This document shows, in pieces, positions 1 through 40,391 of a stretch of 40,391 nt of DNA. The stretch's first letter is position 1. Each line of letters starts with the position of its first letter. Location: the NCBI RefSeq assembly GCF_008274215.1, contig NZ_VTPS01000023.1, forward strand, positions 1-40,391, written 5' to 3'. The position numbers and the translations under genes were made by a program. The DNA is from Calorimonas adulescens. GTDB taxonomy: Bacteria > Bacillota > Thermoanaerobacteria > Thermoanaerobacterales > UBA4877. Below the pieces are notes generated by a model that saw nothing but the letters and a program-made list of their open reading frames with translations, searched no databases and was not told the origin of the DNA.

Positions 1-50
1 AAAGCCCATATTCCCTTTAAAATTTTGAAGCTGTTTTTTATTTTTTATCC

Positions 51-110
51 AAAAAAGGGGAGTGCCGCTAACACTTAAATAGTGTTTTGCGACACTCCCT
101 TTTATTTTTT
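51..110 (+). terminator. Terminator of the gene upstream of the window
   Basis: A long imperfect hairpin runs from an A-rich left side with GGGGAGTG to CACTCCC. An inner perfect hairpin (AACACT, loop TAAAT, AGTGTT) sits at its tip, and a T-rich tract follows. This fits a rho-independent terminator for a plus-strand gene left of the window. In many Firmicutes that gene is rny, which often precedes ymdB, but this is not visible here. Confidence 0.8.
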
Positions 111-113
111 ATT

Positions 114-133
114 TTGACAGAATGTAGTATAAT
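114..133 (+). promoter_or_regulatory. Promoter-like elements before ymdB with odd spacing
   Basis: A perfect TTGACA (114-119) and a perfect TATAAT (128-133) lie between the upstream terminator and ymdB. Only 8 bases separate them, against the usual 16-18, so they cannot both serve one ordinary sigma-A promoter. The TATAAT may work with a poor T-rich -35 inside the terminator tail. Confidence 0.4.
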
Positions 134-172
134 ATTATTGTTCAACATGATTTTTATGGAAGGAGAGTTATT

Positions 173-991
173 TTGAGAATTCTGTTTATAGGTGATATAG
201 TGGGAAGGCCAGGCCGATATTTATTGAGAGATTTCTTACCTGCAATCAAGGATGAGTACAATATAGATATAACGATAGCAAATGGTGAAAACGCGGCACA
301 CGGGAATGGGTTAACAAAAAAAATCGTTGATGAGCTATACTCGTATGGGATTGATATATTAACTTCTGGGAATCACATATGGGACAAAAAGGAGGTACTG
401 GATTTCATTGACCAGGAGGAAAGACTCATACGCCCTGCTAATTATCCAGATGGAGTTCCCGGTAAGGGTTATACATCTTATAAATTAAACGACAATGTGG
501 TTTTTGTAGTGAATATAATGGGCAGAGTCTTTATGAGTCCCCTTGATTGTCCGTTCAAGACTATAGATAAGATAATCGATGAATGTAAAGATATTTCAAA
601 TTATATTATTATAGACTTTCATGGGGAGGCGACTTCAGAAAAAATTGCTTTTGGATATTATGTAGATGGTAGAGTAACAGCGGTTTTAGGAACACATACC
701 CATGTGCAGACTGCTGATTATAAAATTTTACCTGGGGGTACTGCGTATATAACTGATTCAGGAATGACTGGCCCATATGACTCTGTAATTGGGTCGGATA
801 AATCTGCTATTATAAATAAATTTATAACTGGCATGCCTTCAAAATTTGATGTAGCAGATGGTAATGCTCAACTCAATGCAGTTATTATAGAAACTGACAA
901 TTGCGGAAAAGCTGTAAGCATAGCCACACTTAATTTAACTGCTTCTAACCTCGAAAAAAAATATGGAGTGGATAAAGATGAAGAACTGTGA
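173..991 (+). CDS. ymdB: YmdB-family metallophosphoesterase (TIGR00282 type)
   Basis: The 272-residue protein matches the YmdB family in length and motifs. Metal ligands of the calcineurin-like fold are visible: GDIVG with D8, NGEN at 37-40, GNH at 66-68, DFHGEATSEK with H150, and GTHTHVQTAD with H175 and H177. In Bacillus, YmdB is a cytosolic 2',3'-cyclic nucleotide phosphodiesterase that affects the choice between biofilm and motility; the same chemistry is inferred here. The start is TTG, chosen because an AAGGAG Shine-Dalgarno ends about 7 bases before it and no ATG fits. It is the first gene after a terminator and promoter-like sequence, and its 3' end overlaps the next gene. Confidence 0.93.
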   Translation: MRILFIGDIVGRPGRYLLRDFLPAIKDEYNIDITIANGENAAHGNGLTKKIVDELYSYGIDILTSGNHIWDKKEVLDFIDQEERLIRPANYPDGVPGKGYTSYKLNDNVVFVVNIMGRVFMSPLDCPFKTIDKIIDECKDISNYIIIDFHGEATSEKIAFGYYVDGRVTAVLGTHTHVQTADYKILPGGTAYITDSGMTGPYDSVIGSDKSAIINKFITGMPSKFDVADGNAQLNAVIIETDNCGKAVSIATLNLTASNLEKKYGVDKDEEL

Positions 992-1817
992 TATGCACGT
1001 TCATACGATATATTCAGATGGTACATTAAGACCGTCAGAGATTATAGATATTGCAATATCAAATAAAATATATGCCATAGCCATTACTGACCATGATACT
1101 ACAGAGGGAGTAATAAATGCTTTAAATCTTATACCAGACAAAAAACTTAATATTATTCCAGGTATAGAGCTGAGCGCTATCCTAGAGGGATTTGATATTC
1201 ATATTTTGGGCTATTGGATAGATTATAAAAATGTTGACTTAATTAAAAAGTTAAACGATATAAAAGCCGTACGGATTGAAAGAATAGAAAAGATGGTAAA
1301 AAACCTTTATGATATAGCAAGTATAAAGATAGATATTGAAGAGGTAATGAAAGAAGGTAACTACTATACATTGGGTAGACCCCATATAGCAAGAGTTTTA
1401 ATAAGACATGGTTACGCAAATGATATTTCTGATGCATTTGATAAGTATCTTAATAAGGATTCTCCAATATATGTTGAAAAATATAGACTTAGCCCTGAAG
1501 AAGCTGTTAAAATGATAGTCGATGCTGGTGGTGCACCTGTATTGGCACATCCTGGTTTGATTGATAATAAAAGCCTGATCCCTGAAATAATTAAAGCGGG
1601 TATATACGGGATAGAGGTATATCATCCGAAGCACAAAACAGATGATATATATCTTGCACATGTATTTGCTGAAAAATATAATCTAATTGAGACGGGGGGC
1701 TCTGATTTTCATTCGCCAGAAGATGATACTATAGGCAAGTGTACAATTCCATACTACAATATGATAAAATTAAAAGAAAGGATTAAACATAGGGGTTTTA
1801 CAAGTAGTATATTATAA
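978..1817 (+). CDS. PHP-domain phosphoesterase (TrpH/RNase AM-like)
   Basis: A PHP-domain metal-dependent phosphatase of about 279 residues. Visible metal-site motifs are DMHVHT (H7, H9), ITDHDT (about 37-41), PGIEL with E64, AHPG, and a late GGSDFHS. GRPHIARVL in the insert region is typical of the YciV/TrpH group, whose studied members hydrolyse 3',5'-nucleoside bisphosphates or trim short RNA 5' ends. The exact substrate is inferred. An ATG at 963 is in frame but lacks a ribosome site. The ATG at 978 has GGAG nine bases upstream and gives the usual short lead into the first histidines, so I prefer it. The gene overlaps ymdB by 14 bases, suggesting translational coupling. Confidence 0.88.
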   Translation: MKNCDMHVHTIYSDGTLRPSEIIDIAISNKIYAIAITDHDTTEGVINALNLIPDKKLNIIPGIELSAILEGFDIHILGYWIDYKNVDLIKKLNDIKAVRIERIEKMVKNLYDIASIKIDIEEVMKEGNYYTLGRPHIARVLIRHGYANDISDAFDKYLNKDSPIYVEKYRLSPEEAVKMIVDAGGAPVLAHPGLIDNKSLIPEIIKAGIYGIEVYHPKHKTDDIYLAHVFAEKYNLIETGGSDFHSPEDDTIGKCTIPYYNMIKLKERIKHRGFTSSIL

Positions 1818-1835
1818 AATTAGGAGGTAGTAAAA

Positions 1836-3026
1836 ATGGATTTATCTATGAGGGGGAAAAATGTTAGCCCATCATCAACATTAGCAATGAATACAATTGC
1901 CAATCGATTAAAGGCAGAGGGTAAAAAAGTAATCAATTTCGGGGTGGGCGAACCTGATTTTGACACACCTCAATACATAAAGGAAGCGGCAGTTCATGCA
2001 ATGGAGATAGGTCTGACAAAATACACACCTGTTTCTGGTCTTTTGGAGCTGAGACAAGCAATATGCAACATCTTAAAAAGAGATTATAATTTAGAATACA
2101 AGCCCGATGAGATACTTGTTTCCAATGGTGCAAAACATGCAATTTATAATGTGCTTCAGGCGATGATTGATCCTGGTGATGAGGTTATTATACCTTCTCC
2201 ATATTGGGTGAGTTATCCAGAAATGGTAAAGCTGTGCGATGGCATTCCTGTGATTATTCCAACTGATCCTAAGAATGATTTTAAACTTACTCCCAAGCAG
2301 CTTGAAAAACATATTACTGATAGAACAAAAATATTTATTTTAAATAGTCCAAATAATCCTAGTGGGACCGTTTATAATTTAAATGAATTGAAAGCCATTG
2401 CAGAGGTGCTTGTCAAACATCACATATGTGTTATTTCTGATGAAATATATGACAGGTTAATATATGATGATGAAAAACATTATAGTATTGCTACTATCAG
2501 TGAAGAAATGAAAGAATTGACCTTCATAATTAATGGAGTATCTAAAAGTTATGCTATGACGGGATGGAGAATAGGTTATGTTGCAGGAAGTAAAGAGGCA
2601 ATAAAGATAATGACCAATATTCAAAGTCATACTACATCCAATGCCAACTCTATCGCTCAATACGCTTCGATGATTGCATTGCAAGGTGGTAGGGATGAAA
2701 TAAACAGTATGGTAGCAGAATTTGATAGAAGAAGAAAATACATGATTAAAAAATTAGAAGAGTATGGCATTGATTTTGTTAAGCCTAGAGGAGCCTTTTA
2801 TGTTATGATGAATATCTCCATATATAAGGGTAAACAGATCGATGGGGAACTGATTGATTCCTCTGACAAATTTGCTGAACTTTTATTAAAATACAATGGC
2901 GTCGTTACAGTAGCCGGTTCTGGATTTGGAAATGACGATTATATAAGGCTTTCTTATGCTACATCTTTGGATGACATAAAAATAGGACTGGAAAACATAA
3001 ATCAATTTATTAGGAGTTTGAGGTAA
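1836..3026 (+). CDS. aspB: Aspartate aminotransferase, class I PLP enzyme
   Basis: A 396-residue fold-type I aminotransferase. It shows GVGEPDFDTP near residue 36, YTPVSGLLELR, the NSPNNPSGTVY substrate/PLP motif (170-180), SDEIYDRLIY (201-210), the PLP lysine in SKSYAMTGWR (K237), and an arginine near 373 in RLSYATS that would bind the substrate carboxylate. Aspartate is the most likely donor, transferring its amino group to 2-oxoglutarate, although related enzymes also accept other amino acids. A strong AGGAGGT Shine-Dalgarno precedes the ATG. It lies 18 bases after the PHP gene and 5 bases before purB. Its product, aspartate, feeds the steps around PurB and AsnRS, a plausible metabolic link. 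Confidence 0.92.
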   Translation: MDLSMRGKNVSPSSTLAMNTIANRLKAEGKKVINFGVGEPDFDTPQYIKEAAVHAMEIGLTKYTPVSGLLELRQAICNILKRDYNLEYKPDEILVSNGAKHAIYNVLQAMIDPGDEVIIPSPYWVSYPEMVKLCDGIPVIIPTDPKNDFKLTPKQLEKHITDRTKIFILNSPNNPSGTVYNLNELKAIAEVLVKHHICVISDEIYDRLIYDDEKHYSIATISEEMKELTFIINGVSKSYAMTGWRIGYVAGSKEAIKIMTNIQSHTTSNANSIAQYASMIALQGGRDEINSMVAEFDRRRKYMIKKLEEYGIDFVKPRGAFYVMMNISIYKGKQIDGELIDSSDKFAELLLKYNGVVTVAGSGFGNDDYIRLSYATSLDDIKIGLENINQFIRSLR

Positions 3027-3031
3027 TTGGT

Positions 3032-4471
3032 ATGGGATGTCATAGTGTATATAGTAATCCACTTATAGAAAGATATGCAAGTAAGGAAATGAGTTATATT
3101 TTTTCTGATGATAACAAATACAGTATATGGCGTAAACTATGGGTTGCACTGGCAGAGGCAGAAAAAGAACTGGGCCTTAACATAACAGATGAACAAATTG
3201 AAGAGATGAAAGAACATATTAATGACATATCTTATGATGTTGTAGCCCAAAAAGAAGCGAAACTAAAACATGATGTAATGGCACATATTCAAGAATTTGG
3301 AGAAAAAGCCCCTAAGGCAAGACCTATAATACATCTAGGGGCTACCAGTGCCTTTGTAGATGACAATGCGGATTTGATACAGATGTATAACGCCTTACAG
3401 TTAATAAGAGTAAAATTATTAAAATGTATAGATAATCTTTCTACTTTTGCACTGACATATAAAGATATGCCAGCCCTTGGGTATACACATTTTCAGCCCG
3501 CTCAATTAACTACCGTAGGTAAACGAGCATGCATGTGGATCCAGGACCTATTACTTGATTTGAAAGAACTTGAGTATCGCATTGCTAATTTTATGCTGCG
3601 CGGTGTTAAGGGTACTACAGGTACTCAAGCCAGTTTTTTAGAATTGTTTAATGGAGATAAAGAAAAGACCATGAAACTGGATGAACTTGTGACAAGAAAA
3701 CTGGGGTTTGAAAAGTCATTCCCTGTAACGGGACAAACATATACGAGAAAATATGACTGGTATATAATGGAAGCTTTATGCGGAATAGCTCAAAGCGCTC
3801 ATAAATTTGGCAACGATATTCGTCTGTTGCAGCACGAAAATGAGCTGGAAGAGCCATTTGATGAAACACAGGTTGGTTCGTCAGCAATGCCTTACAAAAG
3901 GAATCCAATGCGCAGTGAGAGGATGTGTTCTTTAAGCCGATATATAATTACAAATGTTTCTAATTTTTCCATTACTGCCTCTACACAATGGCTGGAAAGA
4001 ACCCTAGATGATTCTGCTAATAGACGTATTTCTATACCGGAGATGTTTTTAGCTACAGATGGTGTTTTGAATCTTTATATTAATATTTCAAGCAATTTAA
4101 AGGTATATCCAAGAATAATCAGCCAAAATGTTTCAAGAGAGCTGCCTTTTATGGCAGTAGAGAATATATTGATGAGAGCGGTTGAAAATGGTGGAGATAG
4201 ACAGCAGATACATGAAAAGATACGTAAGCATTCTATGGAAGTAAGGTTAGCTTATAGAGAAAATGGAATCATAATTGATCTAATTAAAAAGATCATTGAA
4301 GATCCAGATATACCTATTTCAGGTGATGAAATGAAAGATATATTAAATCCTAAAAATTACATTGGACTTTCTGCGGAACAGGTTGAGATTTTTTTAGATA
4401 AATATGTCAATCCAATCCTAAACAGCAATAGGACACTAATTGAAAATATCCAAGCTATAATTAATGTTTAA
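3032..4471 (+). CDS. purB: Adenylosuccinate lyase
   Basis: PurB cleaves SAICAR to AICAR and adenylosuccinate to AMP, releasing fumarate each time. The 479-residue protein carries fumarase/aspartase superfamily motifs: [12 protein letters not shown] (103-114), [10 protein letters not shown] with H153, [12 protein letters not shown] (191-202), and the signature [16 protein letters not shown] starting at residue 282. At 479 residues it belongs with the longer PurB group rather than the Bacillus form of about 430. GAGG ends about 9 bases before the ATG. It sits in a tight run with aspB (5-base gap), and its stop overlaps an in-frame ATG of asnS. Confidence 0.95.
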
Positions 4472-4485
4472 TGGGGGTTAGTGAT

Positions 4486-5778
4486 ATGATTAAATGTAGT
4501 ATATCAGACGTCAAACAATATGAAGGACAAGAGGTTTTAATCAAAGGATGGCTTTATAACAAAAGATCCAGTGGAAAGATTCAATTTCTGCAATTAAGAG
4601 ACGGAAGTGGCTTTATCCAGGCAATAGTTGAGAAATCCAGGGTTAGTCCGGAACTTTTTGAACTTTGCGAACATTTAACACAAGAGTCATCAATTAATGT
4701 GGTCGGCAGGGTAAGAAGCGATAAAAGAGCGCCCTCTGGTTATGAGATGGATGTAATAGACGTAGTAGTAAACCAGTTGACAGAGGATTATCCCATTGCA
4801 CTTAAAGAGCATGGTGTTGAATTTCTTATGGATAATAGGCATTTATGGATACGTACAGAAAGGCAAAGTGCCATCTTGCGTATACGTCATGAGATTATAA
4901 AAAGCGCTATGGAGTTTCTTAATAATCATGGGTTTATAAAGGCTGATGCACCAATTATTACACCGGCAACATGTGAGGGCACAACTGATCTATTTGAGAT
5001 TGATTACTTTGGTGAGAGTGCTTACCTGTCTCAGACAGGACAGTTATACGCTGAGGCATGTGCAATGGCCCTGGGCAAGGTGTATACACTTGGGCCTGCA
5101 TTTAGAGCCGAAAAATCAAAGACAAGGAGACACCTTATAGAGTTCTGGATGCTTGAACCTGAGGTAGCATATTTAGAACATGAAGGCAATCTTGAACTTC
5201 AGGAAAAACTGGTTTCCTATATTGTTGAAAGTGTGCTTAAAAATAGAATACTGGAATTGAAAGCCATTGGCAGAGATATATCTGCACTTGAAGAGATCAA
5301 AATCCCATTTGAACGTATGAGTTATGATGATGCGATTAAGACACTTAAGAATAATAATTTTGATATTGAATGGGGAGATGACTTCGGTTCTCCTGAAGAG
5401 ACTTTTCTTGCGAATTTATATAAAAAGCCTTTGTTTATTACTGAGTATCCAAAGCACTGTAAAGCATTTTACATGCAGCCTAATCCAAATAGACCTGAGG
5501 TTGTGCTTTGCGATGATTTACTAGCCCCTGAAGGCTATGGAGAGATTATAGGCGGAAGTCAGAGAATTCACGATTATGACCTCATGGTTCAGCGGCTTGA
5601 AGAAGAAAATCTCCCTATGGATATTTATAAGTGGTATCTTGATTTACGAAAATACGGTAGTGTACCTCACTCAGGTTTTGGCCTTGGTATTGAAAGAACT
5701 GTAGCATGGATTTGCGGTCTTGATCACATAAGGGAAACAATACCATTCCCACGTATGCTTTATAGAGTGACCCCATAA
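4486..5778 (+). CDS. asnS: Asparaginyl-tRNA synthetase
   Basis: AsnRS charges tRNA-Asn with asparagine using ATP. At 430 residues it has the normal bacterial length. The N-terminal OB-fold anticodon domain includes [16 protein letters not shown]. The class IIb catalytic core shows motif 2 ([19 protein letters not shown]), the Asn/Asp-type [12 protein letters not shown] motif 3, and the C-terminal PFPRMLYR. The start at 4486 is chosen because a GGGGG ribosome site lies 8 bases upstream and the protein then begins [10 protein letters not shown], as relatives do. An ATG at 4471 overlaps the purB stop but lacks a Shine-Dalgarno. The gene is followed after 26 bases by a chemoreceptor. Confidence 0.95.
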
Positions 5779-5804
5779 TTTTATTGTAAGGGGATGAAGA
5801 ATGC

Positions 5805-7259
5805 ATGTTTAATAAGAAGAGCGGTATTGAGCTTATAATATCAGAATTTATACAAGAAAACCTTTATAATGTTTCTAAGTTAAAAAAGAATCTTGGCAAC
5901 GGTAGATTAGGCAGGATGATTAATAATATGTTTAATACCGTTTTCAATGTTATTGGGAGAATGCAAAGGGCTTCTGAAGAGATTAGATATTTAACAAACA
6001 CAATAAAAGCTAACTCATCGGAGACAAGGATTGCTTCAAATCAGATAGCCTCTGCAATGGACCAAATTGCTGCTTCTACGCAGAATGAGGCTCGGTTAAG
6101 TCAGGAACTCATGAATCAAATAAATATCGTCAATGATACCTCAAATGTTATATTGAAAAAATCACAGTATGGAGCTGATACCACAGGTCAATTAAAAGAG
6201 AAGGTTAAAACTACTCAGAATGTTTTAACTGAGTTGACTGAACAGATAAATCAACTGGGAATGGCTAACAGAGAAACTGCAAATACAATGAATGAGCTGG
6301 TTGATTTGACAAAACGCATAACAGAATTTGTGAATGTGATAACTGATATTGCTAAAAAGACTAATTTGTTATCATTGAATGCTGCGATTGAGGCTGCAAG
6401 AGCAGGTGAGGCTGGGAGAAGTTTTACTGTGGTAGCAAATGAGATAAGGGGCCTGGCCAACCAGACTGAATCTGCTGTAAAACAAATAGAAGAACTATCA
6501 ATTGCCATTCAAATGGGGGCTCAAAACTCTACCAATCAGATAAATCATAGTATTGCAACCATGGAAACCAATATTATTAAAACTGATGAAACTAATAAGA
6601 CATTTAGTGACCTCAAACAGGATATAGATAATATGATAGAAGTCATAAATGAAATTTCTGGTTTGACTAAAAAGCAGATAGAGCAGTTATCATCTAGTGT
6701 ACAGACCGCAGAGCTTATAACATCAGCAATTCAAGAATCAGCGACCGAGATAGAAGAGATTACTTCCTCTATACAACAGGAGGATACTGCTATTGAAGAA
6801 ATAGATAATTCAATTGGGAAACTTGATAAGTTGGCCAATGAATTATTTAATATAACATATAATTATACATCTGAAAAATATTTAACAGATTTGTCTCAAA
6901 AGAATATTTCTGCTGCAGTAAATATTTTGCAAAAATTGATTGAAGAGCCCGGAATTATGGAGATGAATAAAAATAATCACAAGAAAGTCGTCTATAGTTA
7001 TTATGAAAAACATAAAGATATTATAAGCACTCTCCTTACTCTTGATTCTAAAGGTAACGTTTTGGCCATAACATCTGATACAAATGTAAGTAATTTTGTC
7101 TTCAGAGAATGGTTTCAAAAGGCAATTGAAGGTGAGATATTTTGCTCTCGTCCATATATTACTGTAGCAACCAATGATGTAAATGTTACTGTTTCTGCAC
7201 CGATAAAGGATCGAGCTGGAAATATTATTGGTGTAGTGGCAGCTAACGTTTTAATATAA
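5805..7259 (+). CDS. Soluble methyl-accepting chemotaxis protein with C-terminal Cache-like domain
   Basis: The 484-residue protein has a long MCP coiled coil from about residue 55 to 345. The conserved kinase-control hairpin tip lies around 182-215 ([20 protein letters not shown] then [15 protein letters not shown]). I see no signal peptide and no hydrophobic stretch long enough for a membrane helix. After the signalling domain, residues 395-484 resemble the distal part of a Cache/PAS-like sensor: [27 protein letters not shown], then [20 protein letters not shown] at the end. Canonical transmembrane receptors put such a sensor first and outside the cell; here it follows the signalling domain, so an internal signal is inferred. 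The ATG has an AAGGGG site about 11 bases upstream. No che operon is nearby; a lone cheR is at 19536. Confidence 0.88.
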
Positions 7260-7280
7260 GTCCAGACATCTGGACTTATA
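7255..7280. repeat. Perfect 26-base palindrome over the chemoreceptor stop codon
   Basis: Arms TATAAGTCCAGA (7255-7266) and TCTGGACTTATA (7269-7280) are perfectly complementary around CA. The left arm contains the TAA stop of the chemoreceptor. No T-run follows, so it is not a standard terminator. It may be a 3'-end hairpin, an attenuator, or a protein-binding site before spoVK. Confidence 0.6.
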
Positions 7281-7330
7281 TGTGTGGCAATTCATTTCTT
7301 GATGCATATCTTATATATGGGCGATAAGCA

Positions 7331-8221
7331 ATGCTTGAGCGAAATAAATTTTTCTCAAGTATTTTTGGGCTAAAAGGAAGCCAAAAAGGTTCTTTCTCGG
7401 ATTATGACCTTAACAGTGCTCTTGATGAGCTTAATAGCCTAGTAGGTTTGACGAATGTTAAGGACTTGATAAAACAGCTTGAGGCATATATATGTTTAGA
7501 GGGTATGAGAAAAGAAAAGGGGTTAAAATATGAGCCATTAACACTACATATGATTTTTAAAGGTAATCCTGGTACTGGAAAGACTACAGTGGCCAGGCTG
7601 CTGGGTAAAATTTTTAAAGGTATCGGGATATTGAGTAAGGGACATGTGGTTGAGGTAGAAAGGGCTGATCTGGTTGGTGAATACATAGGACATACTGCCC
7701 AAAAAACGAGAGATGTTGTAAAAAAATCTATCGGAGGTATTATGTTTATTGATGAGGCGTATTCACTTGCCAGAGGCGGCGAAAAGGACTTTGGGAAAGA
7801 AGCTATAGATACTCTTGTCAAGGCAATGGAGGATCATAAGAATGAATTTATTTTGATTTTAGCTGGATATAGAGACGAGATGGAATATTTTTTGAATACA
7901 AATCCTGGTTTAAAGTCCAGGTTTGCGTTTCAATTTGACTTTTCTGATTATACTATAGACGAGTTAATGTTAATATCAGATAAAATGACCTCAGATAGGG
8001 ATTATAAATTAACGTTTAAGGCAAAAAGAAAGATATATAGGTTACTTATTAGATGTTTGAATGATAATAAATTAAAAGAAGGAAACGCAAGATTGGTGAG
8101 AAATATCATTGAAAAATCCATAATGAATCAGGCGGTAAGGATATACAAAAAGTCATCTATTGAAAAAAGTGACCTTATTTTTATTGAAGATGTAGATATA
8201 CCTGATAATATATTCTACTGA
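7331..8221 (+). CDS. spoVK: SpoVK/CbbX-type AAA+ ATPase
   Basis: A 296-residue AAA+ protein with Walker A GNPGTGKT (78-85), Walker B IMFIDEAY (137-144) and a probable arginine finger in NPGLKSRF (R197). The SVGL-like VGLTNVKDLI lead-in and the ARGGEKDFGKEAIDTL segment are typical of the SpoVK/CbbX family. In Bacillus SpoVK is needed for late spore maturation; its substrate is not established. The ATG is the only credible start, although its ribosome site is weak. The gene is followed 14 bases later by ynbB. Bacillus subtilis keeps these two close together with hflX between them, and hflX is absent here. Function is inferred from family and context. Confidence 0.85.
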   Translation: MLERNKFFSSIFGLKGSQKGSFSDYDLNSALDELNSLVGLTNVKDLIKQLEAYICLEGMRKEKGLKYEPLTLHMIFKGNPGTGKTTVARLLGKIFKGIGILSKGHVVEVERADLVGEYIGHTAQKTRDVVKKSIGGIMFIDEAYSLARGGEKDFGKEAIDTLVKAMEDHKNEFILILAGYRDEMEYFLNTNPGLKSRFAFQFDFSDYTIDELMLISDKMTSDRDYKLTFKAKRKIYRLLIRCLNDNKLKEGNARLVRNIIEKSIMNQAVRIYKKSSIEKSDLIFIEDVDIPDNIFY

Positions 8222-8235
8222 TAGAGGAGGACAAA

Positions 8236-9522
8236 ATGCAGTTTATACCAGAGGTTATAGTAAAAAAACTTGACATAAATAAGGATTTAGTTAAACTTGC
8301 AAGTATGATTCTTGAAGAACTGCAAGGTATCTATAGTGAGGTCGATAGAACAGTATTAGTTAACCAATTTAAAGTGATAGAGGCTATGCAAAGAGCAAAG
8401 CTTTCTTATAATCATTTTATATTCAGTACAGGTTATGGATACGGTGATATAGGCAGAGATGTTGTTGACACTATTTTCTCATATGTGTTTAACACTGAGG
8501 ACGCCCTTGTAAGACCTCATTTTGTATCTGGTACCCATGCACTCAGCACTGCATTATTTGGAGTTTTAAGGCCGGGAGATGAGTTAATATACGCCACTGG
8601 TGTGCCTTATGATACTATGAAAACTGTTATAAATGGTAGGACAGGAGAGGGGAGTCTGAAAGAATATGATATAAAATATAAAGAAATAGCATTAAATGAT
8701 GATGGGTTCATAGACACAAAAAGCTTAATTAAAAGTATAAGCAGTAAAACAAGAGTTGTTATGTTTCAAAGATCAAAAGGATATTCGTGGAGACCTTCAC
8801 TTGACGTTAATTCGCTGGGGATGGCAATAAAAGCAGTTAAAGAGATTAAAAATGATGTTATCTGCATGGTGGATAATTGCTATGGTGAATTCGTTGAAGA
8901 TATAGAACCATCAGATGTAGGTGCCGATATAGTGGCAGGATCGCTAATAAAAAATCCCGGTGGAGGAATTGCAGTTAGTGGTGGGTATATAGCAGGTAAA
9001 AAGGAGCTCATTGAAAAAATTTCATATAGATATTCAGCTCCTGGCCTTGGGAAGCATATGGGGACTAATTTTGGTAACTCACGTAATATATTACAAGGTC
9101 TGTTTATGGCTCCTCATGTCGTTGGCCAGGCCCTTAAAGGAGCTATTTTTTCATCCAGTTTGTTTGAAAAACTCGGTTTTGAGGTAAACCCAGCATATAA
9201 CACAAGAAGGACTGACATAATTCAAGCTGTAAAACTATGTGACCCTAAAAAACTAATCTCATTTTGTCGCGGGATACAAAAATCAAATCCTGTAGATAGC
9301 TTTGTGAAACCGGAACCATGGGATATGCCAGGCTACGACGATAAAATAATAATGAGCTCCGGGGGTTTTGTCGATGGTTCTTCAATTGAGCTAAGTGCTG
9401 ATGCACCATTAAGAGAACCATTTATACTGTATATTCAAGGTGGAGTTACTTTCGAACATTATATTATAGGAATTCTTATGGCTATTCAAAATATGCTTGA
9501 TGAAAAACTAATTAAAATATAA
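8236..9522 (+). CDS. ynbB: YnbB-family PLP enzyme (methionine gamma-lyase-like)
   Basis: A 428-residue PLP-dependent protein of the family often labelled aluminium resistance or methionine gamma-lyase-like. Conserved blocks are STGYGYGDIGRD (64-74), VRPHFVSGTHALSTALFG, KGYSWRPSL, VDNCYGEF (212-219) and the probable PLP lysine in GSLIKNPGGG (K239). The real substrate of this family is unsettled, so the catalytic label should be read as fold only. A GAGGAGG ribosome site precedes the ATG. The gene ends 15 bases before the convergent lexA. The spoVK-ynbB pairing is seen in other Firmicutes. Confidence 0.87.
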   Translation: MQFIPEVIVKKLDINKDLVKLASMILEELQGIYSEVDRTVLVNQFKVIEAMQRAKLSYNHFIFSTGYGYGDIGRDVVDTIFSYVFNTEDALVRPHFVSGTHALSTALFGVLRPGDELIYATGVPYDTMKTVINGRTGEGSLKEYDIKYKEIALNDDGFIDTKSLIKSISSKTRVVMFQRSKGYSWRPSLDVNSLGMAIKAVKEIKNDVICMVDNCYGEFVEDIEPSDVGADIVAGSLIKNPGGGIAVSGGYIAGKKELIEKISYRYSAPGLGKHMGTNFGNSRNILQGLFMAPHVVGQALKGAIFSSSLFEKLGFEVNPAYNTRRTDIIQAVKLCDPKKLISFCRGIQKSNPVDSFVKPEPWDMPGYDDKIIMSSGGFVDGSSIELSADAPLREPFILYIQGGVTFEHYIIGILMAIQNMLDEKLIKI

Positions 9523-9546
9523 ATGGCCTCCATTTGTTTATATACG
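9517..9546. terminator. Small hairpin between convergent ynbB and lexA
   Basis: AAATGG, CCT loop and CCATTT form a short hairpin that overlaps the ends of both convergent genes, with A/T-rich flanks on each side. There is no good T-run, so a bidirectional terminator role is weak. Confidence 0.35.
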
Positions 9547-10191
9547 GCGTATAGCACCAATAACCTTTCCAAGAATATTAACATCACTTTCTTTTTCAAA
9601 GATCAAAGCATCCATAAAAGGATTTTCAGGTTGCAGTCTAATATGTCCCTTTTCTTTATAGTATCTTTTTATAGTGGCACTATCATCTACTAGTGCCACT
9701 ATAATATCCCCATTAAATGCAAAGGATTGCTCTCGCACTATTACATAGTCGCCGTTTAATATGCCTACATTGACCATGCTGTCTCCTCTTACCCTAAGCA
9801 TAAAAAATTTTTCATCCTTTGAATCGCCCTGTATAAAGTCCAGAGGCAAAGGAAAATATTCTTCAATATTTTCTACTGCCAAAATTGGCTTTCCAGCCGT
9901 AACTTTTCCTATTATTGGTACTTCTATAATTTCTCTGCTAACAAATGATATCTTGCTGTCTATCACTTCAATAGCACGTGGTTTTGAAGGATCTCTTCTT
10001 ATGTATCCTTTTTTTTCAAGTGATTTAAAGTGCTCATAGACAGTTGCAGTTGAGTTAAAACCAAGTGCATTACATACATCACGAACAGAGGGGGGATAAC
10101 CCTTCACTTTCATTGTTTCCTTAATATATTCTAATATACGCTCTTGTGGTTCGCTCAATTGTTTACTTGCTTTACTTACTCTTTTAGCCAT
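9538..10191 (-). CDS. lexA: LexA SOS repressor
   Basis: LexA represses DNA-damage genes and inactivates itself by RecA-stimulated autocleavage. The 217-residue protein has an N-terminal winged helix (residues 14-72, with SVRDVCNALGFNSTATVYEH as recognition region). The scissile bond is A99-G100 in GKVTAGKP, the catalytic serine is S138 in VRGDSMVN, and the catalytic lysine is K175 in SATIKRYY. All key residues are intact. A GGGGG-type ribosome site precedes the ATG and a strong sigma-A promoter lies just upstream. I could not find a standard CGAAC-N4-GTTCG box in its promoter. The recombinase gene lies directly upstream on the same strand. Confidence 0.95.
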   Translation of the reverse strand: MAKRVSKASKQLSEPQERILEYIKETMKVKGYPPSVRDVCNALGFNSTATVYEHFKSLEKKGYIRRDPSKPRAIEVIDSKISFVSREIIEVPIIGKVTAGKPILAVENIEEYFPLPLDFIQGDSKDEKFFMLRVRGDSMVNVGILNGDYVIVREQSFAFNGDIIVALVDDSATIKRYYKEKGHIRLQPENPFMDALIFEKESDVNILGKVIGAIRRI

Positions 10192-10213
10192 ATTATACTA
10201 CCCCCTTAAAAAG

Positions 10214-10242
10214 AGTATACCATAAACGGATATAAATGTAAA
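10214..10242 (-). promoter_or_regulatory. Sigma-A promoter of lexA
   Basis: Read on the minus strand, TTTACA (10237-10242) and TATACT (10214-10219) are separated by exactly 17 bases. The start codon lies 22 bases past the -10, after an AAGGGGGT ribosome site. Confidence 0.8.
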
Positions 10243-10255
10243 CTCTTGTTTGGCT

Positions 10256-11206
10256 TTATGGTTCTGATAATGGATTCTTGCTTACAGCATTCCTTAAAAT
10301 GTCTTCATCAATATGAGTATAAATCTGTGTGGTAGATACATTACTATGTCCAAGAATATTTTGCAATGTCCTGATGTCCACCTTACCATATTTGTACATT
10401 AATGTTGCTGCAGTATGCCTTAACTTATGGGTAGAATATTTGTTTACATCAAGATTTGCCAACTTTATATATTTTTTTACAATATACTGCACGGTCTTTG
10501 GAGATATACGTTTTTTCCGTTTGCTGAGGAAAAGTGCGTCTCTGTCTACAACACCATCTACCGGACGAACCGATAAATAATTTTTTATAGCACTAATACA
10601 AGCCTTATTTAAATAGATGGTCCTTTCCTTATTGCCTTTGCCAGTTACTCTTAATGTATCACCTTTTATGCTGCTAATATCAATGCTTACAAGCTCTGAT
10701 AATCTTAGTCCACAGTTTAGAAACAGGGTTATAATAGCATAATCCCTTTCAAAAAATGGTCCACATATTGAATTTAGCAATTTTTTACTTTCTTCAAGGT
10801 CAAGATATACTGGATTTCGTTGTCCGATTTTTGGAGATTCTAATTCCGATGTCGGATTGTACTCTATGACCCTTAGTTTTTTGTGTAAAAAATTATAAAA
10901 GGATCTAATACACGCTACTTTTCTTGCTCTTGCTCTTGCACCGTTATTTCTTTCATTTGAGACATATGAAAGAAATGCATAAAGGTCATTTAAATTGATT
11001 TTTTTAATGAACTCTATATCTATATCCTCAATGGAAATTTGATCAAAATCTGTTTGTTTTAATTTATTTTTACGGCACTTCATGAACTTAAAGAAAATTT
11101 CAAGGTCATATCCATAAGCCTCAACAGTATTTTTAGATTTTCCCTTAATGGTTAACATATAATTTAGATAATCGTTAACAATTGATGGTAATCCCATATT
11201 GTCCAT
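10256..11206 (-). CDS. XerC-type tyrosine recombinase
   Basis: A 316-residue site-specific recombinase. The N-terminal SAM-like DNA-binding domain spans about 1-125 and the catalytic domain about 130-310. The full catalytic set is visible: R168 in NCGLRLSEL, K190 in VTGKGNKE, H260 and R263 in THKLRHTAAT, H287 in LGHSNV, and nucleophile Y296 in TQIYTHID. Chromosome-dimer resolution at dif, as for XerC, is possible, but such proteins next to lexA in Clostridia could have other sites. The ATG has AGGAGGT upstream. That ribosome site abuts the end of a 34-base perfect palindrome, which suggests autoregulation or a recombinase site (inference). lexA follows 64 bases downstream with its own promoter. 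Confidence 0.9.
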   Translation of the reverse strand: MDNMGLPSIVNDYLNYMLTIKGKSKNTVEAYGYDLEIFFKFMKCRKNKLKQTDFDQISIEDIDIEFIKKINLNDLYAFLSYVSNERNNGARARARKVACIRSFYNFLHKKLRVIEYNPTSELESPKIGQRNPVYLDLEESKKLLNSICGPFFERDYAIITLFLNCGLRLSELVSIDISSIKGDTLRVTGKGNKERTIYLNKACISAIKNYLSVRPVDGVVDRDALFLSKRKKRISPKTVQYIVKKYIKLANLDVNKYSTHKLRHTAATLMYKYGKVDIRTLQNILGHSNVSTTQIYTHIDEDILRNAVSKNPLSEP

Positions 11207-11215
11207 TTTTACCTC

Positions 11216-11249
11216 CTAATTATACGAAATAAATATTTCGTATAATTAG
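11216..11249. repeat. 34-base perfect palindrome upstream of the recombinase gene
   Basis: Arms CTAATTATACGAAATA (11216-11231) and TATTTCGTATAATTAG (11234-11249) are perfect inverted copies around two A residues. On the minus strand the second arm ends inside the TAGGAGG ribosome site of the recombinase, so RNA folding would place a strong stem against that site. No T-run follows on the minus strand. The half-sequence ATTTCGTATAAT recalls the XerC half of Firmicute dif sites (ACTTCCTATAAT, from memory). Confidence 0.85.
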
Positions 11250-11292
11250 TTCTACAAAAAAAGATAAATTCCTTCTTTTGTTGTTAAAAAAA

Positions 11293-11523
11293 TTATGGGT
11301 ACAATTGATAAATCATATTTAATGTTTCTGGACCAACAATCCCATCTACAGTAAGGCCATTATCTTTTTGAAACCTCATTACAGCATTCATTGTCCTGTG
11401 TCCATATATGCCATCGATAGGACCTGGGTTATATCCCAAACTTTGTAGGATAAGTTGCAGTTCTCTTACATCAGGCCCTATGCTGCCTAACTTTAAAATC
11501 CTTGAGCCCAATCCATCTTTCAT
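11293..11523 (-). CDS. Small peptidoglycan-binding-domain protein
   Basis: A 76-residue protein that is almost entirely one PG_binding_1 domain. It shows LGSIGPDVRELQLILQSLGY, then GPIDGIYGHRTMNAVMRFQ and the closing GLTVDGIVGPETLNMI. Such domains bind cell-wall peptidoglycan and are usually attached to hydrolases or sporulation proteins. Here there is no catalytic domain and no signal peptide from the chosen start. An upstream in-frame TTG (11583) would add 20 residues including LTFFICL, but it lacks a ribosome site and overlaps the divergent ndk signals. The ATG at 11523 has GGTGGTG before it. The gene sits between the recombinase and divergent ndk. Its role is unknown. Confidence 0.75.
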   Translation of the reverse strand: MKDGLGSRILKLGSIGPDVRELQLILQSLGYNPGPIDGIYGHRTMNAVMRFQKDNGLTVDGIVGPETLNMIYQLYP

Positions 11524-11599
11524 GTTTTCACCACCATCTTTTTTTGATATATTATATTTAAGACAAATAAAAAATGTTAACAATTAGGAGTGGTTAGTG

Positions 11600-12007
11600 A
11601 TGTTAGAAAAAACACTTGTCATAATCAAACCAGATGGTGTAAAACGTGGATTAGTAGGCGAAATCATAAAAAGATACGAGCAAAAACAGCTCGTTATAAA
11701 GTCAATTAAAATTGTAAATGCAGATTATACACTACTGAGAGAACATTATTATGAGCATATTGGTAAAAGTTATTTTAATGAATTATTAAATTACATGATG
11801 TCAGGACCTCTTATAGCCATTATATGGGAGGGAGAAAACGCAATAAAGCTGGCAAGATATATTAATGGAGATACAAATATTGAAAAAGCTATGCCTGGAA
11901 CTATTCGTGGTGATTTTGCATCTAATACCACATATAACCTTGTGCATGCATCGGATTCAGCTGAATCGGCCGAACGGGAACTAAAGCTTTGGTTTCCGGA
12001 GCTCTAA
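11600..12007 (+). CDS. ndk: Nucleoside diphosphate kinase
   Basis: Ndk transfers phosphate from ATP to other nucleoside diphosphates through a phospho-histidine. The 135-residue protein has the N-terminal TLVIIKPDGVKRGLVGEI, MSGPLIAIIWEG, the nucleotide-binding GTIRGDF, and the active histidine in NLVHASDSAESAERE. Length is normal for the hexameric bacterial form. The ATG at 11600 lies 9 bases after AGGAG; a GTG at 11597 in the same frame is possible. It is a single plus-strand gene between minus-strand neighbours and ends with its own terminator about 75 bases downstream. Confidence 0.95.
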   Translation: MLEKTLVIIKPDGVKRGLVGEIIKRYEQKQLVIKSIKIVNADYTLLREHYYEHIGKSYFNELLNYMMSGPLIAIIWEGENAIKLARYINGDTNIEKAMPGTIRGDFASNTTYNLVHASDSAESAERELKLWFPEL

Positions 12008-12081
12008 TACAAAGTGAAGGATGTCGCAGTATATTTAAAAAATTGCTGAGGCGAGCCTGTGAATAAAAGTCTGTAAAATAT

Positions 12082-12127
12082 AGCTTTCTATGATAAAATA
12101 AAAAATATCATAGGAAGCTGTTTTATT
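12082..12127 (+). terminator. Terminator of ndk
   Basis: Arms AGCTTTCTATGATA (12082-12095) and TATCATAGGAAGCT (12106-12119) form a 14-pair stem with one G-T pair. GTTTTATT follows. Confidence 0.75.
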
Positions 12128-12276
12128 AATTGCATTTATCGATGCTGTCCATTTTTTCGTCAGGGACAATTATGTAGCTGACTTTAAAGCCACTAAAAAA
12201 TAGGCTTTTCCAGTAAGAAGCTGGGGAAAAATATATGGTGAACTATCCATAATGTATGATGGGAGACTAAAGTAAC
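12128..12276. other. Non-coding gap with several small hairpins
   Basis: No credible reading frame is present on either strand in this part of the 360-base ndk-hfq gap. Successive short stems can be seen: GTCAG/CTGAC (12159 and 12178), AAAGCC/GGCTTT (12186 and 12203), CCAG/CTGG (12210 and 12221) and TATGG/CCATA (12234 and 12247). It could be a structured RNA or the remains of a lost element. I recognise no known RNA family. Confidence 0.4.
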
Positions 12277-12328
12277 AAAAAAAGCATGCCCAAAATATCC
12301 TTTTTTAAAGATACCCTTGACATGCTTC
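12277..12328 (-). terminator. Terminator of the hfq operon
   Basis: Read on the minus strand, AAGCATG pairs with CATGCTT, with further pairing inward. A run of seven T residues follows. It closes the cheR-to-hfq minus-strand operon. Confidence 0.8.
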
Positions 12329-12367
12329 TAATTTATCACTAAAACTTTCACACTCTCGTAAAAATTG

Positions 12368-12625
12368 TTATTCTGTTTCTTCCTTTTCCTTCTCATTATT
12401 AAATATTACTGGTTTTACAGGAGAAATTGTTGATATCGCGTGCTTATATATCAACTGTTGTTGCTTGGTTTCATTTTCCAATACAACTGTAAAATTATCA
12501 AACCCTTTTACTATTCCCCTCAACTGAAAGCCGTTGATTAAGTAAATTGTTACAACTGTGTGCTCCTTTCTCACCTGATTTAAAAAAATATCTTGTAAAT
12601 TAATTGCGGATTTTGGACTATTCAT
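12368..12625 (-). CDS. hfq: RNA chaperone Hfq
   Basis: Hfq is a hexameric Sm-like RNA chaperone. The 85-residue protein carries Sm1 from [13 protein letters not shown] through [18 protein letters not shown] and Sm2 [10 protein letters not shown]. The tail is short and acidic (EKEKEETE). I place the start at 12625, where an AAGGGGG site lies about 11 bases upstream and the protein begins [11 protein letters not shown]. An ATG at 12667 would add 14 residues unlike other Hfq proteins. It follows miaA by 58 bases, the classical miaA-hfq arrangement, and is followed by a strong terminator. Confidence 0.93.
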
Positions 12626-12683
12626 CGTATTAATATCCCCCTTCAGATAAATAATGTAACTATGCACTCTTTTTTATATTCGA

Positions 12684-13625
12684 TTATTCTTTGCATATTC
12701 CTGCTAACCTCTCAATAATTTTTTTTATAATGTCTTCTTCATCTATTTTATCTAAGTCAAACCACTCTACCCGGTCATTGTTTCTAAACCAGGTTAACTG
12801 CCGTTTAGCATACCGCCTTGTATCTCTTTTAATTAAATTTATTGCTTCATTCAGACCTAATTTGCCTCTTAAATACCCTAATATTTGTCTATATCCAATT
12901 GCCTGCATAGAATTTAATCTTTCATCATAGCCCATGGATAATAATGACCTGACTTCTTCAACCAATCCTTTGTTAATCATAATATCTACACGTCTTTCTA
13001 TTCTATCATATAGTATAGTTCTATTCATCGTAAGCCCAAAAATCAGGGTATTATACTTAGTATTTGGCTGGTTATTAGAAAGTTGTTGATAGTATGATAT
13101 TGGTTTTCCAGTTCGATAGTATACTTCTAAAGCCCTAATGATTCTCTTCTTGTCATTTACTGAGATTTTCTTTGCCGATACGGGGTCTATTTTGTATAAC
13201 ATATTATGCAGATATTCTATACCCTTTTCATTCGATAAATTATCTAACTGTTCACGAAAATTTTTATCAGGACCTGATTCGGAATAATTGACTTTATTAA
13301 TGATTGAGTTTATATATAGACCTGTCCCCCCAACAACAATTGGAATTTTATTTTTGCTATATATCTTTTCAATGGCTTTCTCTGCATCTTGCTTGTACAA
13401 CGCCACACTGTATTCCTCATCGGGGTATACTATATCAATCATATAGTGCCTCACAATATTTCGTTTGCTGACTTCTGGCTTCGCTGTACCTATATCCATT
13501 AGTTTATATATTTGCATCGAATCTGCTGATACTATTTCACCGTTAATTTTCAATGCTAAGTCAAATGCCAAATCACTCTTACCCACAGCTGTAGGTCCGA
13601 CAATTACTATCAATGGAGGCGCCAC
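12684..13625 (-). CDS. miaA: tRNA dimethylallyltransferase MiaA
   Basis: MiaA attaches the dimethylallyl group to A37 of tRNAs reading U-starting codons; MiaB, also in this operon, then methylthiolates it. The 313-residue protein has the P-loop GPTAVGKSD near its N-terminus, ADSMQIYKLMDIGTAKP, VGGTGLYINS, and a C-terminal TRRYAKRQLTWFRN that contacts tRNA. The start is GTG, with a GGGAAGTGA ribosome site upstream. It lies 15 bases after mutL and before hfq. The miaB-mutS-mutL-miaA-hfq order is common in Clostridia. Confidence 0.95.
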   Translation of the reverse strand: MAPPLIVIVGPTAVGKSDLAFDLALKINGEIVSADSMQIYKLMDIGTAKPEVSKRNIVRHYMIDIVYPDEEYSVALYKQDAEKAIEKIYSKNKIPIVVGGTGLYINSIINKVNYSESGPDKNFREQLDNLSNEKGIEYLHNMLYKIDPVSAKKISVNDKKRIIRALEVYYRTGKPISYYQQLSNNQPNTKYNTLIFGLTMNRTILYDRIERRVDIMINKGLVEEVRSLLSMGYDERLNSMQAIGYRQILGYLRGKLGLNEAINLIKRDTRRYAKRQLTWFRNNDRVEWFDLDKIDEEDIIKKIIERLAGICKE

Positions 13626-13640
13626 AAATAATCACTTCCC

Positions 13641-15437
13641 TCATATTCGTTTAAATAGCTTTTCAATATCCTTTATTGACTTTTTTAGTATAGTAGGTCT
13701 TCCATGGGGACAGGTAAAAGGCTCTTTACAGTGCATCAAATCATTGATAAGACTATCAATTTCAATATTGTCTAATCTTTTGTTTGCTTTTACCGCTGAT
13801 TTACAGGCAGCCTTAATAATAGCATTATCTAATGATTCTACCTCACTTAAAATAAGGTTACCGTTTTTAATTTCTTCTATTAAATCAAGAATTATATCTT
13901 TATTAACATCAGATAAACCTAATATAGCTGGCAATGCACGTAAAATAATGATATTATCGCTAAAAATGTCTATTTCAAATCCAAGTCTGTTAAAATTATC
14001 AACTATATTTTCTACAAACTTATAATCTTCATGTTTTAGTTGTATAACTTCGGGGATCAATAAAATCTGTGTATTTATATTTTTGTTAAAATATTCATTT
14101 CTATATTTTTCATATAGAATTCTTTCATGAGCTGCATGTTGATCTATTATATATAAATCATTGCGATACTCAAGCAAAATATAGGTATTAAAAAGCTGCC
14201 CTATCTTTTTATACTTTATAATGGACAAATTGCTATAAACATCTGACTCATTAGAATTATTAGCATTCTTTAAATCATTATAAGGATTATCATTTATTGT
14301 GGTATCTATGCTTTTACTATCATTTAAATTTAGTTCATATTGATCAAATGAAGGCCGTTCATAAATAATATTATTAGCTTTAGCTTCAACTTTATTAAAT
14401 GTATTTTCCCTTTCTTGTATGTCAATAGCTATATCTATTGTTTTAGAGCGCTCCTTTACTAATTTCTTTTTGATTTCCTGTTCAATAGCATTAAATATAA
14501 GATCCTTATCATATAATTTTACATATAACTTTGATGGATGAACGTTGATGTCTACACGATTTGCAGGGAGTAAAACATTAAAAACGGCAACCGGATATTG
14601 ATGCCGTGTAAGTAGAGATTTATACGATTCAGTAATTGTCTTCTTATAATCATTATCAAATACATAACGATTATTTACATAAAACAATATATCTCCTGAA
14701 TTCTTTTCATAAAAATCAAGGTCAGAAACAAACCCCTTGATTAATATATCTTCTTTGTTTATAGAAATAGGTATCAAATGGCCTTTTAATTGATACCCTA
14801 AAATATCATATATATTATCTTCAATGCTTCCCTTTCCTGAAGTCTTAAATATCATTTTTCCGTTGCTTATTAGTTCAAAAGAAATATTTGCATTTATAAG
14901 GGCCTCTCTGCTTGCCACTTCAATTAAATGTTTTGTCTCAACAGATTCACTTTTGAGAAATTTATATCTAGCAGGAGTATTATAAAACACATCCTCTACT
15001 ATTAAAGTAGTACCGGATGGACATCCAATATTTTCTTTTAATATTAATTTCCCACCAATATATTCAACATGTGTGCCAAGAATATCATCTTGTGTTTTAG
15101 TATATAAATTTAATTTGGATATTGCAGCTATACTAGATAACGCTTCACCCCTAAAACCCATAGTATAGATGTTGTTTATATCCTGATAGTTTTGTATTTT
15201 GCTGGTGGCATGTCTATAAAAAGCTATTTCCACATCATCTGGAGGTATGCCATCACCATTATCTGTAACACGTATATATTTAATTCCACCATTTTTGATT
15301 TCTATAGTAATCTGGGTACTATTAGCATCAATTGCATTTTCTATTAACTCTTTTACAATTGAAGATGGTCTATCTACAACCTCACCGGCTGATATTTTAT
15401 TGATTGTGGTCTCATCCAATATTTTTATTTTGCTCAT
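13641..15437 (-). CDS. mutL: DNA mismatch repair protein MutL (endonuclease type)
   Basis: A 598-residue MutL. The N-terminal GHKL ATPase has ELIENAIDAN, DNGDGI and GFRGEALSSIA. The C-terminal endonuclease is intact, with DQHAAHERILYE from residue 432, ACKSAVKA, CPHGRP at 576-581 and a final FKRI. This fits organisms without MutH, in which MutL nicks the strand itself. I chose the ATG at 15437, which gives the normal MSKIKILDE start. A GTG at 15455 is in frame but has no ribosome site. The gene overlaps mutS by 26 bases, indicating translational coupling. A low-complexity Asn/Asp-rich linker (about 340-410) joins the domains. Confidence 0.95.
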   Translation of the reverse strand: MSKIKILDETTINKISAGEVVDRPSSIVKELIENAIDANSTQITIEIKNGGIKYIRVTDNGDGIPPDDVEIAFYRHATSKIQNYQDINNIYTMGFRGEALSSIAAISKLNLYTKTQDDILGTHVEYIGGKLILKENIGCPSGTTLIVEDVFYNTPARYKFLKSESVETKHLIEVASREALINANISFELISNGKMIFKTSGKGSIEDNIYDILGYQLKGHLIPISINKEDILIKGFVSDLDFYEKNSGDILFYVNNRYVFDNDYKKTITESYKSLLTRHQYPVAVFNVLLPANRVDINVHPSKLYVKLYDKDLIFNAIEQEIKKKLVKERSKTIDIAIDIQERENTFNKVEAKANNIIYERPSFDQYELNLNDSKSIDTTINDNPYNDLKNANNSNESDVYSNLSIIKYKKIGQLFNTYILLEYRNDLYIIDQHAAHERILYEKYRNEYFNKNINTQILLIPEVIQLKHEDYKFVENIVDNFNRLGFEIDIFSDNIIILRALPAILGLSDVNKDIILDLIEEIKNGNLILSEVESLDNAIIKAACKSAVKANKRLDNIEIDSLINDLMHCKEPFTCPHGRPTILKKSIKDIEKLFKRI

Positions 15438-18027
15438 CTCTTGTCTGATCGCCACCTGTTAAAAGGTTTTTAATCTCGTTTAATTTATTTAATGCATCTA
15501 AGGGAGTCATAGTATTTATGTCAATATTTTTAATTAATTCTACAATTTTATTAGTATAAATACTGAATATATCCAATTGAGTTGCAGGACTTTTTTCATG
15601 AATTTTATTAAAATTCTTTTCTGATCTTTCCAGACTCTTTAACAATCTTTTAGCCTTATTAATTACTTCTTCAGGAACACCTGCCATTTTTGCAACTTGA
15701 ATCCCAAAGCTCTGCGACATTGACCCCTTCATTATTTTTCTTAAAAAAACAATATCGTCTCCATTTTTGTATATTGAGACATAAAAATTTTTTACATTAG
15801 GCAGTTCATCTTCCAGCTTTACAAGCTCGTGGTAATGAGTAGCAAAAAGAGTTTTTGCCTTTATCTTTATAGAAATATATTCAATAACGGCCCATGCAAT
15901 ACTCAACCCATCAAATGTACTTGTACCTCTACCTATTTCATCTAAAATTATTAGACTCTTAGAAGTTGCATTTTTCAATATATAGGCAACTTCATTCATT
16001 TCGACCATGAATGTACTCTGGCCAGAAGATATATCATCACTTGCTCCAACTCGTGTGAAGACCTTGTCTACCACCCCTATTATAGCATGATCTGCTGGTA
16101 CAAAACATCCCATTTGCGCCATTATTACTATCAGAGCCACTTGGCGCATATAAGTAGATTTGCCTGCCATATTAGGTCCTGTAATGATATATATTAAATT
16201 ATTCTCGTTATCCAAATTTACATCATTTGCAACAAAAAGATTTTTTTTATCTAATTTTTCTATTACAGGATGTCTTCCGTTTTTAATTATTATTTTATCA
16301 CCATTGTTTATTTCAGGTTTTACATAATTATTTTCAATACTTACATAAGCATATGATTGAATTACATCTAAATATGCTATTACAAATACAGTTTTCTGTA
16401 TTCTGTCTATCTCAGAAATGATTTTATTACGAATTTCCATAAATAATTGATATTCTAAGGTGGTTAATTTTATTTCAGCTTCAGTTATATCTGATTCTAA
16501 TCGCTTCAACTCCTCTGTAATAAACCGTTCACAATTAGCCAGGGTTTGTTTGCGTATATAGTAACTGGGTACAAGGTTTAGGTTCTTTGTTGTTACTTCA
16601 ATATAATAACCGAATACTTTATTATATCCTATTTTCAACGACTTTATTCCCGTTTTCTCTCTTTCTTTTTGCTCTAAATCCATTAAGAGTTTTTTACTAT
16701 TTAATGTTAGATAATGTAGCTTATCTATTTCATCATTGTATCCAGTTTTTATTATACCCCCATCCTTTAAGGTATTTGGGGGGTCATCAACAATAGCCTT
16801 ATCAATGAGTAAATAAATATCATCTAAGGTATCAATTTCCTCTTTAAATATATTAAACAAATCAGATTCGCAACCACACAAGGTATTAAAAATATCAGGC
16901 AATACTTTAAGAGATTCTTTTAAGGCAATTAAATCGCGAGGATTAGCATTATTATAATTTAATTTACCAAGTAGTCTTTCAATATCATAAATTTGAGCAA
17001 GATGCTCTCTAAATTTATTTAGTAAATCTTTTTTTATTATAATTTCTTCTACCGCTTCCAATCTAACTTTTATTTCATTTACACTATATAAAGGATTTAA
17101 AATATACCTCTTTAATAACCTACCACCCATGGCAGTTTTTGTTCTGTCAATTATATTTAATAACGTTGAACCATTTTTATTTGATCTTATCGATTCTACC
17201 AACTCTAAATTTCTGCGAGTAAAGTTATCTATTTCCATATACTTGCTCTTCGTCTCAAATTCAGGTTGTTTAAGATATAGATTAGATATTTTTAATGTAT
17301 CCAGGACATAATTTAGCAAAGCACCAAAAGCCATTAAGCTTACATTATCAAATTTATCTATCAGGTCAGTGTTATCACCATATTGCTCAAGCAGTTGTTT
17401 TCTATACCTATCCAGGTCATATTCATCGTCTAACATCAGTTCTACTAACCTATCATTGTTATTTAATCTTTGAAATAACTTGGTGTTAGAAAGTTTTCTA
17501 GGCAATAAAATTTCAGAAGGATTTATTTTTACTATTTCATCATAAATATAATCAATATCATTAGTCAATCGCAAGATAATTGTATCTCCCGTAGATACGT
17601 CAAGAGACGAAACTGAGGCATTTTCCCCATCAATATAAATTGATGACAAATAATTTGAATCTTTGTTACCTACCAAATTATCACTTATTATTGTTCCTGG
17701 TGTAACCACCCTAACAACATCTCGTTTGACCAAACCTTTTGCTTTCGATGGGTCTTCAAGTTGTTCGCATATTGCTACCTTATAACCGTTGTCCACCAAT
17801 TTTATTATATAAGATTCTGCAGCATGGTATGGTATACCGGCCATTGGTGCCCTATCTTCTTTTCCGCAATCTTTGCCTGTAAGAACAATATTCAAAACTC
17901 TAGAAGCAATCTCTGCATCCTCAAAAAAAGTTTCATAGAAATCCCCCACCCTGTAAAGCAATATGCAGTCTTTATATTGTTCCTTAATTTCTAAATATTG
18001 TTTTATCATTGGAGTAAAATCTGACAT
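15412..18027 (-). CDS. mutS: DNA mismatch repair protein MutS
   Basis: MutS recognises mismatches and recruits MutL. The 871-residue protein has the mismatch-wedge motif GDFYETF near the N-terminus, connector and lever domains, Walker A GPNMAGKST (from about 617), the RVGASDDISSGQSTF block, Walker B LIILDEIGRG (about 692-701) and ATHYHEL. The start at 18027 has GGGGG 8 bases upstream and gives MSDFTPMIKQYL, as in relatives. An ATG at 18042 is also open. The ribosome site lies in the loop of a small GTGAC/GTCAC hairpin. It is downstream of miaB and overlaps mutL. Confidence 0.95.
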   Translation of the reverse strand: MSDFTPMIKQYLEIKEQYKDCILLYRVGDFYETFFEDAEIASRVLNIVLTGKDCGKEDRAPMAGIPYHAAESYIIKLVDNGYKVAICEQLEDPSKAKGLVKRDVVRVVTPGTIISDNLVGNKDSNYLSSIYIDGENASVSSLDVSTGDTIILRLTNDIDYIYDEIVKINPSEILLPRKLSNTKLFQRLNNNDRLVELMLDDEYDLDRYRKQLLEQYGDNTDLIDKFDNVSLMAFGALLNYVLDTLKISNLYLKQPEFETKSKYMEIDNFTRRNLELVESIRSNKNGSTLLNIIDRTKTAMGGRLLKRYILNPLYSVNEIKVRLEAVEEIIIKKDLLNKFREHLAQIYDIERLLGKLNYNNANPRDLIALKESLKVLPDIFNTLCGCESDLFNIFKEEIDTLDDIYLLIDKAIVDDPPNTLKDGGIIKTGYNDEIDKLHYLTLNSKKLLMDLEQKEREKTGIKSLKIGYNKVFGYYIEVTTKNLNLVPSYYIRKQTLANCERFITEELKRLESDITEAEIKLTTLEYQLFMEIRNKIISEIDRIQKTVFVIAYLDVIQSYAYVSIENNYVKPEINNGDKIIIKNGRHPVIEKLDKKNLFVANDVNLDNENNLIYIITGPNMAGKSTYMRQVALIVIMAQMGCFVPADHAIIGVVDKVFTRVGASDDISSGQSTFMVEMNEVAYILKNATSKSLIILDEIGRGTSTFDGLSIAWAVIEYISIKIKAKTLFATHYHELVKLEDELPNVKNFYVSIYKNGDDIVFLRKIMKGSMSQSFGIQVAKMAGVPEEVINKAKRLLKSLERSEKNFNKIHEKSPATQLDIFSIYTNKIVELIKNIDINTMTPLDALNKLNEIKNLLTGGDQTRDEQNKNIG

Positions 18028-18086
18028 ACAAGTGACCCCCATTTGTCACCTAATTTAAATTACGTAGGCTTGCTATATTTGTAGAG

Positions 18087-19514
18087 TCATTGCTTAGCTT
18101 CTATTTCACCAATTAGAGTATAAGCCCTGGCTTCTGTTATTTTGACATTTACAAAATTGCCTATGAGAGATCTGTCACCTTCAAAATGTACTAGTTTATT
18201 TGTTCTTGTTCTACCGCTTAATTTATTTGGGTCTTTTTTACTTATTTCTTCTACCAATACAGGTTCAATATTGTTTACAAGATTACTATTCTTTTCATAG
18301 CTTATTGAGTTCTGTAATTCAATAAGCTTATCCAATCTTTCATGTTTTATGTTTTCTGGTATCTGATTTTCCATTTGAGCTGCCTTAGTACCCACTCTTA
18401 TTGAATAGATAAAGGTATAAGCTAAATCGAATTCCGCTTTTCTTACAAGGTCCATTGTTTCCATAAAATCTGCATCTGTTTCACCTGGGAATCCAACAAT
18501 TATATCTGTGGTTATAGCAATACCTGGAATATTGCTTCTTAATTTATCTACCAGTTCTAGATAATTCTCTTTTGTATAATGCCTGTTCATCAGCCTCAAA
18601 ATTTGGTTGCTGCCGGACTGCACAGGTAAATGAATATGCTCACATACTTTTTGGCAATCTCTCATCGCATAAATTAGTTTATCAGACAGATCTTTAGGAT
18701 GAGATGTTGTAAATCTAATTCTTTCGATACCGTCTATTTCGTTAATCATATACAACAGGTCGGGAAAATCTATTTTCGTTTTTAAACCATGGCCATAAGA
18801 GTTGACATTTTGTCCAAGTAGAGTGACTTCTTTATATCCGTCTTCAGCGAGACTTTTTATTTCACCTATTATATCTTCAGGCTCACGACTCCTTTCTCTA
18901 CCACGTACATACGGAACAATACAATAGGAACAGAAATTGTTACAGCCATACATAATATTTACATATGCCTTCACCTTGTCTTTACGGATAACGGGAAGAT
19001 TTTCGATAATATCATTATTTTCTTCCCACACATCACAAACAGCCGAGTTGCTTTGAAGAACTTTATTTATCAATATAGGGAGCTCATGGATATTATGTGT
19101 ACCAAATATCAAATCAATATAAGGATAATGATTTAATACGTAATTTTTCATGTTTTCTTCCTGCATCATGCATCCACAGATACCAATAATTAAATCAGGC
19201 TTAGTATTTTTTAATGGTTTTAATTGTGAAATACGTCCTAAAACCCTATTTTCAGCATGCTCACGTACACTGCATGTATTAAATATTATTATGTCACTTT
19301 CTTTAGCTGAATTTGCATGCTCATAACCCATTTCTTCAAGTATACCACTAATTATTTCTGTATCATGTTCATTCATCTGGCAACCAAATGTATATATAAG
19401 ATATCTTTTTCTATCACCAGTTTTATTATAATAATTATCATTTATATTTTTAACTTCAATCACTGCATTTTTTATATCATCAATTTTAATATCATGTATT
19501 GTATTTGATCCCAT
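18087..19514 (-). CDS. miaB: tRNA-2-methylthio-N6-dimethylallyladenosine synthase MiaB
   Basis: MiaB is a radical-SAM methylthiotransferase acting on i6A37 of tRNA, the product of MiaA. The 475-residue protein shows the N-terminal UPF0004 domain with cluster cysteines C45, C81 and C115. The radical-SAM motif is C191-x3-C195-x2-C198 in [11 protein letters not shown], followed by [12 protein letters not shown], and a C-terminal TRAM domain ends the protein. The first 35 residues are a poorly conserved extension. AGGAGG lies before the ATG. It is 21 bases after cheR and 59 bases before mutS. Confidence 0.95.
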
Positions 19515-19535
19515 GTTGTGTCCTCCTTGTAAACA

Positions 19536-20303
19536 TCACAATTTTCTATAAAAGAATGTTTTATATGCCTCTAATCCATAGTTCTGTGGGAAAATAATTT
19601 GTTCAGTATTTCCAACAAACAATATTCCGCCCTTATTTAATGAGTTTGAGAGATTTGTTAATACAAAATTTTTTGCTTCCTCAGTAAAATAAATTAATAC
19701 ATTTCTGCATAAGATGAGATCAAAATTCTTTGGATAACCATCTCTCAATAAATTAAATGTATCAAATTTTATGTTCTGTTTAAATGAGTCCTTTACTCTA
19801 TATTTATTGTTGTCTAACTTAATGAAATATCTTTCAAGCAAGTTTGTATCTATATTTTTTATCTGTCTAAAATCATACACCGCTTCGTGCGCTTTCTTTA
19901 ATTCATTGTTATCAATATCCGTTGCCAATAATTCATATCGGACTTCTAAATCAGAAAGAATAAATTGCAATGAGTACACTTCTTCCCCACTTGAACAGGC
20001 ACAACTCCAAATTTTTATATATTTCTTATTAGTATATAGCAGAGGGATAATACTATTCCTTAGGATGTTCCATTGTTCCGGATTTCTAAAAAATTCTGTA
20101 ACATTGATTGTTATATATCTTAAAAACTCAGCATAAAGATCCTTGTTTCTGTTCAGCACATCTAAAAACTCAGCATATGTTTTATAGCCATGCCTATTGA
20201 CAAACGTTGAAATTCTTCTTTTCATTTGTTTTTCTTTATAGAGATTCAGATCTATCCCAGACAAATCTAAAAAAGAAGATACAAAATAAGAAAAATCATT
20301 CAA
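19536..20303 (-). CDS. cheR: Chemotaxis methyltransferase CheR
   Basis: CheR methylates glutamates on chemoreceptors using S-adenosylmethionine. The 255-residue protein has the N-terminal CheR domain (about 1-75, with TINVTEFFRNPEQW) and a Rossmann SAM domain with IWSCACSSGEEVYSL (98-112), LLATDID and ILCRNVLIYF. I place the start at TTG 20303, 8 bases after AGGGGG. A GTG at 20348 is in frame but lies inside the speD terminator hairpin and adds unrelated residues. No che cluster is adjacent. It heads the miaB-mutSL-miaA-hfq run. The soluble receptor at 5805 is the only receptor in the window and a possible substrate (inference). Confidence 0.92.
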   Translation of the reverse strand: MNDFSYFVSSFLDLSGIDLNLYKEKQMKRRISTFVNRHGYKTYAEFLDVLNRNKDLYAEFLRYITINVTEFFRNPEQWNILRNSIIPLLYTNKKYIKIWSCACSSGEEVYSLQFILSDLEVRYELLATDIDNNELKKAHEAVYDFRQIKNIDTNLLERYFIKLDNNKYRVKDSFKQNIKFDTFNLLRDGYPKNFDLILCRNVLIYFTEEAKNFVLTNLSNSLNKGGILFVGNTEQIIFPQNYGLEAYKTFFYRKL

Positions 20304-20318
20304 ATTTAATTCCCCCTG

Positions 20319-20362
20319 GATTCTAAAAAAATGTGACTTGCAGGTCACATTTTTTTAGAATC
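20319..20362 (-). terminator. Perfect hairpin terminator after speD
   Basis: Arms of 19 bases (20319-20337 and 20344-20362) are perfectly complementary around a 6-base loop. Each contains a run of seven A or T residues. It begins at the speD stop and ends just before the cheR ribosome site, so it could terminate on either strand. Confidence 0.85.
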
Positions 20363-20735
20363 AATAATTTACCACTTTTATATTATTTTCAATCAAACCT
20401 CTCTTTACTTCAGTAGCTGTAATATGAGAAGCATGAAATTTTTCTGTAATATAATTACATGCATCCCATGGATTTACTTTGCTTCCGCAAGTAAATACAT
20501 CTACAGCTGCATAGCCTAATTCTGGCCATGTATGGATTGTTAAATGTGACTCTGAAATTATTACTACTCCACTAACGCCCTGAGGGCTAAATTTATGGAA
20601 TGCAATTTCTCTTACTTCTGCTCCTGCAATAATTGCAGCGTCTACCATTATTTTTTCAATTTGTTCTTTGTCGTTTAATATGTTTTCATCACATCCATAA
20701 ATTTCAGCCAAAATATGACGGCCCAAAGCGTTCAT
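20361..20735 (-). CDS. speD: S-adenosylmethionine decarboxylase proenzyme
   Basis: SpeD decarboxylates S-adenosylmethionine to supply the aminopropyl donor for spermidine synthase. The 124-residue length matches the short Bacillus/Thermotoga form. Self-cleavage at E62-S63 in ISESHLTIHTW would create the pyruvoyl group on S63. H68 and C83 (DVFTCG) are the other expected catalytic residues. AGGAGG lies 10 bases before the ATG, and a good sigma-A promoter is upstream. It is followed by a perfect hairpin terminator. Its partner speE lies about 10 kb away at 30076. Confidence 0.95.
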   Translation of the reverse strand: MNALGRHILAEIYGCDENILNDKEQIEKIMVDAAIIAGAEVREIAFHKFSPQGVSGVVIISESHLTIHTWPELGYAAVDVFTCGSKVNPWDACNYITEKFHASHITATEVKRGLIENNIKVVNY

Positions 20736-20775
20736 TCATTCTCTGCCTCCTTTATCACCCTTTTCAATAAGATAA

Positions 20776-20803
20776 ATTGTAGCAGATTTAAGGGAAAAGT
20801 CAA
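20776..20803 (-). promoter_or_regulatory. Sigma-A promoter of speD
   Basis: On the minus strand TTGACT (20798-20803) and TACAAT (20776-20781) are separated by 16 bases. The speD start follows 40 bases after the -10, with AGGAGG in between. Confidence 0.75.
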
Positions 20804-20857
20804 TAGTTTTTATTATATTTGATGCATTATCATTAATTTTTTATTATAATCCTTGAT

Positions 20858-21727
20858 TTATTCTGTATCTCTTTGATTATCTCTATTTTTGTTATTAAAA
20901 CTTAAAATGGTTTCCACAACTTCGTTTATTATCCAATCTGGTGTAGAGGCACCCGCTGTAATGCCAATATTATCATAATTTCTGAAATCTATTTTTGGTA
21001 AATCATCTTTGGTTTCGATCATATAAGTTTCTTTGCAGTTCGACTTGCATATCTCATATAATTTTTTCGTGTTAGAACTATTATATCCACCAATTACTAT
21101 CATTATATCAGCAAGCTGGGAAAGTTTGTAAGCTGACTCTTGCCTTTCTTTGGTAGAATCACATATAGTGTTAAAAACATTTATGTTTTTAATTTTATCA
21201 GAAAGGATATTTATAATTCTATCAAAAGATTCTTGCTTTAATGTTGTTTGGGCAACAACACAAACATTATCAATTTGTGGTAGCTCCTTAGCTTCATCTT
21301 CAGTGTTAATTATGATAGCAGTATTATCAACCCACCCATTAACACCAATAACTTCAGGATGAGTTTTGTCGCCTATTATTATGATCTTATAGCCCTCTTT
21401 GTAAAATTTATTAGCTATATGTTGAACTTTCTTTACAAAAGGACATGTCATATCAATAATATTTATATTCCTCTTTTTTAGTGTATAAAAAGTATCTTTA
21501 GGAATTCCATGTGTTCTTATAAATAATATGTCATTTTTATTGAGCGAATCGATGCTTTCGATAATTTTTACTCCTTTACTTGTCAAATCATCTATCACCT
21601 TAGGGTTATGAATGATAGGTCCCCATAAATATATCTTTTTTCCCTTTTCTATTTCGTCATAAATTTTCTTTATAGCCCTACTTACGCCAAAGCAAAAACC
21701 AGAATTATCCGCTATGATAATGTTCAA
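20858..21727 (-). CDS. ispH: 4-hydroxy-3-methylbut-2-enyl diphosphate reductase IspH
   Basis: IspH is the last enzyme of the MEP isoprenoid pathway, an iron-sulfur protein making IPP and DMAPP. The 289-residue protein has the three cluster cysteines C12 (GFCFGV), C95 (MTCPFV) and C189 (TICDST). H40, H123 and E125 (KTHPEV) also belong to the active site. In many Clostridia IspH is fused to a ribosomal S1-like protein; this copy ends at the normal IspH length with no fusion. The start is TTG, 9 bases after GGAGGA, and lies just before the plsC stop. The TTG start is supported by spacing and family alignment. Confidence 0.94.
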   Translation of the reverse strand: MNIIIADNSGFCFGVSRAIKKIYDEIEKGKKIYLWGPIIHNPKVIDDLTSKGVKIIESIDSLNKNDILFIRTHGIPKDTFYTLKKRNINIIDMTCPFVKKVQHIANKFYKEGYKIIIIGDKTHPEVIGVNGWVDNTAIIINTEDEAKELPQIDNVCVVAQTTLKQESFDRIINILSDKIKNINVFNTICDSTKERQESAYKLSQLADIMIVIGGYNSSNTKKLYEICKSNCKETYMIETKDDLPKIDFRNYDNIGITAGASTPDWIINEVVETILSFNNKNRDNQRDTE

Positions 21728-21729
21728 AG

Positions 21730-22314
21730 CTATTCTTCCTCCATTAGAAGTTTTATTTTATCTATGATCTGTTGACTGATACGTTTATAATCTTCATTAG
21801 TTAACTTTGCATTATAATACTCGGATAAGTCATATGATGCGCCGAGTTTTATTGTAATCTTTGAAAATAATTTATAATTTCCAATAATAGCAACAGGAAC
21901 AACAGGTACCTTCATCTTTATTGCAAGCATAGCAACCCCCGGTTCTGCCTGGCCAAGTTCACCGTTTCGACTCCTTGTACCCTCAGGGAAAATTCCTAAC
22001 ACTTTCCCCTCTTTTAAAAGCTTCATAGAATACTTTATAGCAGATATATCTGAAGTACCCCTCTTAACAGGGAAAGCCCCCAGTGCCTTTAAAATAATGC
22101 TAAAAAAAATATTTTCAAATAGTTCCTGCTTTGCCATATAATAAACTGTCCTGTTAACAAAACAAGCTACAAGTGGAGGGTCAATATTACTTTTATGATT
22201 AGGACAAATTATGCACCCCCCTGTCTCAGGCATGTTGTTAAGCCCGATTACCTCTACTTTATATAAAATCCTAAGAACAGTTCCTACAACAAATTTTGCT
22301 ATCCTATAAAACAA
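21730..22314 (-). CDS. plsC: 1-acyl-sn-glycerol-3-phosphate acyltransferase
   Basis: PlsC adds the second acyl chain to lysophosphatidic acid at the inner membrane face. The 194-residue protein has the catalytic HX4D motif NHKSNID (H40, D45), a GAFPVKRG motif, FPEGTRSR (109-116) and a late VPVVPVAI. A short hydrophobic N-terminal stretch probably anchors it. The start is TTG, with a GGGGGAT ribosome site inside the end of cmk. cmk, plsC and ispH are nearly contiguous, a grouping common in Clostridia. Confidence 0.93.
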   Translation of the reverse strand: MFYRIAKFVVGTVLRILYKVEVIGLNNMPETGGCIICPNHKSNIDPPLVACFVNRTVYYMAKQELFENIFFSIILKALGAFPVKRGTSDISAIKYSMKLLKEGKVLGIFPEGTRSRNGELGQAEPGVAMLAIKMKVPVVPVAIIGNYKLFSKITIKLGASYDLSEYYNAKLTNEDYKRISQQIIDKIKLLMEEE

Positions 22315-22315
22315 T

Positions 22316-22966
22316 TTAATGATCCCCCATTAAATAAATTATTTCATTCACTATTTCCTCAACGGTTTTGTTAGTAGTATCAATCACTATAGCATCATTA
22401 GCAATTTGTAATGGAGACACAGGTCTGTTTGAATCCATTTCATCCCTTTTTTTCATGTCTAATAATATATCTTCGTAATTTGCACATACACCTTTATCCC
22501 TAATCTCCTTTGTTCTTCGCTTGGCCCGCTCTTCAATACTGGCAGTTAAGAAAATCTTTAGATTTGCATCTGGGAAAACTACAGTACCTATATCTCTTCC
22601 GTCCATTATTATATCTTTATGTTTGGCTATATTCTTTTGAATATTAACCATTATTTCCCTTATCTCAGGGATAGAAGATATAATTGGTACAAGTTTATCT
22701 ACATCTCTTGCCCTGATTTCATCTGTTACATCAACATTATCAAGATATATACGGTCATCTGCAATGCTGATATTTGTAGTCATTAGAACATTGATTAAAG
22801 CATTTTTATCTTCGACATTAATTTTTTTCTTGATGATTTTCAACGTAAAAGCCCTGTACATTGCTCCTGAGTCAATATATACAAATTTTAACTTTTCTGC
22901 AAGAGATTTAGCTACTGTACTTTTCCCTGCACCAGCTGGCCCATCAATCGCTATTTTGTATCCCAT
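22316..22966 (-). CDS. cmk: Cytidylate kinase
   Basis: Cmk phosphorylates CMP and dCMP using ATP. The 216-residue protein has the P-loop GPAGAGKST near residue 9, YIDSGAMYRA for CMP binding, MDGRDIGTVVFPDA, and the lid region EERAKRRTKEI. Length is normal for the bacterial enzyme. AGGAGA precedes the ATG. It lies 12 bases after the histidine phosphatase gene and 1 base before plsC, so the three are very likely one transcript. Confidence 0.95.
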   Translation of the reverse strand: MGYKIAIDGPAGAGKSTVAKSLAEKLKFVYIDSGAMYRAFTLKIIKKKINVEDKNALINVLMTTNISIADDRIYLDNVDVTDEIRARDVDKLVPIISSIPEIREIMVNIQKNIAKHKDIIMDGRDIGTVVFPDANLKIFLTASIEERAKRRTKEIRDKGVCANYEDILLDMKKRDEMDSNRPVSPLQIANDAIVIDTTNKTVEEIVNEIIYLMGDH

Positions 22967-22978
22967 TGTGACATTCTC

Positions 22979-23578
22979 CTATAAATAACATGTATCGTTA
23001 TATAAAAGTAAAGTGGCTTTTCCATCATTAATATCTATAATGTTTAATGCTCCATTATCCTGTTTTAAATTTTTGTATACATTTAAGTCAATATTTAATA
23101 AACTAAGAATTAATACCTTAATAAATGTACCATGTGTAACGATAATGATGTTGTCATCTTTATTTTTTAAATAAATTTCTTGGATAAATTCTAAAGCTCT
23201 TCTTTTAACATCATATAAATTTTCACCGCCATTAAATGAAACTTCCGCTGGTTTATCCTGCCACAGTAATAGCTTTTCATGATACAGATTGTCTATCTGT
23301 TCTAAGGATAGACCTTGCCACTCTCCAAAATGCATTTCTCGAAGTCTTTTATCTGTTACAAAAGGGATCTTTAGGGTATCAGAAATTATCTTTGCAGTAC
23401 TTCTGGCTCTCATTAAGTCACTTGCAAAAATATAATTTACCGTGAAATTTATTAACCTATTTGCCGTTAATTGAGCTTGTACGATACCCTCTTTAGATAG
23501 TGGAATATCAAGGCATCCCTGAATCCTGCTATTTTTGTTCCACTCGGTTGCACCATGTCTTACAATTAAGAGTTTCAT
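22979..23578 (-). CDS. Histidine phosphatase family protein (GpmB/CobC-like)
   Basis: A 199-residue cofactor-independent-of-metal phosphatase of the phosphoglycerate mutase superfamily. LIVRHGATEWN (4-14) supplies the phospho-accepting histidine H8, LREMHFGEWQGLSLE gives the acid residue, and VTHGTFIK supplies the second histidine. Substrates in this family range from phosphoglycerate to alpha-ribazole phosphate and nucleotides, and no cobalamin or glycolysis genes are adjacent to decide. It is linked to the RpiR regulator (14-base gap) and cmk (12-base gap). Confidence 0.85.
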   Translation of the reverse strand: MKLLIVRHGATEWNKNSRIQGCLDIPLSKEGIVQAQLTANRLINFTVNYIFASDLMRARSTAKIISDTLKIPFVTDKRLREMHFGEWQGLSLEQIDNLYHEKLLLWQDKPAEVSFNGGENLYDVKRRALEFIQEIYLKNKDDNIIIVTHGTFIKVLILSLLNIDLNVYKNLKQDNGALNIIDINDGKATLLLYNDTCYL

Positions 23579-23592
23579 GTTAGCTCACCAAC

Positions 23593-24450
23593 TTAAGGTT
23601 TATTGGCATATACTTCATACTTCTGCCATAAATTTTCTAAATTCTTAAATGTTGTTGTAATCTTTTCCTTTTCTCTTAAGCCCAATGCTACTATTAGTGC
23701 ATTAATTAAACTCATGGGTGCAACAAGCGAGTCCACAAAGGAATCCATATCACTTTTTGCTATTAAAATTTTATCACTTAGCGGAGCAAGTGGAGATATC
23801 AAACTATCAGTTATGGCTATAATCTTAGCCTTTTTCTCTTTGGCATACATTAAAGCATCTATAGTTTTTTTGGAATATCTTGGGAATCCTATACCAATGA
23901 TAACATCTTCCACAGAAATTTTAATTATCTGCTCAAAGATGTCACTTATGCCCAATTTGATGACTATGACATTATCTAAGATTAAATTTAAATAAAATCC
24001 CAAATATTCAGCTAATGCTGTTGAGCTTCTTAATCCAATAATGTATATTTTTTTTGCTGAGTAAATCATATCTATAACTTCTTCGAAATCATTAAAATTT
24101 AATTCGTTCATAGTATCGCGTATATCTTCCATGTCAGATTTTAAGACAGCTTTTACGATGTTTTCTCCGTTATGATAGTCGTCTGCCAATTCTAACCGTT
24201 GAACTGTAGTTAACTTATTTTTGATCAGTTCTTGCAGTGCTTTTTGCAATTCAGGGTATCCTTCGTATCCTAATACGTTTGCAAATCTCACTACCGTTGA
24301 TTCGCTTACATTCACGGTACTACCTAACTTTGCAGCAGTAAGAAATGCCGCTTTATCATAATGGTTTAGTATATATTCAGCAATTAATTTTTGACTTTTA
24401 CTTAGTTTTTGATAATTGTCCTGAATTTTGTTTATAATATCCTTTTCCAT
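23593..24450 (-). CDS. RpiR-family transcriptional regulator
   Basis: A 285-residue regulator with an N-terminal RpiR helix-turn-helix (about 1-75, with TVNVSESTVVRFANVLGY) and a C-terminal SIS domain (about 125-250, with IYIIGLRSSTALAEYLG and GFPRYSKKTIDAL). SIS domains bind phosphosugars, so sugar-phosphate sensing is likely. The target is unknown. The gene is 30 bases after korC and 14 bases before a histidine phosphatase gene, so it may regulate this neighbourhood, though that is inference. A modest AGGAATG ribosome site precedes the ATG. Confidence 0.9.
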   Translation of the reverse strand: MEKDIINKIQDNYQKLSKSQKLIAEYILNHYDKAAFLTAAKLGSTVNVSESTVVRFANVLGYEGYPELQKALQELIKNKLTTVQRLELADDYHNGENIVKAVLKSDMEDIRDTMNELNFNDFEEVIDMIYSAKKIYIIGLRSSTALAEYLGFYLNLILDNVIVIKLGISDIFEQIIKISVEDVIIGIGFPRYSKKTIDALMYAKEKKAKIIAITDSLISPLAPLSDKILIAKSDMDSFVDSLVAPMSLINALIVALGLREKEKITTTFKNLENLWQKYEVYANKP

Positions 24451-24480
24451 TGATTATATCATTCCTCATCATGTTATTAT

Positions 24481-25011
24481 TTATATATTACTAAATAATT
24501 TAAATCCTATTTCTAAGGCCATTTTATTGATATCTAAAAAAGATCTTGGCACACGATCAAGAACTGCTTTTTCTAATGATCCCTTACTCACTACGTTTGT
24601 AATACTTTGTAATGCTGCCAATGCTACGATATTAGTTGTTATTGGTTTTTTGATTTCCAACTCTGCGGTTTTTATTATTGGCAAACTAACAACCGTAGCC
24701 TCAGAATTTTCCGTAACTTGAATTGAATCATCTATAAGTATTATGCCATTTTTTGAGACATTTTTAAAGTATTTTTTATAAGCGTCAACAGAAAGAATTA
24801 ATAATATATCAGGAAGTATTACTTTAGGATAATTTATTTCATCATCACTTATTATAATTTCTGCTTTGCTTGCACCACCTCTGGCTTCAGGTCCATATGA
24901 CTGAGATTGAATTGCATTTAAGCCATCATAAATAGCGGCTTCGGCAAGGATAACACCGGCCAAAATAATACCTTGCCCTCCTTCACCGGACAGTCTAATT
25001 TCATGTTTCAT
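24481..25011 (-). CDS. korC: 2-oxoacid:ferredoxin oxidoreductase, gamma subunit
   Basis: The 176-residue gamma subunit of a KOR-type enzyme. It shows the conserved RLSGEGGQGIILAGVILAEA N-terminus and SQSYGPEARGGASKAEI. With the delta, alpha and beta genes just upstream it completes the four-part complex, which oxidises a 2-oxoacid such as 2-oxoglutarate to acyl-CoA and CO2 while reducing ferredoxin, or runs in reverse. AGGAGG precedes the ATG. The gap from korB is 3 bases. Confidence 0.93.
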   Translation of the reverse strand: MKHEIRLSGEGGQGIILAGVILAEAAIYDGLNAIQSQSYGPEARGGASKAEIIISDDEINYPKVILPDILLILSVDAYKKYFKNVSKNGIILIDDSIQVTENSEATVVSLPIIKTAELEIKKPITTNIVALAALQSITNVVSKGSLEKAVLDRVPRSFLDINKMALEIGFKLFSNI

Positions 25012-25014
25012 ATA

Positions 25015-25839
25015 TTAGCCCTCCTGCAATTGCAATTTATCTATAATTTTCTGATACTCTTCAGTATATTCCGGTTCATCTATGCATTTAAATTCACCAG
25101 TTAAGAACTTATCCGCTAAAAATTCAGACTTCATTCTTGAGGCAGCTTTAATATCTATAGCATGTTTTCTTTGCCAATCCATCATATCAACAGCATCACC
25201 TTTTTTATTCTTGCGACCATAATAAGTAGGACATGTTGATACTCCCTCAACAAAAGAAAACCCCTTGTGCTGTATTGCTCGTTCCAACAAACCTATCATT
25301 TGGGTTGTGTTAAAAGCCGTTCCTCTTGCTATATAAGTAGCACCCGCAGCTTCTGCTAATTTGCAGGAATCAAAATTTCTTTCTATCATTCCATAGGGAG
25401 CAGTCATTGCATATTCCCCTGTTGGGGTAGTTGGTGAATATTGCCCTCCTGTCATTCCATATATGCTATTGTTGAACAGAACAACAGTGATATCAATGTT
25501 CCTACGTGCTGCATGAATAAAATGATTACCACCTATGGCAAGGCAATCTCCATCTCCTGTTATTACTATGACAGTAAGTTCTGGATTGGCCAGTTTAATA
25601 CCAGTAGCAAATGCAATGGCCCTACCGTGAGTAGTATGAAGTGTATCGAAATTCATATAACCTGTAGCTCTTGATGAACAACCTATCCCAGAAACTATAA
25701 CCACTTTATCTTGATTAAGTCTGAGATTATCTATGGCATGAGCTATATCATTCATCAATATCCCATTACCACACCCTTCACACCAGATATGTGGTAATGT
25801 ATCAACTCTAAAATATTGTTTTACGAATTCACTGGGCAT
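25015..25839 (-). CDS. korB: 2-oxoacid:ferredoxin oxidoreductase, beta subunit
   Basis: The 274-residue thiamine-diphosphate subunit. Cluster-ligand cysteines are in WCEGCGNG and GIGCSSR. The ThDP/Mg motif begins GDGDCLAIGGNHF and closes at LFNNSIYGMTGGQ. TPTGEYAMTAPYG and the C-terminal region fit KorB rather than the longer pyruvate enzymes. 2-Oxoglutarate is the most likely substrate, though branched-chain or other 2-oxoacids are possible. Its ATG overlaps the korA stop by one base, with GAGGAGG upstream, showing tight coupling. Confidence 0.93.
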   Translation of the reverse strand: MPSEFVKQYFRVDTLPHIWCEGCGNGILMNDIAHAIDNLRLNQDKVVIVSGIGCSSRATGYMNFDTLHTTHGRAIAFATGIKLANPELTVIVITGDGDCLAIGGNHFIHAARRNIDITVVLFNNSIYGMTGGQYSPTTPTGEYAMTAPYGMIERNFDSCKLAEAAGATYIARGTAFNTTQMIGLLERAIQHKGFSFVEGVSTCPTYYGRKNKKGDAVDMMDWQRKHAIDIKAASRMKSEFLADKFLTGEFKCIDEPEYTEEYQKIIDKLQLQEG

Positions 25840-26966
25840 CAGATAAACCTCCTCAATGATTCTATTATATACTTAGGTTCAATCAATTCGCCATTTACCT
25901 TACTTATTGAATAAACTTCAGCGTCATTACCAACTATTTTTTTTACTTCAGAATAATACTGCCCCATATTCATTTCAACAACAAATATTTTTCTATATTT
26001 TTTACCCAATTCTTTTATTTGTTTTTCGGGAGACGGCCATAATGTAATTGGTCTAAACAATCCGACTTTTATATTATTTTCCCTAAGTTCTCTAATACTC
26101 TCTTTTGCTGAACGTGCACACCCACCATAGGATATGATAACAAAGTCAGCATCATCCAATTGTTCCTCTTCATAAAAAATTATTTCATCCAAGTGTTTGT
26201 AAACTTTATTGTATAACCTTCTTACTAAATTTTCATGTACCTCAGGGGTTGTAGAAGGATAACCTTTTTCATTATGTGTCAGACCAGTAACATGGAAATG
26301 AAAACCATCACCAAATGAAGCAAGTGGTGGTACATCGTCAATGTCACCTTTATATGGATAATACTCTTTCCCCTTTTCAGGCTTTTTTCTATCAATAATT
26401 GTTAATGTAGATTTTTCAGGCAAAATAACCTTCTCCCTCAGATGACCTATTGTTTCCTCCATCAGCAAAATTACTGGCATACGAAACCTTTCTGCAAGAT
26501 TAAATGCATTTACAGTGTATATATATGTTTCAAAAACAGATGCTGGCGTCAAAACTATAATGGGATGATCACCATGTGTTCCCCATCGCGACTGCATAAC
26601 ATCGCCTTGGGCTGTCTGTGTAGGTAATCCTGTGCTCGGACCGCCTCTCTGCACGTTTACAATAACACATGGTATTTCGGCCATTAATGCGTAGCCAATA
26701 TTCTCCTGTTTTAAAGAAAAACCAGGACCACTAGTAGCTGTCATAACCTTGAGCCCTGTTAAAGATGCACCTAAAATAGCTGCTATACTCGCAATCTCAT
26801 CCTCCATTTGTATAAATTTCCCGCCAACCCTAGGGAGTAACTCCGCAGCTCTCTCAGCAATTTCAGTCGATGGGGTAATAGGATATCCTGCAAAAAATCT
26901 CATTCCCGCTGTAATAGCTCCTTCGACACATGCTTCATTACCCAGCATTAACCTTGGTGCGTTCAT
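25839..26966 (-). CDS. korA: 2-oxoacid:ferredoxin oxidoreductase, alpha subunit
   Basis: The 375-residue alpha subunit. It has LGNEACVEGAITAGMRFFAGYPITPS at the start (pyrimidine-side ThDP contacts), GASLTGLKVMTATSGPGFSL, QRGGPSTGLPTQTAQGD, and a C-terminal transketolase-like domain with VISYGGCARSAKES. These are the PFOR domain I and II features of KorA. It begins inside the end of korD (29-base overlap) with AAGGAGG upstream, and its stop overlaps korB. Confidence 0.94.
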   Translation of the reverse strand: MNAPRLMLGNEACVEGAITAGMRFFAGYPITPSTEIAERAAELLPRVGGKFIQMEDEIASIAAILGASLTGLKVMTATSGPGFSLKQENIGYALMAEIPCVIVNVQRGGPSTGLPTQTAQGDVMQSRWGTHGDHPIIVLTPASVFETYIYTVNAFNLAERFRMPVILLMEETIGHLREKVILPEKSTLTIIDRKKPEKGKEYYPYKGDIDDVPPLASFGDGFHFHVTGLTHNEKGYPSTTPEVHENLVRRLYNKVYKHLDEIIFYEEEQLDDADFVIISYGGCARSAKESIRELRENNIKVGLFRPITLWPSPEKQIKELGKKYRKIFVVEMNMGQYYSEVKKIVGNDAEVYSISKVNGELIEPKYIIESLRRFI

Positions 26967-27156
26967 TATTATTCCTCCTTATATAAATTGCAAAGTCTGG
27001 GCATTTCTCTTCGCATACACCGCATTCATTACACTTTTCATTATCAACGAGATAAACCTTATTATTTTTTATAGCCAAAACTTTTTTAGGGCAAAAAGCA
27101 ACGCAAATCCCGCATCCTTTGCACCAATCTTTTTCTATTAAAACTTTATCATACAT
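26938..27156 (-). CDS. korD: 2-oxoacid:ferredoxin oxidoreductase, delta (ferredoxin) subunit
   Basis: A 72-residue ferredoxin-like subunit with two 4Fe-4S sites: C12, C15, C18 and C22 (CKGCGIC with FCP) and C42, C45, C48 and C52 (CNECGVC with KCP). It relays electrons from the KorAB active site to ferredoxin. The ATG at 27156 is chosen because GGAGGT lies 10 bases upstream. The ATG at 27174 is in frame but that ribosome site would fall inside it. It heads the korDABC operon, with a promoter upstream at 27232-27260. Confidence 0.92.
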   Translation of the reverse strand: MYDKVLIEKDWCKGCGICVAFCPKKVLAIKNNKVYLVDNEKCNECGVCEEKCPDFAIYIRRNNNERTKVNAG

Positions 27157-27231
27157 AACGTTGTACACCTCCATATTTTATATTCGACTTCAATTCAGAT
27201 TTTCCTCCAATAATTGAATTTTTTTGTTCAA

Positions 27232-27260
27232 AATATATCATGATAGAATTAATCCATCAA
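27232..27260 (-). promoter_or_regulatory. Probable sigma-A promoter of korDABC
   Basis: On the minus strand TTGATG (27255-27260) and TATATT (27232-27237) are separated by 17 bases. The leader before korD is about 70 bases and contains an extra GGAGG site (27204-27208) followed by a short TTG-started frame. Confidence 0.55.
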
Positions 27261-27263
27261 ATT

Positions 27264-28064
27264 TCATTTCATTTTGAATAAAATCTTATTAAGATCAATA
27301 ACCTTAATTAAATTATTGAGACTGTCAATACCTTTGTAATCATTTAAACTTATTCTGAGAGGCGTAAGTGAAATAAAACCATTATCTATGGCATTTACGT
27401 CTGTACCCGGCTGATTGTTTGTATCAATCTTTTTACCTGAAAGCCAATAATATTTTCTGTGGTGTGGATCTACTCTCTCTTCAAATGAGTTTTCATACTT
27501 TACAGTTCCTAATGTTGTTACTTTTATGCCTTTAACCTTTTTTATATTGCCATCTCCCGGTATATTTATGTTAATTAACAAATTGCTAAGATCATCATAA
27601 TTACCCAGTAAGCTTGAAATTAAATCACAAATAAAATAGGATGTAAAATCATATCTAACATTTTCATGTTCAGCAATAGAAACGGCAATCGCTGGTACGC
27701 CATAAAAATGTGCCTCTATTGCTGCTGAAACTGTTCCGGAATAAATAATATCGGTTCCTAAATTTGCACCTCTATTTATTCCAGATATTACAAAATCAGG
27801 TTTTGATTTTAATAAAACCTCCATTGATAACTTGACACAATCAGCCGGTGTACCATTTACACAAAAAGATTTGTATAGCTTCTCATTGCTATAGTATTGC
27901 AATTCACTTACTCGTAAAGGTTTATGCATGGTTATTGCATGGCTTACTGCGCTTCTTTCCTTATCTGGTGCCACTACAAGCACTTCGTAAATTTTTGATA
28001 ATACGTATGCCAAATTATGAATACCAGGCGAATAAATTCCGTCATCGTTAGTTAATAATACCAT
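27264..28064 (-). CDS. surE: 5'/3'-nucleotidase SurE
   Basis: SurE is a metal-dependent survival phosphatase acting on nucleoside monophosphates and related phosphates. The 266-residue protein has TNDDG near the start (D7, D8), a conserved serine in ERSAVSHAIT (S38), VNGTPADCVK and SGINRGANLG. The length agrees with the family. A GGGGG ribosome site precedes the ATG, and a promoter is visible upstream. It is a single gene, divergent from a broken gene on the plus strand, and lies downstream on the same strand as the carboxyltransferase terminator. Confidence 0.94.
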   Translation of the reverse strand: MVLLTNDDGIYSPGIHNLAYVLSKIYEVLVVAPDKERSAVSHAITMHKPLRVSELQYYSNEKLYKSFCVNGTPADCVKLSMEVLLKSKPDFVISGINRGANLGTDIIYSGTVSAAIEAHFYGVPAIAVSIAEHENVRYDFTSYFICDLISSLLGNYDDLSNLLININIPGDGNIKKVKGIKVTTLGTVKYENSFEERVDPHHRKYYWLSGKKIDTNNQPGTDVNAIDNGFISLTPLRISLNDYKGIDSLNNLIKVIDLNKILFKMK

Positions 28065-28101
28065 AGTAATCCCCCGATTATATTATCTTAATCTAAAATT
28101 A

Positions 28102-28129
28102 AATATATTGTTATATAACATTATAACAA
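28102..28129 (-). promoter_or_regulatory. Probable promoter of surE with palindrome
   Basis: On the minus strand TTGTTA (28124-28129) and TATATT (28102-28107) lie 16 bases apart. A perfect 12-base palindrome TGTTATATAACA (28109-28120) occupies the spacer, which also lies upstream of the divergent pseudogene. Confidence 0.5.
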
Positions 28130-28140
28130 GGAGTGATCTA

Positions 28141-28616
28141 TTGATACAGATAGACAATGCAGGCAGTGGGAGTTTAATTGGAGGTACAAGTATCGGCATT
28201 TTGCGTGTTGAGACAACGGAATACACTATTATGACATTATACCCTTAGACTATTATAATACGGAAAACTGTAAAAATAAAATGTATCTTTAATTATACAC
28301 TTCAACATAATAAAAAGAAAATTAATGCATTAAAAATAAATAGAGAAGAATCAATAAAGATATGCAGAAGATATATGTTTGATATTTCATTTGAGTGGTT
28401 AAATTCGAATCATTTTACAAAAACAGAAAAGGGTTTTGTAAGATAGGATGGAAAAGTTGGCAAAATATGATAACAGCTCCTATGCTATGCAAATTAAAAT
28501 ACCAAAAAGTATGCTACAGGTGCGACAATTTTATATACCCGGAAGAGAAGACCTACAAAATAACATATACAACTTATATGATTAACAATATTTATATCCA
28601 TACGTATTGTTGATTC
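28141..28616 (+). pseudogene. Frameshifted remnant of a conserved clostridial protein of unknown function
   Basis: A strong AAGGAGTGAT site (28128-28137) is followed by a TTG start and 35 codons beginning MIQIDNAGSGSLIGG, ended by TAG at 28246. In the +2 frame the sense continues as YYDIIPLDYYNTENC (about 28227-28289) and stops at 28290. The original frame resumes with INREESIKICRRYMF and FEWLNSNHF up to about 28430. The +2 frame then gives FYKNRKGFCKIGWKSWQ and a Cys-x2-Cys VCYRCDNFIYPEEK to TGA at 28611. The pieces read as one protein broken by several indels. From memory, the IDNAGSGSLIGGT start belongs to a conserved clostridial hypothetical family; I cannot confirm it here. It ends at a bidirectional terminator. 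Confidence 0.65.
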
Positions 28617-28660
28617 CTAAAAAACCCCAAAACAATTAATGGGGCTTTTCAGGAATCAAC
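28609..28660. terminator. Bidirectional terminator between the pseudogene and the carboxyltransferase gene
   Basis: Outer arms GTTGATTCCT (28609-28618) and AGGAATCAAC (28651-28660) enclose inner A-run plus CCCC and GGGGC plus TTTT. It serves the convergent plus-strand remnant and the minus-strand operon. Confidence 0.75.
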
Positions 28661-28670
28661 CTAAATCAAT

Positions 28671-30071
28671 TTATACTGGATATACTTTATTTTCCTTATC
28701 TAATATATTGTCGTCGATATTATAGTTTTTCGCTTTTCTATATTTAAAAAAGTTTAATGCTACTTGGGGAAACAAAGCATAGGAAAGTATATCTTCCTCT
28801 TGTTCAATATATTCAGCAACTTCTTTTTTTATCTCGTCCAATTGAGGTTTTAAAAGGTCAGCCGGTCTAACATCTATAATCTCTTCATCCCCTATGATTT
28901 TTTCCTTTATCTCTTTCTTAATTGGAACCGGAGGTTTGCCATAGAGACCTTTTACGTAATCTTTTATTTCATTGGGTATCATTTTGTATCTTTCACCAGT
29001 AATGACATTAAGCACAGCTTGAGTACCTACCATTTGACTTAATGGGGTTACTAATGGGGGATAGCCTAATTCCTCTCTGACACGCGGAATTTCTTCTAGT
29101 ACTTTGTCATATTTGTCTAAAGCATTTGCTTGTGATAGCTGTGTTACTAAATTCGAGAGCATGCCGCCAGGAACTTGATATATTAAAACATTAGTGTCAA
29201 TACCTGAAATCAGAGAAGAAGAACTACCATTCATGTGATTATCACGTACTTTTTTAAAATACTCAGCTATCTTATTCAGCAAGCTCATATCAAGCCCAGT
29301 GTCATATGGAGTACCCTGTAAAATTGAGACAAAAGTTTCGGTTGGTGGTTGAGATGTTCCGAGAGATAACGGTGAAATTGCAGTGTCTATAACGTCGACG
29401 CCTGCTTCAATGGCTTTCAAGTATGTCATCGAAGCCATCCCACTGGTGTAATGGCTATGCAGTTGAATTGGAATATTAACTTCTCTTTTTAATGAGGTAA
29501 TTAAATTATAGGCATCAAATGGCTTTAAAATACCAGACATATCTTTTATGCATATGGAATCAGCTCCCATATTATAAAGCTCTTTTGCTAACTTAATGAA
29601 TGATTCTGTATCATGCACAGGACTTGCTGTATAAACAACAGTAGCCTGTGCATGGGCACCTGCTTTTTTCGTCACTTTAATCGATAAATCTAGGTTACGA
29701 ATATCATTTAATGCATCAAATATTCGTATAATGTTAATGCCGTTATCTACAGATTTATAAATAAATTTTGTCACCACATCGTCTGGATAATTTTTATAAC
29801 CAAGTAAATTTTGCCCTCGCAACAACATTTGCAGCGGTGTGTTTTTAAAAGCTTTTTTAAGTTTACGCAATCTATCCCATGGATCTTCATTCAAGTATCT
29901 TAGACATGCATCAAATGTTGCACCTCCCCACATTTCGACTGAATGATAACCAATTTTATCCATTGTTTCAGCGATTGGTAGCATTTCATCTGTGCTCATT
30001 CTGGTTGCTAGCAAAGACTGATGAGCATCTCTAAGAACAGTTTCTGTAATGCCTATCTTTTTTTCATTCAT
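28671..30071 (-). CDS. oadA: Carboxyltransferase subunit (OadA/PycB/5S type) without biotin domain
   Basis: A 466-residue carboxyltransferase of the oxaloacetate decarboxylase alpha / pyruvate carboxylase B / transcarboxylase 5S family. Metal and substrate residues are visible: TETVLRDAHQSLLATRM with D15, LLRGQN, the carbamylated lysine in CIKDMSG (K176), and LHSHYTSG (H205, H207). The C-terminal conserved carboxylase domain is present. The protein ends without the AMKM biotinyl domain, so a separate biotin carrier is required and none is in the window. The ATG at 30071 has AGGAG 8 bases upstream. It lies 4 bases after speE. Whether it makes or decarboxylates oxaloacetate cannot be told. Confidence 0.88.
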   Translation of the reverse strand: MNEKKIGITETVLRDAHQSLLATRMSTDEMLPIAETMDKIGYHSVEMWGGATFDACLRYLNEDPWDRLRKLKKAFKNTPLQMLLRGQNLLGYKNYPDDVVTKFIYKSVDNGINIIRIFDALNDIRNLDLSIKVTKKAGAHAQATVVYTASPVHDTESFIKLAKELYNMGADSICIKDMSGILKPFDAYNLITSLKREVNIPIQLHSHYTSGMASMTYLKAIEAGVDVIDTAISPLSLGTSQPPTETFVSILQGTPYDTGLDMSLLNKIAEYFKKVRDNHMNGSSSSLISGIDTNVLIYQVPGGMLSNLVTQLSQANALDKYDKVLEEIPRVREELGYPPLVTPLSQMVGTQAVLNVITGERYKMIPNEIKDYVKGLYGKPPVPIKKEIKEKIIGDEEIIDVRPADLLKPQLDEIKKEVAEYIEQEEDILSYALFPQVALNFFKYRKAKNYNIDDNILDKENKVYPV

Positions 30072-30075
30072 GAAT

Positions 30076-30906
30076 TTAATCTCCTTCCAGCATGATTTTG
30101 ATAAAAGAAGGAAGAGCAAAACAGGATTTAAATATATCTGGATTAAAGTATTTTGTTTCCAATTTAAAATCATTTATAGAAGTCTTTAAAGGGTTATAAA
30201 GTTTGGAACCCAAGGTAAAACACCAAAGACCACCTTGATAGGTAGGAACAATCCCTGTATACATATATGTGAGTGGATATATATCTTTTATCGTTTTAAA
30301 AATATCCACAGTGATATTTTTATTGATTATTGGGGATTCGCTCTGTACTGTCAAAATGCCATCTTTTTTTAGCGCTTCAAAGGTATTAGTATAAAAATCT
30401 TTATTGAACAGGCCCACTGCAGGTCCAATTGGATCTGTAGAATCAACAATAATCACATCATAAAAGTCTTTTTTTTCTTTAATGAACTTTATGCCATCAG
30501 TACATACAATATCTACAATTGGATTACTCAAACCACTGCTTATAGTGGGCAGAAATAATTTTGATGCTTTTATAACTTCTTCATCTATATCTACAAGCGT
30601 CACCTGTTGTACTGACCTGTGCTTTAATACTTCTCTTACTACGCCACCATCGCCGCCACCTATTATTAATACCCTCTGCGGATTTGGATGTGTAAACATT
30701 GGGACATGGGTTATCATTTCATGATAAAAGAATTCGTCCTTTTCAGTTGTTTGGACAATATCATCCAATACTAAAGCTCTTCCATATTGTTCAGTGTCAA
30801 TTACTACCAAATTTTGATATGGTGTCTTTACCGAATACAAAACATCTTTAATTTTTAAAGATAACCTCAATGAGCTTGACTGTTCTTCAGTAAACCAAAT
30901 ATTCAT
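30076..30906 (-). CDS. speE: Spermidine synthase
   Basis: SpeE transfers an aminopropyl group from decarboxylated S-adenosylmethionine, made by SpeD, to putrescine. The 276-residue protein has WFTEEQ at the start, YGRALVLDD, FFYHEMITHVP, the Rossmann motif GGGDGG (83-88) with VVREVLKH, and the catalytic aspartate region DSTDPIGPA. GGAGG lies upstream, and the ATG directly follows the rluB TAA. Unlike many Firmicutes there is no adjacent agmatinase speB; a carboxyltransferase gene follows. Confidence 0.95.
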   Translation of the reverse strand: MNIWFTEEQSSSLRLSLKIKDVLYSVKTPYQNLVVIDTEQYGRALVLDDIVQTTEKDEFFYHEMITHVPMFTHPNPQRVLIIGGGDGGVVREVLKHRSVQQVTLVDIDEEVIKASKLFLPTISSGLSNPIVDIVCTDGIKFIKEKKDFYDVIIVDSTDPIGPAVGLFNKDFYTNTFEALKKDGILTVQSESPIINKNITVDIFKTIKDIYPLTYMYTGIVPTYQGGLWCFTLGSKLYNPLKTSINDFKLETKYFNPDIFKSCFALPSFIKIMLEGD

Positions 30907-31635
30907 TTACCTACCTCCAAATATTTTTTTTAAGCTATTTAATTCAGTGTTGTTCATATATACCCATTGTCCTTCTTTTAAATCCCCAAGTTCTATTGGC
31001 CCAATTTTTAGTCTTATAAGATCTATTACAGGATGCCCGATATACTCAAACATTCTTCGTATTTGTCTTTTTTTACCTTCATGTATTTTTATTAATAAAT
31101 CACAGGTATTATGATAAACATTTAACAGTTTTATTTTAGCCGGGGATGTTTTAAAGTCATCAAGATCAATTCCCACTTTTAGCATATTTAGTTCTTCATC
31201 TTTTGGTTCGCCTTTTATACGTACTCTGTAAGTTTTTTCAATTTCATACTTTGGATGGGTTATTTTATACGCAAGATCTCCATCATTTGTTAACAACAGC
31301 AACCCCCTTGTATCTTTGTCAAGTCGCCCGATTGAAAAAATCCTTTCATTAATATCAATGAGATCCAAGACAGTTTTACGGCCAAATTCATCGCTTGAAG
31401 ATGTAATGTACCCTGCTGGTTTAAAAAGTTTAATATATATCTTGCGTACATTCATTTTAATTATATTCCCATCTAATTTTACTATATCAAGATCAGGTAT
31501 AATTTTAAATGACAAATCAGTAATTATTTTACCATTAATGGTTATTCTTCCAGAACGTATCAATTCCTCTGCTTTTCTTCGCGATGTAATTCCTGAAACT
31601 GATAGGTATTTTGAAATACGCATTAATTCCATCAT
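30907..31635 (-). CDS. rluB: RluB/RsuA-family pseudouridine synthase
   Basis: A 242-residue rRNA pseudouridine synthase. The N-terminal S4 RNA-binding domain (MRISKYLSVSGITSRRKAEELI) is followed by the catalytic domain, with the active aspartate D106 in GRLDKDTRGLLLLTNDG and KKRQIRRMFEYIGHPV. RluB-type modification of 23S rRNA is most likely, although RsuA-type specificity cannot be excluded. Several ATGs compete (31635, 31632, 31623). The GGTGA at the dacF stop suits the one at 31632 best. It is 1 base after dacF and runs directly into speE. Confidence 0.9.
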   Translation of the reverse strand: MMELMRISKYLSVSGITSRRKAEELIRSGRITINGKIITDLSFKIIPDLDIVKLDGNIIKMNVRKIYIKLFKPAGYITSSSDEFGRKTVLDLIDINERIFSIGRLDKDTRGLLLLTNDGDLAYKITHPKYEIEKTYRVRIKGEPKDEELNMLKVGIDLDDFKTSPAKIKLLNVYHNTCDLLIKIHEGKKRQIRRMFEYIGHPVIDLIRLKIGPIELGDLKEGQWVYMNNTELNSLKKIFGGR

Positions 31636-31636
31636 A

Positions 31637-32779
31637 TCACCATGTTAATTGATACTTCAATTTTAGATTGTACAATAAACTATTTATTTTTTCAACAAAA
31701 TTTTCCTTCTTACTAAATTGTTTTGCAACAAGAGGGAATCTTAAATTTCCATTATTAAACTCGATGAGAAGTTCTCCCAATACCTCATTTTCTTCTACAG
31801 GAGCCTCAACATAATTTGGTGACAATATTGTAGTCTTTACATATTCATCTTTCTTAATTGGTAGAATTAAATCCTGTTTACTGGCCAGGCCTATCATATT
31901 CGGTATGCCGTTAGAAACTTTAATATTTTTTAATACAGTATTTTTATTTATAACTTTTTTAAGCTGATAATTATCATAAATATAATTAAGGAGATTAATT
32001 GTATCATTCCAATCATCAGGACAATTTAAAGTTACGACAATCACACTAAATCCATTTCTTTCGCTGGCAGTAACCAGACACCTGCCTGATTTTTTAGTAT
32101 ATCCTGTTTTAACCCCATACACTCCATCATAGAGCCAAAGTAGTTTATTATGATTCTTTAGTTGCCTACCAAAGCTATTATTCCCTGAGGGTATTGTTTT
32201 ATATTTTGTAGACACTATATTTTTAAATTTTTGATTTTTAAGTGCATATTGTGCTATTAATGATAGATCGTATGCTGTTGTATAATGATTATCAATGCCG
32301 ATATCGAGTCCATGCGGATTGACAAAATGGGTATCATAGGCACCTATTTCAAAAGCTTTTTCATTCATCAATTTTACAAAATTTCCAACAGACCCAGATA
32401 TATGCTCCGCTATTGCAATTGCTGCATCATTTCCAGACTCAAGCATTAGCCCATATAGGAGATCTTCCATTCTTATTTTTTCTCCTGGCTTGAGTCCAAT
32501 AGATGACCCACCAACAAGCATGGGATTAATCCCAACTGCAACATAATCCTCTAAGTTGCTATTTTCAATTGCCAGAATTGCGGTCATTATTTTTGTAGTA
32601 CTTGCCATTGGCATTTTTACCTTTGGATTATACTTATATAAAACCCTGCCAGAATTAAAATCAATCGCAATTGCCGATTTTGCAGTAATTTGCAATTCAT
32701 TTTCAGCGTATATGTTCCTGTCTTTAAAAAATAATAATAAAATAACTAATATTGAAGATGCAAGCTTTTTATTCTTCAA
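31637..32779 (-). CDS. dacF: D-alanyl-D-alanine carboxypeptidase (DacF type)
   Basis: A 380-residue penicillin-binding protein 5 family enzyme that trims the terminal D-alanine of peptidoglycan stems. A signal peptide is visible (KNKK then a hydrophobic stretch to about residue 25). Catalytic motifs are S60-T-T-K63, S115-G-N117 and K224-T-G. The C-terminal beta domain (about 270-365) and a short tail follow. In spore formers the DacF paralogue acts in spore cortex, and the spore-gene context fits that, but a vegetative role is possible. The start is TTG, 7 bases after AGAGGTG. Confidence 0.93.
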   Translation of the reverse strand: MKNKKLASSILVILLLFFKDRNIYAENELQITAKSAIAIDFNSGRVLYKYNPKVKMPMASTTKIMTAILAIENSNLEDYVAVGINPMLVGGSSIGLKPGEKIRMEDLLYGLMLESGNDAAIAIAEHISGSVGNFVKLMNEKAFEIGAYDTHFVNPHGLDIGIDNHYTTAYDLSLIAQYALKNQKFKNIVSTKYKTIPSGNNSFGRQLKNHNKLLWLYDGVYGVKTGYTKKSGRCLVTASERNGFSVIVVTLNCPDDWNDTINLLNYIYDNYQLKKVINKNTVLKNIKVSNGIPNMIGLASKQDLILPIKKDEYVKTTILSPNYVEAPVEENEVLGELLIEFNNGNLRFPLVAKQFSKKENFVEKINSLLYNLKLKYQLTW

Positions 32780-32803
32780 TTGTATTCACCTCTCGCCAAG
32801 TAA

Positions 32804-32826
32804 AAACAAAGTGGGTTTTACCCACC
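32804..32826 (-). terminator. Terminator of the scpAB-ytfJ side
   Basis: On the minus strand GTGGGT, AAA loop, ACCCAC is followed by TTTGTTTTT. It lies immediately after the ytfJ stop. Confidence 0.75.
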
Positions 32827-33233
32827 TACTTCAAATCCCTGTTCTCATGATTATTTTTCTTAACATTTTCTATTAATGTCTGTAATTTTTCAATAAGTTG
32901 TGGAGCTATATCCAAAAGCCTATCAAGCAACGGATTTTCGTTAATAGGTAATAGCCTTATTTGCCCATTTCCGACAACTAAAAAAGCGACAGGATTTACT
33001 GATATACCTGCTCCACTACCGCCTACAAAAGGCAAATTTGTCTTATTTTCTTTATTATTATCTTCGTATTCCCCTCCGCCGGCAATAAAGCCAAAACTAA
33101 CTCTGGATATAGGGATAATAACTGAACCATCCGGTGATTCAACGGGATCACCTACAATTGTATTTACATCAACCATTTGTTTAAGATTAACCATCGTTGT
33201 GTCCATAAGACTATTAATAGGATTATCTGACAT
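32826..33233 (-). CDS. ytfJ: GerW/YtfJ family sporulation protein
   Basis: A 135-residue protein of the YtfJ (GerW) family. The hallmark VNTIVGDPVESPDGSVIIPISRV (residues 24-46 region) and FGFIAGGGEY are present, with VGGSGAGISVNPVAFLVV later. Bacillus GerW is required for germination-related properties of spores; the molecular activity is unknown. The ATG at 33233 has AGGAG 9 bases upstream. The ATG at 33242 abuts that site and is unlikely. A DUF2953-like gene lies 5 bases upstream, as in other spore formers. Confidence 0.9.
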   Translation of the reverse strand: MSDNPINSLMDTTMVNLKQMVDVNTIVGDPVESPDGSVIIPISRVSFGFIAGGGEYEDNNKENKTNLPFVGGSGAGISVNPVAFLVVGNGQIRLLPINENPLLDRLLDIAPQLIEKLQTLIENVKKNNHENRDLK

Positions 33234-33238
33234 TGCAT

Positions 33239-33766
33239 TCATCTCCTAATATATAAACTGTACATAGACTTTAGACTCTCAAATATAATATAGCCGATTC
33301 TAATTTTTATTATGCACTCAATATTACACTTTAATTTCAATTCATTAAACACGGCAGTAACATCAAAATGGCGTGTGTTTATCTTTTTTGCATGATTTTC
33401 TAACAAAACATTTAAAAAGCTTAGGACACTCCATAATAATCCGCTAAAAATACTGGTAATAGCTGCATCATATAAACCAATTTGTAATAAAATTTCAATC
33501 TTTATTATGGTAATTTTATTTACGAGGTTTATTAATATGTTTTTCATTATTTTATTACTTTTGCTAGAATGATAGTAGGGCTTATTTAAATAATCTATAA
33601 TTATTTTTGCTATATTATATATCTTTTTGTATATTAAAATCCCATTGATATATATTTCTACCTGAAAAGCGAAATCTTCGTTTGCTGGAAAATTGAATTT
33701 TAATGTAAGTAGTGAAAATATAAACAGCATGGAAAAAAATAAAAAAATATAAAACCCTAACCTCAT
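33239..33766 (-). CDS. DUF2953-like membrane-anchored protein (YtfI type)
   Basis: A 175-residue protein with a clear N-terminal membrane segment (LGFYIFLFFSMLFIFSLLTL) followed by a basic Lys/Ile/Asn-rich domain, and a second hydrophobic stretch around 105-120. Its ending GYIIFESLKSMYSLY and its position before ytfJ match the DUF2953/YtfI family that partners YtfJ. The sequence itself is weakly conserved, so context carries the call. The ATG has GGGGTG upstream. It follows the scpB terminator and lacks an obvious independent promoter. Confidence 0.7.
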   Translation of the reverse strand: MRLGFYIFLFFSMLFIFSLLTLKFNFPANEDFAFQVEIYINGILIYKKIYNIAKIIIDYLNKPYYHSSKSNKIMKNILINLVNKITIIKIEILLQIGLYDAAITSIFSGLLWSVLSFLNVLLENHAKKINTRHFDVTAVFNELKLKCNIECIIKIRIGYIIFESLKSMYSLYIRR

Positions 33767-33791
33767 TTATACACCCCTGTAATATTTTTCC

Positions 33792-33826
33792 CATAAAAAA
33801 AAATAATACACAAAATGTGTATTATT
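33792..33826 (-). terminator. Terminator after scpB
   Basis: On the minus strand AATAATACACA, TTT loop and TGTGTATTATT form a perfect 11-pair stem followed by nine T residues. It lies just past the scpB stop. Confidence 0.85.
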
Positions 33827-33833
33827 AAGTGAA

Positions 33834-34331
33834 TTACTCGATATCTGGCAAATCTTTTATAGAATTCAAACCAAAATATCTTAAAAAATTGTCTGTTGTT
33901 TCATATAAAATTGGTCTTCCTGGAGAATCTGATCTACCAGATTCTCTTATTAATCCCCTCTCTAAGAGTGTTTGAATTGATTTTTCGGAGTTAATACCTC
34001 TAATTTCGTCAACCCTTATCTTTGTAACAGGCTGGTTATATGCAATTATTGCCAGTGTTTCTATAGCCGCTTCTGATAGTCTATTTTCACTCTGAAAAAA
34101 ATTCTTTAGTATATCTCCAAATTCGGATTTTGTACACATACAGTAACCATTGGCAACCTTTTTAATTTGTATACCATGTAATTCGCTTGCATATATATCG
34201 ATAAGCTGTTGGAGTGAATTTCTAATAAAATCTATATTCACATTTAACATTATACTCAGTTCTTTTTCTGTCAACGGTTTTTCACTTAAAAATAGAATAG
34301 ACTCAATTAGCGGTGTTATTTGTGAATCCAT
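33834..34331 (-). CDS. scpB: Segregation and condensation protein ScpB
   Basis: ScpB forms the bacterial condensin with SMC and ScpA. The 165-residue protein has the two winged-helix regions typical of the family: ITPLIESILFLSEKPLTEKEL at the start, then SEAAIETLAIIAYNQPVTK and IRGINSEKSIQTLLERGLI. GRPILYETTDNFLRYFG lies near the end. A GGGGTAA ribosome site precedes the ATG. It overlaps scpA by 29 bases and is followed by a perfect terminator. Confidence 0.93.
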   Translation of the reverse strand: MDSQITPLIESILFLSEKPLTEKELSIMLNVNIDFIRNSLQQLIDIYASELHGIQIKKVANGYCMCTKSEFGDILKNFFQSENRLSEAAIETLAIIAYNQPVTKIRVDEIRGINSEKSIQTLLERGLIRESGRSDSPGRPILYETTDNFLRYFGLNSIKDLPDIE

Positions 34332-35025
34332 GTTTCTTACCCCTTTTAATCAAGATATCTCCAAAGTTTGCCGATTGAGTTGTTATAGTTAATCCTCTTT
34401 TTCCCATTTCCAATAATGCAATAAAAAACGAGATTATGTCTTGTCTCGTTTTACTATTTTTAGCAAATTTATTAAATGATAGATACGCAACTTTTCGTAG
34501 CATTCGAGTTATTTGAAATATTTTTTCGTGGACTGTATATCTCTTATTATTGTTAAATACTTCAATTTCTGAGCTCTTATATTTTTGATAAGCCTTTGAT
34601 AAACTGGATACTGAATAACTCTTTTTCTTTTTCAATTCAAAAGCAGTTTTTCTATAAAATATATTGTTTTCTTTGAGTTCTAAATCTCGTAACTTTTTAG
34701 CTATGTCTTTATATTTTTTGTACTCCTCTATTGCAGATAATATTTTATTAATTTCTACAATATCTTCACTTTCATCTTGTTGTTCGATGCCGCTATTATT
34801 AGGCAATATCATTCTGGATTTCAGTTCCAATAAAGAAGATGTAATAAAGAAAAAATTTGAGGAAAGCTCAGGGTTATACTCTTCTAATGTATTAACATAT
34901 TCTATATATTGATCAATAATTTTTATAAAAGAGACATCATAAATATTTACTTTTGAATCTTTAATTAAATGATATAGTAATTCATATGGACCTTCATACA
35001 ATTCAATCCTTACCATATAATCCAT
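34303..35025 (-). CDS. scpA: Segregation and condensation protein ScpA
   Basis: ScpA is the kleisin that bridges the SMC dimer. The 240-residue protein begins with the conserved IELYEGPYELLYHLI and VNIYDVSFIKIIDQY. It continues with FFITSSLLELKSRMILP, and a C-terminal winged helix near TRQDIISFFIALLEMGKRGLT contacts the SMC head. GGTG lies 8 bases before the ATG. It overlaps scpB and lies 15 bases after the site-2 protease gene, a neighbour pattern common in Firmicutes. Confidence 0.94.
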   Translation of the reverse strand: MDYMVRIELYEGPYELLYHLIKDSKVNIYDVSFIKIIDQYIEYVNTLEEYNPELSSNFFFITSSLLELKSRMILPNNSGIEQQDESEDIVEINKILSAIEEYKKYKDIAKKLRDLELKENNIFYRKTAFELKKKKSYSVSSLSKAYQKYKSSEIEVFNNNKRYTVHEKIFQITRMLRKVAYLSFNKFAKNSKTRQDIISFFIALLEMGKRGLTITTQSANFGDILIKRGKKHGFTNNTAN

Positions 35026-35040
35026 TTTTGATACACCTAT

Positions 35041-35625
35041 TTAAATAAATAAATGTAGAATCACATTATTCACCATGTTTAATATGGGATTTAGAATGTG
35101 CCCAATAACTCCCGTAATTAAAAGAATAAACAGGATTATCTGTCCTATCTGATCAAATTGTTGTAAATACAGATAATATTTCTGCGGTAACAAGCTGTAG
35201 AGTATATGTGATCCATCTAATGGTGATAATGGTATTAAATTAAAAATGCATAAACTTAAATTGAACCAGTAAATCAATATTAGCAAATTGTATATTACAC
35301 TACCTGGAGTTATAAATCTTAAAATTATAACAGATAATATAGAAATTAATAAATTTGACAATGGTCCCGCTATGGAAACTAAAAATATCCCAATTTTTCT
35401 ATTTGAAAAGTAAAGAGGATTTATGGGTACTGGTTTTGCCCATCCAAACCTAAAAATAAACAGCATAAATGCACCTACTGGGTCAAGATGTGCCAACGGG
35501 TTTAATGTCAATCTACCGGCATGTTTAGGCGTTGGATCCCCTAATTTGTATGCGGTTAAACCATGACTATACTCATGAACAGTTATCGCGATCAACAGTG
35601 CGGGTAGCTTATATAAGAATTCCAT
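35041..35625 (-). CDS. Site-2 protease family protein (M50, YwhC-like)
   Basis: A 194-residue intramembrane metalloprotease of family M50. The zinc site is HEYSH (H17, E18, H21), with the third ligand in LSPLDGSHIL near residue 140. NPLAHLDPVG and SIAGPLSNLLISIL are also conserved. About four to six hydrophobic segments fit a minimal S2P core without a PDZ domain. The natural substrate is unknown. The ATG has a GGAG about 12 bases upstream, rather distant. It lies between lysC (32 bases) and scpA (15 bases). Confidence 0.9.
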   Translation of the reverse strand: MEFLYKLPALLIAITVHEYSHGLTAYKLGDPTPKHAGRLTLNPLAHLDPVGAFMLFIFRFGWAKPVPINPLYFSNRKIGIFLVSIAGPLSNLLISILSVIILRFITPGSVIYNLLILIYWFNLSLCIFNLIPLSPLDGSHILYSLLPQKYYLYLQQFDQIGQIILFILLITGVIGHILNPILNMVNNVILHLFI

Positions 35626-35657
35626 TGAATTATTTTTCTCCTTTTCTGCTTATCTAA

Positions 35658-36845
35658 TTATACACTGAATATATTGTGCAATAGTATCATGGCATTTTTG
35701 TAATCATCTTTTTTTACCAAACATGAAATAGAATTGTGTGAATCTGATGTTTGTAATATTTCTATATTATGTTCCGAAAAGGCCTTGATTATTTTTGCCA
35801 TGATACCTGGTACCCCACGCATCCTATTACCTATTATCGAAACTTTAACAAGATTTTCGACAGTTACGTAATTTAGGGTTGATTGATTTAATATGGCAGT
35901 TGCCGTTTCAGCATATTTAGCTTCAATAGTAAATATTTTTTTATCGGGGAAAATATTAATAAGATCAATACTTATACCTGCATCAGCTAATTTATTGAAT
36001 ACTTCGTTGATAATTTCTTTATCATTTTCATTGCTGGTGTTAATAATATACTGGACCCTGTCAGGCATACATGTAACCGCTGTAATTATTTTATTTACCT
36101 CTTGGTTGTCAATAAGTGTAAATACATCTTCTTTCATTATATTTTTTATTAGTAACGGGATCCCTGCTTTCATTGCCGTTTCTACAGCCAACGGATGTAT
36201 AACCTTTGCTCCAAACTCTGCCATTTGGAATACATCCTCATAGTTAATATGTTCTATAGTTTTAGCTGATGTCACAATTTTAGGATCTGCAGACATCAAG
36301 CCATCAACATCTTTATATATCACTATTTGTTCTGAACCTAACTTTGAGCCAAGCAGACAAGCCGTATAGTCACTGGTGCCTCTTCCTAACGTAGTTATAT
36401 CACCTTCCTCTGTTATTCCTTGAAACCCAGATATTATGGGTATCATTTTATTATTTATAGATTTCAATATATTATCTACATTTATTCTTAATACATTGGC
36501 TTTGCCAAAATTTCTGTCGGTTATTATACCGGCTTGTGCTCCCGTTAATGCAATGGAACTCAAGCCGTAATTTGATAAGGTGGCATGAAAAATAACGCTG
36601 GAAATCACTTCACCACAGCTTAAAAGCATGTCAAGTTCTCGCAAATTAATTTTGGGATGTATTTCTGTCACTAATTTAAGTAGTGTATCCGTTGAATAAG
36701 GGTCACCTAACCGTCCCATTGCAGATACAACCACTATAGGACAATATCCGTCCATATAATATTTTTGAACAATCTGTCCAGCTCTTTCTCTTAATGTCAT
36801 GTCACCTAATATTGTACCACCGAATTTTAAAACTATAGTCTTCAA
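35658..36845 (-). CDS. lysC: Aspartate kinase
   Basis: Aspartokinase starts the aspartate pathway to lysine, threonine and methionine. The 395-residue protein has KFGGT (7-11), VVVSAMGRLGDPYSTDTLL, GRGTSDYTACLLG, KDVDGLMSADPKI, and two C-terminal ACT domains (about 265-395) for feedback control. In Bacillus, paralogues respond to different end products or to diaminopimelate in spores; which applies here cannot be read. The start is TTG, with AGGTGG upstream. It lies 17 bases after the ymxH gene. Confidence 0.94.
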   Translation of the reverse strand: MKTIVLKFGGTILGDMTLRERAGQIVQKYYMDGYCPIVVVSAMGRLGDPYSTDTLLKLVTEIHPKINLRELDMLLSCGEVISSVIFHATLSNYGLSSIALTGAQAGIITDRNFGKANVLRINVDNILKSINNKMIPIISGFQGITEEGDITTLGRGTSDYTACLLGSKLGSEQIVIYKDVDGLMSADPKIVTSAKTIEHINYEDVFQMAEFGAKVIHPLAVETAMKAGIPLLIKNIMKEDVFTLIDNQEVNKIITAVTCMPDRVQYIINTSNENDKEIINEVFNKLADAGISIDLINIFPDKKIFTIEAKYAETATAILNQSTLNYVTVENLVKVSIIGNRMRGVPGIMAKIIKAFSEHNIEILQTSDSHNSISCLVKKDDYKNAMILLHNIFSV

Positions 36846-36862
36846 CTTTTTCCACCTGCATC

Positions 36863-37114
36863 TTAAAAATTTTTTCTATTATCAATCTCAACTATCACCA
36901 TATCGTTTCCTATTTTTCTTATGGTGTCCCATGGGATTCTAAATCCATTTCTATCATTTCTAACAAAAAAAGACAAGCGGTTTTCAAATATTATAAATGA
37001 ATCTATTTTCCCTGTTTCTTCATCTATCAACAGATCTGCATCTTCTATAAGTCCTAATCTAGATCCATCGTTCAAATTGACAAGTTCTTTGCCTCCAAAT
37101 TCACTGAGCAACAT
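36863..37114 (-). CDS. ymxH: YlmC/YmxH family PRC-barrel sporulation protein
   Basis: An 83-residue PRC-barrel protein beginning LLSEFGGKELVNLNDGSRLG. ADLLIDEETGKIDSFII and RIPWDTIRKIGNDMVIVE complete the small barrel. The YlmC/YmxH family is linked to sporulation in Bacillus, without a known biochemical role. GGAGG lies before the ATG. A sigma-E-like sequence lies upstream at 37157-37183, which would suit mother-cell expression. Confidence 0.85.
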   Translation of the reverse strand: MLLSEFGGKELVNLNDGSRLGLIEDADLLIDEETGKIDSFIIFENRLSFFVRNDRNGFRIPWDTIRKIGNDMVIVEIDNRKNF

Positions 37115-37156
37115 GGTTATTCCTCCACTCTTTATACATAATCGATACTAATAATT

Positions 37157-37183
37157 CTTATGTTACAAATAACAATTATATGC
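37157..37183 (-). promoter_or_regulatory. Possible sigma-E-type promoter of ymxH
   Basis: On the minus strand GCATATA (37177-37183) and CATAAG (37157-37162) are separated by 14 bases, close to the sigma-E pattern of Bacillus. It overlaps the dut stop. The match is by eye only. Confidence 0.3.
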
Positions 37184-37619
37184 CAGTATGTCCAAACCCA
37201 CCGTTACCCCTTTTTGTTATTGGTAGTTCATCAGTACATAAAAATTGTATCTTTTCTATTTTGTTCAATACCACTTGCGCAATTCTATCATACTTTTTTA
37301 TTACATAATCATTCTTGCCAAGATTAATCATTACTATCTTGATTTCGCCAATATAGTCACTGTCAATAGTACCTGGTGAGTTTAAAACTGTTATACCATA
37401 TTTTAATGCCAGGCCACTACGGGGCCTTATTTGAATTTCATATCCATCTGGAATCTTTACAGCATACCCTGTGGGAATAAGTTTTATATCGCCAGGTTTT
37501 ATTACCAGGTCATTTTTAATATATGCGTAAAGATCCATCCCAGCTGCACCCTCAGATGCATACTGTGGAAGTGGCAAGTTTTCATCATCAACTAATTTTT
37601 TTATATACACATTTACCAT
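37176..37619 (-). CDS. dut: dUTP diphosphatase
   Basis: Dut hydrolyses dUTP to dUMP, keeping uracil out of DNA and feeding thymidylate synthesis. The 147-residue trimeric-type enzyme shows all five motifs: AGMDLYA (26-32), RPRSGLALKYG (65-75), GTIDSDYIGEI (83-93), YDRIAQVVL, and the C-terminal RGNGGFGHTG. AGAGGG lies very close to the ATG, so initiation at the fourth codon (GTG) is conceivable. It is monocistronic or leads into ymxH. Confidence 0.95.
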   Translation of the reverse strand: MVNVYIKKLVDDENLPLPQYASEGAAGMDLYAYIKNDLVIKPGDIKLIPTGYAVKIPDGYEIQIRPRSGLALKYGITVLNSPGTIDSDYIGEIKIVMINLGKNDYVIKKYDRIAQVVLNKIEKIQFLCTDELPITKRGNGGFGHTGI

Positions 37620-37671
37620 GTCCCTCTATATCCTTTCATAATATAAGTATAATTAAGTTTATTTCTTTAAT

Positions 37672-37703
37672 CAAATAAAAAACATAAACCATCTGGTTTA
37701 TGT
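37672..37703 (-). terminator. Terminator of pnp
   Basis: On the minus strand ACATAAACC, AGAT loop and GGTTTATGT are followed by a T-rich tail. It lies 3 bases beyond the pnp stop. Confidence 0.85.
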
Positions 37704-37706
37704 CTT

Positions 37707-39803
37707 TTATTTTTTGTCAATGCTTTCCTCAGACAAAGCATCTTTAATTGATAGGTTAATTCTACCTTGCCTATCAATTTCTATTACTTTTACTAACACC
37801 TCATCTCCTACATGTACAACATCTTCAACCTTATTTACACGTGATGGCGCTAATTTTGATATATGGACCAGACCTTCTTTCCCGTGCCCAATTTCTACAA
37901 AGGCTCCAAAATTTGTGATTTTTGTAACCTTACCAATATATGTGTTGCCGATTTCTACATCTTTAACGATACCTTCAATTATTTTGAGTGCTTTTTCTCC
38001 TGAGTTAACATCTTTTGCTGAAATATAGATTTTACCATCATCTTCAATATCAATCTTTACACCAGTGTCTGATATTATTTTATTTATTGTCTTGCCACCT
38101 GGACCAATAACATCTCTAATTTTGTCAGGATCAATAGTAGTTGTTATAATTCTTGGAGCATACGGAGATATATCTTTTCTCGGTTCTGGTATGGTTTCAA
38201 TTATTTTATCCAAAATATATAGTCTAGCCCTTCTAGCTTGTTCCAAAGCTTTCTCTAAAATGGTTCTGTCTATACCATGTATTTTTATATCCATTTGAAT
38301 GGCAGTAATACCTTTCTGTGTACCAGCAACTTTAAAGTCCATATCTCCCATAAAATCTTCGAGATCTCTTATATCAGTGAGCACAACAAATTTATCACCT
38401 TCTTTAACCAATCCCATAGCTATACCTGCTACAGGAGCTTTTATTGGTACTCCAGCATCATACAGTGCAAGAGTGCTACCACAAACACTAGCTTGTGACG
38501 TAGACCCATTGGAACTCAACACTTCTGATACTACCCTTATTGTATATGGAAACTCATCTTCCGACGGTATAACAGGCTCTAATGCTCTTTCTGCCAAAGC
38601 CCCATGGCCAATCTCTCTTCTACCTGGCCCCCTCATCGGCCTGGCCTCTCCAACACTATATGGTGGCATATTATAGTGATGCATATAGCGCTTAAATTCT
38701 TCATCTCCGAGATCTTCTAAAATCTGGATATCACCAAGTGCCCCAAGTGTAGCAACTGACATAACCTGCGTTTGCCCTCTATTGAACAGAGCCGATCCAT
38801 GGGCACGAGGTAAAATTCCAACCTCACATGAAACCGGTCTAATTTCATCAAAAGCCCTACCATCAATGCGATATCCATCATTAAGTATCATGCTTCTCAT
38901 TTGTTCTTTTGTAATATTATAGATAGTTTCACTTATATCAATTTTGTTGTCAGGATATTTAAGTAAGAAAGTATTCAATATATTCTCTGATACCTCTTCC
39001 AGCTGATCTAATCTTTTCTGCCTATCTTCACTTAAAAGTGCTTCACGTATCAATGGAACAGCATACTTTCTTACATCATCTTCTATTTCAGTATTTGGTT
39101 TAAATACCGGATAATTTAATTTTGGTTTCCCAACTTCTTTAATTATTTCTTCCTCAAACTCAATGATTTTTTTAATCTCATCATGTGCCAGCATCAAAGC
39201 ATTTATCATTATATTTTCTGGTACTTCGTTTGCCCCGGCCTCCACCATTAAAATTGCCTCTTTTGTCCCAGAAACTGTAAGATGCATATCACTTTTTTCC
39301 CTTTGTTCGAGAGTAGGGTTTACAACAAACTTTCCATCAACAAGGCCTACCGTAACTGAACCTGTCGGTCCATCAAAAGGAATATCTGATATACATAATG
39401 AAATAGAAGATCCTATCATTGCGGCTATCTCAGGTTGATTGTCAGGATCCACTGATAGCACAGTTGCTACAACCTGAACCTCATTACGAAATCCTTTAGG
39501 AAACAGTGGTCTGATAGGCCTATCTATCAGTCTTGAAGTCAATATGGCCTTTTCCGTAGGTTTACCTTCTCTTTTTATAAAACCACCTGGTATTTTGCCG
39601 ATAGAATATAGTCTTTCTTCATAATCAACTGTTAAAGGGAAAAAATCAATACCCTCCTTGGGTTCCTTTGACGAGCAAGCAGTTACAAGCACAGCTGTGT
39701 CCCCATACCTAACCAAACACGATCCGTTTGCCTGTTGAGCTAATTTACCTATTTCGATTCTAAGTTCTCTGCCTGCAAAACTTGTCTTATAAATCCTTTC
39801 CAT
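37707..39803 (-). CDS. pnp: Polyribonucleotide nucleotidyltransferase (PNPase)
   Basis: PNPase is a phosphorolytic 3'-5' exoribonuclease. The 698-residue protein has two RNase PH domains (about 10-220 and 310-520), the active-site [18 protein letters not shown], a KH domain around 550-610 ([15 protein letters not shown]), and a C-terminal S1 domain (about 620-690, ending [11 protein letters not shown]). Length and order are canonical. GGGAGGT precedes the ATG. The rpsO gene lies 84 bases upstream with a terminator in between, the widespread rpsO-pnp arrangement, in which read-through may supply PNPase mRNA. Confidence 0.97.
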
Positions 39804-39849
39804 GTAAATGTACCTCCCTTCTATTATTATTGCCGTTGAGCATTCAAAC

Positions 39850-39893
39850 TAAAATAATATGAGCGAGAGTAACCCGCCCATATCGCATTATTT
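39850..39893 (-). terminator. Hairpin between rpsO and pnp
   Basis: On the minus strand AATAATGCG with ATATG and GCG pairs to CGC, CATAT and ATTATT, with mismatches, and TTTT follows. It overlaps the rpsO stop and is probably a partial terminator. Confidence 0.65.
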
Positions 39894-40157
39894 ACGTAAA
39901 CCTAATTCTTGTACTATTTTACGATATCTCTCAACATCTACTTTATACAGATAATCAAGTAACCTTCTTCTTTGCCCCACCATCTTTAAAAGTCCCTGTC
40001 TTGAATGAAAGTCCTTTTTATGAATACTGAAATGCTCATTTAAAATATTAATCTTTTCTGTTAATAATGCAATTTGCACTTCTGGGGAACCAGTATCTCC
40101 TTCATGAATCTGATATTTCTTGATTATTTCCTCTTTCTTTTCCTTGCTTAAAGCCAT
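39888..40157 (-). CDS. rpsO: 30S ribosomal protein S15
   Basis: S15 binds 16S rRNA early in 30S assembly. The 89-residue protein is the normal length and shows the conserved [39 protein letters not shown], and [12 protein letters not shown] segments. AGGAGG lies 8 bases before the ATG. A strong promoter (40248-40275) and a 90-base leader with a small hairpin precede it. In several bacteria S15 represses its own mRNA through leader structure; that is possible here. pnp follows. Confidence 0.97.
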
Positions 40158-40194
40158 TTATTGTCCTCCTTTTATTTTTAAATTCGCCCTAAAC

Positions 40195-40219
40195 ATTGAA
40201 TATCGTCAGGAGATTCAAT
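40195..40219 (-). promoter_or_regulatory. Leader hairpin of rpsO
   Basis: ATTGAAT (40195-40201) and ATTCAAT (40213-40219) form a 7-pair stem with an 11-base loop in the rpsO leader. It may be part of an S15 autoregulatory structure; I cannot assign it to a known class. Confidence 0.35.
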
Positions 40220-40247
40220 AATCAAAGTTTAAGGTAATCCTTTTGTT

Positions 40248-40275
40248 ATTGTAACATATTTTTTTATAAATTCAA
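40248..40275 (-). promoter_or_regulatory. Promoter of rpsO
   Basis: On the minus strand TTGAAT (40270-40275) and TACAAT (40248-40253) are separated by 16 bases, and TG before the -10 gives an extended element. The transcript leader would be about 85 bases. Confidence 0.75.
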
Positions 40276-40289
40276 GTATCTATCCCACG

Positions 40290-40391
40290 AAATGTGGTTA
40301 TTTTATGATAATGTCACCTTGTAGACTATCGTGATAAAATGTCACTATGGGGAATGAGGTGCGTTATCTAATGTCTCAAGAACAACTAAAA
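40290..40391 (+). mobile_element. Probable left end of an insertion sequence, cut by the window edge
   Basis: Downstream of the rpsO promoter region the sequence contains two copies of ATGTCAC (40313-40319 and 40339-40345) with similar ATAA-type flanks. A transposase-like start follows. Repeated ATGTCAC-type words near the end recall IS ends of the ISNCY/IS1202 kind as I remember them. The outer boundary and inverted repeat cannot be fixed without the other end. Confidence 0.4.
40371..40391 (+). CDS. Start of a probable transposase gene (partial)
   Basis: Only seven codons are in the window: MSQEQLK from an ATG at 40371, with GAGGTG 9 bases upstream. The frame is also open from ATG 40347 and GTG 40359. 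The MSQEQLK start resembles transposases that begin with a helix-turn-helix for ISNCY-type elements, but seven residues cannot prove it. The gene runs off the right edge, divergent from rpsO. Confidence 0.4.

Follow-up and report, generated by a model that had tools for sequence, protein, structure and literature searches.

A soluble chemoreceptor of Calorimonas adulescens with a C-terminal Cache domain and its relatives in Bacillota

The gene and the domain order of its product

The DNA analysed here (the window) is a stretch of 40,391 nucleotides of Calorimonas adulescens (contig NZ_VTPS01000023.1), in which an intact open reading frame encodes a chemoreceptor of 484 residues (Table 1). Upstream, an asnS-like reading frame, named by eye, ends at position 5778, and a sequence resembling a ribosome-binding site precedes the ATG of the receptor gene. 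The open frame comprises 489 codons and opens only five codons before this ATG, so that an N-terminal membrane helix cannot have been overlooked; a wrong start codon is likewise ruled out by the length of the frame together with the position of the AAGGGG motif. Promoter-like sites near the gene (8, against 7.8 in shuffled sequences) and terminator-like sites (0, against 1.1) were uninformative. The closest relative of the protein, from another genus of the same family, is 74% identical and has the same 484-residue layout, with identity at 45 of 46 residues of the kinase-contact tip and at 59 of 80 residues of the Cache core.

Pfam places the MCPsignal domain at residues 156-296 (111.8 bits, curated cut-off 34.6) and MCP-like_PDC_1 (PF22673) at residues 406-482 (33.6, curated cut-off 27). 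A match of dCache_1 (PF02743) to residues 399-482 scores 32.3, below its cut-off of 45, and covers profile positions 61-150 of 240 only; it is the first part of the dCache_1 profile that is matched, and a single PAS-like module is followed by the stop codon where dCache_1 has two modules. Pfam hits were considered up to E 1 and included no CZB domain, so that a sensor of the TlpD type was rejected. The highest Kyte-Doolittle hydropathy over 19-residue segments is only 0.99, in the segment starting at residue 406, a Cache strand; this rules out a hidden membrane helix and agrees with the initial annotation, made from the sequence without database searches, which had described a soluble receptor with no visible membrane helix. 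A hydropathy of 1.65 at residue 454 in loci L026-L028 was also rejected as a membrane helix and corresponds to a Cache strand. In anchored relatives the part that aligns with residues 1-47 is the HAMP and post-HAMP region; residues 1-47 themselves have no HAMP match. In canonical transmembrane receptors the sensor is N-terminal and precedes the signalling domain; the reverse order that had been proposed for this protein, with the signalling domain first and the sensor fold last, is confirmed by the order of the Pfam matches, by the AlphaFold model and by the fold match to KinD described below.

Table 1. Features of the receptor gene and of a possible partner gene in the window (positions in the window; residue numbers refer to the receptor)
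Feature	Position	Strand	Basis
Ribosome-binding-site-like AAGGGG, 11 bases 5' of ATG	5788..5793	+	Direct reading
Soluble chemoreceptor, MCPsignal then Cache, 484 aa	5805..7259 (stop included)	+	ORF reading, Pfam, hydropathy
N-terminal helices without membrane span, residues 1-47	5805..5945	+	Alignment, Pfam, hydropathy
N-terminal hairpin arm, residues 48-201	5946..6407	+	Alignment
Kinase-contact tip, residues 180-225, best conserved stretch (0.73)	6342..6479	+	Alignment
C-terminal hairpin arm, residues 202-356	6408..6872	+	Alignment; helix to 358 in model
Methylation-site consensus (candidate), residues 313-322, pair E317/E318	6741..6770	+	Pattern scan
Break between hairpin helix and Cache helix 1, residues 359-361	6879..6887	+	AlphaFold model
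Cache N-terminal helices, residues 362-404	6888..7016	+	AlphaFold model
Cache core, PAS-like sheet, residues 405-484	7017..7256	+	Pfam, model, fold match, conservation
R434-E435-W436, with predicted pocket residues R434 and W436	7104..7112	+	Alignment to KinD and PctA
Y451, equivalent of PctA Y144	7155..7157	+	Alignment
N481, where PctA has ligand aspartate D173	7245..7247	+	Alignment
CheR methyltransferase gene, possible adaptation partner	19536..20348	-	CheR match

The C-terminal domain is a single-module Cache

The AlphaFold model of residues 320-484, computed from an alignment of seven sequences (the receptor and six relatives, namely five family members and one canonical Cache, L046), has a mean pLDDT of 85.4; 83 of its 165 residues reach 90 or more, and most of the Cache core exceeds 90. 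The sensor fold suggested for the last 90 residues is thus recovered by structure prediction, in a confident Cache model. In this model the hairpin helix extends to residue 358 and, after the break at residues 359-361, helix 1 of the Cache begins at residue 362; this helix is 18 residues long (362-379), and a PAS-like sheet continues to the end of the protein, so that both the sheet and the long N-terminal helix of the Cache superfamily are present. The sensor segment had initially been placed at about residues 395-484: the sensor fold is real, but it starts earlier, with helix 1 from about residue 362. Single-sequence AlphaFold prediction of the whole protein has a pLDDT of 45.5, with the hairpin lacking a confident model.

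The best match of the model among solved structures is the sensor of Bacillus subtilis KinD (PDB identifiers 4jgo and 4jgp; Foldseek E 4.1e-08), which is also the top match with VIA-align (Z 18.1 and an rmsd of 2.1 Å over 123 residues); further VIA-align matches after KinD include CitA, DcuS, McpA, PctB, Mlp24 and PctA. By sequence, a profile of the family searched against the PDB matches PctA best (2.7e-12) and KinD with 3.6e-10. Among 38 aligned members of the family (non-identical, the receptor of the window included, with some near-copies), mean column conservation is 0.73 in the tip, 0.54 in the Cache core, which ranks second, and 0.35-0.39 in the arms. The stretch from residue 350 to 365, which includes the break, is of equal length in 25 of the 38, longer by two residues in 2 and longer by three in 11. 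The C-terminal domain is a complete single-module Cache of about residues 362-484. It departs from the usual extracytoplasmic position of the Cache superfamily, as the receptor has no membrane helix by hydropathy and its relatives are anchored by N-terminal helices only.

The signalling hairpin and the direction of the signal

In 29 of the 38 aligned members, the receptor of the window included, neither 154-residue arm shows a length change; within the receptor itself the equality of the arms is by construction, as we placed their ends at the tip +/- 154. The MCPsignal match is accompanied by the symmetric antiparallel hairpin with a conserved tip that characterises MCPs, found in the alignment of the 38 members. 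The hairpin would be of the 44H-type length, with 22 heptads per arm, a name given on length alone. Residues 313-322 match what we take to be the methylation consensus, and a second match in the same pattern scan (residues 320-329) overlaps the first.

The antiparallel nature of the hairpin is established for the MCP family, and residues 48 and 356 therefore share one end, opposite the kinase tip. This bears on the earlier suggestion that the signal of an internal ligand would need to start at the far end of the coiled coil, which does not hold, because an antiparallel hairpin brings a C-terminal sensor to the end where an N-terminal one would be. The C-terminal Cache occupies the place that HAMP and the membrane helices have in canonical receptors, and only the input helix is changed.

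The predicted ligand pocket

R434 of the receptor aligns with R131 of KinD and R126 of PctA, and W436 with W128 of PctA; the equivalence with KinD R131 was read from the sequence of the R131A mutant of KinD. The KinD structure contains pyruvate according to its PDB title. In PctA, R126 bonds the carboxyl group of the ligand, and W128, Y144 and D173 also take part in direct binding (available part of PMC10104139). R434, W436 and Y451 are invariant in 38/38 aligned members, which accordingly carry the R126/W128/Y144 set of dCache_1AA. Position 481 is D in 27 of the 38 and N in 11; the receptor of the window has N, and so lacks the D173 of dCache_1AA. Among 28 further members with a C-terminal Cache, the arginine is found in all 28, position 436 is W in 24 and Y in 4, position 451 is Y in 25 and F in 3, and position 481 is D in 19, N in 5 and G in 3, with a gap in 1. 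In a full-length relative from Acetoanaerobium (L125) the pocket arginine is replaced by alanine. The arginine was also present in 6/6 canonical Caches compared, only two of which have Y at 451; the arginine thus marks the Cache type and not the cytoplasmic form. From these residues, a small carboxylate would be the most likely ligand class of the receptor's Cache, and an amino-acid ligand is less likely for it than for its relatives, because the aspartate of PctA is absent (N481).

A family with C-terminal Cache domains in Bacillota

Some match to the protein is present in 58 of 61 genomes (its own included), and most of those listed are confined to the signalling part. Thirty loci were listed, and we analysed the 16, the window included, whose match reached the Cache. 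The Cache profile matches 132 of 299 sampled genomes of the phylum at E <=1e-10, with both domain orders mixed. When the domain order is compared across homologues, as the initial annotation had proposed, the Cache is last in 28 of the 29 loci at the top of the Cache search, with 0-9 residues after it (22 assigned by the tip pattern before the Cache and 6 by alignment), and in 28 of 40 further loci, down to E 2.3e-18 (27 of them assigned by the tip pattern and L116 by reading). In 7 of these 40 loci the Cache precedes the output part (6 were assigned as receptors by pattern, and L119 was read as a GGDEF-type protein) and in 5 it lies inside CheW; L092, one of the 7, still scores E 1.4e-31. The layout with the Cache last is found in 47 genomes in addition to the window's own, that is, in at least 48 of the 299 sampled from the phylum. 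Locus L070, the remaining one of the 29 top loci and a frame of 159 codons with a Cache of the same type and no signalling part in frame, was excluded from the count; it is either a gene that has been broken or split or a Cache module that stands alone. A whole-protein pattern scan of the genome contigs gave 30 pattern matches and no confirmed relative. When the contigs were scanned with an alignment of four Cache ends, 6 loci were obtained out of 53 pattern matches; in five of these loci the Cache comes last, and the sixth (L046) is canonical. A search of plasmids returned two records, from Acetoanaerobium and Niallia, the first of which was analysed; the receptor of Acetoanaerobium noterae (L125) is also of the soluble form.

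Among the 38 aligned members, scanned over the first 130 residues of the longest frame, two N-terminal hydrophobic helices are seen in 19 (with loops of 3-18 residues), one in 11 and none in 8, and in none of the 19 two-helix members is there room for an outside domain between the helices. HAMP was detected only in L043 among seven family members scanned with Pfam. The Cache is placed on the cytoplasmic side because the signalling hairpin before it must meet CheA in the cytoplasm; judged from their sequences, the Cache of these proteins should lie in the cytoplasm and should be their only sensor candidate. In a quick tree with long branches and a midpoint root, on which the direction of change is uncertain, the receptor and its closest relative belong to a group (98 SH-aLRT) of 12 rows, of which 10 are anchored. 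The soluble forms correspond to at least three changes on this tree, which suggests that the soluble form is recurring and workable; that membrane helices were lost in these forms is only suggested.

In five genomes of one genus (L094, L099, L101, L106 and L108) a Cache of the same type lies inside CheW, in the order CheW half, Cache, CheW half. The frames have 278-396 codons, CheW plus Cache taking up about 280. In two of these proteins, scanned with Pfam, the Cache interrupts the CheW match and divides it into two parts (68.0 and 61.1 bits, cut-off 23.5); the remaining three loci were read alike. The pocket residues R, W, Y and D are present in all five. A flagellar rod protein-like frame, named by eye, lies near the CheW-Cache gene in L099 and L094. 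The fusion looks like a sensor built directly into the adaptor, and its predicted architecture supports a cytoplasmic place for the Cache.

Chemotaxis partners and other receptors of the genome

The genome has two CheW genes, CheR and CheB. We infer that a 668-residue frame with a CheW-like end, the match to which runs over one TAG, would be CheA. The CheR gene of the window is the only CheR match in the genome, and the CheW, CheA-like and CheB matches lie on another contig, contig 1. Six other receptors of the genome span the hairpin arms, with exactly equal lengths in L001, L002 and L005 and differing lengths in L003, L004 and L007, and L008 is short over the arms. Some of these receptors have features of their own. 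L004 (contig 6, about 40469) has a C-terminal phosphonate-binding-protein domain (PF12974, 215.1 bits) and N-terminal hydrophobic stretches in the segments from residues 1 and 20, and is a second reversed receptor in this genome, with a binding-protein fold that apparently lies inside the cell. L005 (contig 22) has an N-terminal haem-NO-binding (HNOB) domain with hydrophobic stretches behind it. L008 (contig 21) is soluble, with 256 residues and a short hairpin; its N-terminal part resembles by eye the start of a nucleotide-binding Rossmann-like domain, for which there was no Pfam match.

Comparison with known systems

The sensors closest to this Cache belong to proteins of another layout. KinD shares its fold and the arginine equivalent to R434, but is a sporulation histidine kinase, whose sensor has two modules and precedes the output domain. 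Pseudomonas PctA and other dCache_1 amino-acid receptors share the pocket R, W and Y and, with PctA, provide the best profile match in the PDB; the PctA sensor, however, is N-terminal, lies outside the cell and has two modules and D173, whereas the Cache of the receptor is C-terminal, inside, of one module and has N481. The same order of domains, with the Cache C-terminal, is seen in a receptor of Thermoanaerobacter wiegelii (NC_015958, L043) and in one from a Thermanaeromonas metagenome-assembled genome (L042), which differ from the receptor of the window in having two membrane helices at the N-terminus, joined by a short loop, with HAMP in L043 and no HAMP match in L042.

Among receptors without a membrane span, Helicobacter pylori TlpD is soluble, and its hairpin precedes the sensor, which is attached to the C-terminal arm at the opposite end from the kinase tip (PMC12871147 and PMC13001251, both in their accessible parts). 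In the same texts the TlpD sensor is a zinc-binding four-helix CZB domain and not a Cache, its hairpin is about half the length found in transmembrane receptors, where that of our receptor would be of the long 44H type, and TlpD has an N-terminal PAS domain, unlike our receptor. Thermotoga maritima Tm14 is also a cytosolic receptor with the same hairpin topology, but has no ligand-binding domain according to the available sections of PMC12871147.

Cache domains form the largest superfamily of outside sensors in prokaryotes, 78% being confidently extracellular, and two small Cache families are principally intracellular (PMC4822843, accessible portion). Sensors at the C-terminus of chemoreceptors are described in the available extracts of three papers: a poorly characterized subfamily with the ligand-binding domain at a C-terminal extension, of at least 17 types (PMC7390727, 2020), some archaeal receptors with C-terminal domains (PMC9680633), and TlpD, the C-terminal sensor of which has solved structures (PMC12871147). 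Chemoreceptors with C-terminal sensors are already known, and what is unusual here is the place of a Cache sensor; the 17 published types are known to us by number alone. Our literature search, which covered titles, the opening lines of abstracts and passages of papers mostly from outside the subscription journals, found no cytoplasmic C-terminal Cache receptor and no CheW-Cache fusion.

Proposed working and alternative explanations

On balance we lean towards the protein being a chemoreceptor that works in the cytoplasm as a homodimer and informs CheA of a metabolite inside the cell, by a ligand and a mechanism that are predicted as follows. A small carboxylate, pyruvate-like or amino-acid-like, would bind under R434, W436 and Y451 and move helix 1 of the Cache, which is placed after the C-terminal arm and the three-residue break. 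As this helix shifts, the four helices of the bundle would pack differently along the arm that bears E317/E318, and the activity of CheA at the tip would change in consequence; CheR and CheB would then reset the receptor. The signal would run along the bundle in the same direction as in canonical receptors and enter via the other helix, with no need of HAMP. Because the model has a break at residues 359-361 and the length of the linker varies among members, the path of the signal may not be a rigid continuous helix. The receptor would act alone in the cytoplasm or be mixed into arrays with those receptors of the genome that have arms of equal length; the dimer, the arrays and the methylation are assumed for this receptor by analogy with the MCP family.

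The Cache could instead be a structural cap that binds no ligand; it would then serve to dimerise soluble receptors or to arrange them in cytoplasmic arrays, or else to hold them at a given place in the cell. The absence of the acidic ligand residue (N481) is in keeping with such a role, as is the requirement of the C-terminal 45 residues of TlpD, beyond its sensor, for polar location (PMC13001251, available part), an example of a C-terminal segment with a role in placement; we nevertheless consider it unlikely, since the pocket R, W and Y are invariant throughout the aligned members and the recurrence of the module inside CheW resembles the relocation of a sensor more than that of a cap. Rather less probable is that the Cache answers to a partner protein, such as the transporter or the enzyme of a metabolite, in place of a free small molecule; membrane-anchored relatives could conceivably adjoin transporters, but the pocket residues are those that bind the ligand directly in PctA.

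The remaining alternatives concern the protein as a whole. The many anchored rows in its group on the tree would suit a decaying remnant of an anchored receptor left after loss of the membrane helices, an explanation that we regard as improbable in view of the intact frame, the identical length and 74% identity in another genus, the near-identity of the tip and the conservation of the Cache core between the two, and the repeated changes to the soluble form, which suggest a recurring, workable design. That a canonical outside-sensing receptor was misread through a wrong start, a wrong frame or a hidden membrane helix has practically no probability left, being refuted by the length of the frame, the order of the Pfam matches, the hydropathy and the same layout in the closest relative.

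Implications

Our preferred reading of the receptor as a cytoplasmic metabolite sensor can be extended, tentatively and with somewhat less than an even chance of being right, to the proposal that in Bacillota a Cache of the amino-acid/pyruvate type was relocated to the cytoplasm, where it senses the cell's own metabolites for chemotaxis and is docked on the C-terminal arm of receptors, soluble or anchored, and inside CheW. If this is true, chemotaxis to the internal metabolic state would be possible without an outside sensor and, with the CheW form, without any receptor sensor. A family with its Cache inside the cell and on the opposite arm would offer a natural test of which helix of the hairpin must move to switch CheA, a soluble protein could be crystallised or reconstituted without a membrane, and R434 is a candidate residue for a clean test of sensing. 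Cells with such a receptor may steer by a molecule of their own cytoplasm, and the family suggests that internal pools of carboxylates or amino acids guide the movement of many Clostridia.
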